Shown: piece by piece, positions 1 through 64,000 of the stretch
Numbering within the stretch: position 1 is the first letter of the stretch
How the letters are laid out: each line of letters begins with the position of its first letter
The notes under the pieces: generated by a model
Told to the model about the DNA's origin: nothing
Seen by the model: only the letters and a program-made list of their open reading frames with translations
Database searches by the model: none
Assembly (NCBI GenBank): GCA_002689925.1
Contig: NZIO01000010.1
Span: forward strand, 1-64,000
Direction of reading: 5' to 3'
Length of the DNA: 64,000 bases
Source of the DNA: Candidatus Pelagibacter sp.
GTDB taxonomy: Bacteria; Pseudomonadota; Alphaproteobacteria; Pelagibacterales; Pelagibacteraceae
Program-made: the position numbers and the translations under genes

Positions 1-636
1 AGAAGAAACTATATCATTGAGATATTTCAATGATGAATGGCTTTCTATTATTTCTAAAGTATTTTTTATATTATGGATTTGGTGATCACAAAAATTTTTA
101 TTATAACTGCTTAAATTTAAAAATAATTTATGATATGAATAAATAATTTTTTTAATTAATTCATTTTTATTTATCTTTATTTCAGTTTCATCAAAAATAT
201 TGCCAGTTTTAATTTTATCAATTTTAGGATTTGAAAATAAATTAATACCTATACCTACAATTAAATAATTGTGGTTATTTTTTTTAATAGTTTCTTGAAG
301 TATACCACAACATTTTTTATTATTAATCAATATATCATTGGGCCATTTAAAAGTTAATTCACAATTTTTACAATATTCTCTAATAATATCGTAAATTATT
401 ATTGGGTTAATAAAATAAAATTCATCAAAACTAGGATAATTTTTTTTTAAAGGAAAAAAAATTGTACTTAACAGATTATCTTTTTTTGATAACCATTTTT
501 TACCATATGTTCCTCTGCCCTTTTTTTGATTAAATGTATTAATGAAACCATTATTAATATTTCTATTATTAATAAAATTTATAGCTTTATCATTAGTGCT
601 ATCTACATTTAAAAAGTTATAAATTCTAAATATCAT
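1..636 (-). CDS. birA: Biotin--[acetyl-CoA-carboxylase] ligase, partial
   Basis: Attaches biotin to the carboxyl carrier protein of acetyl-CoA carboxylase through biotinyl-AMP; the target AccB is encoded at 49 kb in this window. The frame is open for 212 codons from an ATG at 636 and runs off the left edge, so the C-terminus is missing. Visible family motifs are KKGRGTYGKKW (the GRG biotinyl-AMP loop, about residues 38-48), KWPNDILINNKKCCGIL (about 97-113) and VGIGIN (about 127-132). There is no N-terminal helix-turn-helix, so it should be a ligase only and not a repressor. The start overlaps the nuoN stop by one base (TAATG), placing it as the last gene of the nuo transcription unit. Confidence 0.9.
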   Translation of the reverse strand, partial: MIFRIYNFLNVDSTNDKAINFINNRNINNGFINTFNQKKGRGTYGKKWLSKKDNLLSTIFFPLKKNYPSFDEFYFINPIIIYDIIREYCKNCELTFKWPNDILINNKKCCGILQETIKKNNHNYLIVGIGINLFSNPKIDKIKTGNIFDETEIKINKNELIKKIIYSYHKLFLNLSSYNKNFCDHQIHNIKNTLEIIESHSSLKYLNDIVSS

Positions 637-2048
637 TAATAAAATTTAATTGCTGAGACCAAATTTATCAACGATGAGGGATTTATAAAATACAGACCTA
701 AAAAAACACATGTTATAAACAGTACCATTTTTGCACCATAATTTTTAATTTCATCAAATTCTTGAGTAGCTTTATCAAAGTAAATAACTTTAATTATTCT
801 TAAATAATAGAACGCTGAAATTACCGTAGATAGTAAGCCTATAATAGCTAATAAATACATTTCAGATTTTATTACAGCCATAAATATATAAAATTTAGCA
901 AAAAAACCTGCAAGTGGTGGTATTCCTGCTAGAGAAAATAATAAAATTAACAAAGCAAATCCTATTAAAGGGTGATTTTTAGATAGTCCTGATAGTTCCT
1001 TAATATCTTCATTAAATATGTTTTTCTTTTTTAATAAAAATAATGATGAAAAAATTCCTAAGTTCATTACTGAATATATAATTATATAAATTATTGTACT
1101 TTGAATTCCTTCAGATGTACCTGTAGATATACCAGCTAATGCATATCCCATATGACCAATTGAACTGTAAGCTAAAAGTCTTTTAATATTTATCTGCCCA
1201 ATTGCTGCTATAGAAGAAAAAACCATAGAAGCAATAGATAAAAAAACAAGAATTACTTGCCAGCTTTCAATAACATTAATAAACGGCACATACATAAACC
1301 TAATAAATACTGTCATAGCAGCAATTTTAGGAACTATGGCAAAAAAACTTGTAATTGATGTTGGGGAGCCTTCATAAACATCAGGAGCCCACATATGAAA
1401 AGGAACAGCTGAAATTTTAAATGCAAGACCAACTAAAACAAAGACTAATCCAAAAATAGTTCCTAAATTAGAATTATCAATATTATTTGCAATAATATTA
1501 AAGTTAACAGAAGAATTAAATCCATATATCAAAGAACAGCCATAAAGTAATAATCCAGATGATAAAGCACTTAAAACAAAAAACTTTAAACCAGCTTCTG
1601 TAGATTTTAAATTATTTCTATTAAATGAAGTCAAAACATACAAAGACAAGGATTGAAGTTCTAAAGCCATATAAAAAATAATCAAGTCATTTGAGCTAAT
1701 CATAATAATTATACCTAATAAAGCTGTCATTATTAAAATGGGGTACTCAAATTTATTAATTTTTGTTAAAATAACATATTGATTTGATATTACTAAAACT
1801 AATAAACAAAATGATACTGAAAGTATCTTCATAAGTTTTGATAAATCATCAATTATAAAACTATTATTAAATATTTTTTGAACTTCATTGGGCTGATTGT
1901 AGATTAACAAAATTACTAGAAATAAAGTTATATAAGTAAAATTCAAAACTATTTTAAAACTATTTTTAAAAAAAACGCCTATAATCAAAGAAATTAAAAT
2001 AGAACTGCTTAAAAATAGTTCAGGAATTATATATTCTATATTGTTCAT
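636..2048 (-). CDS. nuoN: NADH-quinone oxidoreductase subunit N
   Basis: Antiporter-like membrane subunit of respiratory complex I, part of the proton-pumping arm in the inner membrane. It has 470 residues, about 14 hydrophobic segments and the Proton_antipo_M core with AYSSIGHMGYALAG near residue 300 and the upstream KISAVPFHMWAPDVYEG stretch with conserved His, Trp and Asp. Length is normal for NuoN. It is the last nuo gene, one base from nuoM, and its stop overlaps the birA start. Assignment as N rather than L or M rests on its position at the operon end and its shorter length. Confidence 0.96.
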   Translation of the reverse strand: MNNIEYIIPELFLSSSILISLIIGVFFKNSFKIVLNFTYITLFLVILLIYNQPNEVQKIFNNSFIIDDLSKLMKILSVSFCLLVLVISNQYVILTKINKFEYPILIMTALLGIIIMISSNDLIIFYMALELQSLSLYVLTSFNRNNLKSTEAGLKFFVLSALSSGLLLYGCSLIYGFNSSVNFNIIANNIDNSNLGTIFGLVFVLVGLAFKISAVPFHMWAPDVYEGSPTSITSFFAIVPKIAAMTVFIRFMYVPFINVIESWQVILVFLSIASMVFSSIAAIGQINIKRLLAYSSIGHMGYALAGISTGTSEGIQSTIIYIIIYSVMNLGIFSSLFLLKKKNIFNEDIKELSGLSKNHPLIGFALLILLFSLAGIPPLAGFFAKFYIFMAVIKSEMYLLAIIGLLSTVISAFYYLRIIKVIYFDKATQEFDEIKNYGAKMVLFITCVFLGLYFINPSSLINLVSAIKFY

Positions 2049-3575
2049 TTAATTATTGCCTTCTGTGGTGGACTTCCAAAAGGCAGAGTCATTAAGATGA
2101 TAAATCAAATTTTGCTCATAATTATAAATTATATTATCAATTGTTGGACTAATTGTTTTTAATAATGGGTCTGGATAAAAACCAAAAAAAATAATTAAAG
2201 AAGCTAAAGAAACAAAAACAAAAATTTCTTGTTTGTTGAGATCAGCTAAATTTTTTAGTGACTCATTAAGGTCACCAAAAACAACACGCTTATATAACCA
2301 TAACATATAAGCAGCAGCTAAAACTACACCAGTAGAAGCTAATACAGCTACCACATAATTAACTTGAAATACTCCAAATAAAACTAATATTTCTCCAACA
2401 AAACCACTTGTGCCTGGCAAGCCTAAAGATGCAAGGGTGAAAATCATGAAAAATAAAGCATATTTTGGCATTATATTTACTAAACCACCATAAGATGAAA
2501 TTTTTCTAGAACTATATCTATCATAAACTACACCTACGCATAAAAATAATGCAGCAGATATTAATCCGTGACTAAACATTTGAAAAATACTTCCTTCTAA
2601 ACCTTGTTTAGTTAAGCTAAAAATACCAATAGTTACAAATCCCATATGTGCAACTGAAGAATATGCAATCAATTTTTTCATATCCTCTTGCATTAAAGCA
2701 ACTAATGAAGTGTAAATTATTGCAATTATACTTAATGTATAAATAAATGGTGTAAAAAATTCTGACGCTACAGGAAACATTCCAATCGAAAATCTTATAA
2801 AACCATAGCCAGCCATTTTTAAAAGTATTGCAGCTAAGATAACAGAACCAGCAGTTGGGGCCTCAACATGAGCATCAGGTAACCAAGTATGAAAAGGCCA
2901 CATTGGAAGTTTAACAGCAAAAGAGCAAAAGAAAGCTAACCATAATAAATACTGATAATCTTTAAAAATTTTTATTTCATAAAGTTTAATAATATCAGTA
3001 GTATTAGTTATCCAAAAGATTGAAATTATTGCAATTAACATTAAAACTGAGCCTAGTAATGTATAAAGAAAAAATTTAAAAGCAGAATAAACTCTTCTTT
3101 CTCCTCCCCATATACCAATAATTAAAAACATTGGTATTAAACCAGCCTCAAAAAACAAATAAAAAATTATTAAATCTAAAGAACAAAAAACACCAATTAT
3201 AAGAGTTTCCATTATTAAAAAAGAAATTAAAAATTCTTTAATTCTAAATTTGATACTAGAACTTCCAGAAATAATGCAAATAGGAGTTATAAAAGTTGTT
3301 AATAATAAAAAAACTAAAGAAATTCCATCAATACCAATTTTAAAATTTACAAAACCATTTATCCAATTTTTTTCTTCTATAAATTGAAAGTCAGATGTAT
3401 TAAAATCAAATTTAAACCACAAAAATAAAGTTAAAAGAAAAGTAATAAGAGAAGTAAATAAAGCAACATTTTTACAATTCCTATGTATATTCTCACTATT
3501 TCCTTTTGTAATTAATATAAAGAATGAACCTAATATAGGCAGAAGTATCAAGAATGATAAAATTGGTAATTCCAT
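2049..3575 (-). CDS. nuoM: NADH-quinone oxidoreductase subunit M
   Basis: Second antiporter-like, proton-translocating subunit of complex I. It has 508 residues and about 14 transmembrane segments. Conserved features are the LPMWPFHTWLPDAHVEAPT region near residue 225 and AYSSVAHMGF near residue 305, which carry charged residues of the proton channel. It abuts nuoN with no gap and lies 2 bases downstream of nuoL, as expected for the L-M-N order of alphaproteobacterial operons. Confidence 0.97.
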   Translation of the reverse strand: MELPILSFLILLPILGSFFILITKGNSENIHRNCKNVALFTSLITFLLTLFLWFKFDFNTSDFQFIEEKNWINGFVNFKIGIDGISLVFLLLTTFITPICIISGSSSIKFRIKEFLISFLIMETLIIGVFCSLDLIIFYLFFEAGLIPMFLIIGIWGGERRVYSAFKFFLYTLLGSVLMLIAIISIFWITNTTDIIKLYEIKIFKDYQYLLWLAFFCSFAVKLPMWPFHTWLPDAHVEAPTAGSVILAAILLKMAGYGFIRFSIGMFPVASEFFTPFIYTLSIIAIIYTSLVALMQEDMKKLIAYSSVAHMGFVTIGIFSLTKQGLEGSIFQMFSHGLISAALFLCVGVVYDRYSSRKISSYGGLVNIMPKYALFFMIFTLASLGLPGTSGFVGEILVLFGVFQVNYVVAVLASTGVVLAAAYMLWLYKRVVFGDLNESLKNLADLNKQEIFVFVSLASLIIFFGFYPDPLLKTISPTIDNIIYNYEQNLIYHLNDSAFWKSTTEGNN

Positions 3576-3577
3576 TT

Positions 3578-5500
3578 TTATGTTAAGATTAGATAAGTTA
3601 ATAAAACAGAAAGACCAATTAACATTATAAAAGCATATTGGTAAATATAGCCACTTTGAAATTCTCCTGCTTTAATTGAAAAAAACTTAATGACTTTTGA
3701 TAATCCATTAGGTCCAAAACGGTCAATAATATTTATATCAATACTTTTCCAAAAAAAAGTACCTATTTTTTTTATATTAGATATAAATAAAAAATTATAA
3801 ATTTCATCTATGTACCATTTGTTTAAAAATAAATCATATAAGAATTTACCTTCTGGTTCACTTTTTGAAGTTAGTTGATTTAAAATATTATTATTTTTAA
3901 TAAAAAAGTAATAGGACAAAGGTATTGAAAAGATTACTAACAACGGTGTTGTAATTAAAAACCATAATGGTGGATGTTCTATATAAATTGATTTTATAAA
4001 GAAAATCGACTCATTCCAAAATTGATTATGATTTTCACCTATAAAAGTTTCAAAAAATAGATAACCTGAAAAAACTGCTCCAATAGATAATAGTGCTATT
4101 GATACTAACATTGTTTTAGATGACTCATGAATTTCTTGAAATTTAATCTTTTTGTTTTTATACTCACCATGAAAAGTTTTAAAGAAAAGCCTCCATGAAT
4201 ATAATGATGTAAGAAAAGCTGTAAATATCGCAACAAAACAAACAAAATTTCCAATTGTTGAATTTTTTGAAAATGCAAATTCAATTATTGCATCTTTTGA
4301 AAAATATCCTGATAAAAAAGGGAAGCCAGTTAACGAAAGTGTGCCAATTAACATAAAAACCCATGTAAATGGAATTTTTTTCCAAACACCTCCCATCAAG
4401 TTAATATTTTGTTCATCATTAAATGAGTGAATTACAGATCCAGCTCCTAAGAATAGAAGAGCTTTAAAAAATGCATGTGTGAAGAGATGAAATATTGCTA
4501 AATGATACGCTCCTATTCCTACTGCAAAAAACATATATCCTAGTTGACTACAGGTAGAATAAGCAATAATTTTTTTAATATCGTTTTGTGCTAAAGCAGT
4601 AGTTGCAGCAAAAAAAGCTGTAATCATCCCTATAACAGCAATTACATTTAGTGACATTGGAGAGAATTCAAATAAAGGTGAACATCTAACTATTAAAAAA
4701 ACACCTGCTGTTACCATGGTAGCAGCATGAATTAAAGCTGATACAGGAGTTGGTCCTTCCATAGCATCTGGCAACCAGGTATGGAGGAGAAATTGTGCTG
4801 ATTTACCCATAGCACCAATAAATAATAAAATACATATAATAGTAATTAAATTAAAATTAATACCAAATAGATTAATTACTTTATTTTCATATAAAGAAAC
4901 TTGATTAAAAACTTCATCATAATTAACTGAACCAAAAATAAAGAATATTAAGAATATACCTAAAGCTAAACCAAAATCTCCTACTCTATTTACAATAAAT
5001 GCTTTAATAGCTGCAACATTAGCTGAGTTTTTTTTATACCAAAAGCCTATTAAAAGATAAGAACATAGCCCAACGCCCTCCCAGCCAAAAAATAATTGTA
5101 AAAAGTTATCTGCGGTAATCAAGACTATCATGCAAAAAGTAAATAATGACAAATAAGACATAAATCTTGGTCTATGAGGATCATGGCTCATATAACCAAT
5201 TGAATATAAGTGAACTAGTGTGGAAATTAATGTAACTACAACTAACATTACTGATGTAAGTGCATCAATTTTTATTGACCAATTTATTTTTAATGAGCCA
5301 GATTCAATCCATGTGAATATTTCTTTATGAGAAGAAAATTCAAAAAAAATAACTTTATAAAAAATTATTAAAGACAAAAAAGCTGCCAAAAAAATGAATA
5401 AAGTGGAAATTATTTCAGTAAATCTTGATCCTAAGTATTTACCAAAAAAGCCAGCAATAAACGCTCCAAAAAGTGGAAAAAATACTATTGCCAAATCCAT
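3578..5500 (-). CDS. nuoL: NADH-quinone oxidoreductase subunit L
   Basis: Largest antiporter-like subunit of complex I, carrying the C-terminal lateral helix that runs along the membrane arm. It has 640 residues: an N-terminal Proton_antipo_N region (about residues 65-120, with IGYMSHDPHRPRFM), the channel domain with LLHTWLPDAMEGPTPVSAL near 240 and AYSTCSQLGYMF near 315, then an extended C-terminal hydrophobic part. It follows nuoK by 3 bases and is followed by nuoM after 2 bases. Confidence 0.97.
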   Translation of the reverse strand: MDLAIVFFPLFGAFIAGFFGKYLGSRFTEIISTLFIFLAAFLSLIIFYKVIFFEFSSHKEIFTWIESGSLKINWSIKIDALTSVMLVVVTLISTLVHLYSIGYMSHDPHRPRFMSYLSLFTFCMIVLITADNFLQLFFGWEGVGLCSYLLIGFWYKKNSANVAAIKAFIVNRVGDFGLALGIFLIFFIFGSVNYDEVFNQVSLYENKVINLFGINFNLITIICILLFIGAMGKSAQFLLHTWLPDAMEGPTPVSALIHAATMVTAGVFLIVRCSPLFEFSPMSLNVIAVIGMITAFFAATTALAQNDIKKIIAYSTCSQLGYMFFAVGIGAYHLAIFHLFTHAFFKALLFLGAGSVIHSFNDEQNINLMGGVWKKIPFTWVFMLIGTLSLTGFPFLSGYFSKDAIIEFAFSKNSTIGNFVCFVAIFTAFLTSLYSWRLFFKTFHGEYKNKKIKFQEIHESSKTMLVSIALLSIGAVFSGYLFFETFIGENHNQFWNESIFFIKSIYIEHPPLWFLITTPLLVIFSIPLSYYFFIKNNNILNQLTSKSEPEGKFLYDLFLNKWYIDEIYNFLFISNIKKIGTFFWKSIDINIIDRFGPNGLSKVIKFFSIKAGEFQSGYIYQYAFIMLIGLSVLLTYLILT

Positions 5501-5503
5501 AAA

Positions 5504-5815
5504 TTAACCTTTCATTGAGTTGATATCTTCAACTTCAATTGAACCTTTGTTTCTAAAAAAAATAACGATTATAGCTAAGCCTATAGCAGCTTCAGCAGCA
5601 GCAACTGTTAAAATGAATAAAGTAAAAATTTGCCCTGTTAAATCATTTAAGTAAACAGAAAAGGCTACTAAATTAATATTTACTGCTAGTAAAAGAAGTT
5701 CAATGCTCATTAAAATAACAACAACATTTTTTCTATTTAAAAAAATTCCAGCAATCCCTATAGAAAAAATTATTGATGAAAGAATTAAATAATTTGCTAA
5801 ATTAAAACTAATCAT
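5504..5815 (-). CDS. nuoK: NADH-quinone oxidoreductase subunit K
   Basis: Small membrane subunit of complex I, 103 residues and three transmembrane helices. It carries the conserved buried glutamates of the family, in [10 protein letters not shown] (helix 2) and [10 protein letters not shown] (helix 3), which form part of the proton path. The start lies inside the end of nuoJ (8-base overlap), suggesting translational coupling. Confidence 0.96.
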
Positions 5816-6428
5816 CTATTTTTACACCTCTATTTTTTTCTACATCAACTAAAGAAATAGAACTTTTCTTTTCTCTTGAAATTTGAGAAAAAACATTTTG
5901 TCTTTTAATTGAATCTCTTTTAGTGTGGGTTAATACAATAGCACCGACCATTGCTACAAGAAGAATCATTCCAGATAATTGAAATATATGAATGTAATCA
6001 GTATAAATAATTGATCCTAAGGATTCTGTATTGGAGATTTCTGTATCTAGAGTTAATTTATTGGAAATTTTAAAATTATTAATATAATCAATTTCACTAA
6101 AAACTAACAAAAGTTCAATAAAAATTATTGAAGAAATTAAACCTCCAAAAGGTAAGTATTCTTTAAATCCTTTTTTAAAAACTGGTAAATTGACATTAAG
6201 CATCATCACAACAAATAAAAATAAAACTGCTACAGCCCCTACATAGACTATTAACATAATCATTCCTAAAAATTCTGCACCGATCATGATAAATAAGCAT
6301 GCTATTGTAATAAAATCTAAAATTAAAAAAAAAACTGAATGGACGGTGTTTTTTGAAAGTGTGACCATTAAAGATGCAATTATGGCTATAAAGGAAAAGA
6401 AGTAAAAAAATAAATCGTGTATAATCAT
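5808..6428 (-). CDS. nuoJ: NADH-quinone oxidoreductase subunit J
   Basis: Membrane subunit of complex I with five predicted helices in 206 residues. The conserved third helix, [20 protein letters not shown], is present near residues 58-77; its centre is the pi-bulge region known from complex I structures. The last 45 or so residues are polar and basic and probably cytoplasmic. The gene sits 1 base downstream of nuoI and overlaps nuoK by 8 bases. Confidence 0.95.
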
Positions 6429-6429
6429 T

Positions 6430-6915
6430 TTATCTATAGGGGCTGTCTTTTTTTATGTTTTCAGCTAAAATATTTTCCCATCTATCACCATTCTCTAAGA
6501 GTTTGTTTTTGTCATAATACAATTCTTCTCTTGTTTCTGTGCTAAACTCAAAATTTGGCCCTTGAACAATTGCATCTACAGGACATGACTCTTCACAAAG
6601 ACCGCAATAAATACATTTAAGCATATCAATATCGTATTTTGTTGTTTTTCTACTGCCATCTTCTCTAGGTTCTGATTCTATTGTAATTGCTTGAGCTGGG
6701 CATACAGCCTCACATAATTTACATGCAATACATCTTTCTTCACCATTTGGATAACGTCTTAATGCATGCTCTCCTCTAAATCTTGGGCTAATTTTTCCTT
6801 TTTCAAAGGGGTAATTGATAGTTTTTTTTTCTTTAAAAATTTCACATGTTGCAATAAATAATGCTGAAATGAACTCAGTAAGAAAAATAGTTTTAAGAAA
6901 ACGTTGTATATTCAT
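6430..6915 (-). CDS. nuoI: NADH-quinone oxidoreductase subunit I (2x[4Fe-4S])
   Basis: Ferredoxin-like subunit of the hydrophilic arm that binds clusters N6a and N6b and passes electrons to NuoB. The two cluster motifs are [12 protein letters not shown] (about residues 61-72) and [12 protein letters not shown] (about 100-111). An amphipathic N-terminus anchors it to the membrane arm. At 161 residues it matches the alphaproteobacterial and mitochondrial TYKY subunit. It is 8 bases downstream of nuoH. Confidence 0.97.
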
Positions 6916-6923
6916 AATCTAAA

Positions 6924-7925
6924 TTAATTATTCATTGGGAGTTTATCAAAATAAAATAAAAAACTTGCAGTTAAAATTAACCATATTAAAGAAAATGGTA
7001 AAAAAACTTTCCAACCTAGTCTCATTAATTGATCATATCTATATCTAGGAACTACAGCTTTTACTAAAGCAAACAATATAAATAAAAAAAGTATCTTTAA
7101 TATCATCCATAATGGACTTGGTATCAAGTTTAAAGGATAAATATTTATTGGTGATAACCATCCACCTAAAAAAAGTATGGATCCCATAGCACACATTAAT
7201 AAAATATTAGCATATTCACCGAGCCAAAACATTGCATACATCATTCCAGAATATTCAGTTTGATATCCAGCAACTAATTCAGCTTCTGCTTCGGGTAAAT
7301 CAAATGGTGGTCTATTAGTTTCTGCTAATGCCGAAATGAAGAAGACAACAAACATAGGAAACAATGGTAATACAAACCAAACATTTTTTTGTGCTTGAAC
7401 AATATCAACTAAATTTAATGAACCTACACATAATAAAACATTAATAATAATTATACCTATAGAAACCTCATAAGAAACCATTTGAGCAGCTGATCTAATT
7501 GCTCCAAGAAAAGGATATTTTGAATTTGATGCCCAGCCACCCATTATAATTCCATAAACACCAAGTGAAGAAACTGCAAATAGATATAAAATACCAACAT
7601 TTATATTTGACAATACTAGTTCTTCACTAAAAGGTATTACAGCCCAAGCTACTAATGCAAGAGTCATAGTTACAATTGGAGCTAAAATAAATATAACTTT
7701 ATTGGCAGAAGATGGAATTATTATTTCTTTGAATATATATTTTAATGCATCAGCTAATGATTGAAGCAATCCAAATGGTCCTACAACATTAGGTCCTTTT
7801 CTTTTTTGAACAAATGCCCATATTCTTCTATCTAGCCATACAATTAAAGCTACAGAAACAAGAACGGGTAACAATATGAATAATATTTTATAAACCTCTA
7901 AAAATAAACCAGTTAAATAAATCAT
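6924..7925 (-). CDS. nuoH: NADH-quinone oxidoreductase subunit H
   Basis: Membrane subunit at the junction of the two arms of complex I, forming much of the quinone-access chamber. It has 333 residues and about eight helices. Signatures are [18 protein letters not shown] near residue 30 and [20 protein letters not shown] near 197, with the conserved acidic loop. It lies between nuoG (8 bases upstream) and nuoI (8 bases downstream). Confidence 0.97.
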
Positions 7926-7933
7926 AAGTAATT

Positions 7934-9991
7934 CTATTTTCCATTCTTAATATTATTTTTTAAAAAGGCTTGCTTACATTCGTTCATAGTTTTAGATGAT
8001 CTTGCAATAGGATTTGAATGATAGTAATCAAAATCATTTATTAAAATTTTATTATCAAAAAAAGATACTTCATTAATTTTAATATTTTTTTCATTGTATT
8101 GAGGTAATTCATCTATTACTTGAGAAAGGCCAAATTCTTCATACAAATTTCTAGTTAATTCTTTCTCATTTTCAAAGCCTATATTTTTTTTCATCTTAAC
8201 TGAAATTTCTTTTAATATTTTCCAATCTTCTTTTGCTTCACCAGGGGGGTAGCTAGCTCTATAAGTTTTTTGTAGCCTTCCCTCAAGATTCATAAATGAT
8301 CCGTTTTTTTCAGTATAAGCTGCTCCTGGTAAAATTAAATCTGCAGCATTTGCACCTTTGTCACCATGGCTACCTTGATAAACAACAAACATATTGTCAT
8401 TTTTTTTAAACTTTATTTCATCCGCACCTAGTAGATATAAAAATTTAAATTCATTATTTTCAAGTTTATCAAAAAATATGAAATTATTATTGTTGTTAAT
8501 TGAATAAACTCCAAGTGTTATTGCACCCACTCTAGAAGCTTGTTGAGTTAAAACATTTAAAGCATTCCAGTTTTTATTTATAAAATTATTTTCATGTAAA
8601 AATTTTTTTACACTTTCAAATATGTATTCTCCAGATTTACTATTTAAAGCAGACTCTCCTATTATTATCATAGGTTTTTTTGCTTTTTTAATTTTATTAC
8701 TTAAACTAGTGTTTCCTAAAACTAGTTCTCTTAAAACAGTTGTATCTGATCCAATAGATTTATAAGGATAAGTAAGGTTGCCGGGATCCCCTATTGTGTA
8801 TATTTCTGTTTTATTATTTAAATAAGCTTTTCTAATTCTTGAATTTACAATTGTAGCTTCAACTCTAGGATTTGACCCTATTAAAATAATTAAATCACTT
8901 TCTTCAATTCCATTAATAGAACTATTAAAAATATAATTGATTTTATCAGTAGGGTTAATATAAGTTTTAGTGTTTCTGCATTCTAAATTGTTACTATCAA
9001 GACAGTTATTAAAAAACTTTTTAAAAGCAAAGATCATTTCTAAATCATTTAAATCACCTGTTACACCAGCTATTTCTTTTGGATCAAATAACTTTAATTT
9101 TGCATTAATAGTATCTATTGCTTTTTCCCATGATATTTTTTTAAATTTGCCGTTCTCTTTAATAAGTGGTGAATCTAGTCTTTGTTTTGAAAGACCATCA
9201 CAAGCATAACGTGTTTTGTCAGAAATCCATTCTTCATTAATGTTTTCATTTATTCTTGGTAGAATTCTTTTTACCTCCCATCCTAGAGTGTCTACTCTTA
9301 TATTTGAACCTACTGCATCCATCACATCTATAGATTCTGTTTTTTTTAATTCCCATGGACGAGCTTCAAATGCATAAGGTTTGGATGTAAGAGCACCAAC
9401 GGGACAAAGATCAATTACGTTAGCAGACATTTCAGATGTCATAGATTTTTCTAAATATGTTGTGATTTCCATATTCTCTCCTCTTCCTATAGCTCCTAGT
9501 TCTGTGACGCCGGCAACTTCTGAAGCAAATCGTATACATCTAGTGCAATGAATACATCTAGTCATTTGAGTTTTGATTAAAGGGCCCATATACTTTTCTT
9601 TTACTTCTCTTTTGTTTTCTAAGTATCTAGATTTATCAAAACCATAAAACATTGATTGATCTTGCAAATCACATTCTCCCCCCTGATCACAAACAGGGCA
9701 ATCTAGTGGGTGGTTAGTTAATAAAAATTCCATCACACCTTTTCTTGCTTTATCAACTAATTTTGTATTTGTTTTTATGTTCATGCCTTCGGTAGCAGGC
9801 ATGGCACAAGAAGCTATAGGTTTAGCTGATTTTTCTAATTCAACTAGACACATTCTGCAATTTCCAGCTATAGAAAGTCTTTCGTGGTAACAAAATCTTG
9901 GAATCTCAGCACCAGCAATTTCACAAGCTTGAAGAACTGTCATACCTTCTTCAAAATCTATTTCTTGGTTATTAATAATAATTTTAGGCAT
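7934..9991 (-). CDS. nuoG: NADH-quinone oxidoreductase subunit G
   Basis: Iron-sulfur subunit that relays electrons from NuoF through N1b, N4 and N5. From the N-terminus there is a plant-type ferredoxin domain (CYHE, then CRMC, then SCAMPA), the His-Cys3 motif [19 protein letters not shown] near residue 103, a 4Fe-4S motif CIHCTRC with a later CPVGAL, and a molybdopterin-oxidoreductase-like domain without obvious cofactor residues. At 685 residues it is of the short type seen in alphaproteobacteria and mitochondria (75-kDa subunit), not the long E. coli form. Its start overlaps the nuoF end by 8 bases. Confidence 0.96.
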
Positions 9992-11315
9992 TATCCTTTT
10001 CTAAAAGATGTTGATCAATTAAATATGGAACTTTTGTTTCTTTTTTAATTAAAGGTTCTTCAAAACATCTTTTTTCAATTTCTTTTCTAAAATGCTTTAG
10101 CAGCCCTTGAATTGGCCAAGCAGACCCTTCTCCAAAAGCACAAATAGTATGTCCTTCAATTTGTTTTGTGACATCAGATAAAATATCTATTTCGTTATAC
10201 GTTGCTTCTCCTTTTGACATTCTTTCTAGAATACGCCACATCCAACCAGATCCTTCTCTACAAGGAGTGCACTGACCACAACTTTCATGTTTATAAAATC
10301 TTGCTATTCTTGCAAAACATTTAATAATATCTTGATCATTATTTATAACAACAATTCCAGCTGTTCCTAAGCCACTTCCAACTTTAATTAAAGAGTCAAA
10401 GTCCATATTAATAGTATCACAAATTGACTTTGGCAAAAGAGGCATTGAAGAACCACCTGGAATAACAGCTTGTAAATTTTGCCATCCCCCAACAACTCCA
10501 CCTGCATGTTTTTCTATTAATTCTTTTAATGAAATTCCCATTTCTTCTTCAACATTACAAGGATTGTTAACATTTCCAGAAATACAAAAAATTTTTGTTC
10601 CAGTGTTTTTTGGTTTTCCTAAAGATGAAAACCATTTAGCACCTTTCTTTAAAATAGTTGGAATGACAGCTATAGTTTCAACATTATTAACAATTGTGGG
10701 ACACCCATAAAGACCTACTAATGCTGGAAAAGGAGGTTTTAATCTAGGTTGACCTTTTTTTCCCTCAATACTTTCTAACAATGCTGTTTCTTCACCACAA
10801 ATATAAGCGCCTGCTCCTCTATGAATATATATATCAAGATCCCAGTTTGACCCACAAGCATTTTTACCAATAAATTTTTTTGCGTATGCTTCTTCAATTG
10901 CTTTTTCTAAAATTTTGCTTTCATTAAAATACTCTCCTCTTATATAGATATAACAAGTATGTGCATTAACAGCGAAACTTGCTAATAAAATTCCTTCTAT
11001 TAATTTTTGTGGTTCAAATTTTATTATATCTCTGTCTTTGCAAGTTCCTGGCTCAGATTCATCAGCGTTTATAACTAAATAATGTTCTCTTGAACCTACG
11101 TTTTTTGGAGCAAAAGATAACTTCAAACCTGTTGGAAATCCAGCTCCACCCCTTCCTCTTAATTCAGAATCTTTAACTTCATTAATTATCCATTCTTTTC
11201 CTTTTTTAATTAACTCTTTTGTTCCGTTCCAATCACCTCTCTTTAAAGATGACTCTAAATCAGAACCTAAGTCATTGTATAAGTTTTTAAAAATTCTATC
11301 TTTATCACTTAGCAT
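9984..11315 (-). CDS. nuoF: NADH-quinone oxidoreductase subunit F (NADH/FMN-binding)
   Basis: Catalytic entry subunit of complex I: oxidises NADH, carries FMN and cluster N3. It has 443 residues. Seen are the glycine-rich loop [12 protein letters not shown] (about residues 54-65), the FMN region [19 protein letters not shown] (about 167-185) and the N3 ligands [12 protein letters not shown] (about 345-356) with a further Cys about 40 residues on. It overlaps the end of nuoE by 11 bases, so translation is probably coupled. Confidence 0.97.
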
Positions 11316-11916
11316 TAATTGTTTCCAATAAAGTTTTTCTATTTTTTTCGGGTGCTGAATTTTTTCTATTTCTATATGATCCTGGTTTTGGTAATTTATC
11401 GATCATTAAGTCTTTTATTATTTTTTCTGCACTTTTTTCATCTAAATCTTCAAAATAATTATCATTAATCTGCATCATAGGAGCGTTTACACAAGCTCCT
11501 AAACATTCAACTTCAACCCACGAACATTTTTTATTTTTAGATATTTGATTTTCTTTTTCAGAAATGTATTTTTTACAAACATCAACTATTTTAGATGAGC
11601 CTCTAATCATGCAAGGTGTTGTTGTACAAACTTGAACAAAATAATCTCCTACAGGAGCTAAGTTGTACATAGAATAAAAAGTTGCAACTTCATATACTTT
11701 AATATACGGCATATCTAATAACGCAGCTATATACTTAATAGCAACTAGAGGTATCCAATTATTGTTCTGACTTTGAGCTAAAGATAAAAGTGGCATAACA
11801 GAACTTTGTATTTTTGTTTTTGGATATTTTTTTAATATTAAATCTTTTATTAAAAGATTTTCTTTTGTAAATTCAAAAGAATCTGGTTGATTTGCAGCAA
11901 CATTTTTTATGCTCAT
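11305..11916 (-). CDS. nuoE: NADH-quinone oxidoreductase subunit E ([2Fe-2S] N1a)
   Basis: Thioredoxin-fold subunit that binds cluster N1a and pairs with NuoF. The four ligands are C97 and C102 (CTTTPC) and C138 and C142 (CLGAC). Its 203 residues include a polar C-terminal tail of about 40 residues, as in other alphaproteobacterial forms. Start and nuoD stop form an ATGA overlap (11913-11916). Confidence 0.96.
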
Positions 11917-13097
11917 CTATCAATTTCTCCAAATACAACATCTAAAGAACCAAGAATTGCTGGTACATCTGCTAGCATATGACCTCGAATAAGATAATCC
12001 ATCGCTTGTAAATGAGAAAATCCAGGAGCTCTTATTTTACATTTATATGGTTTATTGGTTCCATCCGAAATTAAATAAACTCCAAATTCACCTTTTGGCG
12101 CTTCTACAGGGGTATAAATTTCTCCAGAAGGTACTCTATAACCCTCAGAAAATAATTTAAAATGATGAATTAAAGATTCCATTGAGTCTTTTAAATCTTT
12201 TTTTGATGGCGGGGTAATTTTATTATCAATAGATTTTACTGGGCCTTTAGGCATATCTTTAATACATTTTTTTATTATTTTTATACTTTCTCTCATTTCT
12301 TCGACTCTGCATAGATAACGATCATAACAATCACCATTTTTTCCTATTGGTATTTTAAAATCAAACTCATTATAACATTCATAAGGTTGAGACTTTCTTA
12401 AGTCCCAAGAAACTCCTGAGCCTCTTAACATAACACCAGAAAAACTATGCTCTAACGCTTCTTGTTTAGTTACTATTCCTATATCAACATTTCTTTGTTT
12501 GAAAATTCTATTATCCGTTAATAAATTCTCTAAATCATCGATAATTTTAGGAAACGTAGAACAAAATTTATTTATGTCATCGCTAAGACCCATAGGTAAA
12601 TCTTGATGAACTCCACCGGCTCTAAAATAATTTGCATGCAACCTTGATCCTGAAACTCTTTCATAAAAAGTCATTAATGTTTCTCGTTCTTCAAAACCCC
12701 ATAATGAGGGAGTTAATGCCCCAACGTCCAGAGCTTGTGTTGTTATATTCAGCAAATGACTCAATATTCTTCCTATTTCACAAAATAGAACTCTGATATA
12801 TTGACCTCTTATAGGAACTTCTATGTCTAATAATTTTTCTATTGCTAAAGCAAAAGCATGTTCTTGATTCATTGGAGCTACATAGTCAAGACGATCAAAA
12901 TAAGGCACTGCTTGCATATAAGTTTTATGCTCAATAAGTTTTTCCGTACCTCTATGTAAAAGACCTATATGAGGATCAGCTTTTTCTACAACTTCACCAT
13001 CTAGCTCAAGTATTAATCTTAATACCCCATGAGCAGCAGGGTGCTGTGGACCAAAATTCAAACTCATTGTTTTTTTATTTTTTATTGTTTTTGTCAT
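11913..13097 (-). CDS. nuoD: NADH-quinone oxidoreductase subunit D
   Basis: 49-kDa-type subunit that forms the quinone-reduction site with NuoB. Signatures are [11 protein letters not shown] near the N-terminus and [12 protein letters not shown] near residue 42, and the chain ends [12 protein letters not shown] as in the family. It is separate from nuoC, unlike the fused nuoCD of enterobacteria. Two starts are possible. The ATG at 13097, used here, overlaps the nuoC end by 23 bases and gives an MTKT... N-terminus like rickettsial homologues. The ATG at 13067, just before SLNFGPQHP, avoids the overlap. Neither has a clear ribosome-binding site. Confidence 0.95.
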
Positions 13098-13689
13098 CTT
13101 TTAGTTCTTTATCAAAATTATACTTAGTTCCATCCCAAGGGCTTTTAAAATCAAAGTTTCTATAATTTTGTTCAAGTTTAATTGGCTCATATATAACTTT
13201 TTTTTTATTTTCACTGTACCTGACTTCATTGTGGCCAGTTAAAGGAAAATCTTTTCTTAGAGGGTAACCTTTAAAATCATAATCAGTTAAGATTCTTCTT
13301 AGATCAGGATGATCTTTAAAAGAAAGGCCATACATATCAAAAACTTCTCTTTCCATCCAATTTGCAGACGGAAAAATTTTGGTTATAGTCGGTATAGAAT
13401 CTTGTTCTTGAACTTCAGTTTTTAACACCACTCTTTGATTATTTTCATGGCTTAATAGAAGATAAACTAGAACAAACCTTTTTGATTGATCAGGATAATC
13501 TATAGCTGTTATGTCAATTAATTGTCTAAATTTACATTTCTCATTAATTTTGAGAAAAGAAATTGTTGAGTACAAATCTTCAAGATTTACTTTTAGAAAA
13601 AGTTGATTAAAAGATATTTTTGATTCTTTTATAACTGTAGTTAAACCTGAGTTAACTACTTTTTCAATATCGCTAATGGAAACTTCCAT
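13075..13689 (-). CDS. nuoC: NADH-quinone oxidoreductase subunit C
   Basis: 30-kDa-type subunit of the peripheral arm. It has 204 residues with the family signature [20 protein letters not shown] near residues 128-147, preceded by [12 protein letters not shown]. The polar C-terminal tail ends KDDKNNKK. It lies 2 bases downstream of nuoB and overlaps nuoD. Confidence 0.96.
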
Positions 13690-13691
13690 GT

Positions 13692-14222
13692 TTATCTTTG
13701 TAAAGTTCCTTCTCTTCTAATTTTCTTTTGTAATTGTAAAACTCCATACAAAAGTGCCTCTGCTGAAGGAGGACATCCAGGAACATAAATATCTACTGGA
13801 ACAATTCTATCACAACCTCTTACAACAGAATATGAGTAATGATAATATCCACCACCATTAGCGCAACTACCCATAGAAATTACATATCGGGGTTCTGGCA
13901 TTTGATCGTAAACTTTTCTTAAAGCTGGAGCCATTTTATTTGTAAGAGTACCAGCAACTATCATAACATCAGATTGACGAGGTGACCCTCTTGGCGCTGC
14001 CCCAAATCTTTCTAAATCATATCTTGGCATAGATGTATGCATCATCTCAACTGCGCAACAAGCTAAGCCAAATGTCATCCAATGCAAAGAGCCTGTTCTA
14101 GCCCAGTTTATTAAATTTTGATAAGATACAGTTATAAAACCATTCTTACCAAAATCTTTTGCCATTTCTTTAAATTCATCAGGAATCTTTTCATTGTTTT
14201 GTGTAATATTATTTGTAATCAT
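13692..14222 (-). CDS. nuoB: NADH-quinone oxidoreductase subunit B ([4Fe-4S] N2)
   Basis: Carries terminal cluster N2, which reduces quinone. With the start used here the ligands are C55, C56, C120 and C150 (motifs [20 protein letters not shown] and [14 protein letters not shown]), in 176 residues. The open frame extends 9 codons upstream to 14249, but the ATG at 14222 overlaps the nuoA stop as ATGA, the junction used elsewhere in this operon, so I place the start there. Confidence 0.96.
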
Positions 14223-14587
14223 TCCCAATCTAACGCTCCTTTTTTCCACTCATATATGAAACCAATAGTTAGAATTAGTAAAAATATCATCATAGAATAA
14301 AAACCTATAGCGCCAATCTTTCCTAAACTAATAGCCCAAGGAAATAAAAATGCTATTTCTAAATCGAAGATAATAAACAGTATTGCGACTAGATAAAATC
14401 TAATATCAAATTCCATTCTAGAATCACTAAATGCTTCAAAACCACATTCGTAAGCAGAGAGTTTTTCTGGATCTGGATTTTTTGGTGAGCAAATAAAATT
14501 TATAAAAATAAATCCTGTGCTTAAAACCAAAGCAATAAAAAGAAAGATTATTATTGATAAATAATCTTTTAAAAAATCAATAAACAT
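14219..14587 (-). CDS. nuoA: NADH-quinone oxidoreductase subunit A
   Basis: First gene of the nuo operon; a small membrane subunit of complex I with three transmembrane helices in 122 residues. The conserved loop [15 protein letters not shown] lies at about residues 45-59, followed by [18 protein letters not shown] with the family's acidic residues. An AGGGA Shine-Dalgarno-like element lies about 6 bases before the ATG. A candidate promoter lies just upstream. Confidence 0.96.
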
Positions 14588-14605
14588 ATGCTTTCCCTGT
14601 AATAC

Positions 14606-14639
14606 ATAATTAATTATATTTATATAATATTTTTTTCAA
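14606..14639 (-). promoter_or_regulatory. Candidate sigma-70-type promoter of the nuo operon
   Basis: On the minus strand, TTGAAA (14639-14634) is followed after 15 bases by TATAAT (14618-14613), giving a leader of about 20 bases to the nuoA ATG at 14587. The -10 matches consensus but the spacer is shorter than the usual 16-18, and the region is A+T rich, so chance matches are likely. The surrounding 14588-14699 holds no gene. Confidence 0.35.
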
Positions 14640-14699
14640 GACTTACAGTTGGGAGTTTTGGCGCATGTACGAATTTATAACTATTTTGTTAATAAATAA

Positions 14700-14776
14700 T
14701 GGCGGGAGTGAAGGGACTCGAACCCTCGGCCTCCTGCGTGACAGGCAGGCGCTCTAACCAACTGAGCTACACCCCC
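14700..14776 (-). tRNA. tRNA-Asp (GUC)
   Basis: The minus strand folds into a full cloverleaf of 77 bases. The acceptor stem is GGGGGTG paired with CACTCCC, the anticodon stem is CCTGC/GCAGG around loop CTGTCAC (anticodon GTC), and the T arm has GGTTCGAGTCC. Discriminator G and an encoded CCA are at the 3' end. It lies 3 bases downstream of tRNA-Val, probably in one transcript. Confidence 0.95.
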
Positions 14777-14779
14777 GAA

Positions 14780-14855
14780 TGGTGGGAAGTAAAGGACTCG
14801 AACCTTTGACCCTCTGAATGTAAATCAGATGCTCTACCAGCTGAGCTAACTTCCC
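14780..14855 (-). tRNA. tRNA-Val (UAC)
   Basis: 76-base cloverleaf on the minus strand. The acceptor stem is GGGAAGT paired with ACTTCCC, the anticodon stem is TCTGA/TCAGA around loop TTTACAT (anticodon TAC), and the T arm is GGTTCGAGTCC. Discriminator A and an encoded CCA are present. The first gene of the two-tRNA cluster. No clear promoter was found in the 193 bases upstream (14856-15048). Confidence 0.95.
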
Positions 14856-14966
14856 AGAAAATTGTTGTATTTTTACATTAAGGTTTGGTTAAAGTAAATT
14901 TAAATAAACACTAATAATACACAATAATTCAAAAAAATTTTCATTATTAGTCAAATATACAAACTA

Positions 14967-14995
14967 TTGATATATTTTAAAAAAGCTTTTATTAA
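14967..14995 (+). promoter_or_regulatory. Weak promoter candidate before the sugar cassette
   Basis: TTGATA (14967-14972) and TATTAA (14990-14995) are 17 bases apart on the plus strand, about 50 bases before the SDR start at 15049. The match is partial (4 of 6 at the -10) in very A+T-rich DNA. The rest of the 14856-15048 intergenic region shows no structure I can support. Confidence 0.2.
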
Positions 14996-15048
14996 ATAAT
15001 TAATAAAATATTTAAATTCATTAAATTGAATGAAAAATTGATCAAATT

Positions 15049-15786
15049 ATGAAAAATAAAATTATTATGTTGTTAGGTGGAAACTCTGATATAGCAATAG
15101 CCACAGCACATAAATTTGCAAAAAAAGGTTGTGATATACAATTAGCTTCTAGAAATTTAGATCATTTAAAAAAAACTCAATCTGATTTAAAAAAACTTTA
15201 TAATATAAAATGTTGGATTTATGAATTTGATATAGAAAAAATTGAATCTCACTTGGGATTTTTTCAAAATTTAGAAGAAAAACCTCATATTGTTATTTGT
15301 GCAGTAGGTTTTTTTAATAATGAAAAAGAAATAAATGGAAATATTGAAAAGACACTAAAAATTATTAATACAAATTATTTAGGACCATCTATTGCTTTAG
15401 AAGCTGCTGCAAAAGTTTTAATAACTATTCCAGAAAAAACATATATTGTTGGAATAAGTTCTGTCTCAGGAGATAGAGGAAGATCTAAAACATATACTTA
15501 TGGTTCTGCAAAAGCAGGTTTTAATGAATATCTTTCTGGCCTTAGACAAAAATACAATGGAACAAATTTAAACGTAATAACGTTTAAACCGGGTTTTGTT
15601 AAAACCAAAATGTCTAAAAATTTAAATAAACCAAATTTCTTTACTTCAACAAAAGAAGAAGCAGCAGAAATAATTTATAAAGCTTGCGAAACAAATAAGA
15701 ATATTGTTTATACAAAATATTGGAAGATAATTATGGGATTTATAAAAATTATTCCTGAAAATATTTTTAAAAAACTTAAATTTTAA
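15049..15786 (+). CDS. Short-chain dehydrogenase/reductase
   Basis: NAD(P)-dependent oxidoreductase of the classical SDR fold, 245 residues. The nucleotide-binding glycine motif is LLGGNSDIA (residues 8-16), the catalytic residues are in GISSVSG (Ser about 138) and Y151-GSA-K155, and NTNYLG (about 108-113) supplies the structural Asn. The substrate cannot be read from the sequence. The GGxSDI form and the C-terminus resemble reductases of the DprE2 type (keto-sugar lipid reductases), a weak inference. It starts a plus-strand cassette of sugar-nucleotide genes, 11 bases before the next gene. Confidence 0.85.
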   Translation: MKNKIIMLLGGNSDIAIATAHKFAKKGCDIQLASRNLDHLKKTQSDLKKLYNIKCWIYEFDIEKIESHLGFFQNLEEKPHIVICAVGFFNNEKEINGNIEKTLKIINTNYLGPSIALEAAAKVLITIPEKTYIVGISSVSGDRGRSKTYTYGSAKAGFNEYLSGLRQKYNGTNLNVITFKPGFVKTKMSKNLNKPNFFTSTKEEAAEIIYKACETNKNIVYTKYWKIIMGFIKIIPENIFKKLKF

Positions 15787-15797
15787 TAATAAACTAA

Positions 15798-16979
15798 ATG
15801 ATAAACAAAAATAGTATATCAATTATCGGTGGAGCTGGTCATGTTGGTTTTCCATTAGGCTTAGCTTTTGCGGACAAGAAATTTAAAGTTAATTTAATAG
15901 ATCTTAATAAAGAAAATTTAGAAATAATAAAATCAGGTAATGTACCTTTTTACGAAATTGGTGCAAAAAAAATACTTAAAAACTGTCTGAAAAAAAAATT
16001 AATAACAACAACAAATGATTTAAAAACAGTAAAAAAAAGTAAGTATATAATTGTGTGTATAGGAACTCCAATAGACTCTAAACTTAAACCTGAAACAAAA
16101 ACTTTTTTAATTTTTTTTAAAAAACTTTTGAAATATGTTAATAAAGATCAATTAATAATTATAAGAAGCTCCGTATATCCAGGTATCATTGATGAAATAG
16201 GAAAATTTTACAAAAAAAGAAAAAACAATATTGTATATTGTCCAGAAAGAATCGTACAAAGTAAATCTTTAGTGGAATTATCAAAGTTACCACAAATAGT
16301 ATCTGGATTTGATACAAAAAATCTTAACCTTGCAAAAAAACTATTTGCCAAAATTTGCGGAAAAATAATAGAAACAAGTATTCTTGAAGCAGAATTAATC
16401 AAATTATTCTCAAACGCAAATAGATATATAAATTTCTCAATAGCAAATCAACTTTACATCATTTGCAACCATTTTAATCTAGATTTCAAGCGTATAAGAA
16501 AAATAATGAGAGATGGTTACGAACGAAACCTTAATTTATCAAATTCTGGATTTACAGCAGGCCCATGTTTATTAAAAGATACAATGCAACTAACATCATT
16601 TTATAAAAAAAAATTTGACCTTGGATTTGCTGCAATGAAAGTCAACGAAAGTTTACCAGATCTTATAATTAAAAAATTGAGTAAAATTAAAAATGTAAAA
16701 AATAAAAAAATTGGTCTATTAGGTCTTGCTTTTAAAGCTGAAACCGATGATATAAGAGATTCATTGTCAATTAAACTTCTTAAAAAGCTTAAAAATAAAA
16801 AGTACAAAGTTTTTCAATCTGATGAATATTATAAAGATTCAAAAAATATAAATGCAAAACTTTTAATAAAAAAATCAGATGTTATAATCTTAGGAGCGCC
16901 TCATAAAAGATATAAGAAACTAAAAATTTCTAATAAAAAAAAACTTATAGATGTTTGGGGGTTTTTTAAAACGTCATAA
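15798..16979 (+). CDS. Nucleotide-sugar dehydrogenase (UDP-sugar 6-dehydrogenase family)
   Basis: NAD-dependent four-electron oxidation of a UDP- (or GDP-) sugar to the uronic acid. It has 393 residues: an N-terminal Rossmann domain with GGAGHVGFPLGLAFA (about 11-25), the SSVYPG turn near 125, CPERI near 151, the catalytic Cys257 in AGPCLLKDT and a C-terminal domain with GLAFKAETDDIRDS. The GPC..KDT form and PERI...LPQIVSG resemble the UDP-N-acetylmannosamine/WecC branch more than UDP-glucose dehydrogenase, but the substrate is not proven. Very lysine-rich. Its stop overlaps the next start (TAATG). Confidence 0.9.
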   Translation: MINKNSISIIGGAGHVGFPLGLAFADKKFKVNLIDLNKENLEIIKSGNVPFYEIGAKKILKNCLKKKLITTTNDLKTVKKSKYIIVCIGTPIDSKLKPETKTFLIFFKKLLKYVNKDQLIIIRSSVYPGIIDEIGKFYKKRKNNIVYCPERIVQSKSLVELSKLPQIVSGFDTKNLNLAKKLFAKICGKIIETSILEAELIKLFSNANRYINFSIANQLYIICNHFNLDFKRIRKIMRDGYERNLNLSNSGFTAGPCLLKDTMQLTSFYKKKFDLGFAAMKVNESLPDLIIKKLSKIKNVKNKKIGLLGLAFKAETDDIRDSLSIKLLKKLKNKKYKVFQSDEYYKDSKNINAKLLIKKSDVIILGAPHKRYKKLKISNKKKLIDVWGFFKTS

Positions 16980-17920
16980 TGAATACAAATAAAAAAAATT
17001 TTTTAGTGACTGGAGGAACGGGTTTTATAGGTTCGAATATATGTAGAATGTTATTAAAGAGAGGACACAAAGTTACTATTTTTGATAATAATTATAGAGG
17101 TAACTTAAATAAAATTTATGATATTAAAAAAAAAATTACTTTTATAAATGGTGATATAAGGGATAGAAAAAAAGTTTTTTCAAGTTTAAAAAAAATAAAT
17201 GCTGTAATACATTTAGCTTATATAAATGGAACAAAATATTTTTATACTAAACCTGATTTAGTTTTAGATGTAGCTATTAAAGGACTAACAAATATTTTAG
17301 ATGGCTGTATAGATCATAAAATTAAAGAACTTTATTTGGCTTCAAGTTCAGAAGTTTATCAAGAACCTTCAGAAATACCTACTACAGAAAATATTGAACT
17401 TAAAATTCCTGACATTTTTAATCCAAGATATTCTTATGGTGGTGGTAAAATAATTACTGAACTTATGGGAATAAATTATGGAAGAAAATTTTTTAAAAAA
17501 TTAGTTATTTTTAGACCTCACAATGTTTATGGACCAAATATGGGGAATGAACATGTTATACCTGAACTTTTAAATAAAATTAAAAAACTCAGTAAAAGAA
17601 AAAACAAACTAAAAATTCAAGGTACTGGAAATGAAACAAGAGCTTTTATTCATATTAATGACTTTGTTGATGCTTTTGAACTTCTTATTAAAAAAGGAAA
17701 ACATCTAAATATTTACAATATCGGAACAAATTTTGAAATTAAAATTAAAGAATTAATATCTATTATGACAAAAATATCTGGCAAAAAGATAAAAATTATT
17801 AAATCTAATATAAGAAAAGGTGGCACAAAAAGAAGATGTCCTGATATTACAAAAATTAAAAAATTAGGATTTAAGCCTAAAATTAATTTACAAAAAGGAA
17901 TAAATTTATTAAAAGTATAA
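16979..17920 (+). CDS. NAD-dependent sugar-nucleotide epimerase/dehydratase
   Basis: Extended SDR of the GalE/RmlB superfamily, 313 residues. Seen are TGGTGFIGSN (11-20), the D-x-R NAD contact region GDIRD (58-62), SSSEVYQ (122-128) and the catalytic Y153-GGG-K157. FRPHNVYGP near 177 is the usual substrate-proximal motif. The Ser-Tyr-Lys set with no obvious dehydratase Asp-Glu pair favours an epimerase, but I cannot name the sugar. It is coupled to the dehydrogenase by a one-base overlap. Confidence 0.88.
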   Translation: MNTNKKNFLVTGGTGFIGSNICRMLLKRGHKVTIFDNNYRGNLNKIYDIKKKITFINGDIRDRKKVFSSLKKINAVIHLAYINGTKYFYTKPDLVLDVAIKGLTNILDGCIDHKIKELYLASSSEVYQEPSEIPTTENIELKIPDIFNPRYSYGGGKIITELMGINYGRKFFKKLVIFRPHNVYGPNMGNEHVIPELLNKIKKLSKRKNKLKIQGTGNETRAFIHINDFVDAFELLIKKGKHLNIYNIGTNFEIKIKELISIMTKISGKKIKIIKSNIRKGGTKRRCPDITKIKKLGFKPKINLQKGINLLKV

Positions 17921-17930
17921 CATAAAAATA

Positions 17931-19166
17931 ATGACCAAAGACTCTATTACATTAAATTCATGCCAAATATCTAAAGCTAAAGATTTAAAACAAATTGTAT
18001 TTCTTGGTTACGTTCCACCTGTTAATAAACTCAAAAAAATAGGTAGCTTATATAAAGAGGAAAAATTGTATCCCTTAGAATTATTTTATTCTAATTCATC
18101 AAAACTTGTTCAAATAAGCACAATAGTCAATAAAGAAATATTATTTCCAAAAGAATATCCATATACAAGCAGTACCACTAAAATATTAAGAAAAAATTTT
18201 AAAGAGCTGTATGACGAATGTACTAAGATTATTAATTTAACAAATAATGATTTAATTATTGATATTGGATCAAATGATGGAAACCTCTTAAGTAACTTTA
18301 AAAAAAAACATAAGGTTTTAGGAATAACTCCTGAAAAAATTGGTCATATAGCAATTAAAAAAGGAATAAATACAATTATAAAATATTTTGATAACAGAAC
18401 TACCTCAAGTGTTTTAAAAAAATTTTCAAAAGCTAAGATAATTACTGCTACTAATGTTTTTGCTCATATTGACAATGTTAAAAATGTTATCAGAAATATA
18501 CTTAAACTTTTAAAAAATGATGGAGTTTTTATCTCGGAGTCACATTATTTAGTTCCATTAATTAAAACAGTTCAATATGATACAATTTACCATGAGCACT
18601 TAAGGTATTATTCGTTAACTAGTTTAAAAAAACTTTTTGATAAATTTAATTTAGAAATAATTCATGCAAAAGAAATAGAGCCACATGGTGGTTCAATAAG
18701 AGTGTATGCGGCTAGAAAAGGTTTTTATAAGGTTAAAAAAAGTGTTAAAAAAATTTTACAATATGAAAAGAAATTTTTAAATAAGAAAACTTTTAATAAA
18801 TTCAATAAAACTATAGTAAATTCAAAAGTAAATTTATTCTCACTTATCAGTAAAATTAAAAAGGATAACAAAAAAATATATGGTATAGGAGCTCCATCTA
18901 GATCCAGTACATTAATAAATTATGTTGGTTTAAATGAACAAATAATTGATTGTGTCTTAGAAATTGATGGATCTTATAAAATAGGTCATTATATACCTGG
19001 AACAAAAATTCCTATTTTAAATGAAAAAATTTTATATAAAGATCAACCTGAATATGTAATTCTATTTTCTTGGCATATTAAAGATGAGCTTAAAAAAAAT
19101 TTAAAAAAGAGAGGTTTTAAAGGTAAATTTATTATACCTCTTCCCTACCCTAAAATAGAAAATTGA
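17931..19166 (+). CDS. SAM-dependent methyltransferase, sugar C-methyltransferase family
   Basis: Three-part protein of 411 residues like TylC3/NovU-type deoxysugar C-methyltransferases. The N-terminal zinc-ribbon-like part is followed by a class I SAM domain with IIDIGSNDGNLL (about 106-117), DTIYHEHLRYYSL near 220 and EPHGGSIRVY near 251. The C-terminal domain has YGIGAPSRSSTLINY and GHYIPGTKIPI. In the N-terminal part the usual CxxC pairs read C11-xx-S14 and S54-xx-S57, so three of four cysteines are serine and the metal site is probably lost. It is the last plus-strand cassette gene; its end overlaps the convergent GT39-like gene by 22 bases. Confidence 0.85.
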   Translation: MTKDSITLNSCQISKAKDLKQIVFLGYVPPVNKLKKIGSLYKEEKLYPLELFYSNSSKLVQISTIVNKEILFPKEYPYTSSTTKILRKNFKELYDECTKIINLTNNDLIIDIGSNDGNLLSNFKKKHKVLGITPEKIGHIAIKKGINTIIKYFDNRTTSSVLKKFSKAKIITATNVFAHIDNVKNVIRNILKLLKNDGVFISESHYLVPLIKTVQYDTIYHEHLRYYSLTSLKKLFDKFNLEIIHAKEIEPHGGSIRVYAARKGFYKVKKSVKKILQYEKKFLNKKTFNKFNKTIVNSKVNLFSLISKIKKDNKKIYGIGAPSRSSTLINYVGLNEQIIDCVLEIDGSYKIGHYIPGTKIPILNEKILYKDQPEYVILFSWHIKDELKKNLKKRGFKGKFIIPLPYPKIEN

Positions 19167-20560
19167 ATTCTATTTTTTTTTATTAAAAAATTATTGATCA
19201 AAAAACCAATTGACATAATCATTAAAGGAAACAAAGGGATTAAATATCTAGACTGAGTATTAGGTACCCATAGGCCATAAATAAACAAATGTCCTCCTAA
19301 AATTAAAAATATTGAAAATGAAAATAACCTTGTTTTAAAGGCTATAATTCCAAATAAAACTCCTAATAAACCACCTATCATGTAAATAGAATTATAAAGA
19401 GTAAATCCTAGAATGGTAACTATACTAGAATTATGTCCAGATGTTCCTTTCCAAAGTGATGAAATTCTGGGAGCAACTATCATTTTTATAATTCTTGAAA
19501 TGGGTGCAGTTAAATAAAGTCTTGGGCTTTCATCATACCTTTTATCTGCAATAATACTAAATTCTTTTAATGTAGATTTTAACAAAGGTTGATCCCCAGC
19601 ATTAATTTCAGACTCAAGTTGAGAAAAAGCTTTTTTAATATCTTCTTGTTCATTATTATAAACATATCTTACAACTACAGGCGGTTGTTCTGCTCTAACT
19701 TGTACAAAGGGTTCTTCAAAGGATCTAAGAAATTTTACATATTCTTTTGTATACCAGTGTCGATAAGTGGGTATTACAGTTTTGTAGCCTAACAAGGTTG
19801 CAGAGTTATTGTTGTTTTTAAATTCATCATTGAACAAAATATAATTTCTGGTCATCCATGGCACAACTATAACTGATATAGAAATAGAAAAAATTAATAC
19901 TTGTAAAATATTTTTTTTTCTTTGTGCAAAAGAGTCTTTAACTAAAAATATATAAACAAACAAAAAAATTAAAATTAGTAAAATAATTGCTGAAAATATT
20001 GGCCTTACAAGTATAACTGAACCAAATAATAAGCCACTAAATATAATCTTAATATTTGTTGTTTTTAAAATATTGTTATTATTGTTGTTAAAATTAGAAA
20101 AAATCAAATAAAAACCAAAAGTTATCAAAAAAGTATATAGTGTTTCAGTCATAACTTGATATGAGTACATTGATGTGTACAAACATGTTATTGACAGAAA
20201 AGAACAAAAATAAATAACCTTTTTATTAAAATCATTTTTTAAACAGAAGAGTGCAATTAAAACACACACAACTGAATCCAAAATTATTTGTATAGAAGTT
20301 ACAAAAAACTGAGAGTCTGTAAATAAAAAATAAATTAAGGCTAAAAAAAAGGGATAACCAGGTGTTCTATTCATATGCGGTATGCCGTCAATACCAAATA
20401 TGAGATCATTTTTAATAGAATTTGCTAACTCAATATATTCCCAAGAATCATGAGTGATATATTGAGGGTCGAAAATGCCTGAATAAAAAAGTAATGATCT
20501 AAATGAAATTGCTGATAAAAAAACAACTAATAAAAATTTATAATTCTTTAAAATAATCAT
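19145..20560 (-). CDS. GT39-like integral-membrane glycosyltransferase
   Basis: Polytopic membrane protein of 471 residues with about ten hydrophobic segments. The N-terminal periplasmic loop has HDSWEYIELANSI and, about 25 residues on, NRTPGYPFFLALIYFL, the pattern of ArnT/PMT-like transferases that use polyprenyl-phosphate sugars (conserved Asp and R-x-PGYP). Acceptor and donor are unknown; the neighbouring sugar-nucleotide genes suggest cell-surface glycan work. The start is the ATG at 20560; a TTG one codon upstream is less likely. Convergent with the methyltransferase. Confidence 0.75.
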   Translation of the reverse strand: MIILKNYKFLLVVFLSAISFRSLLFYSGIFDPQYITHDSWEYIELANSIKNDLIFGIDGIPHMNRTPGYPFFLALIYFLFTDSQFFVTSIQIILDSVVCVLIALFCLKNDFNKKVIYFCSFLSITCLYTSMYSYQVMTETLYTFLITFGFYLIFSNFNNNNNNILKTTNIKIIFSGLLFGSVILVRPIFSAIILLILIFLFVYIFLVKDSFAQRKKNILQVLIFSISISVIVVPWMTRNYILFNDEFKNNNNSATLLGYKTVIPTYRHWYTKEYVKFLRSFEEPFVQVRAEQPPVVVRYVYNNEQEDIKKAFSQLESEINAGDQPLLKSTLKEFSIIADKRYDESPRLYLTAPISRIIKMIVAPRISSLWKGTSGHNSSIVTILGFTLYNSIYMIGGLLGVLFGIIAFKTRLFSFSIFLILGGHLFIYGLWVPNTQSRYLIPLFPLMIMSIGFLINNFLIKKNRIQFSILG

Positions 20561-20598
20561 CAATTTAATTTAACTTATTAAATCAATAAATTAAATAA

Positions 20599-22992
20599 CT
20601 AATTTGTTAGAGTGCCGATTGAAGATTTTTCACTTTTAGAAGTTTTGTTAACAGTTTCTACATCTGCCCAATCAATAGGTTTTAATTCTTTTGTTAAAGC
20701 ATAACGAAGAACGCTATCAACGTTTGATACAGTTTTAATTTGGATATCTTCTGATACTTTTTTTGGCACTTCTACTAAATCTTTTTTATTTTCTTCAGGT
20801 ATCAACACATGTTTTATACCAGCTCTATGAGCTGCTAATAGTTTTTCTTTTAAACCACCAATAGGCAAAACATTACCAGTAAGAGTAACTTCGCCTGTCA
20901 TAGCTATATCTTTTTTAACTGGAATCCCAGTTATTGCAGATACAATTGATGTAACCATAGCTATTCCAGCTGAAGGTCCATCTTTAGGAGTAGCTCCTTC
21001 TGGCACATGAATATGAAAATCCTTTTTTTCAAAAATTGGTGGAATTATCCCATAATCTAAACTTCTAGATCTGACATAAGATTTTGCTGCTTTTACAGAC
21101 TCTTGCATAACTTCACCTAACTTACCTGTAATCTGCATTTTTCCTTTACCAGGCATATGAACAGACTCAATTTTTAATATTTCCCCTCCATACTCTGTCC
21201 AAGCCAAACCAGTCACAACTCCTACTTGGTCTTTTTCTTCTAACATTCCAAATTTAAATTTTTTAACACCAAGATATTCCGATAAGCTTTCAGGATTTAT
21301 TTTAACTTTTTTTGACTCATCAGTAACAATTTTTTTAATTGTTTTTCTAGCTATTTTAGAAATTTCTCTTTCTAAATTTCTTACACCAGCTTCTTTTGTA
21401 TAGCTTCTAATAATTTCTTTAATAGTTTCTATACCTAAGTCCCATTCACCTTCTTTAATTCCGTTATTTTTTACTTGTTTAGGTAACAAGTAATTATTAG
21501 CAATATTAATTTTTTCATCCTCTGTGTAACCAGGAATTCTGATAACTTCTAATCTGTCTAATAATGGTGGTAAAATATTTAGTGAGTTAGCTGTTGTAAC
21601 AAACATTACGTCTGATAAATCATAATCTACTTCTAGATAATGATCATTGAATTTTGTATTTTGTTCAGGATCAAGTGCTTCTAACAATGCAGAAGAAGGA
21701 TCTCCTCTGTAATCTGAACCAACTTTATCAATTTCATCTAAAAGAAATAAAGGATTTTTTGTGCCAGCTTTTTTCATCATTTGAATAATTTTACCTGGCA
21801 AGGAACCAATATAAGTTCTTCTATGACCTCTTATTTCAGCTTCATCTCTAACCCCTCCTAAAGACATTCTAATAAATTCTCTACCTGTAGCTTTAGCCAT
21901 TGACTGACCTAAAGAAGTCTTTCCTACACCTGGAGGACCAACTAAACAAAGTATGGGACCTTTAATTTTTTGTATCCTTTTTTGAACAGCTAAATATTCT
22001 ATAATTCTATCTTTAACCTTATCTAAACCAAAATGATCCTCATCAAGAATTTTTTTAGCTAAAGAAAGATCATCTATAACTTTATTTTTTTTGTACCACG
22101 GTATATCAACCATCCAATCTAAATAATTCCTTACTACAGTTGCTTCAGCTGACATAGGACTCATCGATTTAAGCTTTTTTAATTCAGAGAAACATTTTTT
22201 AGTTATCTCTTTAGGCATTTTAGCTTTAAGAATTGATTTTTGAAGTTGACCCACTTCATCTTTTCCATCTTCAATCTCACCTAATTCTTTTTGAATAGCT
22301 TTTAATTGTTCATTTAAATAATATTCTTTTTGTGTTTTTTCCATTTGATTTTTGACTCTTCCTCTAATTCTTTTTTCCATAGAAATAACCCCAATTTCGT
22401 TATCAACAATTTTATCTAACTTATCTAACTTTAATTTAACATCTAATAATTCAAACAAATCTTGTTTTTCTGAAATTGATATTGATAGATGAGAAATAAT
22501 ATTATCTGAAATTTTATTAGGATCTTTTAAAGCTTTTAAAGTAGAAATTGATTCACTGGATATCTTTCTATTTAAATTAGATAATTTTTCAAATTTTTTC
22601 ATTACATTTAATGCAAGAGGCATTACATCTTCACTTGATATAATAGGTTCTTTTAAATATTCAAATTTACATGAATAAAAATCTTGATTATCAGAAAACT
22701 CACTAATCTTAACTTTTTTCTTTCCCTCTACCAAAACTTTAACCGTTCCATCTGGAAGTTTTAATAATTGAAGAACATCACTTTCACATCCGTGTAAATA
22801 AATATCATTAAAATTTGGATCGTCTATTTCTGAATTTCTTTGTGTAACAAGAACAATTTTCTTATCTTTTTTCATTACTTCATTTAGTGCTTTAATAGAT
22901 TTATCTCTTCCAACGAAAAGTGGAATTACCATGTTTGGAAAGACTACTATGTCTCTTAAAGGTAATAATGGAGTATCTAAAGATTTCGTCAT
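20599..22992 (-). CDS. lon: ATP-dependent protease Lon
   Basis: Cytosolic AAA+ serine protease that degrades damaged and regulatory proteins. It has 797 residues: an N-terminal LON substrate-binding domain (1-190) with LPLRDIVVFPNMVIPLFVG, the AAA+ module with Walker A GPPGVGKTS near 352 and LFLLDEIDKVG, then the protease domain with Ser674 (DGPSAGI) and Lys717 (GGLKEKLL) as the catalytic dyad. It is the last gene of the tig-clpP-clpX-lon block. The C-terminal tail after the protease domain is short and polar. Confidence 0.97.
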   Translation of the reverse strand: MTKSLDTPLLPLRDIVVFPNMVIPLFVGRDKSIKALNEVMKKDKKIVLVTQRNSEIDDPNFNDIYLHGCESDVLQLLKLPDGTVKVLVEGKKKVKISEFSDNQDFYSCKFEYLKEPIISSEDVMPLALNVMKKFEKLSNLNRKISSESISTLKALKDPNKISDNIISHLSISISEKQDLFELLDVKLKLDKLDKIVDNEIGVISMEKRIRGRVKNQMEKTQKEYYLNEQLKAIQKELGEIEDGKDEVGQLQKSILKAKMPKEITKKCFSELKKLKSMSPMSAEATVVRNYLDWMVDIPWYKKNKVIDDLSLAKKILDEDHFGLDKVKDRIIEYLAVQKRIQKIKGPILCLVGPPGVGKTSLGQSMAKATGREFIRMSLGGVRDEAEIRGHRRTYIGSLPGKIIQMMKKAGTKNPLFLLDEIDKVGSDYRGDPSSALLEALDPEQNTKFNDHYLEVDYDLSDVMFVTTANSLNILPPLLDRLEVIRIPGYTEDEKINIANNYLLPKQVKNNGIKEGEWDLGIETIKEIIRSYTKEAGVRNLEREISKIARKTIKKIVTDESKKVKINPESLSEYLGVKKFKFGMLEEKDQVGVVTGLAWTEYGGEILKIESVHMPGKGKMQITGKLGEVMQESVKAAKSYVRSRSLDYGIIPPIFEKKDFHIHVPEGATPKDGPSAGIAMVTSIVSAITGIPVKKDIAMTGEVTLTGNVLPIGGLKEKLLAAHRAGIKHVLIPEENKKDLVEVPKKVSEDIQIKTVSNVDSVLRYALTKELKPIDWADVETVNKTSKSEKSSIGTLTN

Positions 22993-23034
22993 TACCTAAA
23001 TATGGTTATAATTAAAAATATTACAACTTATTTT

Positions 23035-24303
23035 TTATGCGGCTGTGGTTTTTTCTGAGTCTTTCTTCTTTTTAGAGTGAATTATCAACGGTTCTGATTG
23101 GCCTGTGACAACTGATTCATCGACTATTACTTGCTCAGCATGCTCCATGGTTGGTAAATCAAACATGGTTTTTAACAATATTGATTCTATAATAGATCTT
23201 AATCCTCTTGCTCCTGTTTTTTTAGTTATCGCTTTTTTAGCAATTTCTACCAAAGCATTATCTTTAAATTCTAAATCTACACCTTCTAGCTCAAATAATC
23301 TTTTATATTGTCTGGTTAATGAATTTTTTGGTTCTTTTAATATCTTAACTAAAGATGATTTATCAAGATCTTTTAATGTTGCTATAATTGGCATTCTACC
23401 AATAAACTCTGGTATTAAACCATATTTTAATAAATCTTCAGGCTCAAGATCGTTTATCAAATCTTTTGATTTTTTATCATCGTGTAATTTAACTTTTGCT
23501 CCAAAACCAATAGTTGTTCCTTTGTCTCTCTTTGAAATAATTTTATCAAGTCCAGCAAAAGCTCCTCCACAAATAAACAAAATATTTGTCGTGTCGACTT
23601 GAAGAAATTCTTGTTGAGGATGTTTTCTACCACCTTGCGGAGGGACACTTGCTATGGTTCCTTCCATAATTTTTAGTAATGCTTGTTGAACTCCTTCACC
23701 AGAAACATCTCTTGTTATTGATGGGTTTTCTGATTTTCTGCTAATTTTATCTACTTCATCAATGTAAACAATTCCCTTTTGTGCTTTTTCAACGTTATAG
23801 TCTGCTGCTTGTAAAAGTTTTAATATTATATTCTCAACATCTTCACCAACATATCCTGCTTCGGTTAAAGTGGTAGCATCAGCCATTGTAAAAGGAACAT
23901 CTAAAATTCTTGCTAAAGTTTGAGCTAATAAAGTTTTTCCACAACCAGTTGGGCCTACTAATAAAATATTAGATTTTGATAATTCAACATCATTATTACT
24001 TTCTTTACTACTATGACTTAACCTTTTGTAATGATTATGTACTGCTACTGATAAAACTTTTTTTGCATGTTTTTGATCAATAACATAGTCATCTAAAACA
24101 CTAAAAATTTCTTTCGGAGTTGGAACTCCTTCTTGATGTTTAATTAAGGTATCTTTATTTTCTTCTTTGATAATATCCATACAAAGTTCAACACACTCAT
24201 CACAAATAAAAACCGTAGGTCCAGCTATAAGTTTTCTTACTTCGTGTTGACTTTTTCCACAAAACGAACAGTACAAAATATTTTTATTATTTTTGTTTGT
24301 CAT
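23035..24303 (-). CDS. clpX: ATP-dependent Clp protease ATP-binding subunit ClpX
   Basis: Unfoldase that feeds substrates to ClpP. It has 422 residues. The N-terminal zinc-binding domain shows CSFCGK and CDECVELC (about 12-40), the AAA+ module has Walker A GPTGCGKT near 117, the pore loop GYVGEDV near 150, Walker [12 protein letters not shown] near 178, and the sensor 2 arginine in GARGLRSII near 366. It lies between clpP and lon in the order usual for proteobacteria. Confidence 0.97.
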
Positions 24304-24392
24304 AAAATTTTAAAACGAATCACTTATCTAACAATATCTAAGAAATGTTTCTAATCAAGTGTAAGTTGTTTATTGAAACTATATATTGTGTC

Positions 24393-25004
24393 CTAAGTTC
24401 TTTTTTCCACAACCTTATCAATTAATCCAAAATCTTTTGCTTCATCAGGATTCATAAATCTATCTCTTTCAAGAGCATTCTTAATTTCACTTACTGAACG
24501 GCCAGTATGTTTAGAATAAATTTCATTCAACCTTTTTTTTAATGAAAGAATTTCATTAGCATGAATTTCTATATCTGTAGCTTGACCTTGAAAGCCTGCT
24601 GAAGGTTGATGAACCATAATTCTAGAATTAGGTAATGAAAATCTTTTTCCTTTCTGTCCAGCTGAAAGTAAAAAGGAACCCATTGAAGAAGCTTGACCAA
24701 TGCAAAGAGTAGATACTTCAGGTTTTATGTATTGCATTGTATCATATATACCTAGTCCAGCTGTAACTAAGCCTCCAGGAGAATTAATATAAAAAGAAAT
24801 GTCTTTTTTTGGATTTTCAGATTCTAAAAAAAGTAATTGGGCTGTAACTAGTGTTGATACAGTGTCATTTATTGGTCCAACAAGAAAAATAATTCTTTCT
24901 TTAAGTAGTCTAGAAAAAATATCATAAGCTCTTTCACCTCTGCTAGATTGCTCTACTACCATAGGTATTAGGTTGTTCATATTTTCATCTATTTTATCAA
25001 ACAT
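24393..25004 (-). CDS. clpP: ATP-dependent Clp protease proteolytic subunit
   Basis: Tetradecameric serine protease core that works with ClpX encoded next door. It has 203 residues. The nucleophile Ser107 lies in [11 protein letters not shown] and the catalytic His132 in [15 protein letters not shown]; the oxyanion strand [10 protein letters not shown] precedes them. Length and motifs are standard. It is 27 bases downstream of tig and about 90 bases upstream of clpX. Confidence 0.97.
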
Positions 25005-25031
25005 TGTGATTCGTACTTATACAACTAAAAG

Positions 25032-26453
25032 TTACTTTTTTCTATTTTTTTTTATTTTTTTAGCAGATTTGGCTGGGTTTTTTGAAGTAATTTTTTTTGA
25101 TTTTATTTTTTTCGTAACAGTTTTTTGCTCAACTTTGTTTTTTGTTCCAACTTTTTCATTAATCTTATTTTGTTCTATAATAATTTTTTCTGCATCTTTA
25201 GTTGAAATTTTTCTTTTTGTTATTTTACATTTGCTTTTAATAAAATCTAATATTTTATTTTCATAAATATTACCTCTTAAACCTTCTGCCGCTGATGGGT
25301 TTTTTTTGTAATATTCTAATAATTGGTTTGATTGTTCTGGCATAGATTTAGCTTGATTATTTATTTCTTTATAAATTTCATCATCAGTAACTTTTAAATT
25401 ATTTTTTTCACCAATTTCATTTAATATCAAACCTATTTTAACTCTTTTGGTTGCTGAATCTTTAATATCATTTTTATTTTTTTCTAAATCTTCTTTTTTT
25501 TGATCTTTAGTAATAAAAGAAATTTCTCTTTCAATAAGTGTATTAGGTATTTCAACATTTTTAAATTTTTCTAATTGATCTAAAATTTCTTTTTTAGTTA
25601 TTAGATCCATATTACTTTTAAATTGAGCTTTAATTTGATTTGTAATTAATAATCTTAAATCTTTTAAATCTTTAGCTCCAAGTTGTTGGGCAAATTTATC
25701 ATCCATGTTAACCTTGGTAGGTTTTTTAACATTAATTATTTTGCATTTAAAAATAGATTTTTTACCTACTAATTCTTTTTTTGGATAATTAGGAGGCATA
25801 ACAACATCAATATTTTTTTCTTGGCCTTTTTTTATTCCAATCAATTGTTTATCAAAACCTTTAATAAATAAATCTTTACCTAAAATAAGTTGTGTATTTT
25901 TCCCTTCGTTACCCTCAAAGCTTTTATTGTCAATAGTAGCAGTGTAATCAAAAACAACTAAGTCACCATTTTCTGATAAATCATTTTCATTTTTATCTGC
26001 AAAATTATTCTGGTTTTTTGCTATTTCTTCTAATCTTTTTTCTGTTTCTTTTTCAGATACATTAATTTCATAATCTGTAACTTTAAAATTTTCTAAAGGA
26101 GTGATTGATATACTTGGTAACTCTTCTACTTGTAAATTATATATTAAATCTTTACCTTCACCGTATGTCTTTAATTCAATTTTAGGTTGGGTAGCAACTT
26201 TCAATTTATTTTCTTTAATGGCTTTTTCAGAAGATTCATTTAAAATTTTATCTAGAATTTCAGCAAATACGTTTTTTCCAAATTGTGTTTTTAATACTGA
26301 TAAAGGAACTTTGCCGGGTCTAAAACCTTTAAGATTTACAGTTTTACTTAATTCTTCAAATCTTTTGTTCATTTTTTCTTCAATAGAATTTTTATCTACA
26401 GTAATACTTAGATTTGTTTGCAGTCCTTTTTTGGATTCAATTTTTATTTTCAT
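25032..26453 (-). CDS. tig: Trigger factor
   Basis: Ribosome-associated chaperone with peptidyl-prolyl isomerase activity. It has 473 residues: a ribosome-binding domain with the GFRPGKVP signature near residue 45, an FKBP-like domain from about 150 to 245, a helical C-terminal domain, and a lysine-rich tail of about 40 residues. The open frame extends 16 codons upstream to 26501, but that stretch is tRNA-Leu sequence, so I place the start at the ATG at 26453. Only 6 bases separate it from the encoded CCA of the tRNA, leaving no room for a separate leader. Confidence 0.95.
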   Translation of the reverse strand: MKIKIESKKGLQTNLSITVDKNSIEEKMNKRFEELSKTVNLKGFRPGKVPLSVLKTQFGKNVFAEILDKILNESSEKAIKENKLKVATQPKIELKTYGEGKDLIYNLQVEELPSISITPLENFKVTDYEINVSEKETEKRLEEIAKNQNNFADKNENDLSENGDLVVFDYTATIDNKSFEGNEGKNTQLILGKDLFIKGFDKQLIGIKKGQEKNIDVVMPPNYPKKELVGKKSIFKCKIINVKKPTKVNMDDKFAQQLGAKDLKDLRLLITNQIKAQFKSNMDLITKKEILDQLEKFKNVEIPNTLIEREISFITKDQKKEDLEKNKNDIKDSATKRVKIGLILNEIGEKNNLKVTDDEIYKEINNQAKSMPEQSNQLLEYYKKNPSAAEGLRGNIYENKILDFIKSKCKITKRKISTKDAEKIIIEQNKINEKVGTKNKVEQKTVTKKIKSKKITSKNPAKSAKKIKKNRKK

Positions 26454-26459
26454 CTTTTT

Positions 26460-26544
26460 TGGTGGGCAAGAAGAGACTCGAACTCTTAAGCCTTGCGGCA
26501 CTAGTTCCTAAGACTAGCGCGTATACCAATTCCGCCACTTGCCC
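26460..26544 (-). tRNA. tRNA-Leu (UAG)
   Basis: Class II tRNA of 85 bases on the minus strand. The acceptor stem is GGGCAAG paired with CTTGCCC, the anticodon stem is CTAGT/ACTAG around loop CTTAGGA (anticodon TAG), there is a long variable arm and the T arm is AGTTCGAGTCT. Discriminator A and an encoded CCA are present. Its 3' end lies 6 bases before the tig ATG, so both are probably on one transcript. Confidence 0.94.
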
Positions 26545-26586
26545 GCAAAAGTTTATTATCAAATTACAAGCTAATGTCCAATGCAA

Positions 26587-27468
26587 TTAATAAATTTTAC
26601 TCCCTTTTTTTACAATAAATATTCCAATAATAACAGCAATCAAAGAAATAATAACTTTTGTTGTGATTAATTCGTCTAAAATTAAAAATCCTAAAATTAC
26701 ACCAAACAAAGGTATTAAATAAGAGACTTGAGATTGAAATATTAACCCATTATTTTTTAAAATTCTAAACCTAAGAAGCCAAGCTATTCCTGTGGAAACG
26801 ACACCAAGATAAATTACTGATATTGTAGATTCACTGCTAGGATTCAAGGTCCAAGGTTTTTCAATATAACACATTAATGGAATTAAAATTATTACAGCCC
26901 AAATCAAAATTGAAGCTGTAACATTTTCATTTTTTTTATGGCTAATTTTAAGTGTAAAAACTCCTCCTATTACATAACATGTTGAACCTAGTAAAATTAA
27001 TAATGCAGAAATAAAATTACTATCATTTATTAACAAATTATCTGAAAATAAAAAAACTATACCAGCAAAACCAATTAAAATTCCAAATGTTTTTACTAAG
27101 TTAAACTTTTCATTTTTGGTAAAAAAATGACCTAATACAGTTGAGCTTAAAGGTGTTGTAGACATTAAAATTGCTGCTAAGTTACTTTGAACAGATTTAA
27201 CACCATAAGCTATTAAAAAAAATGGGGCTACCAAGTTAACAAATCCTATTAAAGCAAACCAATGCCAATCTTTTGAAAAAGCTTCTATCTTAATTTTCTT
27301 AAATAAACATAATAATATAACTGGCAAAGAACCAAAAAAAACTCTTAAAAAAGCAATAGTAACAGGACCATAAGAATAAGTAGCAATTTTGATATTAAAA
27401 AAAGCTGATGCCCATATAAATGATAACAAAAAAAGTAAAATATAATCTATTGTTTTTGGTTCTCTCAT
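26587..27468 (-). CDS. EamA/DMT-family transporter
   Basis: Inner-membrane drug/metabolite transporter with 10 predicted helices in two EamA repeats (about residues 8-140 and 152-288) of a 293-residue protein. Family-typical stretches are LLSFIWASAFFNIKIA at the N-terminus and GVVSTGIAWLLRFRIL in the second repeat. The substrate is unknown; relatives export amino acids, metabolites or drugs. The start overlaps the end of the YbaK-like gene as ATGA, so the two are co-translated. Confidence 0.88.
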   Translation of the reverse strand: MREPKTIDYILLFLLSFIWASAFFNIKIATYSYGPVTIAFLRVFFGSLPVILLCLFKKIKIEAFSKDWHWFALIGFVNLVAPFFLIAYGVKSVQSNLAAILMSTTPLSSTVLGHFFTKNEKFNLVKTFGILIGFAGIVFLFSDNLLINDSNFISALLILLGSTCYVIGGVFTLKISHKKNENVTASILIWAVIILIPLMCYIEKPWTLNPSSESTISVIYLGVVSTGIAWLLRFRILKNNGLIFQSQVSYLIPLFGVILGFLILDELITTKVIISLIAVIIGIFIVKKGSKIY

Positions 27469-27947
27469 TCAGATACATCTTTCTCTAATCCATTTGTAAT
27501 ATTAACTAATTTTTTATAAGTAATTTCAAAAATAGAATTAGGATGCCCAGCAGCTGCAAAAATTAGTGGGAATCTATTAAGTGATTTATCAATTATCACT
27601 TCTAGTTTTGTTATATGAGCAACAGGAGAAACTCCTCCAATAGAAAAACCTGTTTTATCTTTAACATCTTTAGCATTAGCCATTGATATATCTTTTTTAT
27701 TCAAAGTTTTTTTTAATTTATTTAAAGAGCATCTTTTGTCTCCTGATACCAAACAAATAATAAAATCATCTTCGGTCTTAAGTAATAAACTTTTTACTAT
27801 TGCGCCTTCGTGACATTTTAAAGAATCTGCAGCTTCTTTAGCTGTCTTAGCTGTGTTGTTTAAAAATTTAACTTTAAGACTATTGTCTTTTAAAGCTAAA
27901 AATTTTATTACTCGTTGCACTGGCTCATTTTTAATTAAATCTTCCAT
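27465..27947 (-). CDS. YbaK/EbsC-type aminoacyl-tRNA deacylase
   Basis: Free-standing editing domain related to YbaK and the insertion domain of prolyl-tRNA synthetase; such proteins hydrolyse mis-charged tRNA (for example Cys- or Ala-tRNAPro). It has 160 residues with the conserved Lys in AIVKSLLLK near residue 52, GGVSPVAH near 104 and AAGHPNSIFEIT near 131. Exact specificity cannot be read from sequence. It is in an operon with the DMT transporter. Confidence 0.85.
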   Translation of the reverse strand: MEDLIKNEPVQRVIKFLALKDNSLKVKFLNNTAKTAKEAADSLKCHEGAIVKSLLLKTEDDFIICLVSGDKRCSLNKLKKTLNKKDISMANAKDVKDKTGFSIGGVSPVAHITKLEVIIDKSLNRFPLIFAAAGHPNSIFEITYKKLVNITNGLEKDVSE

Positions 27948-27972
27948 ATTAATTTTAAGGGATTTTAACTTT

Positions 27973-28818
27973 CTACAATTTTTTTACTAAAAAAACAAAT
28001 ATTAGAGATGTAATAAACATAACCAACGCATAAGCCGCTGTAGGTATTATATAGATTATTTTATCAAATAGTTGTGATGATACAAAAACTGCAAGTGTAC
28101 CATTTTGAAGACCACATTCTAATGAAATACATTTTCTTTGAGCCATACCAGTAGCAAAAAGTTTTCCTGCAAAAAATCCTATTATCATCATCGCTATATT
28201 AAGCATTAAGGTAATAAAACCTGCTTGTGTTATATAACTAATTACATTGTCCCATTCTTCTATCCAAATTGCAGCAAATACAATAACAAATAAAATAATT
28301 GATAATCTCTGAATATTTAAAGTTTGAGTATTTATAAAATTTGTCGCAAATTTTCTTATCAACATTCCAATAACTATAGGTAATGTAACTACCAAAAACA
28401 TTTTTATAGAAATTCCAAATGTAGATATCTTTTGTGATTTTAAAGAAATTTCTAATAGATCAGCTGTATTTAGAATAATAAATGGAACTGAAATAATGCT
28501 AATCAAACTTATAATTGCTGTAAGAGATACAGATAAAGCAACATCTCCATTTGCAAATTTAGTATATATGTTTGATGTTACTCCTCCTGGTGCAGCTGCA
28601 ATTATCATTACTCCAAGAGCTAATTCTGCAGATACATTCAATGTTTTTATAAGAATAAAAGCTACAATAGGAAGTAAAATTAATTGACAAATTAAACCAA
28701 TAATAAAATCTTGAGGCCTATTAACAACTCTTTTAAAATCATTGGTTGTTAATCCCATACCAAGAGCAAGCATTATCAATGCTAAGCAAATTGGTGCAAT
28801 TTTAGTGACTATTTCCAT
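27973..28818 (-). CDS. Bile acid:sodium symporter (BASS/SBF) family transporter
   Basis: Membrane carrier of 281 residues with about nine or ten helices. Typical features are LALGMGLTTNDFKRV near residue 20, the AAAPGGVTSNIYTKFANGD region near 75 (core sodium-binding segment of the family) and LECGLQNGTLAVFV near 233, the second crossover motif. Bacterial members take up organic anions such as pantoate, keto acids or taurocholate; the substrate here is unknown. It is 25 bases downstream of the YbaK-like gene and divergent from glnA. Confidence 0.88.
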   Translation of the reverse strand: MEIVTKIAPICLALIMLALGMGLTTNDFKRVVNRPQDFIIGLICQLILLPIVAFILIKTLNVSAELALGVMIIAAAPGGVTSNIYTKFANGDVALSVSLTAIISLISIISVPFIILNTADLLEISLKSQKISTFGISIKMFLVVTLPIVIGMLIRKFATNFINTQTLNIQRLSIILFVIVFAAIWIEEWDNVISYITQAGFITLMLNIAMMIIGFFAGKLFATGMAQRKCISLECGLQNGTLAVFVSSQLFDKIIYIIPTAAYALVMFITSLIFVFLVKKL

Positions 28819-28884
28819 TTAAACCTATCTTTAAAAACTAAAACTAAATCATTTTTTTTAAACTCTTTCTATTCAATTTTTGAT

Positions 28885-28904
28885 TGCATTATCTCCTTAA
28901 TGCA
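28885..28904. promoter_or_regulatory. Inverted repeat upstream of glnA, possible operator
   Basis: TGCATTA (28885-28891) and TAATGCA (28898-28904) form 7-base arms around a 6-base spacer, about 90 bases before the glnA start and in the shared upstream region with the BASS-family gene. The TGCA ends recall NtrC-type sites (TGCA...TGCA), but the spacing is 3 bases longer than the NtrC consensus, so the regulator is not identified. Confidence 0.35.
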
Positions 28905-28971
28905 TACCTGTTATCTAATTTAAGCAGTGTTGTTTTTCTTACATTTTTATAAAAATTAGATTATGTTGAAA

Positions 28972-28977
28972 TATAAT
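28972..28977 (+). promoter_or_regulatory. Candidate -10 element of glnA
   Basis: A perfect TATAAT lies 17 bases before the glnA ATG, which would give a leader of only about 11 bases. No good -35 hexamer is found 16-18 bases upstream, consistent either with an activator-dependent promoter or with chance in A+T-rich DNA. Confidence 0.3.
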
Positions 28978-28994
28978 ACTTTTAAATAATTTAT

Positions 28995-30401
28995 ATGAGC
29001 TCAAATAAAATACTAAAATTAATTAAAGAAAAAGAAATTGAATATGTGGATCTTAGATTTACTGATCCAAGAGGTAAACTACAACATTTAACAATGGATA
29101 AAACAATTGTTGATGAGGAAACGCTTGAAAAAGGTGTTTTCTTTGATGGCTCTTCTATAGCTGGATGGAAAGCGATTAATGAGTCAGACATGATTTTAAA
29201 ACCAGACCTTAATAGACAAATAATAGATCCATTTACATCTCATAATACACTTAATTTATTTTGTGATATTTTTGATGCTGTAAAAAAAGATCCTTATGAA
29301 AGAGACCCCAGAAGCACAGCTAAAAAAGCTGAAGCATATCTAAAGAAAACAGGATTTGGAGATAAAGCATTTTTTGGACCAGAGCCTGAATTTTTTGTTT
29401 TCGATGATGTAAAATTTAAAAATGAAATGAATGAAACAGGTTTCAAAATTGATAGCTCTGAGGGACCTTACAATACTGGAAAAGATTATGAGAATGGAAA
29501 TATGGGCCATAGACCAGGTGTAAAAGGAGGTTATTTTCCTGTACCTCCTGTTGATAGCGCGCAAGACATGCGAGGTGAATATTTAAAAGCTCTGAAAGAT
29601 ATGGGTGTTAAAGTAGAAAAACATCATCACGAAGTTGCGCCTAGTCAACATGAGCTTGGTATGTATTTTGGAACATTAACAGACCAAGCAGATAATGTTC
29701 AGTTATATAAATACGCTGTACAAATGGTTACTCATTCTTTTGGAAAAACTGCAACATTTATGCCTAAGCCTGTGAAAGGAGATAATGGATCTGGAATGCA
29801 TGTACATCAATCTATTTGGAAAGGTGATAAAGCTGTTTTTTCTGGAGATAAATATGCAGGACTTTCTGATACAGCTCTTCATTATATTGGGGGTATATTA
29901 AAACATGCAAAAGCAATAAATGCTTTTTCAAATTCAACAACAAATAGTTACAAAAGACTAATTCCTGGATTTGAAGCACCTGTATTACTAGTCTACTCTG
30001 CAAGAAATAGATCTGCCTCTTGTAGAATTCCGATTACGTTAAGTAAAAAAAGTGCAAGATGTGAAATTAGATTTCCTGATGCTGCAGGAAACCCTTATTT
30101 AACTTTTGCATCAATGTTAATGGCAGGAATTGATGGAATTAAAAACAAAATTAACCCAGGTAAGGCAGCTGATGGTGATTTATATGCAATGTCAGAAGAA
30201 GAAATAAAAAATATTCCCACAGTTTGTGGTTCTCTTAGGGAAGCTATGGAAAGTTTAGATGTAGATAGAAAATTTTTAACCCAAGGTGGAGTTTTTACTG
30301 ACGACCAAATTGATGCTTATATTGCTTTAAAGTTTGAAGAAATTTACAAACTTGAACACACTCCTCATCCAATTGAATTTGAGATGTACTACAGTCAGTA
30401 A
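28995..30401 (+). CDS. glnA: Glutamine synthetase, type I
   Basis: Makes glutamine from glutamate, ammonia and ATP; the main nitrogen-assimilation enzyme. It has 468 residues, the usual GSI length. Seen are FDGSSIAGW near residue 50 (Asp-latch region), FFGPEPEFFVFD near 121, the metal/glutamate site KPVKGDNGSGMHVHQSIW near 255, NPYLTFASMLMAGIDG near 370 and the Tyr in GDLYAMSEEE near 390 that aligns with the adenylylation site of enterobacterial GlnA. Its stop is immediately followed by the stop of the convergent small suf-linked gene. Confidence 0.97.
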   Translation: MSSNKILKLIKEKEIEYVDLRFTDPRGKLQHLTMDKTIVDEETLEKGVFFDGSSIAGWKAINESDMILKPDLNRQIIDPFTSHNTLNLFCDIFDAVKKDPYERDPRSTAKKAEAYLKKTGFGDKAFFGPEPEFFVFDDVKFKNEMNETGFKIDSSEGPYNTGKDYENGNMGHRPGVKGGYFPVPPVDSAQDMRGEYLKALKDMGVKVEKHHHEVAPSQHELGMYFGTLTDQADNVQLYKYAVQMVTHSFGKTATFMPKPVKGDNGSGMHVHQSIWKGDKAVFSGDKYAGLSDTALHYIGGILKHAKAINAFSNSTTNSYKRLIPGFEAPVLLVYSARNRSASCRIPITLSKKSARCEIRFPDAAGNPYLTFASMLMAGIDGIKNKINPGKAADGDLYAMSEEEIKNIPTVCGSLREAMESLDVDRKFLTQGGVFTDDQIDAYIALKFEEIYKLEHTPHPIEFEMYYSQ

Positions 30402-30590
30402 CTATTTAATACTCTTTAAAATTTTCTGATTAGCTATTTTATTTTTATTGACGCCACGTTTAATAGTATAATCTAAAGTTCCATTTGCACCTGCTTCAAC
30501 TGCTTTACGTTGAGTTCTAAATAGCTTTTTTTCTTTAGCGTCATTTGCTAATTTATTAGAATAATTTGCTAAATGTTTTGTATCTCTCAT
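30402..30590 (-). CDS. Small basic protein at the end of the suf operon
   Basis: Unrecognised 62-residue protein, strongly basic (many Lys and Arg), no cysteine, no signal peptide or membrane segment. It begins MRDTKHLANYSNKLANDA and is probably helical in its first half. I use the ATG at 30590; the frame is open to a TTG at 30626 (74 residues), 6 bases from the sufA stop, which is a less likely start. Position directly after sufA on the same strand suggests co-transcription with the suf genes. It could be a spurious frame, but it fills the space between sufA and glnA. Confidence 0.55.
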   Translation of the reverse strand: MRDTKHLANYSNKLANDAKEKKLFRTQRKAVEAGANGTLDYTIKRGVNKNKIANQKILKSIK

Positions 30591-30632
30591 GTGGCTTACT
30601 ATATAGAAAAACTGCTTTTTCAACAATACTAA

Positions 30633-30968
30633 TTAGACTTTAAATGACTCTCCGCAGCCACAACGCTCTGTTTCATTGGGGTTTTTAAAAACGAAAGATG
30701 AAGAAAGTTCCTCTTTTTTATAGTCCATTTCAGTGCCCAAAAGATACATAATAGCTTTTGGGTCAATTAAAACTTTTACTCCTTTATCTTCAACAACTTC
30801 ATCGCTGGGAGAAACTTGTTTAGCATATTCCATTATATAAGACATACCAGCACAACCACCAGATTTAACTCCTACTCTGACTCCTACTATAGATTTACCA
30901 GCAGCAGCCATAATTTCTTTAACTCTTGAAGCAGCTCTATCACTTAATGTAATTACTTGTTTGGTCAT
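30633..30968 (-). CDS. sufA: A-type Fe-S carrier protein (SufA/HesB family)
   Basis: Carries assembled iron-sulfur clusters to target enzymes. It has 111 residues with the three conserved cysteines, one in SGGCAGMSY near residue 40 and two in the C-terminal CGCGESF motif. The start forms an ATGA overlap with the stop of the DUF59 gene. Called SufA from the operon; IscA or ErpA would look the same in sequence at this resolution. Confidence 0.93.
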   Translation of the reverse strand: MTKQVITLSDRAASRVKEIMAAAGKSIVGVRVGVKSGGCAGMSYIMEYAKQVSPSDEVVEDKGVKVLIDPKAIMYLLGTEMDYKKEELSSSFVFKNPNETERCGCGESFKV

Positions 30969-31267
30969 AAATTTAATTCCAGTTTGGCAGATTCTGACAT
31001 TCTATCTTTGGTCCAAGGTGGTTCCCAGACCAATTGTAAGTCTACATTATTAACACCTTTTATCTTTTTTATATTTTCTTTAACTTGATTAGGTAATGAT
31101 TCTGCTACAGGACAATTTGGAGATGTTAAGGTCATATCTACTTTTACATTATTTTTTTCATCAACTTCCAAATTATAAATCAATCCTAGTTCATAAATAT
31201 TTACAGGAATTTCTGGATCATAAATTTTTTTAATCTCATCTATAATTATTTTTTTAGTTTCAGTCAT
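30965..31267 (-). CDS. sufT: SufT-like MIP18/DUF59 family Fe-S maturation protein
   Basis: Small (100-residue) DUF59 protein involved in Fe-S cluster maturation or delivery. It shows YDPEIPVNIYELGLIYNL (about 16-33) and the conserved Cys in LTSPNCPVAESLP near residue 51, and ends with the family's WEPPWTKDRMS motif. It is placed between sufU and sufA, as in many suf operons of alphaproteobacteria. Confidence 0.9.
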   Translation of the reverse strand: MTETKKIIIDEIKKIYDPEIPVNIYELGLIYNLEVDEKNNVKVDMTLTSPNCPVAESLPNQVKENIKKIKGVNNVDLQLVWEPPWTKDRMSESAKLELNL

Positions 31268-31275
31268 ATATCAAC

Positions 31276-31734
31276 TTAATTTGTTTTAATTTTTTCCTTA
31301 CTTTCTAATGCAGACAATACTGTATGCCAAGCCATAGTAGCACATTTAACTCTCATTGGATATTGTTTAACACCTGATAAGGACATTAAAGTTGTGTTTT
31401 GATCTTCACTAAGGCTATTAATCCTTAAATTTGAGCCTTCTTTAATCATTTTTAAAAATTCTGAAATAATATTTTTTATTAAATTTAAATCTTTTCCTTT
31501 AGTTATTTCTGTCATTATAGATGCTGAAGCCATGGAGATTGCACAGCCTTCTCCTTCAAAAGAAATGTCTATAATCTTCATGGAGTCATCAAGGTTTAAA
31601 TAAACGTGTACCTTATCTCCGCAAAGAGGATTGTGTCCTTTTGCATCTCTATTAAAATTGATACTTTTAGTTTTGTTTCTTGGATTTTTTCCATGATCTA
31701 ATATTATTTCTTTATATAATTCTTTTAAGTCCAT
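31276..31734 (-). CDS. sufU: SufU-type Fe-S scaffold/sulfurtransferase
   Basis: NifU/IscU-fold protein of 152 residues. The three conserved cysteines are in NPLCGDKV (about residue 38), GEGCAISMASASIM (about 63) and VKCATMAWHTVL (about 130). The roughly 20-residue insertion between the second and third Cys fits SufU rather than IscU. In Gram-positive bacteria SufU activates SufS by accepting its persulfide through zinc; the same role here is inference. One base separates it from sufS. Confidence 0.9.
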   Translation of the reverse strand: MDLKELYKEIILDHGKNPRNKTKSINFNRDAKGHNPLCGDKVHVYLNLDDSMKIIDISFEGEGCAISMASASIMTEITKGKDLNLIKNIISEFLKMIKEGSNLRINSLSEDQNTTLMSLSGVKQYPMRVKCATMAWHTVLSALESKEKIKTN

Positions 31735-32952
31735 CTAGATATCAAAAATTTTTTTACAATTTTCTATAGACTTAACTAAAACATCTATATCTTCTTTAGT
31801 GTTATAAACTCCTAAGGAAGCTCGAGCAGTTGCAGCAACACCAATTTTTTCATGTAGAATTTGACAACAATGATGACCAGCACGTATGGCAACTCCATCA
31901 TCATCTAAAATAGTTGCTATATCATGTGGATGAATACCTTTGATAGTAAATGATATTACAGCACCTCTATTTTTAGGATTACCAATTACTTTAATAGAAT
32001 TATTCTTTCTTAGTTGTTCTAAACTATATTCCATAATTTGTTTTTCATGATCTATAATATTTTTTATTCCTATTTCTGTTAAAAATTTAATGGAATCTGC
32101 AAAAGCAACCACCTGAGCAGTTTGTAAGGTTCCAGCTTCATACTTATTAGGAATTTCAGCAAATGTAACTTTGTCTTTTTTAACTTCATTTATCATTCCT
32201 CCACCACCTTGATATGGAGGTAAATTTTCTAACCATTTTTTTTTTGCATATAAGATTCCTAAACCCGTGGGTCCATACATTTTATGACAAGAAATAGCAT
32301 AAAAATCACAACCCATTTCTTGCATATCAATTTCTAAATGTGGTGCACTTTGACAACCATCTACCAAAACAGGTATTTTTTTTTCTTTAGCAACATCGAC
32401 AATTTCTTTAATTGGCAAAATAGCTCCTGTTACATTTGATAAATGTGTAACAGCAATCATCTTAGTTTTGTTAGATATTAATTTTTTTATTTCGTCTATG
32501 TTTACTTCACCATTTTCATTACAATTAGCAAATTTAATGACTGCACCTTTTGTTTCACGTAAAAAATGCCATGGAACATAATTGGAGTGATGCTCAAGTT
32601 CAGTAATTATAATTTCATCACCTTTTTCTATGAATTTTTGTCCATATGTTGTCGCTACTAGGTTAATTGCTTCTGTAGCACCTTTCGTAAATATAATTTC
32701 TTCTCTAGAAGAAGCATTAATATATTTTTTAACCATATCTCTTGTTTGTTCAAATTTATTAGTTGCGTTGACAGCCAATGAATGAACACTACGACCAACA
32801 TTGGAAAACTCTTTTTCATAAAAAGTAGTTAGTTTATCGATAACTATCTTTGGTTTTTGGGAAGAATTTGCACTATCTAGATAAACTAATCTTTTACCAT
32901 CTACTAAATTATCAAAAATAGGAAAATGTGATTTAATTTTATTAATATTCAT
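31735..32952 (-). CDS. sufS: Cysteine desulfurase SufS
   Basis: PLP-dependent enzyme that removes sulfur from cysteine for Fe-S assembly. It has 405 residues from the ATG at 32952; the frame is open to a TTG at 32967, which I reject because it lengthens the overlap with sufD. The PLP lysine lies in SCHKMYGPTG near 226, the nucleotide-like pocket in TELEHHSNYVPW near 119, and the catalytic Cys in RAGHHCCQIL near 363. Here two cysteines are adjacent, where many SufS have C-A. It overlaps the end of sufD by 11 bases. Confidence 0.95.
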   Translation of the reverse strand: MNINKIKSHFPIFDNLVDGKRLVYLDSANSSQKPKIVIDKLTTFYEKEFSNVGRSVHSLAVNATNKFEQTRDMVKKYINASSREEIIFTKGATEAINLVATTYGQKFIEKGDEIIITELEHHSNYVPWHFLRETKGAVIKFANCNENGEVNIDEIKKLISNKTKMIAVTHLSNVTGAILPIKEIVDVAKEKKIPVLVDGCQSAPHLEIDMQEMGCDFYAISCHKMYGPTGLGILYAKKKWLENLPPYQGGGGMINEVKKDKVTFAEIPNKYEAGTLQTAQVVAFADSIKFLTEIGIKNIIDHEKQIMEYSLEQLRKNNSIKVIGNPKNRGAVISFTIKGIHPHDIATILDDDGVAIRAGHHCCQILHEKIGVAATARASLGVYNTKEDIDVLVKSIENCKKIFDI

Positions 32953-34195
32953 TGATCTGGCTTTCAAGTTTTAAATCAATAAATTTCTTGATTGATGTGC
33001 TTTTGATACACTCCACTACATCAAGCAAAAAACCTTTTATCAAGAGATTGGTCGCTTGTTTTTTATTTAAACCTCTGGACATTAAATAATAAATAGATTC
33101 TTCGTCAATATTTCCAGATGTTGAGCCGTGTGAACATTTCACGTCGTCAGCGTAAATTTCTAATTCTGGCTTAGAATTAAATTCTGAATTTTCAGATAAT
33201 AAAAGGGCTTTGCTTAATTGATAAGCATTTGTTTTTTGAGCAATATCTTTAACATAAATTTTACCTTGATAGATACCTTTGGTTTCATTGCTTAGGACTT
33301 GTTTAATTTTTTGATAACTTTTACAATTGGGGACTAAATGATTAAGTCGGGTTTTAATTTCTTGATGCTCTTCTTTTTTTAAAAATAAAGCAGACTGAAT
33401 ATTACATTCACTATTTTCACCTGATAAATCACAATCAATCTCTATTTTATTAAACTTAAAACCTGAAGAAAAAATTAAATTAGTATAATTTGCATCATTT
33501 AAAATTTGATTTTTTATAAACTTATAAAAATAGCCATTACTCTTTTTATTTTGAATATAGATAGTTCTAAATTTTGAATTTTTTTCAAGAATAATATTTT
33601 CATATAAATTATTAATAAATTTGTTTTCTGACTCATTAACTATATATTCAATTAAGTGTAGTTCAGAACCTTCATTAATTTTAATTTTATTCTTAGAATT
33701 TAAAATTTCATTTTTTAAATCTTTAGAAAAAAAATTATAAATTACTAAAACTTTATTAAATTTATAATTTTTTTCAATTTCTAAATAATATCCACTATTT
33801 GAAAAAGCATTATTTAAGAATACAAGTGGATTCTTGTTAGTCTCAGTTTTTAAATCATGTTCACAGTATGATTCTAGTTTAATTTTACTATTATCTTCAT
33901 GGTCAAAATTTTGAGAATGTAAATTTCCATTTAAAAGCAAAATGTAATTATGTTCAAAATCTAATAACGGCTTTATATTTTCTTGATTTTTTTTTAAATT
34001 TATAGAATTTAAATTAGCAAAATTTTTGTTTATTATGTCTTTTAAATCTGAAAATTTCCAATCTTCATGTCTTTTGTTAGGAAACCCAGTAGAATTAAAT
34101 AGCTCTAAATTTTTAATTCTAAAATTTTTTTCTTCTTTTGAAATATTTTTAATTTCGTCTATTTGATTTTTACTAAATTCAACACTATTAAGCAT
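32942..34195 (-). CDS. sufD: Fe-S cluster assembly protein SufD
   Basis: Partner of SufB in the SufBC2D scaffold. It has 417 residues; the diagnostic C-terminal part has DDVKCSHGSTSGNIDEESIY near 350 and YLMSRGLNKKQATNLLIKGF. The N-terminal two thirds is divergent and lysine/asparagine rich. The gene lies 1 base downstream of sufC and overlaps sufS. Confidence 0.93.
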   Translation of the reverse strand: MLNSVEFSKNQIDEIKNISKEEKNFRIKNLELFNSTGFPNKRHEDWKFSDLKDIINKNFANLNSINLKKNQENIKPLLDFEHNYILLLNGNLHSQNFDHEDNSKIKLESYCEHDLKTETNKNPLVFLNNAFSNSGYYLEIEKNYKFNKVLVIYNFFSKDLKNEILNSKNKIKINEGSELHLIEYIVNESENKFINNLYENIILEKNSKFRTIYIQNKKSNGYFYKFIKNQILNDANYTNLIFSSGFKFNKIEIDCDLSGENSECNIQSALFLKKEEHQEIKTRLNHLVPNCKSYQKIKQVLSNETKGIYQGKIYVKDIAQKTNAYQLSKALLLSENSEFNSKPELEIYADDVKCSHGSTSGNIDEESIYYLMSRGLNKKQATNLLIKGFLLDVVECIKSTSIKKFIDLKLESQINEY

Positions 34196-34196
34196 T

Positions 34197-34931
34197 TTAA
34201 TTCAACTTTTCATAGCCAGTTTCTTCTAGCTCTACTGCTAGTTTGCTGGATCCAGTTTTAACAATTTTCCCCTTAGATAGAACATGTACAAAATCAGGTT
34301 TTATATAATTAAGTAATCTCTGATAATGTGTTATTACTAAAAATGACCTATTTTTACTTCTTGATGAATTAACTCCATTTGCTACAATCTTAAGTGCATC
34401 TATATCTAACCCAGAATCTGTCTCATCTAAAATTGCAAGTTTAGGATCTAAAATTTTCATTTGTAATATTTCATTTTTTTTCTTTTCACCACCTGAAAAT
34501 CCAACATTTAAATGTCTTGATAAAAATTTTTCATCTATTCCAAGTTCTTTTGATTTTTCTTTTATTATTCTTAAGAATGAAATAGCATCCAATTCTTTTT
34601 CACCTCTAGCTTTTCGAATAGAGTTTAAAGATGTTTTTAAAAAATTACTTGTGTTTACACCAGGTATTTCTAAAGGATACTGAAAAGCCAAAAATATTCC
34701 CTTTTGGGCTCTTTCCTCTACAGGCACATCTAGTAAGTTCTTTCCTAAATAGTTTAAAATTCCTTCTATCTCATAACCAGTTTTTCCTGATAAAATATTA
34801 GCTAATGTGCTTTTTCCTGATCCATTAGGCCCCATAATTGCATGAACCTCTCCAGGATTTATCTTTAAATTTAAGCCTTTTAAAATAGTTTTGTTGCTAA
34901 TAGATGCCTGTAAATTTTTAATTTCTAACAT
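34197..34931 (-). CDS. sufC: Fe-S cluster assembly ATPase SufC
   Basis: ABC-type ATPase of the SufBC2D complex, 244 residues, cytosolic. Walker A is GPNGSGKST (about 35-43), the signature is FSGGEKKKNEI near 149 and Walker B is LAILDETDSGLDIDAL near 169. Its start overlaps the sufB stop by one base (TAATG) and sufD follows after 1 base. Confidence 0.96.
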   Translation of the reverse strand: MLEIKNLQASISNKTILKGLNLKINPGEVHAIMGPNGSGKSTLANILSGKTGYEIEGILNYLGKNLLDVPVEERAQKGIFLAFQYPLEIPGVNTSNFLKTSLNSIRKARGEKELDAISFLRIIKEKSKELGIDEKFLSRHLNVGFSGGEKKKNEILQMKILDPKLAILDETDSGLDIDALKIVANGVNSSRSKNRSFLVITHYQRLLNYIKPDFVHVLSKGKIVKTGSSKLAVELEETGYEKLN

Positions 34932-36367
34932 TATCCAACACTTCCCTCTAAGCTAATACCAACTAATTTTTGAGCTTCAACAGCAAATTCCATTGGTAAT
35001 TGCTGAAGCACTTCTTTGCAAAAGCCATTAACTATTAAACTTACTGCTTCTTCTTGATTTAAACCTCTTTGATTACAATAAAATAACTGTTCTTCATTAA
35101 TCTTAGAAGTGGTTGCTTCATGCTCTATTATAGAAGAAGAATTTTTATTTTTAATATATGGAACTGTATGTGCTCCACACTTATTTCCCATTAATAGTGA
35201 GTCACATTGAGTGTAGTTTCTTGAATTTTTTGCTTTTTTACTTATATCAACTAAACCACGATATGTATTGTCTGCTTGGCCTGCAGAAATACCTTTAGAT
35301 ATAATCTTGCTTTTGGTATTTTTTCCTATATGTATCATTTTAGTTCCAGTGTCTGCTTTTTGATGATTATTTGTAATAGCTATTGAATAAAATTCACCTA
35401 CAGAATTATCACCTTGTAATATGCAGCTAGGATATTTCCATGTAATTGCTGAACCAGTTTCAACTTGTGTCCAAGAAATTTTAGAATTTTTTCCTCTACA
35501 CGCTCCCCTTTTTGTAACAAAATTATAAATTCCACCTTTTCCATCTTTATCTCCTGGATACCAATTTTGAACTGTGGAGTATTTAATTTCAGCATTATCA
35601 AGTGCAACCAACTCTACATTAGCTGCATGAAGTTGGTTTTCATCTCTCATTGGTGCTGTACAACCCTCAAGATAACTAACATAACTATCTTCATCTGCAA
35701 TAATTAAAGTTCTTTCAAATTGTCCTGTTTCTGAAGCATTAATTCTAAAATATGTTGATAGTTCCATAGGACATCTAACACCTTTTGGAATATATACAAA
35801 AGATCCATCTGTAAAAACTGCAGAATTTAATGTTGCAAAGTAATGATCTGTTAAAGGAATTACTGATCCAAGATATTTTTTTACTAAGTTTGGATGTTTT
35901 AGAATAGCTTCAGAAATAGGACAAAAAATAATTCCTTTTTTTGTAAGACTTTCTTTAAAAGTTGTTGCAACAGAAACAGAATCAAAAACAGCATCTACAG
36001 CAACTCCATTTAACCTTTTTTGCTCATTTAAAGGTATTCCTAATTTGGCATAAGTTTCTAATAGTTTGGGATCTATATCTTCAAGACTTTTAGGTTTATC
36101 AGATGAACTTTTTGGTGCAGAATAATAATATAAATCTTGATAATTAATCTTCGGGTATTTTGGTTTTTGCCAATTAGGCTCTTTTAAACTTTTTAATCTG
36201 TTATAAGCTTTCAATCTCCAATCAAGCATCCAATCGGGTTCTTTTTTAATTTTAGATATAAATTTAATTACATCTTCATTAAGACCTTTTGGAGCTTTGA
36301 TACTTTCTATATCTGTTGTGAAGCCATATTTATATTCTTTTGTTTTTTCCAAATCTTGTTGTTTCAT
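34931..36367 (-). CDS. sufB: Fe-S cluster assembly protein SufB
   Basis: Core scaffold of the SUF machinery on which clusters are built. It has 478 residues with [19 protein letters not shown] near 192, [20 protein letters not shown] near 233 and the C-terminal [16 protein letters not shown] motif. First structural gene of the operon, 4 bases after the Rrf2 regulator. Confidence 0.96.
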
Positions 36368-36371
36368 AATA

Positions 36372-36803
36372 TTAATTCAATTTATTTTCTGTTTTTTGTT
36401 TATAAACAATATCTTTAAGAGTATTTTTTTCAAAAAAACTATTTATATGACTTTCAAGATCATCCCAAAGATCGTGGGTAATACATTTAATAGACTTCCC
36501 GTTACAACCTTTTTTTGACTCACGCTTACATTTGACAGTTTTAATTTTTTCATCAACGGCATTGATAATATTAAGTAGTTTTATTTCTTCTGGGTTTTTT
36601 GATAAAATATAACCACCATTAGGTCCTCTTGAGCTAGTTACCAAATCATACTTCTTTAATTTTAGAAATAATTGTTCTAAAAAAGATAAAGATATTCCTT
36701 GCCTTAAAGAAATTTCATTAAGACTAATTGGGCTTTTATTGTAATTTTTGGCCAAATCAGCCATAGCCATTACAGCATATCTGCCTTTAGATGTTAATTT
36801 CAT
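36372..36803 (-). CDS. Rrf2-family Fe-S regulator (IscR-like)
   Basis: Transcription factor of 143 residues leading the suf operon, so probably its Fe-S-responsive regulator. An N-terminal winged helix ([18 protein letters not shown]..., recognition region [10 protein letters not shown]) is followed by a ligand region with C92, C100, C107 and H110. The C-x7-C-x6-C-x2-H spacing differs from the C-x5-C-x5-C-x2-H of E. coli IscR, but all four ligands are there. The ATG at 36803 gives the family's standard N-terminus; the open frame continues to a TTG at 36818. The palindrome at 36855 is a likely autoregulatory site. Confidence 0.9.
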
Positions 36804-36854
36804 TATATTTACCCACAATAAATTATGATTTATATGATACTCTTACCTTATTCC

Positions 36855-36867
36855 GACTAAATTAGTC
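36855..36867. promoter_or_regulatory. Palindromic operator candidate for the suf operon
   Basis: GACTAAATTAGTC is a perfect inverted repeat (5-base arms, 3-base centre) about 50 bases before the Rrf2-gene start. On the minus strand it overlaps TTGACT, a good -35 hexamer (36869-36864), and runs on into CGGAATAAGG. Location and symmetry fit a binding site for the Rrf2 protein; that assignment is inference. No strong -10 is seen at standard spacing. Confidence 0.5.
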
Positions 36868-36951
36868 AACTTTATAAAAAAATGATATGTCGCACTAAAA
36901 ACGTGTTATATATCTATTTTTTTATTGAAAATAAAAATCATTATTAATTAT

Positions 36952-37608
36952 ATGCTTACAGAAAAATCAGAAATTTTTATCCCAGGACCTGCAGGAAGAA
37001 TACATGCAAAATATAATAAAAGTAATAAGAAAAGTGCTCCAATAGCTTTAGTGTTACAGCCTCATCCACAATATGGGGGAACAATGAATAATAAAATAAC
37101 TTTTGAAACTTACAAAACTTTCTATGATAATGATTTTTCTGTCTGTAGAATTAATTTTAGAGGTGTGGGTAAAAGTGATGGTCATTTTGACAATGGACAA
37201 GGTGAATTGTCAGACGCTGCAGCTTCATTAGATTGGTTAGAAAAAGAAAACATAGATTATAGTCAATGTTGGGTATCCGGTTTTTCATTTGGTGCTTTAA
37301 TATGTATGCAGTTGCTAATGAGAAGACCTGAAATAAATAGATTTGTAGCAATTTCACCTCAACCCAACGTATATGATTTTTCTTTTTTAGCACCATGTCC
37401 CTCGTCTGGATTAATAGTATATGGAAAAAATGATGAACTAGTGCCAGAAGAATATATCTTAGTTTTAAAAAAAAGATTAGAACAACAAAAAGGAATTAAA
37501 GTTCCATTTAAAGAAATAGAAAATGCTAATCATTTTTATAAAAACAAAGTAAATGATTTACAAAAAATTTTAAATCAGTATATCCAAGAAGAAACTAGTC
37601 TATATTAA
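36952..37608 (+). CDS. Alpha/beta hydrolase
   Basis: Serine hydrolase fold of 218 residues. The family's PHPQYGGTMNNK motif lies at residues 38-49, NFRGVGKSDG at 68-77, the nucleophile Ser112 in SGFSFGA, a probable Asp in YGKNDELVP and a His in NANHFY near the C-terminus. No signal peptide; substrate unknown. I use the ATG at 36952, not the TTG at 36925. It is divergent from the suf regulator and its stop codon shares the TTAA at 37605-37608 with the convergent anmK stop. Confidence 0.85.
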   Translation: MLTEKSEIFIPGPAGRIHAKYNKSNKKSAPIALVLQPHPQYGGTMNNKITFETYKTFYDNDFSVCRINFRGVGKSDGHFDNGQGELSDAAASLDWLEKENIDYSQCWVSGFSFGALICMQLLMRRPEINRFVAISPQPNVYDFSFLAPCPSSGLIVYGKNDELVPEEYILVLKKRLEQQKGIKVPFKEIENANHFYKNKVNDLQKILNQYIQEETSLY

Positions 37609-38726
37609 AAATTTTTAATCAACTTACCACCTATGCAAGGTTTTTTTACACCTGTTGTTTGTGGAAAAGAAATTGGTAAACCTAGATAAGATCTGATAGC
37701 AAGATAAGCAAAAGCTTGCGACTCGACAAAATCTCCATCTATATCCAAATTATCAATTAATTTTACTGGTCTATCTACTTTTTCTTTTATTCTATTAACT
37801 AAAAAATTATTTTTTCTACCACCACCACATAATAAAATATTTATTTTTTTATAAAATCTTTCATCTTTTAAAAAACATATAATACCTCCTATTATAGAAT
37901 CAGCTGTATATTCAATCAAAGTTGCCGCTCCATCTTCTAAAGATAATTTTTTAAACAATGTTAAATTAAAATCTTTTGTATCGTATGATGTTTTGTGAAT
38001 ATGATTCTTTATAAGTTTTTTATAAATTTCTTTATTTATATTTCCTGACTTAGCAACTTTTCCATTTTTATCATAAGGCTTATCTGTTTTTTTTCTCATC
38101 CACTGATCAATCAAACAGTTTCCTGGTCCTGTGTCTTTGCTTTTTAAATAGTTTTTTGTTGGAATTTTATTATCTTGCCAAATAAGTGTGTAATTAGCTA
38201 TTCCTCCTATATTAATAATAATTACAGGAGGTTTTATTTTTTTTTGTTCAATAATTAATTTATGAAAAATTGGTGTTAACGGAGCTCCATCACCTCCATT
38301 ATTTATATCATTTGTTCTAAAGTCATAAATAACTTTTTTCTTAATTAATTTTGATAAAAGCTTTCCATCACCAATTTGTTTAGTAATTTTTTCTTTTGCA
38401 TTATGAAAAATTGTTTGACCATGAAATCCTATTAAATCAATATTTACTTTAGATTTCTTTATTATTCTAGCTGTGTTTTTTGCATGAAATATAGTAATTT
38501 GTTTTTCAATTTCATTTATATTCTTTTTAAGTTTTTTTAAATCTTTAGAATTTTCTATTTTATCTCTAAGAGTTACTAATTTTTCATAAATAGCTTGTGG
38601 ATATTTGAAATATTGATCAGTAATTATCTTATATTTTGTCTCGCCGTCTGATTGAATTATAGACGCATCAACTCCATCCATTGAAGTTCCGCTCATTAAA
38701 CCTAAACTATAATAGAATTTACCCAT
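37605..38726 (-). CDS. anmK: Anhydro-N-acetylmuramic acid kinase
   Basis: Phosphorylates and opens 1,6-anhydro-MurNAc released by peptidoglycan turnover. It has 373 residues of the ASKHA fold with the signature LGLMSGTSMDGVDASI (about 8-23), GFHGQTIFH near 98, NIGGIANYTLI near 172 and LLCGGGRKN near 294. Length and motifs are standard. It is divergent from tyrS. Confidence 0.94.
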   Translation of the reverse strand: MGKFYYSLGLMSGTSMDGVDASIIQSDGETKYKIITDQYFKYPQAIYEKLVTLRDKIENSKDLKKLKKNINEIEKQITIFHAKNTARIIKKSKVNIDLIGFHGQTIFHNAKEKITKQIGDGKLLSKLIKKKVIYDFRTNDINNGGDGAPLTPIFHKLIIEQKKIKPPVIIINIGGIANYTLIWQDNKIPTKNYLKSKDTGPGNCLIDQWMRKKTDKPYDKNGKVAKSGNINKEIYKKLIKNHIHKTSYDTKDFNLTLFKKLSLEDGAATLIEYTADSIIGGIICFLKDERFYKKINILLCGGGRKNNFLVNRIKEKVDRPVKLIDNLDIDGDFVESQAFAYLAIRSYLGLPISFPQTTGVKKPCIGGKLIKNF

Positions 38727-38784
38727 AAAATATATTTAATTTAAAAGGAATCTTGTATATTACAACTATTAAATACCTTATATC

Positions 38785-40026
38785 ATGCAAAAAACTTTTT
38801 TAACAGAATTTGAAAGCCGAGGATATTTCAATCAATGTACTAATAAAGTTGATTTGGAAAATCTAATGTCAAAAAGTAAAATTAAAGCCTATATAGGTTT
38901 TGATTGTACAGCTCCAAGTTTGCATGTTGGAAGCTTAATGCAGATAATGTGTTTAAGATTACTTCAAAAGTATGGGCACCAACCAATAGTATTGTTGGGG
39001 GGAGGAACAACATTAATTGGAGATCCTTCCGGTAAAGAAGAAACTAGAAAAATACTAAGTAAAAACGAAATTGATGAAAATATTAAAAGTATAAAAGGAG
39101 TATTTAAAATTTTTTTAGATACAAAAAATCCAAAAACAAAACCTATTTTTGTTAATAATTATTCTTGGTTAAGTAAGCTTAATTATATTAATTTTTTAAG
39201 AGATATTGGTAAACACTTCACTATTAATAAAATGCTAACATTTGATAGTGTTAAGATACGTTTAGAAAGAGAACAGTCTTTAAGTTATATGGAATTTAAC
39301 TATATGATGCTTCAAGCATATGATTTTTTTGAATTAAATAAAAGATATAAATGTTCTTTACAAATTGGAGGCTCTGATCAATGGGGCAATATAGTTAATG
39401 GAACAGATTTAATAAAAAAAAAAAACAAAGATCAAACCTATGGATTAACTACACCTCTAATTACGACTTCATCAGGAGTAAAAATGGGAAAAACTGAAAA
39501 AGGTGCTATTTGGTTAAACAAAAAGTTTCTTTCAGCGTATGACTATTGGCAATTTTGGAGAAATACAGATGATAAAGATGTTATAAATTTTTTAAATTTT
39601 TTTACAGATTTAGGTAGTATTAAAATAAATGAATTAAAAAATAATAATCAAAATATAAATAATCTAAAAATCTTATTGGCAAATGAAACTACTTCTATGC
39701 TTCATGGAGCTAAAGCTGCTAAAGAATCTGAAGAAACTGCAAAAAAAACTTTTGATGAAAAATCTATTGGAAAAAATTTACCTGTTATAAAAATAAATAA
39801 AGGAATTATAGAAAAAGGAATAAATATATTTGAACTAGTTATTGAAACAAAACTAGCAAATTCAAAAAGTGAAATTAGAAGAATGATTAAAAATAATGGT
39901 TTAAGGATAAATAATAAAATAATAAATGATGAAAAATTTACACTAAAAATTAATGACATCGATAAAGAAAATAAGATAAAAATATCACACGGAAAAAAAC
40001 AACATGTTGTGATTGAAGTTATTTAG
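38785..40026 (+). CDS. tyrS: Tyrosyl-tRNA synthetase
   Basis: Class Ic aminoacyl-tRNA synthetase charging tRNA-Tyr. It has 413 residues; the HIGH-like motif is HVGS (47-50), QIGGSDQWGNI near 195 binds tyrosine, and the KMSKS-like motif is KMGKT (233-237). A C-terminal S4 RNA-binding domain begins near 350. The end overlaps the convergent AsmA-like gene by 8 bases. Confidence 0.96.
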   Translation: MQKTFLTEFESRGYFNQCTNKVDLENLMSKSKIKAYIGFDCTAPSLHVGSLMQIMCLRLLQKYGHQPIVLLGGGTTLIGDPSGKEETRKILSKNEIDENIKSIKGVFKIFLDTKNPKTKPIFVNNYSWLSKLNYINFLRDIGKHFTINKMLTFDSVKIRLEREQSLSYMEFNYMMLQAYDFFELNKRYKCSLQIGGSDQWGNIVNGTDLIKKKNKDQTYGLTTPLITTSSGVKMGKTEKGAIWLNKKFLSAYDYWQFWRNTDDKDVINFLNFFTDLGSIKINELKNNNQNINNLKILLANETTSMLHGAKAAKESEETAKKTFDEKSIGKNLPVIKINKGIIEKGINIFELVIETKLANSKSEIRRMIKNNGLRINNKIINDEKFTLKINDIDKENKIKISHGKKQHVVIEVI

Positions 40027-41176
40027 TTTTTTGGTTTTTTATTTTCTCTACTGCTCTAACTATAAACCTTGGTGTCAAAGACTTAATTGGATTAATGGTT
40101 GTCTTTAGATCACCTGGTTTACCTTTCATTTTGAAACTAACTCCAACTACACCTTCTCCTGTTTTTTTACCAACCAAAATATCACCAATTAAAGGTATGT
40201 TTGCAATTATAGAATTTAACTTTGTTGCAGGAACTAAAGTTCCATTTAAACTTATTAATTTACCTTTATCAATATATCCATCTAAAAGAACAGAAATAGC
40301 TGGACCTATAGCAAAAGCTTCTTCAATATTTAAAATATTATCTTTGCTATTAGATACCATCTCAAATGTATCAAAACGTATTCCTTCACCACTTAAAGTA
40401 TCCGCAATACCTTGTAGTGATGCTAAAGAAAGTAATTTTGTTAAAGCTGGTACTTTTGAAACTTTGAAATCAAAAATTTTTAAGTTTGTTGATGTAATAT
40501 TTTTATTAATTGTAGATTCATATTCTAAAGTTCCATCATTAAAGCCTTTAATAAAATTAAAATCTTTTATGAATGGTCTGGCTCTATCTGAAATTAAGTG
40601 AATAATCTTTTTATCTTTATCAACTTGATAAATAGACATCTCAATAATTTCTTTATCGCTATAATTTGCCTTTAAACTTAATTTTGCATAACTTCCTAAT
40701 TTTACACTCGCTATTCCAGCTAAATTAAATAGATTATCAATTTTACCAGTTAAAACTTTTGATAAATTAAATTTGATATCACTTGTAAAATATCTGCTGA
40801 AAGTTTTTTTATCATTTTTAATATACAGCGTTTTTAAAAAAGGTTGAGCGTCAAACAATGTTCCTTTAATAACAATTTGTTTATCCTTTTTAATAACGAA
40901 ATCATTATTTAGAATTTTGTTGTTAAAAGTTCTTACTTTAAAAAGACTTATTTCCATAACTTCAAAATCTTTGTTTGTTTTAATATTCTTTAATTCAATA
41001 TAATTATTGTTTTCTTGGTAAGTTAAATAATCAATTAAGATATATTTGTTTAATACAAAATCTGTTTTAAAACTAATTTTAGCCTGTTTATTTTCTTCTT
41101 TTTCATAATTTAATTTTTTAAATTTTATAAACGAATTGTTTAAAGTCGAAGATCCAAAAATAGTATATTTTTTCTC
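40019..41176 (-). pseudogene. AsmA-like protein, C-terminal part (frameshifted gene)
   Basis: C-terminal 385 residues of an AsmA/YhdP-type protein; such proteins span the periplasm and are thought to move lipids towards the outer membrane. The frame is open from the A8 tract at 41177 to the stop at 40019, although the first in-frame ATG is only at 40957. It contains the conserved C-terminal block with GEGIRFDTFEM, IGPAISVLLDGYIDKG, GTLVPATKLNSI and IPLIGDILVGKKTGEGVVG. Joined to the upstream frame by adding one base it would complete a 737-residue protein. Whether the break is real or a base-calling error cannot be told here. Confidence 0.75.
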
Positions 41177-42231
41177 TTTTTTTTGTAAATATGGGAAATG
41201 TCAATTTTTTCAAATTTTTTACTAAATTTTAGATCACCTTTAATATTAAGCTTTTTGTTGTTAAAGTTAATTTTAGCATCTTTAAGAAAAATATTTGGAT
41301 CAAACGAAGGTAGGAAATTTAATATAACGTTATTTTCATTAATCTTAAATTTTAAACTAGATATAAAGCCACTAGAATTATAATCAAAATTTTTAATCTT
41401 CATTTTGTTATTAATAGAAAATTTAATATTTGTTTGTAGCTTTGATGTTAAAGATATATTCTTTAGATAATTATTTTTTATTTTAAAAAGTGATAAAATT
41501 TTATTCAATTCTGATGACTTGATATTTCCTTCAGTCGATATATTAGCTTCAATAAATTTATCTTTACCAACGAAACCAATATTTAATAAACTTTCTGATA
41601 AATTTAAATTAAATAACGACCCTTTTGAAATATTAATTGATAAATTTTTTTTTAAACTTAAATTTTTATATTGAATTTCAGCATTTAAATTATCAATATT
41701 AAATTTTTTATTTAATTTTAAATCTGCGTTTAAAATTTTACCAAAGAAAACAAAGCTTTCATCTATCTTGCCGTTTTCTTTAAAAGGTAAGATAAATTCA
41801 CCTTCTAGAGTTCCTTTTGATAAGATTTTTTTTATCTTTTTATTAATAATGCTTGGCAAATAAATATTACTTATTTTTGCTAAATCTTTAATATTGTTGT
41901 TTTTAAAAGAAATTACTGCCTTATTTAAAATAAATTCTTTCTTATAAAATGACTTTATCGGTAAAAATAGATCTATCTTAGACAATTTTACTTTTTCATT
42001 TTTAATAATTACTTCTGGATTTTTAATTCTAGCAATAAAACTTTTGTTTCTTAAATTAAGATGAATTTTTGTGTTTTTAAACTCTAAATTAATTTTTTCA
42101 TTTTTCTCATTTACACTGTCTTTAATAAGATTATTAAATTTATCTGTGCTAATACCAAAATAAGCTAAATAAATTATTGAAAAAAAAATTAATACTACTA
42201 ATAAAAGTGATAATTTAATGATAAATTTCAT
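41140..42231 (-). pseudogene. AsmA-like protein, N-terminal part (frameshifted gene)
   Basis: N-terminal portion of the same protein: one transmembrane anchor (about residues 5-25, uncleaved) followed by a long beta-rich, lysine/asparagine-rich region, as in AsmA/DUF3971 proteins. The real reading frame is kept to about residue 352; the last dozen residues before the stop at 41140 come from the wrong frame after the A8 tract. It starts 6 bases after the prfB stop, suggesting the order mrcA-prfB-AsmA-like in one operon. Confidence 0.75.
41177..41184 (-). other. A8 homopolymer where the AsmA-like gene loses its frame
   Basis: On the coding strand the sequence reads TAC, eight A, then GAG. Nine A would give Tyr-Lys-Lys-Lys-Glu and join the two open frames without any other change; the downstream frame then stays open for 386 codons. 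A one-base deletion, a homopolymer sequencing error or transcriptional slippage would all look like this. Confidence 0.8.
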
Positions 42232-42237
42232 TTTATT

Positions 42238-43345
42238 TTAAGTTTTTTCCCTTGTTTTATAGAGTGAAGCTTCCAAAAAACTATCAATGTTTCCATTAAG
42301 CACATCTTCAGGATCTGTATTTTCAATATTGCTTCTTAGGTCTTTAACTAGTTGATAAGGCTGAAGCACATAAGATCTAATTTGGTGACCCCAGCCAATG
42401 TCAGTTTTTGATTTTGCTAAATTTTCAGATTTTTCTTCTTTTTTTTGTATTTCGTATTCATATAAACGGGCTTTGAGCATATTTAAGCATGTTTCTTTAT
42501 TTTTATGTTGAGATCTTTGGTTTTGACATTGCACTACTATATTACTTGGCAAATGGGTAATTCTTACTGCACTATCGGTGGTGTTAACATGTTGACCTCC
42601 TGCTCCACTTGATCTGTAAGTATCAACTCTCAAATCTTTATCTAGAATTTCAATATTTATATTGTCATCTACAACAGGGTAAACCCAAACACTTGCAAAA
42701 CTAGTATGTCTTCTAGCACCTGAGTCAAAAGGAGAAATTCTTACAAGTCTATGAACTCCTGACTCTTTTTTTAACCAGCCATGTGAGTATGATCCTAAAA
42801 TTTTTATAATTGAAGATTTTATTCCAGCCTCATCTCCAAAGTGTTCACTTATAATTTCAAATTTAAAAGATTTTTTTTCAGCCCATTTTAGATACATTCG
42901 TCTTAGCATCTCTGCCCAGTCTTGACTTTCTGTCCCACCTGCTCCAGCATGTATTTCTAAATATGTATTTAAGTGATCATTTTCTTTTGATAAAAAGCAT
43001 TTTACTTCATTATTTTTTGTTAAAATAAGTAAGTCTTTTATTTTTTTACTACATTCATTTAAAACTTCTGTATCATTTTCAGATAAAGCTAAACTTGATA
43101 GATCTTTTAAATTTTTTAATTCATCTAATGTATGATTATAGCTATTAAAAATTTCTTCTAAGAATTTTTTTTCTTTTAATATTTTTTGCGCTAATTTTTT
43201 ATCTTTCCAAAATCCTTCTTCAAGAATTTTTTGGTCTAATTCTTTAATTTTAACAATAGATTTATTGTTTTCAAAGATACCCCCTTATATTTTTATTGAC
43301 TTTTTCTGTTGCAATAAAAATATCTTTAAAAAAAAGTTCATTCAT
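42238..43345 (-). CDS. prfB: Peptide chain release factor 2 (programmed +1 frameshift)
   Basis: Terminates translation at UGA and UAA. A first frame from the ATG at 43345 encodes 24 residues and stops at TGA (43273-43271). A +1 shift at CTT-T continues in the second frame (GAA at 43272) to 42238, giving 368 residues, the usual RF2 length. The second frame has the codon-recognition motif SPF (RISPFDSGA), the GGQ motif [11 protein letters not shown], and [15 protein letters not shown] near residue 125. The long single frame that starts at 42909 is only the C-terminal part. The start is 3 bases after the mrcA stop. Confidence 0.95.
43271..43285 (-). promoter_or_regulatory. prfB programmed frameshift signal
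   Basis: The coding strand reads AGGGGGTATCTTTGA: an internal Shine-Dalgarno AGGGGG three bases before the slippery CTT, followed by the in-frame stop TGA. This is the autoregulatory element known from E. coli prfB, where low RF2 lets the ribosome slip +1. The residue after Leu is Glu here, rather than the Asp of E. coli. Confidence 0.95.
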
Positions 43346-43348
43346 ACA

Positions 43349-45706
43349 CTAATAAAATTTTAATATTTTTTCTTTGCTTGAGTCATTATATATGTTTTTT
43401 TCTTTACTAAAAATCATTTTTAAATCACCATTTTTTACATTTGAAGATTTAAATGATTCGTAAATTATTTTTTTACTGTATTTATTTGCGGGTAACCCAT
43501 TTTTTTCATCAACCATTACTAATGTTATGCCTTCTGGTATTTTAAATGGAAAAGTGTCCTTTTTTTTGATTATATTAATTAAAATATCTTTAAATATTGG
43601 TAGAGCGACTTTTGCACCTGTTTCGTACTTTCCTAAACTTTCAGGATCATCAAATCCCACATATACTCCAATAACAATCTTTGAGGTAAAACCAATAAAC
43701 CATGTATCCATATTATTATTTGTTGTTCCAGTTTTACCAGCTAAAGGAAGATTTAAATCTCTCAACTTTCTTCCAGTACCTCTTTTAATTGCACCTTCCA
43801 ACATTGATGTAATTTGATAAGCGGTAGTAGGTGATATAATTTGTTTTAAATTATCTTTTATCATTGGTATTTTTTTATCTAAATGTGAAATATTATTACA
43901 TCCTAAACATTTTCTCTTATCAGCATTATAAATAGTCTTGCCTCTCCTATCTTGAATTCTATCAATTAATATTGACTCCACTTTTTTTCCGCCATTTGCA
44001 AAAGTGCTGTAAGCAGTTGTCAATTTTAGCAATGTTGTTTCTGCTGCTCCAAGAGAAATGGATAAAACTTCAGGGACATCTCCATATATATCAAACTTGT
44101 TTGCTGTTTTTAAAATTTTACCTAATCCTAAATTTTGTGCCACCCTAACTGTCATCAAATTTCTAGATTTTTCAATTCCTTTTCTTAATGTTGAAGGTCC
44201 ATAAAATTTCTTTCCGTAATTTTCAGGTTTCCATAATTTCTTTCCTTCACCTTGGTCTGCTACAAAAGGTGCATCTAAAACTAAACTTGAAGGTGTAAAA
44301 CCATTTTCTAATGCTGCTGCATAAACAAAAGGTTTAAAAGCTGAACCAGGTTGTCTTTTGGCTTGAGTGGCTCTATTAAATTCACTTAATTCATAACTAA
44401 AACCACCAACTAAAGATAATACTCTTCCAGTATAAGGATCTATTATTACAACTGCTCCATTTACTTTAGGTAATTGTTTTAATTCCCATATGTTGTTTTT
44501 TATCTTTTTAACATAAATAATATCACCCTCTTTTAAAATTTCTTTTACAGTTTTCTTTCTAGTCCAATGTAATTCTTCAAAATTTAAATAACCAGTCTCA
44601 AGACTTTCAGTCTCAATAGTAGCTTTTAAATCCTCAACAGTTTTAACTTGTGCTAGTTTCCAGTTAATATCTTTGTCAATTTTATATTGGTTCACCTGAG
44701 CAACCCAATTCTTAATATTTTTTTTGTTGGTAAGCGGCCCTCTCCATCCGTGTCTTTTATCATACAATTGAAGGCCTTTTCTTAAAGAGTTAAATGATTG
44801 AATTTGATACTCTGGATTTAAAGGAGTCTTTATAGAAAGCCCGCCTTTATAAAGTTTATCATAGCCATATTTATCACTTATTATCCTTCTTACTTCTTCA
44901 GAGTAAAAATTTGCTTCTTTTAATAATTTTATGTTTCTTTTTTTTAAAACAATTTTTTTATCAATTAAATTTTGATATATATCCTCTGAAATATAAGAAT
45001 TATCAAAAAGATTTTTAATAACTAAATTTCTTCTTTTAGTGGCAAGATTAATAGATTTATAAGGGTCATACTTGCTTGGTGCTTTTGGCAAAGCTGCTAA
45101 TAATGCTGCCTCTTGATAGTTTAGTTCGTTCACTGCTTTGTCAAAATACTCCAGACTTGCTGCCGCAATTCCATACGTACCATGACCTAAATAAATTTGA
45201 TTTAAATATAATTCCATAATTCTTTCTTTGCTAAAAGCTCTCTCAATACGAAAAGCTAATATTGCTTCTTTAATTTTCCTTGTATAAGAAACTTCATTTG
45301 TTAAAAGAAAATTTTTTGCTACTTGTTGGGTTATGGTCGATGCTCCTTCTAATCTTCTTGTATTCATTAGATTTTTTACATTTTTTATAGCAGCTCTTAA
45401 AACTCCCTTTGCATCAATACCAGGATGTTTAAAAAAATTTTTATCTTCTGCTGAAAGAAATGAGTGAATTACATTATTTGGTATCGAATCATAAGGGATA
45501 AATAACCTTTTTTGTAACGCATATTCAGCAATTAATTGGCCATCTCCAGCATGAACTCTGCTTGAAATTGGAGGTTGATATTTTTCAAGTATCTTATAAT
45601 TAGGCAAATCGTTAGCAAAATATAATAGTATTAAAAATACAAACACAATCCCAATAAGAAAAAGTGAGATAAATAGTGCAAATGTTTTTTTTAATAATTT
45701 AATCAT
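43349..45706 (-). CDS. mrcA: Penicillin-binding protein 1A (bifunctional)
   Basis: Class A PBP that polymerises and cross-links peptidoglycan in the periplasm. It has 785 residues: an N-terminal membrane anchor (about 10-32), a GT51 glycosyltransferase domain with SAEDKNFFKHPGID near 87 and RRLEGASTITQQVAKNFL near 118, an OB-like insertion, and a transpeptidase domain with the SxxK serine in RQPGSAFKPF near 455 and KTGT in LAGKTGTTNN. First gene of a likely operon with prfB and the AsmA-like gene. Confidence 0.95.
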   Translation of the reverse strand: MIKLLKKTFALFISLFLIGIVFVFLILLYFANDLPNYKILEKYQPPISSRVHAGDGQLIAEYALQKRLFIPYDSIPNNVIHSFLSAEDKNFFKHPGIDAKGVLRAAIKNVKNLMNTRRLEGASTITQQVAKNFLLTNEVSYTRKIKEAILAFRIERAFSKERIMELYLNQIYLGHGTYGIAAASLEYFDKAVNELNYQEAALLAALPKAPSKYDPYKSINLATKRRNLVIKNLFDNSYISEDIYQNLIDKKIVLKKRNIKLLKEANFYSEEVRRIISDKYGYDKLYKGGLSIKTPLNPEYQIQSFNSLRKGLQLYDKRHGWRGPLTNKKNIKNWVAQVNQYKIDKDINWKLAQVKTVEDLKATIETESLETGYLNFEELHWTRKKTVKEILKEGDIIYVKKIKNNIWELKQLPKVNGAVVIIDPYTGRVLSLVGGFSYELSEFNRATQAKRQPGSAFKPFVYAAALENGFTPSSLVLDAPFVADQGEGKKLWKPENYGKKFYGPSTLRKGIEKSRNLMTVRVAQNLGLGKILKTANKFDIYGDVPEVLSISLGAAETTLLKLTTAYSTFANGGKKVESILIDRIQDRRGKTIYNADKRKCLGCNNISHLDKKIPMIKDNLKQIISPTTAYQITSMLEGAIKRGTGRKLRDLNLPLAGKTGTTNNNMDTWFIGFTSKIVIGVYVGFDDPESLGKYETGAKVALPIFKDILINIIKKKDTFPFKIPEGITLVMVDEKNGLPANKYSKKIIYESFKSSNVKNGDLKMIFSKEKNIYNDSSKEKILKFY

Positions 45707-45886
45707 TATATAAGAAAATTACCTAATTTAGGCTTTCTTGTGGCAAATAAAGCTTATTCATTTAAAACAAATAAACAACAAAAAGTAGCAAAAAAAGAAA
45801 AAATAATGTATTGTGTATAAAAACAAGTTTTTAAAACAAAATTAAATAAGTAAAACAAATATGTCTCTAAAAGGAAAAATTAAATC

Positions 45887-47656
45887 ATGGAAAAAGATCT
45901 TTACATTGATGCTGCGCATCCAAATGAAACTAGAATTGTTCTTAAATCAAAAAATCATATTGAAGAATATGAGTATGAAAACAAGAATAAATTAAACATT
46001 AAGAATAATATTTATTTAGCAAAAATATCTAGGGTTGAGCCTTCTTTACAGGCAGCTTTTTTGAATTTTGGAAGGCAAAGACATGGGTTTTTAGCCTTCA
46101 ATGATATTCAATCTGATTATTATCAAATACCTCATGATGATAAAGAAAAACTTAAAAAAGATGAAGAAAAAATAAGAGAAACTCTTAAGGAAGAAAGTAC
46201 TAAAAATGAAGAAAATATAAATGAAAATGATGTTAAAAATGACAAAAATAATAATGATAAAAATGAGAATGTAGTTTCTTTGAACGCTCAATCAAATCAA
46301 CAAACAGAAAAAATTGATAATATAAAGAAAAAATTTGGTGTAAGAAAATATAAAATACAAGAAGTGATTAAACCAGGTCAAATAGTTTTGATTCAAGTTT
46401 TAAAAGATGAAAGAGGTTTAAAAGGAGCCGCTTTAACAACATTTATTTCATTAGCTGGAAAATATACAGTTTTAATGCCTAACACTGCTAAAGGTGGTGG
46501 TATTTCTAGAAAAATTTATAATTCTGAGGATAGAAGAAAAATAAGAAATATTTTAAATGAAATTAATATACCTACTTCTATGGGATTAATAGTAAGAACT
46601 GCAGGAAGTAATAAAACAAAAAACGAAATAGAAAAAGATTTAGATAATACTTTAAACGTATGGGAAGAAATAAAAAAGAAGGCAATAGTTTCTATTGCTC
46701 CAAGTATAATTTATGAAGAAGGTGATATAATTAAAAGAGCAATTAGAGATATATACGACAATGAAACTAAAAATGTAATTGTTGAAGGTAACGAGGGGTA
46801 TATAAAAGCAAAAAATTTTATGAAAATGCTCATGCCTCAAAAGGTTAAATTGGTAAAAAAATATAGAGGTGAAATACCACTTTTTCATAGCAGTGGTATT
46901 GAAAAAAATTTAAACTCTATATTTGAAGCAACTATTAAGTTAAATTCTGGAGGATATATTGTTATTAATCCCACTGAAGCATTAATATCAATAGACATCA
47001 ACTCTGGTAAATCAACTAAAGAAGTTAATGTTGAAAAAACAGCTTTAAATACAAATTTAGAAGCAGCTGAAGAAATTTCAAGACAAATCAAAATTAGAGA
47101 CTTGGCTGGACTAATAATAATAGATTTTATAGATATGCTCAACTTTCACAATAGAAAAGCTGTTGAAAGAAGACTTAAAGAAAAACTAAAAGATGATAGA
47201 GCAAGAATACAATTTGGCAGAATTAATAATTTTGGTTTAATGGAGTTGAGTAGACAAAGATTAAGAGAAAGTTCTGTTAAATGGGACATTGTTTTAACAA
47301 CAGATTCTTTTTCATTAAAAGTAATTAAAAAAGTTGAAGAACTAGCATTTTCTAACAAAGTTAAAATAATTAATGTAACAATTCCAGCTAAAATTAAACA
47401 ATATATTGAAAAAAATTTTAATGATGAAATTTCATTTTTTAGAAAAAAATATAATTTTATAATTAACTTTTATACTGATAGTAGCTTCATTATACCAGAA
47501 TATAAGATTGAACTTTTAAATAAAAATAAAAAAATAGTTAAAAAAATCGATTATGTTAAAATCGAAGATACTAACATGCAAAATAATTTAATAAATAAAA
47601 AAAATCAACAGAAACAAAATAAAAAAACAAAAAAAAAATTTATTAAAAAATCTTAA
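45887..47656 (+). CDS. rne: Ribonuclease E/G family protein
   Basis: Endonuclease of RNA decay and rRNA processing; 589 residues. The S1 RNA-binding domain (about 35-190) is split by an Asn/Lys/Glu-rich insertion at roughly 85-145. Catalytic metal ligands appear in SIDINSGK near 366 and GLIIIDFIDM near 407. The zinc-link motif CPxCxG, expected after SRQRLRESS near 465, is absent and the whole protein has no cysteine. The tail is short, lysine-rich and lacks an obvious degradosome scaffold. AAGGA lies 11 bases before the ATG. The intergenic 45707-45886 shows no other feature I can support. Confidence 0.9.
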   Translation: MEKDLYIDAAHPNETRIVLKSKNHIEEYEYENKNKLNIKNNIYLAKISRVEPSLQAAFLNFGRQRHGFLAFNDIQSDYYQIPHDDKEKLKKDEEKIRETLKEESTKNEENINENDVKNDKNNNDKNENVVSLNAQSNQQTEKIDNIKKKFGVRKYKIQEVIKPGQIVLIQVLKDERGLKGAALTTFISLAGKYTVLMPNTAKGGGISRKIYNSEDRRKIRNILNEINIPTSMGLIVRTAGSNKTKNEIEKDLDNTLNVWEEIKKKAIVSIAPSIIYEEGDIIKRAIRDIYDNETKNVIVEGNEGYIKAKNFMKMLMPQKVKLVKKYRGEIPLFHSSGIEKNLNSIFEATIKLNSGGYIVINPTEALISIDINSGKSTKEVNVEKTALNTNLEAAEEISRQIKIRDLAGLIIIDFIDMLNFHNRKAVERRLKEKLKDDRARIQFGRINNFGLMELSRQRLRESSVKWDIVLTTDSFSLKVIKKVEELAFSNKVKIINVTIPAKIKQYIEKNFNDEISFFRKKYNFIINFYTDSSFIIPEYKIELLNKNKKIVKKIDYVKIEDTNMQNNLINKKNQQKQNKKTKKKFIKKS

Positions 47657-47671
47657 AAAAAAAAATTGATT

Positions 47672-48442
47672 TTATATTAAACCTTTTTCTGGTGAAGAAG
47701 CGCTTGCAAAAACTTTTTTTTTCATTCTACCTGCGATAAAAGCTTTTCTACCTGCAATAACTGCATGCTTCATTGCTTCAGCCATTAAAATTGGTTTGTT
47801 TGACTCAGCTATAGCGGTATTTATTAAAACACCATCACAACCTAATTCCATTGCTATCGTGGCATCTGATGGGGTACCTACACCAGCATCAACTATTACA
47901 GGAACTTTGGACTGTTCTTTTATTAAATTTATATTAGTTTTATTTTGTATTCCAATGCCAGAACCAATAGGTGCAGCTAAAGGCATAATTGCACAGGCAC
48001 CAACATCTTCCAATTTTTTTGTCATTATGGGATCATCAGAGCAATAAACCATTACATCAAAACCTTCTTTAACAAGAACCTCTGTAGAGCTAATTGTTTC
48101 TATCATGTTTGGATAAAGGGTTTTTTTATCACCTAAGACTTCTAATTTAACAAGTTTCCATCCTCCCATCTCTCTTGCAAGCCTTAATGTTCTTAATGCT
48201 TCTTCTGAAGTATAGCAACCAGCAGTATTTGGAAGATAAACAATTGATTTAGGATTTAAATAATCCATTAGAGTTGGTTTGTCTTTATTTGTAATATTAA
48301 CTCTTCGAACTGCCACTGTAACTATTTCTGCTCCAGAAGCTTTTACAGCATTTGCCGTTTGCTCAAAATTTTTATATTTTCCAGTTCCCACTATAAGTCT
48401 TGAGTTAAATTTTTGATTAGCAATTATAAAATTATCTTCCAT
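47672..48442 (-). CDS. thiG: Thiazole synthase
   Basis: TIM-barrel enzyme that forms the thiazole phosphate ring of thiamine from deoxyxylulose 5-phosphate, ThiS thiocarboxylate and a glycine-derived imine. It has 256 residues with [10 protein letters not shown] near 14, TVAVRRVN near 42, [13 protein letters not shown] near 70 and [11 protein letters not shown] near 183. It follows thiS by 6 bases. Confidence 0.95.
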
Positions 48443-48448
48443 TTAATA

Positions 48449-48652
48449 TTAACCTCCACCTATAAACTGAACTATTTCAACTTTATCATTTTTCTTTAAT
48501 GATATTTTTGTGTAATTACTTTTTTGAGCAATAATACCATTTAATTCTATAGCAACTTTTTCTCTCTTAATTTTAAGTTTATTTAACAATTCCTCTAAAT
48601 TAGTTCCTTGTTCTACCATATAAGGATCACCATTTAATTGTATTTTTGCCAT
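48449..48652 (-). CDS. thiS: Sulfur carrier protein ThiS
   Basis: Ubiquitin-fold carrier of 67 residues that delivers sulfur to ThiG through its C-terminal Gly-Gly; the chain ends VQFIGGG. MAKIQLNGDP at the N-terminus matches the family's first strand, so I start at the ATG at 48652. An in-frame ATG at 48667 would add five residues. It forms a two-gene operon with thiG. There is too little space upstream (45 bases to aroQ) for a TPP riboswitch. Confidence 0.92.
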   Translation of the reverse strand: MAKIQLNGDPYMVEQGTNLEELLNKLKIKREKVAIELNGIIAQKSNYTKISLKKNDKVEIVQFIGGG

Positions 48653-48697
48653 ATTTAAGATATTCATTATTCTTATTATAAATTTTAAACTACTTTA

Positions 48698-49150
48698 ATG
48701 TCAAAAAAAATTCTATTCATAAATGGTCCTAATCTTAATCTTTTAGGTGAAAGAGAGAGAGATTTTTATGGGGATAATACATTAGAAGCAGTAAAATTAA
48801 AATGTAAAGAAAAAGCAAAAACACTCAATTTAGATATTGAATTTATGCAATCAAACATTGAAGGAGAAATAGTAACTATTATTCAAAATAGTAAAAATAA
48901 TTTTAATGGAATTATTATAAATGCTGCTGGTTATACTCATACTTCAGTATCAATATTAGATGCTTTGTTAGTAGTAAAAATTCCAATAATTGAACTTCAT
49001 ATATCAAATATTTATACAAGAGAAGAATTTAGACAGAAGTCATTGATTAGCAGAGCTGCAAAAGGTATCATATGTGGGTTTGGAGTTTACGGATATTTAA
49101 TGAGTTTAGATGCAATTAATAATATTATAGATAATAATGAAAATAGATAA
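48698..49150 (+). CDS. aroQ: 3-dehydroquinate dehydratase, type II
   Basis: Third step of the shikimate pathway. It has 150 residues with INGPNLNLLGERERDFYG (about 8-25) containing the active-site Arg and Tyr, INAAGYTHTSVSI near 75 and ELHISNIYTREEFR near 100 with the catalytic His. The end overlaps accB by 14 bases; aroQ-accB-accC is a common alphaproteobacterial order. Confidence 0.96.
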   Translation: MSKKILFINGPNLNLLGERERDFYGDNTLEAVKLKCKEKAKTLNLDIEFMQSNIEGEIVTIIQNSKNNFNGIIINAAGYTHTSVSILDALLVVKIPIIELHISNIYTREEFRQKSLISRAAKGIICGFGVYGYLMSLDAINNIIDNNENR

Positions 49151-49541
49151 AAAGATAATAAAAGAATTGGTTGATTGTTTAAATGAGTTTGGTTTAACAG
49201 AGCTTGAATATGGCAACGAAACTTTAAAAGTAAAAGTTTCTAAGAATACAAATATTAGTAGTGCTTCAAATATAATTAAAACTGAAAGCAAAAATAAAAT
49301 AGAAAATGCTTCTTCCATAAACTCTCCTATTGTTGGCACAGCTTATTTAGCTTCAGAGCCTGGTGCAAAACCATTTGTTGAAAAAGGAAGTAAAATTAAA
49401 AAAGGACAAACAATTATGATTGTTGAAGCAATGAAAACAATGAATCATGTTCCTTCAACTAAAGATGGTGTTATTAAAGAAATTCTTGTTAAAGATGGCC
49501 AGCCAGTTGAATTTGGGCAAGCACTTGTCTTACTAGATTAA
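49137..49541 (+). CDS. accB: Biotin carboxyl carrier protein of acetyl-CoA carboxylase
   Basis: Carries biotin between AccC and the carboxyltransferase. It has 134 residues: a divergent N-terminal region and linker (about 1-62) and a biotinyl domain whose acceptor Lys100 lies in EAMKTMN. INSPIVGTAYLASEPGA marks the start of the domain. BirA, the ligase for this lysine, is encoded at the left edge of the window. Confidence 0.95.
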   Translation: MKIDKKIIKELVDCLNEFGLTELEYGNETLKVKVSKNTNISSASNIIKTESKNKIENASSINSPIVGTAYLASEPGAKPFVEKGSKIKKGQTIMIVEAMKTMNHVPSTKDGVIKEILVKDGQPVEFGQALVLLD

Positions 49542-49545
49542 AATA

Positions 49546-50883
49546 ATGTTTAAAAAAGTATTAATTGCTAACAGAGGAGAAATCGCTGTTAGAATAATTA
49601 GAGCTTGTAAAGAATGGGGTATTTCAACAGTTGCTGTTCATTCAGATGTTGATGCAAACTCGATGCATGTAAGATTAGCTGATGAAAGTGTTTGCATAGG
49701 TTCTCATCAAGCTCAGAATAGTTATTTAAATATTTCTTCAATAATGTCAGCTGCAAACCTAACTAATTCAGAAGCAATTCATCCAGGGTATGGGTTTTTA
49801 TCTGAAAATGCTCACTTCGCATCTGTTGTAAAAGAACATGGAATAAAATTTATTGGGCCAGATTCAGAAATAATAAAAAAAATGGGTGATAAAATTGAAG
49901 CAAAAAAAATTGCAAAAAAAAATGGAATTCCTGTTATTGAAGGGTCGGATGGTGAAGTTAGTTCAGTTAATGATGCAAAAATTATTTGTAACAAAATTGG
50001 CTATCCCGTTTTAATCAAAGCTTCTGGTGGTGGTGGTGGTAAAGGAATGAAAATAGTTAACAAAGAGAATGAACTAGAAAATTTATATATGACTGCAAAG
50101 CTGGAAGCTAAAAAATACTTTAATAATGATAAAGTCTATATAGAAAAGTATTTTAAAAATCCCAGACATATAGAAGTTCAAATACTTTCTGGGAAAAATA
50201 GAACTATTCATTTACATGAACGAGATTGTTCTGTTCAAAGAAAACATCAAAAATTAATTGAAGAAACACCTAGCCCTGTTTTAGATGACAATAAAAGATC
50301 TGAGTTACTATCCAAAACTGTCGAAATGGTTGAAAAAATTGGTTATGAAGGAGCTGGAACAGTAGAATATATATATGAAAATGGAGAGTTTTATTTCCTA
50401 GAAATGAATACTAGATTGCAAGTAGAACACCCAGTAACAGAAGTAGTTACTGGAATAGATATAGTTAAAGAACAAATGTATATAGCTTATTCAGGAGAAA
50501 CAGCCTTAAATCAAAATGATATTACAACGAGAGGTCATGCTATTGAATGTAGAATCAATGCTGAAGACCCAAGCAAAGGTTTTCAACCTAGCCCAGGGAA
50601 AATTAACGTTTGTCATCAACCATCAGGTTTTAGAACTCGTGTTGATGGCTCGATATTTCAAGGTGCAAATATATCACCTCATTATGATAGTTTAATATGT
50701 AAACTTATTTGCCATGGAAGAAATAGAAAAGAGGCTATTCAAAGAATTTTAAGATCACTAGATGAATTTGTTATTGATGGTATAACCACTACAATCAATT
50801 TACATAAAATAATTTTAAATCATAAAAAATTTATTAAGTCAGATTTTGATGTGAATTGGCTTGATAACGATAAATTTTATTAA
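49546..50883 (+). CDS. accC: Acetyl-CoA carboxylase, biotin carboxylase subunit
   Basis: ATP-grasp enzyme that carboxylates biotin on AccB. It has 445 residues with VLIANRGEIAVRIIRA at the N-terminus, the glycine-rich ATP loop KASGGGGGKGMKIV near 158, HLHERDCSVQRKHQKLIEE near 222 and FLEMNTRLQVEHPVTE near 285. It follows accB by 4 bases. The stop shares TTAA (50880-50883) with the convergent DUF2155 gene. Confidence 0.97.
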   Translation: MFKKVLIANRGEIAVRIIRACKEWGISTVAVHSDVDANSMHVRLADESVCIGSHQAQNSYLNISSIMSAANLTNSEAIHPGYGFLSENAHFASVVKEHGIKFIGPDSEIIKKMGDKIEAKKIAKKNGIPVIEGSDGEVSSVNDAKIICNKIGYPVLIKASGGGGGKGMKIVNKENELENLYMTAKLEAKKYFNNDKVYIEKYFKNPRHIEVQILSGKNRTIHLHERDCSVQRKHQKLIEETPSPVLDDNKRSELLSKTVEMVEKIGYEGAGTVEYIYENGEFYFLEMNTRLQVEHPVTEVVTGIDIVKEQMYIAYSGETALNQNDITTRGHAIECRINAEDPSKGFQPSPGKINVCHQPSGFRTRVDGSIFQGANISPHYDSLICKLICHGRNRKEAIQRILRSLDEFVIDGITTTINLHKIILNHKKFIKSDFDVNWLDNDKFY

Positions 50884-51404
50884 GTATTTTCACAACCTAA
50901 AAGCCACAAATCATAAACAGGATGATCTATTGAGCGAAGTGTTGGGCTTGATGCAAAAGTCCAGCCATTAAATAAAAATACTTGGTTATTATCTTTAACA
51001 GATAAATCTTTTACTTGGATAAAAGCTAAAGTATCAGGGGCTCCCTCCAAATTTGAGAAAGTACATTTAAGAGGTTTTATTTCTAATTGTCCAAATCTTT
51101 TTATTTTTCCTAAAGGTATATTTATAGAAGATGTTTTGGCCGTTATTTTATCTAATGCTTTTAAATTAACGATTATTTTTTTGTTCTTTTTAAGCTCTGT
51201 ATTAACTTGTGTATTAGATAATTCAATCGAACTTTTTAAATCTTTTTTTTCTAATGACTCTTTGTCTTCTTCAAATGTAGCAGGTAATTCTTCTAGATTA
51301 ATTAAAGGAACCGACTCTATATTTTCTTCTGAAAAAGTTGGCTTATAAAAAATTAATAAAGCAATTAAAACAAATAAGGTAATTTTTTTATTTCCAACTT
51401 TCAT
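50880..51404 (-). CDS. DUF2155 family protein
   Basis: Conserved alphaproteobacterial protein of unknown function, 174 residues. A signal peptide (hydrophobic 8-20) is followed by a low-complexity acidic linker and a C-terminal domain with LEIKPLKCTFSNLEGAPDTL, FLFNGWTFASSPTLRSIDHP and YDLWLLGC, the DUF2155 core. Two Cys could form a disulfide in the periplasm. It overlaps the upstream NDUFA12 gene by 17 bases. Confidence 0.88.
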   Translation of the reverse strand: MKVGNKKITLFVLIALLIFYKPTFSEENIESVPLINLEELPATFEEDKESLEKKDLKSSIELSNTQVNTELKKNKKIIVNLKALDKITAKTSSINIPLGKIKRFGQLEIKPLKCTFSNLEGAPDTLAFIQVKDLSVKDNNQVFLFNGWTFASSPTLRSIDHPVYDLWLLGCENT

Positions 51405-51753
51405 ACTTTTTTTTATACCCAGGTTTTTCAGACAAAAGTGATCCTTTTCTTTTAAAGGCCTTATTAGTACCTGTTAAATTTTCAACATGTTCTTTTTGCC
51501 ATTCATATTTTTTTATATTTGCAGATGGTAAATTATTTGATAAAAAATGTATCCATGAATACCACTGAGTAGGTATTCTTGTTGCTTCAATATTAGATTT
51601 ATAAATAACCCATCTCTTATTTGATTTACTTGAATAATATTTATTACCAAAATTATCTTTACCTACAAATTTTCCAAAAAATAAAGTATAAATAAAAGTT
51701 CCCAAGGTTTGTTTGTGCCACCAAGTAAAAAGTTGTTTTAAAATTTTTATCAT
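51388..51753 (-). CDS. NDUFA12-family complex I accessory subunit
   Basis: Homologue of the mitochondrial complex I subunit NDUFA12 (B17.2), found as an extra subunit in alphaproteobacteria. It has 121 residues: TFIYTLFFGKFVGKDNFGNKYY near 18, RWVIYKS near 47, and IPTQWYSWIHFLSNNLPS near 60 are the family pattern. It sits far from the nuo operon, next to DUF2155, as is usual in this class. Confidence 0.92.
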   Translation of the reverse strand: MIKILKQLFTWWHKQTLGTFIYTLFFGKFVGKDNFGNKYYSSKSNKRWVIYKSNIEATRIPTQWYSWIHFLSNNLPSANIKKYEWQKEHVENLTGTNKAFKRKGSLLSEKPGYKKKYESWK

Positions 51754-51889
51754 TTTTTAATTTATTTAAAATATAGTTAACACAATTAAAAATTGTATAA
51801 AATAGTATTAGACTATGTTCTATATATATACCATAATTGAAATAGAGAATCACAAAACATTTTAATAACCTTGGAGATAAACAATAAAT

Positions 51890-52753
51890 ATGTCTAAATA
51901 TTTGGTAGAAACGCATTACACTTGTACTTTTAAGATTTCCCACAATTTAAATGAACTAAATGATCAATCTTTAGCTGGTCTAGATAAAAGAAGTGATGGT
52001 TTAGTAGAAGTTACGGATATTAAGTTAAATAATCGTAAAACAAAAAGAATTGATGGTGTTAAAGAAAATTTAACGTCAAATTTAAATAAAAATCAAGATG
52101 ATAATAATATTGCTAAAACTTTAAATGATCAAATTACAAAAATAGATAAATTGGATAAAGATAAAAATTCCAATAATTCTTTCAATGAAAAAAATATAAT
52201 TCAAAAAAAAATATTAAATAATTCAAGATTTAAAATGCCAGATCGTAGAAAAGGTTATATTCAAAAATCAACTATTGGCGAACATAAAGTTTATTTGCAT
52301 ACAGGAGAGTATGATGATGGTAAAATAGGAGAAATTTTTATAGACACAAATAAAGAAGGAGAATTAGTAAAAGCTTTAATGAATAATTTTGCAATAGCAG
52401 TATCACTTGGATTACAATATGGTGTTCCACTTGAAGAATTTGTTGAGGCTTTCATTGGTACAAAATTTGAACCTTCAGGCAAAATAAATGGCAATGATAG
52501 AATTTTAAGCGCTACTTCAATTTTAGATTATATATTTAGGGAACTTGCAATTTCTTATTTAGGTAGAGAAGATCTGGCGCATACACCTTCGATTAACCAC
52601 CATGATAAAAACAAAATTAATGAAGGAGATACTGATGATCAGTTTATAAAATTAGTTAAAGATATAACTAGTAAAGGATTTATAAGAAGCAACTATAAAG
52701 ATAAACTTATTGATCTAAGTAATGTTAGATTAAATTTAAAAAGTAAAAAATAA
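51890..52753 (+). CDS. Orphan TSCPD-domain protein (NrdJ C-terminus-like)
   Basis: 287 residues. The second half (about 116-233) strongly resembles the TSCPD domain at the C-terminus of class II (B12-dependent) ribonucleotide reductases: [66 protein letters not shown] and [11 protein letters not shown]. The catalytic barrel is absent, and so is the C-terminal CxxC used for thioredoxin; the only Cys is near residue 12. Residues 50-110 are low-complexity (Asn, Lys, Asp). Function unknown. GGAG lies 13 bases before the ATG. Convergent with acnA, 3 bases between stops. Confidence 0.8.
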
Positions 52754-52756
52754 AAA

Positions 52757-55426
52757 TTATAACATTTTTCTTAAAACATAATGGAGAATTCCGCCATGTT
52801 TATAATATTCAATTTCATTTTCTGTATCAATTCTACATAATGTTTTTATTTTCTTTATTGTACTATCGGTGTATTTAATTTCTACCTCTACTTCATCCTG
52901 TGGTTCAAGGCCATCTTTAATATTTAAAATTGTAAATAATTCTGATCCTTTTAAATTTAATTTTTTTCTATCCATGTTTTTCAAAAATTGTAATGGCAAT
53001 ATCCCCATACCTACTAAATTGGACCTATGAATTCTTTCAAAACTTTCTGCGATTACTGTTTTTACCCCTAATAATTTTGTTCCTTTGGCTGCCCAATCTC
53101 TTGAAGATCCAGTTCCATATTCTTTGCCAGCAATAACAATTAAATCTGTACCTCTTTTTTTATATTCTAATGCTGCATCAAATACTGGCATAACTGTTCC
53201 TTCAGGATATAATTTAGTAAAACCACCCTCTGTATCAGGTGCAATCTCGTTTCTAATTCTTATATTTGCAAAAGTACCTCTCATCATCACCTCATGGTTT
53301 CCTCTTCTTGCTCCATATGAGTTAAAATCTTTTTGTAATACTTGGTTTTTCATAAAATAATCTCCAGTAGGACTGTCTTTTTGAATATTTCCAGCTGGAG
53401 ATATATGGTCAGTCGTGATCATGTCTCCTAAAATGAGTAAAGGTCTAGCATCTTTAATAGGTTTAAACCCTTCTGGCTTGTCGGTCATATTATCAAAAAA
53501 AGGAGGTTTTTTTACATAAGTAGAGTTTAAATCCCAATTGTAAATACTACTTTGTTTGGTTTTAATTTCTTGCCATTCTTTCGGTCCTAAATCTAAATTT
53601 GAATATCTGTCAATAAACATTTTTGAATTTAATGAATTTAGTAATGTCTCTTCTATTTCTTTGTTAGAAGGCCAGATATCTTTTAGATAAACATCTTTAT
53701 CATCTTTATCTTTTCCTAAACTATCTTTGTACATATCAAAATTCATAGTTCCTGCAATTGCATAAGCAATAACTAAAGGAGGAGAAGCAAGATAATTTGC
53801 TTTTACATGAGGGTTGATTCTTCCTTCAAAATTTCTATTACCTGATAAAACTGAAACTGCATATATATTTTTTTGTTTAATAGCATTAGCTATATTTTCT
53901 GGCAAAGGTCCTGAATTTCCAATACAAGTTGTGCAGCCATATCCAACTAAATTAAACCCTAATCTATCTAGGTGTTTACTTAAGTCAGCTTTATTTAAAT
54001 AATCAGTCACAACTTGAGAGCCAGGAGCAAGAGATGTTTTAACCCATGGTTTGGTAACCAATCCTTTTTCTAGAGCTTTTTTAGCTAATAAACCTGCTCC
54101 AATTAAAACATTTGGATTAGATGTATTTGTACATGATGTAATTGCAGCAATAACAACATCGCCATCTTTAAGATTATATTTTTGTCCTTCAACTTTTGAT
54201 GAGTTTAATTCATTTCTGTTTGTTGCTTTTTTATATACTTTCTTAAAATCAATAGAAGCTTCTGTTAGCAAAACTTTGTCCTGTGGTCTTTTAGGCCCAG
54301 AAATAGTTGCAACAACACTAGACATGTCTAATTTTAAAGTATCAGTAAAATTAATATTTTCGTCTGACCATAAACCTTGTTTTTTAGCATAGGTTTCTAC
54401 AAGTAAAACTGTATCATCATCTCTTCCTGAGAATTTTAAATATTTAATCGTTTCTTCATCTATAGGAAAAAAACCACAAGTTGCTCCATACTCAGGTGCC
54501 ATATTAGCTATCGTGGCTCTGTCAGCTAGAGTTAAATTTTTAAGTCCATCACCATAAAATTCTACAAATTTCCCTACTACTCCTTTGTCCCTAAGCATTT
54601 TTACAATTGTTAAAACTAGATCAGTAGCTGTAGTTCCTTCAGGTAATTTATTAATAAGTTTAAATCCAATAACTTCAGGTATTAACATTGAAATTGGCTG
54701 ACCTAACATTCCTGCTTCTGCTTCTATTCCACCTACCCCCCAACCAAGCACAGATAAACCATTAACCATAGTAGTATGACTATCTGTACCAACTAATGTA
54801 TCAGGAAATGCATAGTTTTGATTGTCGTACTTTGATGTCCAAACAACCTTTGATAAATGTTCTAAATTAACTTGATGACATATTCCTGTTCCAGGAGGCA
54901 CTATTCTAAAATTATCAAAAGCTTGTTGGCCCCATTTTAAAAATGAATATCTTTCATTATTACGTTCAAATTCTTTTTCAACATTTTTAGATAATGATTG
55001 ATTATTTGCAAAATTATCTACTTGAATAGAATGGTCAATAACTAAATCTACATTGGATAAAGGGTTTACTTTCTTTGGGTCCTTATTTTTTTTTTTAATA
55101 GCTTCTCTCATTGCAGCTAAATCAGCAACAGCTGGTATGCCAGTATAATCTTGTAATAAAACTCTAGTAGGTCTATATGCAATTTCTGCCTTTGATTTTT
55201 TTTCTTTTAGCCAGTTTTTAATTGAATCAATTTGATTTTTTTTAACTATTAATCCATCTTCATGTCTTAATAAATTTTCAAGTAGAACTTTTAGTGATTT
55301 AGGTAATTTTGAAATACCATCTAGACCATTTTTTTCTGCTTCTAATAAGGAATAGTATTTATAATTACTATCATTAATCTTGATAGTTTTTAAACAATTA
55401 TAAGAATTTTTTTTTCCTGCTTTCAT
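52757..55426 (-). CDS. acnA: Aconitate hydratase A
   Basis: TCA-cycle isomerase of citrate and isocitrate with a [4Fe-4S] cluster. It has 889 residues. Cluster ligands are in AAITSCTNTSNP near 434 and GYGCTTCIGNSGPLPENI near 500; TLVGTDSHTTMVNGL near 215 and YGTGSSRDWAAKGT near 780 are active-site motifs. It is of the AcnA/IRP1 length and architecture. A LysE-type exporter lies 4 bases upstream on the same strand. Confidence 0.97.
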   Translation of the reverse strand: MKAGKKNSYNCLKTIKINDSNYKYYSLLEAEKNGLDGISKLPKSLKVLLENLLRHEDGLIVKKNQIDSIKNWLKEKKSKAEIAYRPTRVLLQDYTGIPAVADLAAMREAIKKKNKDPKKVNPLSNVDLVIDHSIQVDNFANNQSLSKNVEKEFERNNERYSFLKWGQQAFDNFRIVPPGTGICHQVNLEHLSKVVWTSKYDNQNYAFPDTLVGTDSHTTMVNGLSVLGWGVGGIEAEAGMLGQPISMLIPEVIGFKLINKLPEGTTATDLVLTIVKMLRDKGVVGKFVEFYGDGLKNLTLADRATIANMAPEYGATCGFFPIDEETIKYLKFSGRDDDTVLLVETYAKKQGLWSDENINFTDTLKLDMSSVVATISGPKRPQDKVLLTEASIDFKKVYKKATNRNELNSSKVEGQKYNLKDGDVVIAAITSCTNTSNPNVLIGAGLLAKKALEKGLVTKPWVKTSLAPGSQVVTDYLNKADLSKHLDRLGFNLVGYGCTTCIGNSGPLPENIANAIKQKNIYAVSVLSGNRNFEGRINPHVKANYLASPPLVIAYAIAGTMNFDMYKDSLGKDKDDKDVYLKDIWPSNKEIEETLLNSLNSKMFIDRYSNLDLGPKEWQEIKTKQSSIYNWDLNSTYVKKPPFFDNMTDKPEGFKPIKDARPLLILGDMITTDHISPAGNIQKDSPTGDYFMKNQVLQKDFNSYGARRGNHEVMMRGTFANIRIRNEIAPDTEGGFTKLYPEGTVMPVFDAALEYKKRGTDLIVIAGKEYGTGSSRDWAAKGTKLLGVKTVIAESFERIHRSNLVGMGILPLQFLKNMDRKKLNLKGSELFTILNIKDGLEPQDEVEVEIKYTDSTIKKIKTLCRIDTENEIEYYKHGGILHYVLRKML

Positions 55427-55430
55427 TTTA

Positions 55431-56018
55431 TTAGATGTAAAAACCTATTATGCACACTACAATAAGCATGGACATAGCATAATTAAAGTTTTTTATAAAA
55501 TTATCATTTGTCGCAAATTTTCTTAAAAATTTCCCAAAAAAAGTCCAGCAAGTAATGCTTAAAAAGGCTGTAAAAGAACAAACTATAATCACCATTATAG
55601 AGCTATTTAAATAATTATCATCTCTAACAAATTTAGAAATCAAAGTGATTGCAGCCATTACACCTTTGGGGTTAATAAACTGAAATAAAAAAGTATCAAA
55701 AAATTTTACTGGGTTGATATTTTTTGAATTAGATAGATTGACCGAAAATGAAATTTTATATGCTAAATATAATAAAAAAAAAGTTCCAAGAATTCTAATA
55801 ATTTCTTGGATAATTGGATAATTTTTAAACGCTGATATCAATATAAAATTAATAAGAATAACAAGGACTGTGTAACCAATTCCTACACCCATAATTAAAG
55901 GAATGGTTTTTCTTATTCCAAAATTAAAGCCAGAAAAAGAAGCAACTGCATTATTTGGCCCTGGAGTAAAACCTAAAGAAAATGAAATTCCAATCAATAA
56001 TAGTAATTCAGGATGCAT
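55431..56018 (-). CDS. LysE/RhtB-family translocator
   Basis: Amino-acid exporter-type membrane protein of 195 residues and about six helices. The N-terminus GFTPGPNNAVASFSGFNFG is the LysE-family signature, and FQFINPKGVMAAITLI near 110 is also conserved. Substrate unknown. It lies between csaA (upstream, 8 bases) and acnA (downstream, 4 bases) on the same strand. Confidence 0.88.
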   Translation of the reverse strand: MHPELLLLIGISFSLGFTPGPNNAVASFSGFNFGIRKTIPLIMGVGIGYTVLVILINFILISAFKNYPIIQEIIRILGTFFLLYLAYKISFSVNLSNSKNINPVKFFDTFLFQFINPKGVMAAITLISKFVRDDNYLNSSIMVIIVCSFTAFLSITCWTFFGKFLRKFATNDNFIKNFNYAMSMLIVVCIIGFYI

Positions 56019-56026
56019 AAAATAAT

Positions 56027-56368
56027 TTAAGCAACAGGAAGACCATTTTCAGATTCTTGAGATGGATGAACTAAAATGACTTTACCTTCCTTATCTATTG
56101 ATCCCAAAATAAGAACTTGAGAAATAATACCTGCTATATTTTTTTCTGGAAAATTACATATTGCAATTATTTGTTTTCCTTTTAATTTTTCTTCATTATA
56201 ATAATGGGTAATTTGAGCAGAAGATTGCTTAACTCCAATTTTATTTCCAAAATCTACTTTTACTACCAAAGATGGTTTTCTTGCTTTTTCGTTTTTTTCA
56301 ACAGAAATTACTGTTCCAACTCTAATATCTATTTTATCAAAATCGTCATACGATATTTGTTCTTTCAT
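56027..56368 (-). CDS. csaA: CsaA-like tRNA-binding-domain protein
   Basis: Single OB-fold tRNA-binding domain of 113 residues, as in the CsaA chaperone and the C-terminus of MetG. Seen are DFDKIDIRVGTV near the start, KPSLVVKVDFG near 32, GVKQSSAQITHYY and ICNFPEKNIAG, and the terminal PSQESENGLPVA. I use the ATG at 56368; the frame is open to a GTG at 56404 that would overlap argE. Its start is 26 bases from the divergent argE start. Confidence 0.9.
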   Translation of the reverse strand: MKEQISYDDFDKIDIRVGTVISVEKNEKARKPSLVVKVDFGNKIGVKQSSAQITHYYNEEKLKGKQIIAICNFPEKNIAGIISQVLILGSIDKEGKVILVHPSQESENGLPVA

Positions 56369-56394
56369 ACAATTAATATATAATAAAATTAAAT

Positions 56395-57585
56395 ATGAAC
56401 ACACAAAAAAAAACCGATGAAAATATCAAAAATTTTTTATCTATTTTGTCAGATTTAATTGCTTTTAAAACAATATCAGGCCAAGATAATAATGATTTAA
56501 TAAATTACTGTGATAATTTATTAAAAAAATTAGGAGCAGATTCTTTTAGAACGTTTGATGATGAAAAAAAAAGAGTTAATCTTTTTGCTACTTTAAAATC
56601 AAAAAAAAGTAGTGACAAAATGCCAATTATTCTATCAGGTCATACAGATGTTGTTCCTGTATCAAGAAATTGGAAAACTGACCCTTTTAAAGCAACACTA
56701 AAAGATAATAAGATTTTTGGTCGTGGTTCTTGTGATATGAAAGGTTTTATTGCATGCGCATTGACATATGCGCCAATTTTTTCTAAATCAAATCTTGATC
56801 GAGATATTCATTTTTCATTTACTTTTGATGAAGAAACTGCCTGTCAAGGTGCTCCATTATTAATTAAGGAATTAGATAAAAGAAAAATTAATAAAGGTAT
56901 TTGTATAGTTGGGGAACCTACAAACATGAAAATTATTGATGCACACAAAGGTTGTTATGAATATACAACTCACTTTGAAGGTTTGGCTGGACATGGTTCT
57001 GCTCCAAGCAAAGGAGTAAATGCGATAGAATACGCTGTTAGTTATGTAAATAAACTTTTGGAATTAAGAGAAAAATTAAAAATGAAAGTTAAAAATGATT
57101 CTGTTTTTAATCCACCTTATACTACACTTCAAATTGGTAAAATTAGTGGTGGAATTGCTAGAAATGTAATTGCTGATAAGTGTAAAGTTGATTGGGAGCT
57201 ACGTCCAGTAGTTAAAGAAGATGGTGTTTTTGTTAATAATGAAATGAATAATTTTGTTAATGAAAAGTTGTTACCAGAAATGAAGAAAGTATATGTGAAC
57301 TCATCAATAAAAAAAGAGGTCATAGGTGAAATTATTGGCTTTGATAGATTGAATAAATCAGATGCTTGTGAATTAATTTCTAAAATTACAGGTGATAACT
57401 CGAGAGATGTTGTTTCATTTGGAACTGAAGCTGGTTTATTTCAAGAAATTGGCATAAGTACAGTTGTTTGTGGCCCTGGTTCAATCGAACAAGCACATAA
57501 AGATGATGAATTTGTATCTATAGATGAAATAAAAAAGTGTTTTAAAATGCTAGAAGGTATAAAAAATAATTCTATAAGAAATTAA
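56395..57585 (+). CDS. argE: Acetylornithine deacetylase
   Basis: M20-family zinc hydrolase that frees ornithine from N-acetylornithine in arginine synthesis; 396 residues. Metal and catalytic residues are in LSGHTDVVPVS near 80, GRGSCDMKGFIAC near 111, DEETACQGAP with the catalytic Glu pair near 145, GEPTNMKIIDAHKG near 173 and the C-terminal GPGSIEQAHKDDEFV. Length fits the ArgE branch, but closely related M20 enzymes cannot be fully excluded. The stop shares TTAA (57582-57585) with the convergent aldehyde dehydrogenase gene. Confidence 0.9.
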   Translation: MNTQKKTDENIKNFLSILSDLIAFKTISGQDNNDLINYCDNLLKKLGADSFRTFDDEKKRVNLFATLKSKKSSDKMPIILSGHTDVVPVSRNWKTDPFKATLKDNKIFGRGSCDMKGFIACALTYAPIFSKSNLDRDIHFSFTFDEETACQGAPLLIKELDKRKINKGICIVGEPTNMKIIDAHKGCYEYTTHFEGLAGHGSAPSKGVNAIEYAVSYVNKLLELREKLKMKVKNDSVFNPPYTTLQIGKISGGIARNVIADKCKVDWELRPVVKEDGVFVNNEMNNFVNEKLLPEMKKVYVNSSIKKEVIGEIIGFDRLNKSDACELISKITGDNSRDVVSFGTEAGLFQEIGISTVVCGPGSIEQAHKDDEFVSIDEIKKCFKMLEGIKNNSIRN

Positions 57586-59021
57586 TTTTCATTCCATCCG
57601 CCTACTGATTTTACCTCTAAAAACTCTTCTAAACCTTTAGCTCCTGCTTCACGACCGATACCTGAGTGTTTAAAACCACCAAATGGGGCATCAACTGCAA
57701 TACCTGCTCCATTTACATCAACCATTCCAGATCTTAATTTTCTAGCAACTCTGTTTGCTTTATCTTGGTCTTGAGTTTGAATATAATTCGTTAAACCATA
57801 AGGGGTATCATTAGCTATTTTAATTGCTTCTTCTTCAGTTTCAAAAGGAATAATTGAAAGTACTGGTCCAAATATTTCTGTTCTTGCTATTTGCATTTGA
57901 TTATTAACATTAGCAAATGCTGTTGGTTTAACAAAATATCCTTTTTCAATACCACTAGGCTTACCAATGCCTCCGGCAACTAATTTTGCTCCTTCATCAA
58001 TACCCTTTTGAATTAAAGTTTGAATTTTATCATATTGAGTTTCAGAAATAACTGGACCAATATGATCACCTTCTTTTTTAGGGTCATCTACTTTTAAATC
58101 ATTTGCAAATTTTTTAACTCTTTCAACTGCTTCATGGTATATTGATTTTTCTACAAGCATTCTAGTGGGAGCATTACATGATTGGCCAGAATTTCTAAAA
58201 CACCTTAAAGCTCCTCTTTCAACAGCTTCTGGATCAGCGTCTTTAAAAATAATATTGGCTCCTTTACCACCGAGTTCAAGACTTATACGTTTAAAATCTT
58301 TTGCTGCGTTCTGAGAAATTAAAGCACCTGCTCTTGTAGATCCAGTAAAAGAAATCATATTTACATCAGGGTGACTTGTTAATGCATCTCCAGTAACAGC
58401 TCCATCACCATTAATTAAATTAAAAACTCCATTTGGAAATTTAGCTTCATCAATTATTTCAGCAAGTATCATTGATGATAATGGTGCTAATTCTGATGGT
58501 TTCAAAATCATTGTACAGCCAGAAGCCAAAGCTGGAATTACTTTTAGACAAACCTGATTCATTGGCCAGTTCCAAGGAGTGATTAAAGCACAAACACCTT
58601 TTGGTTCATAAATAATTTTTTGATTTTTTGCATGGTCACCAAGAATCTTTTCAAATTTAAATTCCTTTAAATACTTGATAAATGATTTTATATGACTAGC
58701 TCCTGTGCCAGCTTGCAATTGAGTTGAGAAATCTTTTGGAGCACCCATTTCTAAAGTTATAGCTTCAGCGATATCTGCCCATCTTTTTTTATAAAGCTCA
58801 TAAAGTGATTCTAATAATTTTACTTTTTCATCTTTTGATGTGAATGCCCAATTTTCTAAAGCTTTTTTAGCTGAAGAGACTGCTAAATTTACGTCATCTA
58901 AACCGCCAAGTGATATAACAGCACAATCTTTTTCTGTTGCAGGATCTATTACTTTTATTTCATTAGGTTTTATTGGGTTAATCCATTTACCATTAATATA
59001 AAATTTTTTTTTATCAATCAT
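57582..59021 (-). CDS. NAD(P)-dependent aldehyde dehydrogenase
   Basis: Oxidises an aldehyde to its acid; 479 residues of the ALDH superfamily. ITPWNWPMNQ near 148, FTGSTRAG near 228, the general base Glu in LELGGKGANI near 250 and the catalytic Cys in NSGQSCNAPTRML near 284 are all present, as is EIFGPVLSIIPF near 384. The substrate is not evident. The sequence resembles broad-specificity or betaine/aminoaldehyde-type members. It may be the last gene of the operon that starts with the ABC permeases, but 82 bases separate it from the DUF3726 gene. Confidence 0.92.
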   Translation of the reverse strand: MIDKKKFYINGKWINPIKPNEIKVIDPATEKDCAVISLGGLDDVNLAVSSAKKALENWAFTSKDEKVKLLESLYELYKKRWADIAEAITLEMGAPKDFSTQLQAGTGASHIKSFIKYLKEFKFEKILGDHAKNQKIIYEPKGVCALITPWNWPMNQVCLKVIPALASGCTMILKPSELAPLSSMILAEIIDEAKFPNGVFNLINGDGAVTGDALTSHPDVNMISFTGSTRAGALISQNAAKDFKRISLELGGKGANIIFKDADPEAVERGALRCFRNSGQSCNAPTRMLVEKSIYHEAVERVKKFANDLKVDDPKKEGDHIGPVISETQYDKIQTLIQKGIDEGAKLVAGGIGKPSGIEKGYFVKPTAFANVNNQMQIARTEIFGPVLSIIPFETEEEAIKIANDTPYGLTNYIQTQDQDKANRVARKLRSGMVDVNGAGIAVDAPFGGFKHSGIGREAGAKGLEEFLEVKSVGGWNEN

Positions 59022-59103
59022 TTTATTAAATTTAATTTTTTAAAAAGATAATATCATGTTTATTAAACAATGTAAAAATTAAATCAAGTTTTTCAACCAT
59101 TTT

Positions 59104-59709
59104 TTAATCATTATCAGTGGTTCCTGCTCCAGCACCTTTTGATTTTGAACTTTCAGATTCATCTACAAAAGTTTCAACTGAAAGTTTGTAAAGTTCTTTC
59201 CAGTCTTTTTCAGAAAAAGAATTTGTATTTTTTATAAATTCTATATTAATTTTTTTAGTTGAATAATTAATAATTTTTTTTTTATTACTTATAAAAATAG
59301 ATTTATTAAAATTAGTGAGAAAAATTATATTATCAAATTCAACTTTTATTTTTTTTCCTAATATTTCAGATGCCTTGCTTATAAAAGGTATTAATAATAA
59401 GGGGAATTTAATATTATAAACTTTAATTTTTTTTAATTTATCTAATTCCATACATCTGTCTAGAAAAGTTACCCCATAATAAATAGGGCAAATTTCTTTT
59501 TCTTTATTTATTTTGTTAATTTTTTTGATTTTTTTAGGATGTTTTTTTTTAATCTTTTTTAAATATAGATTTAGATTATTAAGTCCTGGTAATCCAAATA
59601 ATTCTAAAGTTCTAATTGCCTTACCTACTTCTTCAGAAATTCCCCAAGAAAATCCTGCAGCTTTACTTGCTCTTTTTGATGTAACATCAATTTCACTCAA
59701 AGATCGCAT
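59104..59709 (-). CDS. DUF3726 family protein
   Basis: Uncharacterised protein of 201 residues. The N-terminus MRSLSEIDVTSKRASKAAGF followed by SWGISEEVGKAIRTLELFG is the family pattern. The middle is lysine/isoleucine rich and divergent, and the chain ends in a Gly/Ala tail GAGAGTTDND, which looks specific and may be functional. No signal peptide or membrane segment. I use the ATG at 59709, which lies next to the stop of the 556-residue gene; the open frame reaches a TTG at 59736. Confidence 0.75.
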   Translation of the reverse strand: MRSLSEIDVTSKRASKAAGFSWGISEEVGKAIRTLELFGLPGLNNLNLYLKKIKKKHPKKIKKINKINKEKEICPIYYGVTFLDRCMELDKLKKIKVYNIKFPLLLIPFISKASEILGKKIKVEFDNIIFLTNFNKSIFISNKKKIINYSTKKINIEFIKNTNSFSEKDWKELYKLSVETFVDESESSKSKGAGAGTTDND

Positions 59710-59711
59710 GA

Positions 59712-61382
59712 TTAATTTAAAAGGCCGTAAACCCAAGTATCATTAGAATTTTTCATTTCATTTGATAATGGAGCTCCTTGATACATGTTAATTCTAAGCC
59801 ATTTATTAGATCTAGGATCAAATTTAGCAGCTCCGAAAAAAGAAAGTTTCAACCTAAGCATATCAATTGGTACCAAAGAAACATCAATGGTATTGTCTTG
59901 GATTTCAGAATAGGGAAATTTTTCAACTATAAAAGCTCTTCTCACTACATGTCTAACATCATCATTTTCAGATAAAAATTGAGCAATTGTTTTTTGTTGT
60001 TTTGTTTTAATTACTTTTTGATAGAGTTTTTTAATATCTCTAGCTATTGCTAAAGGTTGTTCTAACTCTGCTCCATTTTCTTTAAATCTATTAGCAATCC
60101 TTGGTTCTTCTTTATTTTTAGAAATGAACCAAAAATTACAATTACTATCTTTTTTTTCAAAATCAATTTCTAATATAGATTTATAACTATTTTCTAAAAT
60201 TAATTTAAGATTGGAAACTTTTTTATGAGCAGGAATTGTAAAATATTTATCTTCATCTGCACTCATATTATGAACCAAAGGATTAATAATTTCATCATAA
60301 GGCTCCATCATCATAGAAATAATATATTCTAAACATTCATCTCCAAGATTTTCTTTTGACCATAAATAAATTACATTCCAAAGATATTTAGTTTTAATAA
60401 AAGTTTGGTTTTTTAAATATTCTTCAAATTTAATCAAATCTACTTTCAATGAATTAATCTTATTTTTTTGATATTCACTTTCTGTTGACCAATAACTAAT
60501 ATTAGTTTTTGATTTTGCTAGACAGTCTTTAAAAACTTGAAGTTTTTTAAAATCAACACTTTCTATTGATCTAATATCTTTTAATGCTTTTTCTCTAGAA
60601 TAAATCCAGCTATGTAGAAGTGTTGGATGATTTACAATAAAAGGAGCCATACCTAAGCCCGTAGAATTACCTATCCCTAAATTTCTTGCAATATCACTAT
60701 CTAATTTAACTGCATTTTTAGGATTCTTAAATTTTGCTATATGGTTTACTTGATCAAAAGTAAATTGCCTAACTAAATAAACTAGCATCATTTCTAGTCG
60801 AAATGGTCCATTTATTTCTTTTCTATCTTTAATTCTAAAACGATCTGCTAAACCAAATTTACCTGAACCATAAACTGCTGTTGTTCTATATAAATAGCCT
60901 ACTTTATTCAACAATTCTTTATTTGGTTGTTTCCCTGCGCTTAAAGAATCTACAACATGTTTAAATATTCTTACTGATTTATTTGCTCTAGATAAAGTAA
61001 GTTCTTTATAAGATAAACGGCCTACCTCTTGTTTAGGAACATTTTTCTTTAAACGAATTAAATCTTTTTTACTTGGAATACCATCATGCAAAACAAATGC
61101 TGCATCCCATTTAGTTGCTATAACTCTATCTGAACGATCATTGGAATCTATATGTTGTGCAAAACAAATTAATGAATAAGTTCTTTTATTTTTACTAAAA
61201 GAATAAACGGCTGTTCCATAACCATGTTTATTAAGATTGAATAAATTTCTTTTATATTTCCAATCTTTAAATTCTCTAATAAAACTCCTAAGAAAAGAAA
61301 GTTTAGATTGATGAAAAGATCCAAGTTTAGATAATTTCATAACTTCATTTGGGTCTCTAAATTTTATATCTATTTTTTTCAA
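59712..61382 (-). CDS. Unrecognised conserved protein in the M19/ABC operon
   Basis: 556-residue protein that I do not recognise. It has no signal peptide or membrane helix and no obvious nucleotide-binding motif. Notable stretches are KLGSFHQSKLSFLRSFIREF near the N-terminus, RLSYKELTLSRANKSVR near 121, GKFGLADRF near 174, GNSTGLGMAPFIVNHPTLLH near 238 and DDVRHVVRRAFIVEKFPYSE near 485. The start is a TTG overlapping the M19 stop (TTGA) with GAGG 9 bases before it; an ATG at 61340 is the alternative. Tight coupling to the M19-like and DUF3726 genes suggests a shared task. Confidence 0.7.
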   Translation of the reverse strand: MKKIDIKFRDPNEVMKLSKLGSFHQSKLSFLRSFIREFKDWKYKRNLFNLNKHGYGTAVYSFSKNKRTYSLICFAQHIDSNDRSDRVIATKWDAAFVLHDGIPSKKDLIRLKKNVPKQEVGRLSYKELTLSRANKSVRIFKHVVDSLSAGKQPNKELLNKVGYLYRTTAVYGSGKFGLADRFRIKDRKEINGPFRLEMMLVYLVRQFTFDQVNHIAKFKNPKNAVKLDSDIARNLGIGNSTGLGMAPFIVNHPTLLHSWIYSREKALKDIRSIESVDFKKLQVFKDCLAKSKTNISYWSTESEYQKNKINSLKVDLIKFEEYLKNQTFIKTKYLWNVIYLWSKENLGDECLEYIISMMMEPYDEIINPLVHNMSADEDKYFTIPAHKKVSNLKLILENSYKSILEIDFEKKDSNCNFWFISKNKEEPRIANRFKENGAELEQPLAIARDIKKLYQKVIKTKQQKTIAQFLSENDDVRHVVRRAFIVEKFPYSEIQDNTIDVSLVPIDMLRLKLSFFGAAKFDPRSNKWLRINMYQGAPLSNEMKNSNDTWVYGLLN

Positions 61383-62359
61383 GAATTTATACCTCGGTAA
61401 AAATTATACCAATTATTACCCAGTATGTCATTTACCTCAGCATTATTAAAGCCAGTTTTTTGTAAACCCATTTCTAAATTTTTGAAGCCTCTGGCATCCC
61501 TAAACCACTCAGGTTGTTTTGGAAAATTTGCGTTATTAGCACTTCCTTCTCCATAATCTTTTGTTTTCGTCCATGTACCATTTCTCATCCAATCAACAAC
61601 ATTGTTAGAATGACCAATGCAAAGATCTGAACCAATACCTATATGTTTTACACCTATAAGTTCTGCTGTTTTTGCAGCCATCTCACAAAAACTTTCTAAT
61701 GTACAATTTGTTTTGTCTTTTAGATGATGAGGATAAAGCGATAATCCAATAACACCTCCTGATTCTGCTAAAGCTTTCAAAACATCGTTTGATTTATTTC
61801 TTTTAGCATCAAACCAAAAAGATGGGTTGGCGTGGGTAATTGCAATTGGTTTACGAGATATTTTAATTGCATCAAGTGTTGATTTTTCTGCAGAGTGAGA
61901 CATATCAACAACAATACCTAAGTTATTCATTTCTTTAATCACTTCCTTGCCCATTCTAGTAACTCCACTATCATTTTTTTCGTAACATCCTGTAGCTAAC
62001 AAAGATTGATTATTATAGGTAAGTTGCATAAATCTTATTCCCATTTTGTAAACCTCTTCAACTAAACCAATATCATCTTCTATTGGAGAGCAATTTTGAA
62101 AGCCAAAAAAAACTGCTGTTTTTTTTTCTTTATGTGCTTTTTCTATGTCTTTAAATGTTTTTCCCTGAAAAATTAAATCTTTAAACTCTTTAAAATAATT
62201 TTCCCATTCATCAATATTTTTTTTGACTTCATCAAAATCTTCATGATAAGCAATTGTTACATGGATAGCATCTAATTTTGCTTCTTTATTAATCTTAAAT
62301 ATTTCTTTAGACCACTTGCAATATTGTAAATTATCTATTTTAAAGATGTTTGAATTCAT
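61379..62359 (-). CDS. M19 (renal dipeptidase-like) family protein, incomplete metal site
   Basis: TIM-barrel protein of 326 residues of the membrane-dipeptidase family. MSHSAEKS with H155, AITHANPS with H176 and GIGSDLCIG with D245 match conserved metal-site and active-site positions. The usual N-terminal HxD is replaced by DNLQYC (9-14), and the bridging Glu (normally in an I-E-G motif) aligns with Q88 in FFGFQNC. One of the two metal sites therefore seems lost. Either a different hydrolase activity or a binding role is possible. No signal peptide, so cytosolic. Translationally linked to the 556-residue gene. Confidence 0.82.
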   Translation of the reverse strand: MNSNIFKIDNLQYCKWSKEIFKINKEAKLDAIHVTIAYHEDFDEVKKNIDEWENYFKEFKDLIFQGKTFKDIEKAHKEKKTAVFFGFQNCSPIEDDIGLVEEVYKMGIRFMQLTYNNQSLLATGCYEKNDSGVTRMGKEVIKEMNNLGIVVDMSHSAEKSTLDAIKISRKPIAITHANPSFWFDAKRNKSNDVLKALAESGGVIGLSLYPHHLKDKTNCTLESFCEMAAKTAELIGVKHIGIGSDLCIGHSNNVVDWMRNGTWTKTKDYGEGSANNANFPKQPEWFRDARGFKNLEMGLQKTGFNNAEVNDILGNNWYNFYRGINS

Positions 62360-62445
62360 GTAATATTTATAGATGATTTGGTTATATATAGTAACTGCAT
62401 TGTGGATTGTTGGATCAGTATCAGATTAGTTTTAATCTGTTCCAT

Positions 62446-63330
62446 TTAATTTTGTAACTTAATACCACGTAATCGTTCTGATCTTCTTCTTAATAATTCA
62501 ACTGTTGTTAATAAAGCAATTGACAAAAATACTAAGCAAGTTGCCATGCACAAAATAACAGGGCTAGTTTCTTGTCTTAAACCTGCCCACATTTGTTTAG
62601 GTATAGTAATTTGCTCAACACTTCCAACAAACATAACTACAACTACTTCATCAAATGATGTTATGAAGGCAAATAAACCACCAGAAATAACACCAGGTAA
62701 AATCAAGGGCATGATAACTTTAAAGAAAGTTCTAATTGTATTTGCACCTAAGCTTTGAGAAGCTCTAATTAAATTAGTATCAAAACCTGTTAAAGTTGCT
62801 GTAACTGTAATTACGACAAAAGGTGTTCCTAGTGCGGTGTGTGCAAGAATTAATCCTAAATAGGTATGAGTTAAACCAATCTTTGAGTAAAAGAAAAACA
62901 TCCCTGCTGAAGTAATAATTAATGGAACAATCATCGGTGAAATTAAAATCGCCATTAAAACACCTTTAAAAGGCATATTTGGTCTACTCAGACCTAAGGC
63001 TGCCACAGTACCTAAGGCTGTTGCTAGGAATGTAGCACTTATCCCAATTATAAAACTATTTCTAGTTCCTAGCATCCATTTATTAGAAACAACTGTTGTG
63101 TCTCCTGGGCTACTAATACCAACCATTTGTCTATACCATCTAAGGGACCAAGCCTCCGATTCAAAATTCATAAATTCCCTAGTAAACTCAAAGAATGGTG
63201 AAGAGCTGAAAGATAAAGGAAGAATTATAAAAATAGGTGCAATTAAAAAGAAAAAAACTAACCCACAATAAGTTAAGTAAGTATAATAACTTACTTTTTG
63301 CCCTGTTGATGCATACGCTGGTAAAGCCAT
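62446..63330 (-). CDS. ABC transporter permease, spermidine/putrescine (PotC) type
   Basis: Inner-membrane permease of 294 residues with six helices and the BPD_transp_1 fold. The EAA-type coupling loop is RASQSLGANTIRTFFKVIMP near 190, and GVISGGLFAFITSFDEVVVV near 214 is typical of PotC/PotI. It lies 2 bases after its partner permease. The cognate ATPase and binding protein, not in this window, should lie upstream beyond 64000. The substrate could be a polyamine or a related compound. Confidence 0.9.
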   Translation of the reverse strand: MALPAYASTGQKVSYYTYLTYCGLVFFFLIAPIFIILPLSFSSSPFFEFTREFMNFESEAWSLRWYRQMVGISSPGDTTVVSNKWMLGTRNSFIIGISATFLATALGTVAALGLSRPNMPFKGVLMAILISPMIVPLIITSAGMFFFYSKIGLTHTYLGLILAHTALGTPFVVITVTATLTGFDTNLIRASQSLGANTIRTFFKVIMPLILPGVISGGLFAFITSFDEVVVVMFVGSVEQITIPKQMWAGLRQETSPVILCMATCLVFLSIALLTTVELLRRRSERLRGIKLQN

Positions 63331-63332
63331 AA

Positions 63333-64000
63333 TTATCCTAATTTAATATTTTCTATTCCAACAATTTTATTATACACCCAATATAAAATTGTCATTAAAG
63401 CTAACAATATAGCTCCTAATGCTGCACATAAACCCCAATTAAGAGTTGTTTTCAAATGGTATGCGATCCAATTACCTATCATTTGGCCATCCTTACCACC
63501 TACTAATTCAGGAGTTATATAATATCCGATTGCAAGTATAAATACGAGCATACATCCTGCGCTGATACCTGGTACTGAATTTGGCATATAAATTTTATAA
63601 AAAGCATGAAGAGGTGAAGCTCCAAGATTTAAAGCTGCTCTCATGTAGTTTGGTGAAATTGTTTTCATTACACTATATAATGGTAAAACCATAAACGGTA
63701 ACAAGATTTGTGTCATAACAATTATAGTTGCTGTTTCATTGTACATAAGTTTGAAACGATTCTCATCGGCTATGATATGAGCCATAACTAATAAATTATT
63801 AAAAACACCTTTTTGTTGTAACATAACCATCCAAGCTACTGTTCTAACAAGTAAAGAAGTCCAAAAAGGTAAAAGAACACATATCATTAAAAGATTGCTG
63901 TATTTTAAAGGCAACGTTGCTAATAAATAAGAAATTGGATAGCCCAAAATCAAACAGAAAAACATAACTAAAATACTGACTTTAAAAGTTTTAAACCATG
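63333..64000 (-). CDS. ABC transporter permease, PotB type, partial
   Basis: Partner permease of the same transporter; the frame is open to the right edge, so the N-terminus is missing. An ATG at 63965 is internal: in-frame codons before it (WFKTFKVSILV) continue the hydrophobic permease sequence. The EAA loop is MRAALNLGASPLHAFYKIYM near the middle, and LLPFWTSLLVRTVAWMVML and YYITPELVGGKDGQMIGNWI are typical of PotB/PotH. Confidence 0.9.
   Translation of the reverse strand, partial: WFKTFKVSILVMFFCLILGYPISYLLATLPLKYSNLLMICVLLPFWTSLLVRTVAWMVMLQQKGVFNNLLVMAHIIADENRFKLMYNETATIIVMTQILLPFMVLPLYSVMKTISPNYMRAALNLGASPLHAFYKIYMPNSVPGISAGCMLVFILAIGYYITPELVGGKDGQMIGNWIAYHLKTTLNWGLCAALGAILLALMTILYWVYNKIVGIENIKLG

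Follow-up and report, generated by a model that had tools for sequence, protein, structure and literature searches.

SAR11 are abundant ocean bacteria, and an operon for the catabolism of homarine (N-methylpicolinate), named homABCDER, was reportedly described in 2026 in both Rhodobacterales and SAR11. In the gmaS-mgs-mgd pathway N-methylglutamate is formed from methylamine; according to PMC13390433, which cites Nat Microbiol 2026, N-methylglutamate dehydrogenase (Mgd) also takes part in homarine catabolism. Uptake of homarine by R. pomeroyi is fast (PMC12817926). The locus studied here lies in a 64,000-nucleotide stretch of Candidatus Pelagibacter DNA (the whole stretch is called the window below) and contains a gene trio that encodes an M19-like protein, a 556-residue protein (P556) and a DUF3726 protein. 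A link to Mgd, as reported for homarine catabolism, is seen for the trio in Phaeobacter, Aliiroseovarius, Roseateles XES5 and Shinella; most SAR11 loci studied here carry the trio alone, and PotBC permease genes adjoin it in the window. Some P556 clusters share with the methylamine pathway a SoxBDAG-type enzyme of the Mgd clade, a GlxA/AraC-type regulator nearby and, in the Roseateles XES5 cluster, purU and folD, but the clusters examined carry neither gmaS nor mgs, and N-methylglutamate would derive in them from a heterocycle rather than from methylamine. The earlier note on this DNA presented the locus as a candidate for an undescribed system. This is doubtful, since the module and the homarine operon described in 2026 may be one and the same; a trio operon, with its five enzyme genes and LysR, would presumably fit the name homABCDER.

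Organization of the locus

The five consecutive minus-strand genes described previously were all recovered in place (Table 1), as were the tight junctions among the last three: the start TTG of P556 overlaps the stop TGA of the M19-like gene (TTGA), and P556 and DUF3726 are separated by two bases. For DUF3726, the ATG at 59709 is a better start than the TTG at 59736, because it lies only two bases past the P556 stop (local sequence TTAAATTAATCATGCGATCT) and because relatives also start there. Reading beyond position 64000, as the earlier note had advised, completed potB, but the contig ends at 64782 and no binding-protein or ATPase gene occurs before that point, so these genes are not readable on the contig. 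Scans for promoter-like sites (21 observed, 30 expected) and terminator-like sites (2 observed, 1.5 expected) were uninformative.

Table 1. Features of the locus, in contig numbering
Feature	Position	Strand	Basis
PotB-type ABC permease, 417 aa	63333-64586 (runs past window end at 64000)	minus	gene calls, Pfam/NCBIfam scan
PotC-type ABC permease	62446-63330	minus	PF00528
M19-like protein, 326 aa	61379-62359	minus	PF01244, E=6.7e-76
IDNLQYCKW, conserved N-terminal motif of the M19-like protein	62312-62338	minus	N-termini across the family
P556, 556 aa, new family	59712-61382	minus	no Pfam/NCBIfam family
DUF3726 protein, 201 aa from ATG at 59709	59104-59709	minus	PF12525, E=1.8e-18
GAGAGTTDND, invariant C-terminal tail of DUF3726	59107-59136	minus	alignments A2 and A4
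Aldehyde dehydrogenase (window ALDH) adjoining the trio	57582-59021		

Conservation of the trio and of its neighbours

The M19-like, P556 and DUF3726 genes form an inseparable conserved module. Of 124 testable loci, 123 have a DUF3726-like gene immediately after P556, and in 47 of 51 an M19-like gene is close to P556, a linkage far above chance. P556 is also present in all of the DUF3726-positive alphaproteobacterial genomes of the sampled set (43/43). The trio was detected in both SAR11 and Rhodobacterales, and it occurs in many other Proteobacteria and, in a divergent form, in one haloarchaeon. The three genes are thus commonly, and not rarely, found together: the module is genuine, although its function is in part unknown.

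The idea that a nitrogen compound is taken up and then processed holds for the trio, which is tied to such uptake and breakdown, but not for the permeases. The PotBC genes are lineage-specific neighbours that lie outside the core module: they adjoin the trio only in close relatives (loci L003 and L023-L025), and in other bacteria the transporter beside the trio is usually a BCCT or a glycine-betaine ABC system. In two of these relatives, L024 and L025, potB is immediately preceded upstream by genes that resemble those for an ATPase and a binding protein. The window ALDH is only 31% identical to the operon ALDH of Phaeobacter and is of another type; the aminoaldehyde step that had been suggested for it is therefore unsupported. 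The presence of PotBC-like permeases and of an ALDH next to the trio in the window would be in keeping with a pathway in which a polyamine-type compound is taken up and then passes through a peptidase and an aminoaldehyde step. Such a pathway is highly improbable, as neither PotBC nor the window ALDH is conserved with the trio, most canonical metal ligands are missing from the M19-like protein (see below), and the permeases score far under the spermidine/putrescine cut-offs, with 134.5 bits for the PotC-like protein (NCBIfam PotC cut-off 326) and 166.4 bits for the PotB-like protein scanned without its N-terminal part (cut-off 348).

Properties of the three proteins

The M19-like protein contains a Pfam M19 domain, and so belongs to the same Pfam family as renal dipeptidase and GliJ (peptidase family M19) and as the amidohydrolase 2i5g, the solved chain closest to it. 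It keeps the positions of one metal-ligand His, of the DLSH His, of an Arg and of the catalytic Asp, but the bridging Glu is replaced by Gln in 39/39 family members, as it is in 2i5g, and the second-metal His by Ala in 33 of the 39. In addition, judging from the N-termini rather than from a full canonical alignment, D-x-LQY stands in place of His-x-Asp; the IDNLQYCKW motif is at what we take to be the position of the His-x-Asp metal ligands in canonical M19 members. The protein has lost most of the dipeptidase metal ligands, and with them the canonical dinuclear metal site. It is therefore probably not a canonical peptidase.

The DUF3726 protein, which matches PF12525 with 66.6 bits (Pfam cut-off 22.1), is a degenerate, shrunken relative of the type-2 malate/lactate dehydrogenases (Ldh_2, PF02615) with an invariant C-terminal tail. 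The top 14 PDB fold matches of its AF2 model (pLDDT 87) are all Ldh_2 enzymes (probability 1.00, best E 0.011), hhalign links it to Ldh_2 with a probability of 75%, and a haloarchaeal homologue matches this family at 4.8e-9. It differs from Ldh_2 enzymes by its size (about 200 residues versus 330), by the loss of the Ser-His-Gly motif, at the place of which no His is conserved, and by its additional tail. In alignments A2 and A4 residues A192, G193, A194, G195, D198, N199 and D200 are invariant, and AGAG..DND forms the very end of the protein in most main-subfamily loci. This invariance led us to consider the tail as an attachment site for a carrier protein or a peptide scaffold, but the Ldh2 fold match makes it seem more likely that DUF3726 is a subunit whose tail reaches a partner. 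We propose that it is the small partner subunit of P556, and P556 its catalytic partner.

P556 matched no Pfam or NCBIfam family in profile searches, and no PDB sequence credibly; a model of moderate confidence matched no fold in the PDB or among viral folds. Weak matches to kinase-like folds (probability 0.25 or less) were dismissed. A match to a known enzyme of another pathway, which would have weakened the case for the module, was thus found neither by sequence nor by fold, and P556 would represent a putative enzyme family absent from the family libraries and solved structures searched. Its alignment reveals invariant charged residues shared across bacteria and an archaeon. We tentatively suggest, as a possibility rather than an expectation, that P556 and DUF3726 make up a new class of two-subunit enzymes with a fold absent from the PDB. 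Such an enzyme would dearomatise N-methylpyridinium carboxylates or open their ring with no recognisable oxygenase, and the invariant tail of DUF3726 would extend into the active site of P556. New in this work are the recognition of DUF3726 as a degenerate Ldh2 relative with an invariant tail, the altered M19 site and the lack of a recognisable fold in P556; even if the operon has already been published, these enzyme-level observations make the chemistry of the trio directly testable.

Operon context and proposed pathway

In Phaeobacter, Aliiroseovarius, Roseateles XES5, Shinella WSC3 and Ruegeria TM1040 the trio is part of an operon LysR/ALDH-M19-(BCCT)-P556-DUF3726-Ldh2, adjoined by genes for a heterotetrameric 'sarcosine oxidase'. 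The Shinella cluster also has a mandelate-racemase-type gene and a second Ldh gene nearby. In a tree of SoxA, the trio-linked copies of the first four of these bacteria group with gmaS-mgs- and dmm-linked copies, that is with Mgd, and the Mgd side is separated from glyA-linked sarcosine oxidase with 99-100% support; sarcosine oxidase was thus rejected as the trio-linked enzyme of Rhodobacterales and rhizobia. The trio-linked SoxA proteins of SAR11 form a clade of their own, not clearly within Mgd.

Some SAR11 trios adjoin BHMT-like, DMGDH-like, sarcosine-oxidase-type and glycine-betaine transporter genes, which raises the question of whether the trio plays an accessory part in the breakdown of glycine betaine, dimethylglycine and sarcosine. 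We consider this improbable: glycine betaine catabolism has, to our knowledge, been described without P556 or DUF3726, the trio-linked SoxA proteins of Rhodobacterales and rhizobia are of the Mgd type, and in the plasmid regions examined the genuine, glyA-linked sarcosine oxidases occur without the module. The likeness of the M19-like protein to 2i5g and the dipeptidase gene found upstream of dgcAB in Vibrio natriegens and P. aeruginosa (PMC12093977) are the other points in favour of such a role.

The BCCT or betaine ABC transporters, LysR, ALDH, the Ldh2 reductase and Mgd, which is often present in trio operons of other bacteria, together point to catabolism of an N-methylated betaine via N-methylglutamate, and homarine is the best candidate because Mgd is reported to act in its catabolism. 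The trio is real and widespread, and it most likely serves the breakdown of a nitrogen-containing osmolyte; the substrate, probably homarine, and the reactions are what we infer. On balance we favour a model in which an N-methylated zwitterion, most likely homarine, is imported and degraded by a pathway with the trio at its core; the product of this pathway, N-methylglutamate, is then split by Mgd into glutamate and a one-carbon unit. P556 and DUF3726, as one enzyme, would attack the heterocycle first; the M19-like protein would act on the opened intermediate, perhaps taking off the N-formyl carbon; the operon ALDH would oxidize the 5-semialdehyde and Ldh2 would reduce the N-methyl imine to N-methylglutamate. 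The families nearest to the Phaeobacter operon ALDH are indeed ketoglutaric-semialdehyde dehydrogenases (475-478 bits), although with 474.7 bits against an NCBIfam cut-off of 770 it is not an equivalog. Against the model, the module contains no oxygenase that would account for the opening of the ring. Many SAR11 loci have no operon ALDH or Ldh2 near the trio, and SAR11 would need the remaining steps to be supplied from elsewhere. In the window's own genome (a bin 91% complete and 7% contaminated) no trio-type Mgd copy was found, and the only SoxA found is of class A (sarcosine-oxidase-like) and split over two contigs; the copy of the module in Phaeobacter inhibens DSM 17395 has no betaine-type transporter or Mgd within 9 kb on either side. 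Should the trio carry out the committed step in the degradation of homarine or related betaines, its genes could be used in metagenomes as a marker for this flux of carbon and nitrogen, and DUF3726 would be assigned a role.

With the same module logic, the substrate might instead be a different betaine or heterocycle with an N-methyl group (trigonelline, proline betaine, hydroxyproline betaine or some unknown osmolyte), converted to N-methylglutamate or another N-methyl amino acid. We regard this as rather unlikely, as it is for homarine specifically that the Mgd route is reported (PMC13390433), and plain demethylation of proline betaine needs neither a semialdehyde dehydrogenase nor Mgd. Nevertheless, the transporters beside the trio differ (BCCT, glycine-betaine ABC and Pot-type), as they might if several betaines were imported, and the additional genes near the Shinella cluster argue in the same direction. 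Finally, in a divergent subfamily other genes lie downstream, among them those for GabT, SSADH and RidA, which indicates that the use of the module is not confined to a single substrate.

Conservation of the three-gene module

Gene calls on the window bear out the positions that the earlier note had given for the five minus-strand genes, and the junction between the M19-like gene and the gene of the 556-residue protein (P556) reads TTGA in the sequence, as stated there. The best choice of start for DUF3726 is an ATG 2 bases past the P556 stop. The contig, from an assembly placed in SAR11 (Pelagibacterales) on the basis of named relatives, extends beyond the 1-64000 covered by the window to 64,782 bases and ends just past potB, before any gene for a binding protein or ATPase; directly upstream of potB, the close relatives L024 and L025 carry ATPase-like and binding-protein-like genes. 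The three genes listed beside ALDH in the table recur near the trio (M19-like, P556 and DUF3726) in L023 and L025.

P556 was found in 30 of 61 related genomes. DUF3726 lies downstream of it in 31/31 GTDB loci found, at which the genes flanking the trio vary, and in SAR11 the M19-like gene precedes P556 at every locus where the contig extends that far. Of 385 alphaproteobacterial genomes drawn evenly, 53 carry P556 and 43 DUF3726, all 43 being among the 53. The association seen in the window holds elsewhere: taking all fetched loci together, a DUF3726-like gene is directly downstream of P556 in 123/124 testable cases, and an M19-like gene lies within about 5 kb of it in 47/51. A proteobacterium-wide sample was positive in 29/398 genomes, some outside Alphaproteobacteria, and a divergent copy is present on a plasmid of the haloarchaeon Natrinema.

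Features and loci
Locus	Coordinates	Strand	Source	Content
Window	59104-64000	minus	Candidatus Pelagibacter sp.	five genes: potB, potC and the trio
Window	59709	minus	Candidatus Pelagibacter sp.	ATG start of DUF3726
Window	55431-57585		Candidatus Pelagibacter sp.	beside ALDH: ArgE-like peptidase, LysE-type exporter, tRNA-binding-domain protein
L151	12091-14621		Natrinema versiforme, haloarchaeal plasmid	P556, 317-aa Ldh2-like DUF3726 homologue
L174	11873-17313		Phaeobacter inhibens DSM 17395	second cassette copy, adjoining DMSP demethylase and dmd-type genes
L149, L177, L178			plasmids of Sinorhizobium, Neorhizobium, Alloyangia	second P556 subfamily
L153			Variovorax	second P556 subfamily

Properties of the three proteins

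P556 matched no Pfam or NCBIfam family, either as the window protein alone or across 17 diverse members, and had no credible PDB match by sequence. Its AF2 model (pLDDT 72.9, pTM 0.78) retrieved nothing better than E 0.6 from the PDB and no match among viral folds. Conservation is complete, from SAR11 through to Natrinema, at positions that include R86, W92, D93, R132, N134, R138, R166, R205, D210, N239, H252, E264, E352, E426, R428, R477 and R482. Because several invariant stretches fall in low-confidence loops of the model, the absence of fold matches carries less weight than it seems to, and it is plausible that a partner protein is missing from the model.

Within the PDB, the AF2 model of DUF3726 (pLDDT 87) comes closest to the folds of Ldh_2 enzymes (best E 0.011, prob 1.00), a relation backed by hhalign (75%) and by an archaeal homologue that matches Ldh_2 at 4.8e-9. 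The Ser-His-Gly motif known from Ldh2 is absent from DUF3726, and family alignments show an invariant tail, AGAG..DND, at its end. In the M19-like family, whose window member has 2i5g as its nearest solved chain, Gln replaces the bridging Glu (39/39) and Ala the second-metal His (33/39). D-x-LQY stands in the N-terminal His-x-Asp region. The family retains one metal-ligand His, the DLSH His, Arg and Asp.

Genomic surroundings and the linked SoxA

The gene order seen in Rhodobacterales and rhizobia is LysR | ALDH - M19 - (BCCT) - P556 - DUF3726 - Ldh2. Transporters there are of the BCCT or glycine-betaine ABC kind; these clusters often adjoin a GlxA/AraC-type regulator as well as soxBDAG-type genes, and that of Roseateles XES5 additionally has purU and folD. 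Incomplete copies exist, one of them in P. inhibens DSM 17395 without a betaine-type transporter nearby.

In a SoxA tree, flagged by the tool for long branches and compositional unevenness, the trio-linked copies of Phaeobacter, Aliiroseovarius, Roseateles XES5 and Shinella group with N-methylglutamate dehydrogenase (Mgd)-type copies, apart from sarcosine oxidase. The Mgd references are adjacent to gmaS-mgs (R. phaseoli) or dimethylamine monooxygenase (P. aminovorans), and the sarcosine oxidase references adjoin glyA and serine ammonia-lyase. Copies from SAR11 that lie near the trio make up a separate clade; there is also a second class in SAR11, which clusters with sarcosine oxidase. SAR11 genomes with two SoxBDAG-type classes have one about 3-9 kb from the trio (L027, L028, L182-L184), which family models annotate as sarcosine oxidase only. 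Within the family of the window's genome, a soxA-type gene is present in 13/13 trio-bearing genomes (split in the window's own) and above the curated cut-off in 3/24 trio-negative ones; homologues with lower scores occur in some of the trio-negative genomes. Searches of the window's own genome yielded only the sarcosine-oxidase-like SoxA class and a partial Ldh2; its soxA is seemingly split over two contig ends, C29 and C41 (L179, L180), possibly by an assembly gap.

A proposed pathway

A 2026 paper reportedly describes an operon for homarine (N-methylpicolinate), homABCDER, in Rhodobacterales and SAR11. The five enzyme genes and LysR seen here would fit that name. We rate the system as a variant of a pathway that is probably known, and the enzyme-level findings on the trio proteins as the new content. 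The residues, folds and gene orders given above are computed results; the substrate, the complex and all reactions of the trio are inferred. Homarine, the proposed substrate, has one carbon more than N-methylglutamate, therefore one ring carbon must go, probably as formate. The candidates for attacking the ring and removing this carbon are P556/DUF3726, perhaps as a complex, and the M19-like protein; the module gene set includes no oxygenase. Judging from the operon, ALDH, nearest to ketoglutaric-semialdehyde dehydrogenases, and the Ldh2-family reductase would convert a five-carbon N-methyl imino semialdehyde to N-methylglutamate, which Mgd would then cleave to glutamate. Mgd takes part in homarine catabolism, according to PMC13390433, and R. 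pomeroyi draws homarine down rapidly (PMC12817926).

Divergent copies

A further subfamily of P556 shares about 22-26% identity with the window copy and is accompanied by IclR and an M19-like gene in L149, L177, L178 and L153. Its order is IclR - P556 - DUF - M19 - Pot-type ABC - RidA, GabT, SSADH; the Pot-type ABC transporter with RidA, GabT and/or SSADH belongs to L149, L177 and L178. This differing gene set points to identical initial steps acting on a different substrate. No M19-like gene was found near P556 on the Natrinema versiforme plasmid, where ALDH and BCCT genes are nearby; its DUF3726 homologue is intermediate between Ldh2 and DUF3726.
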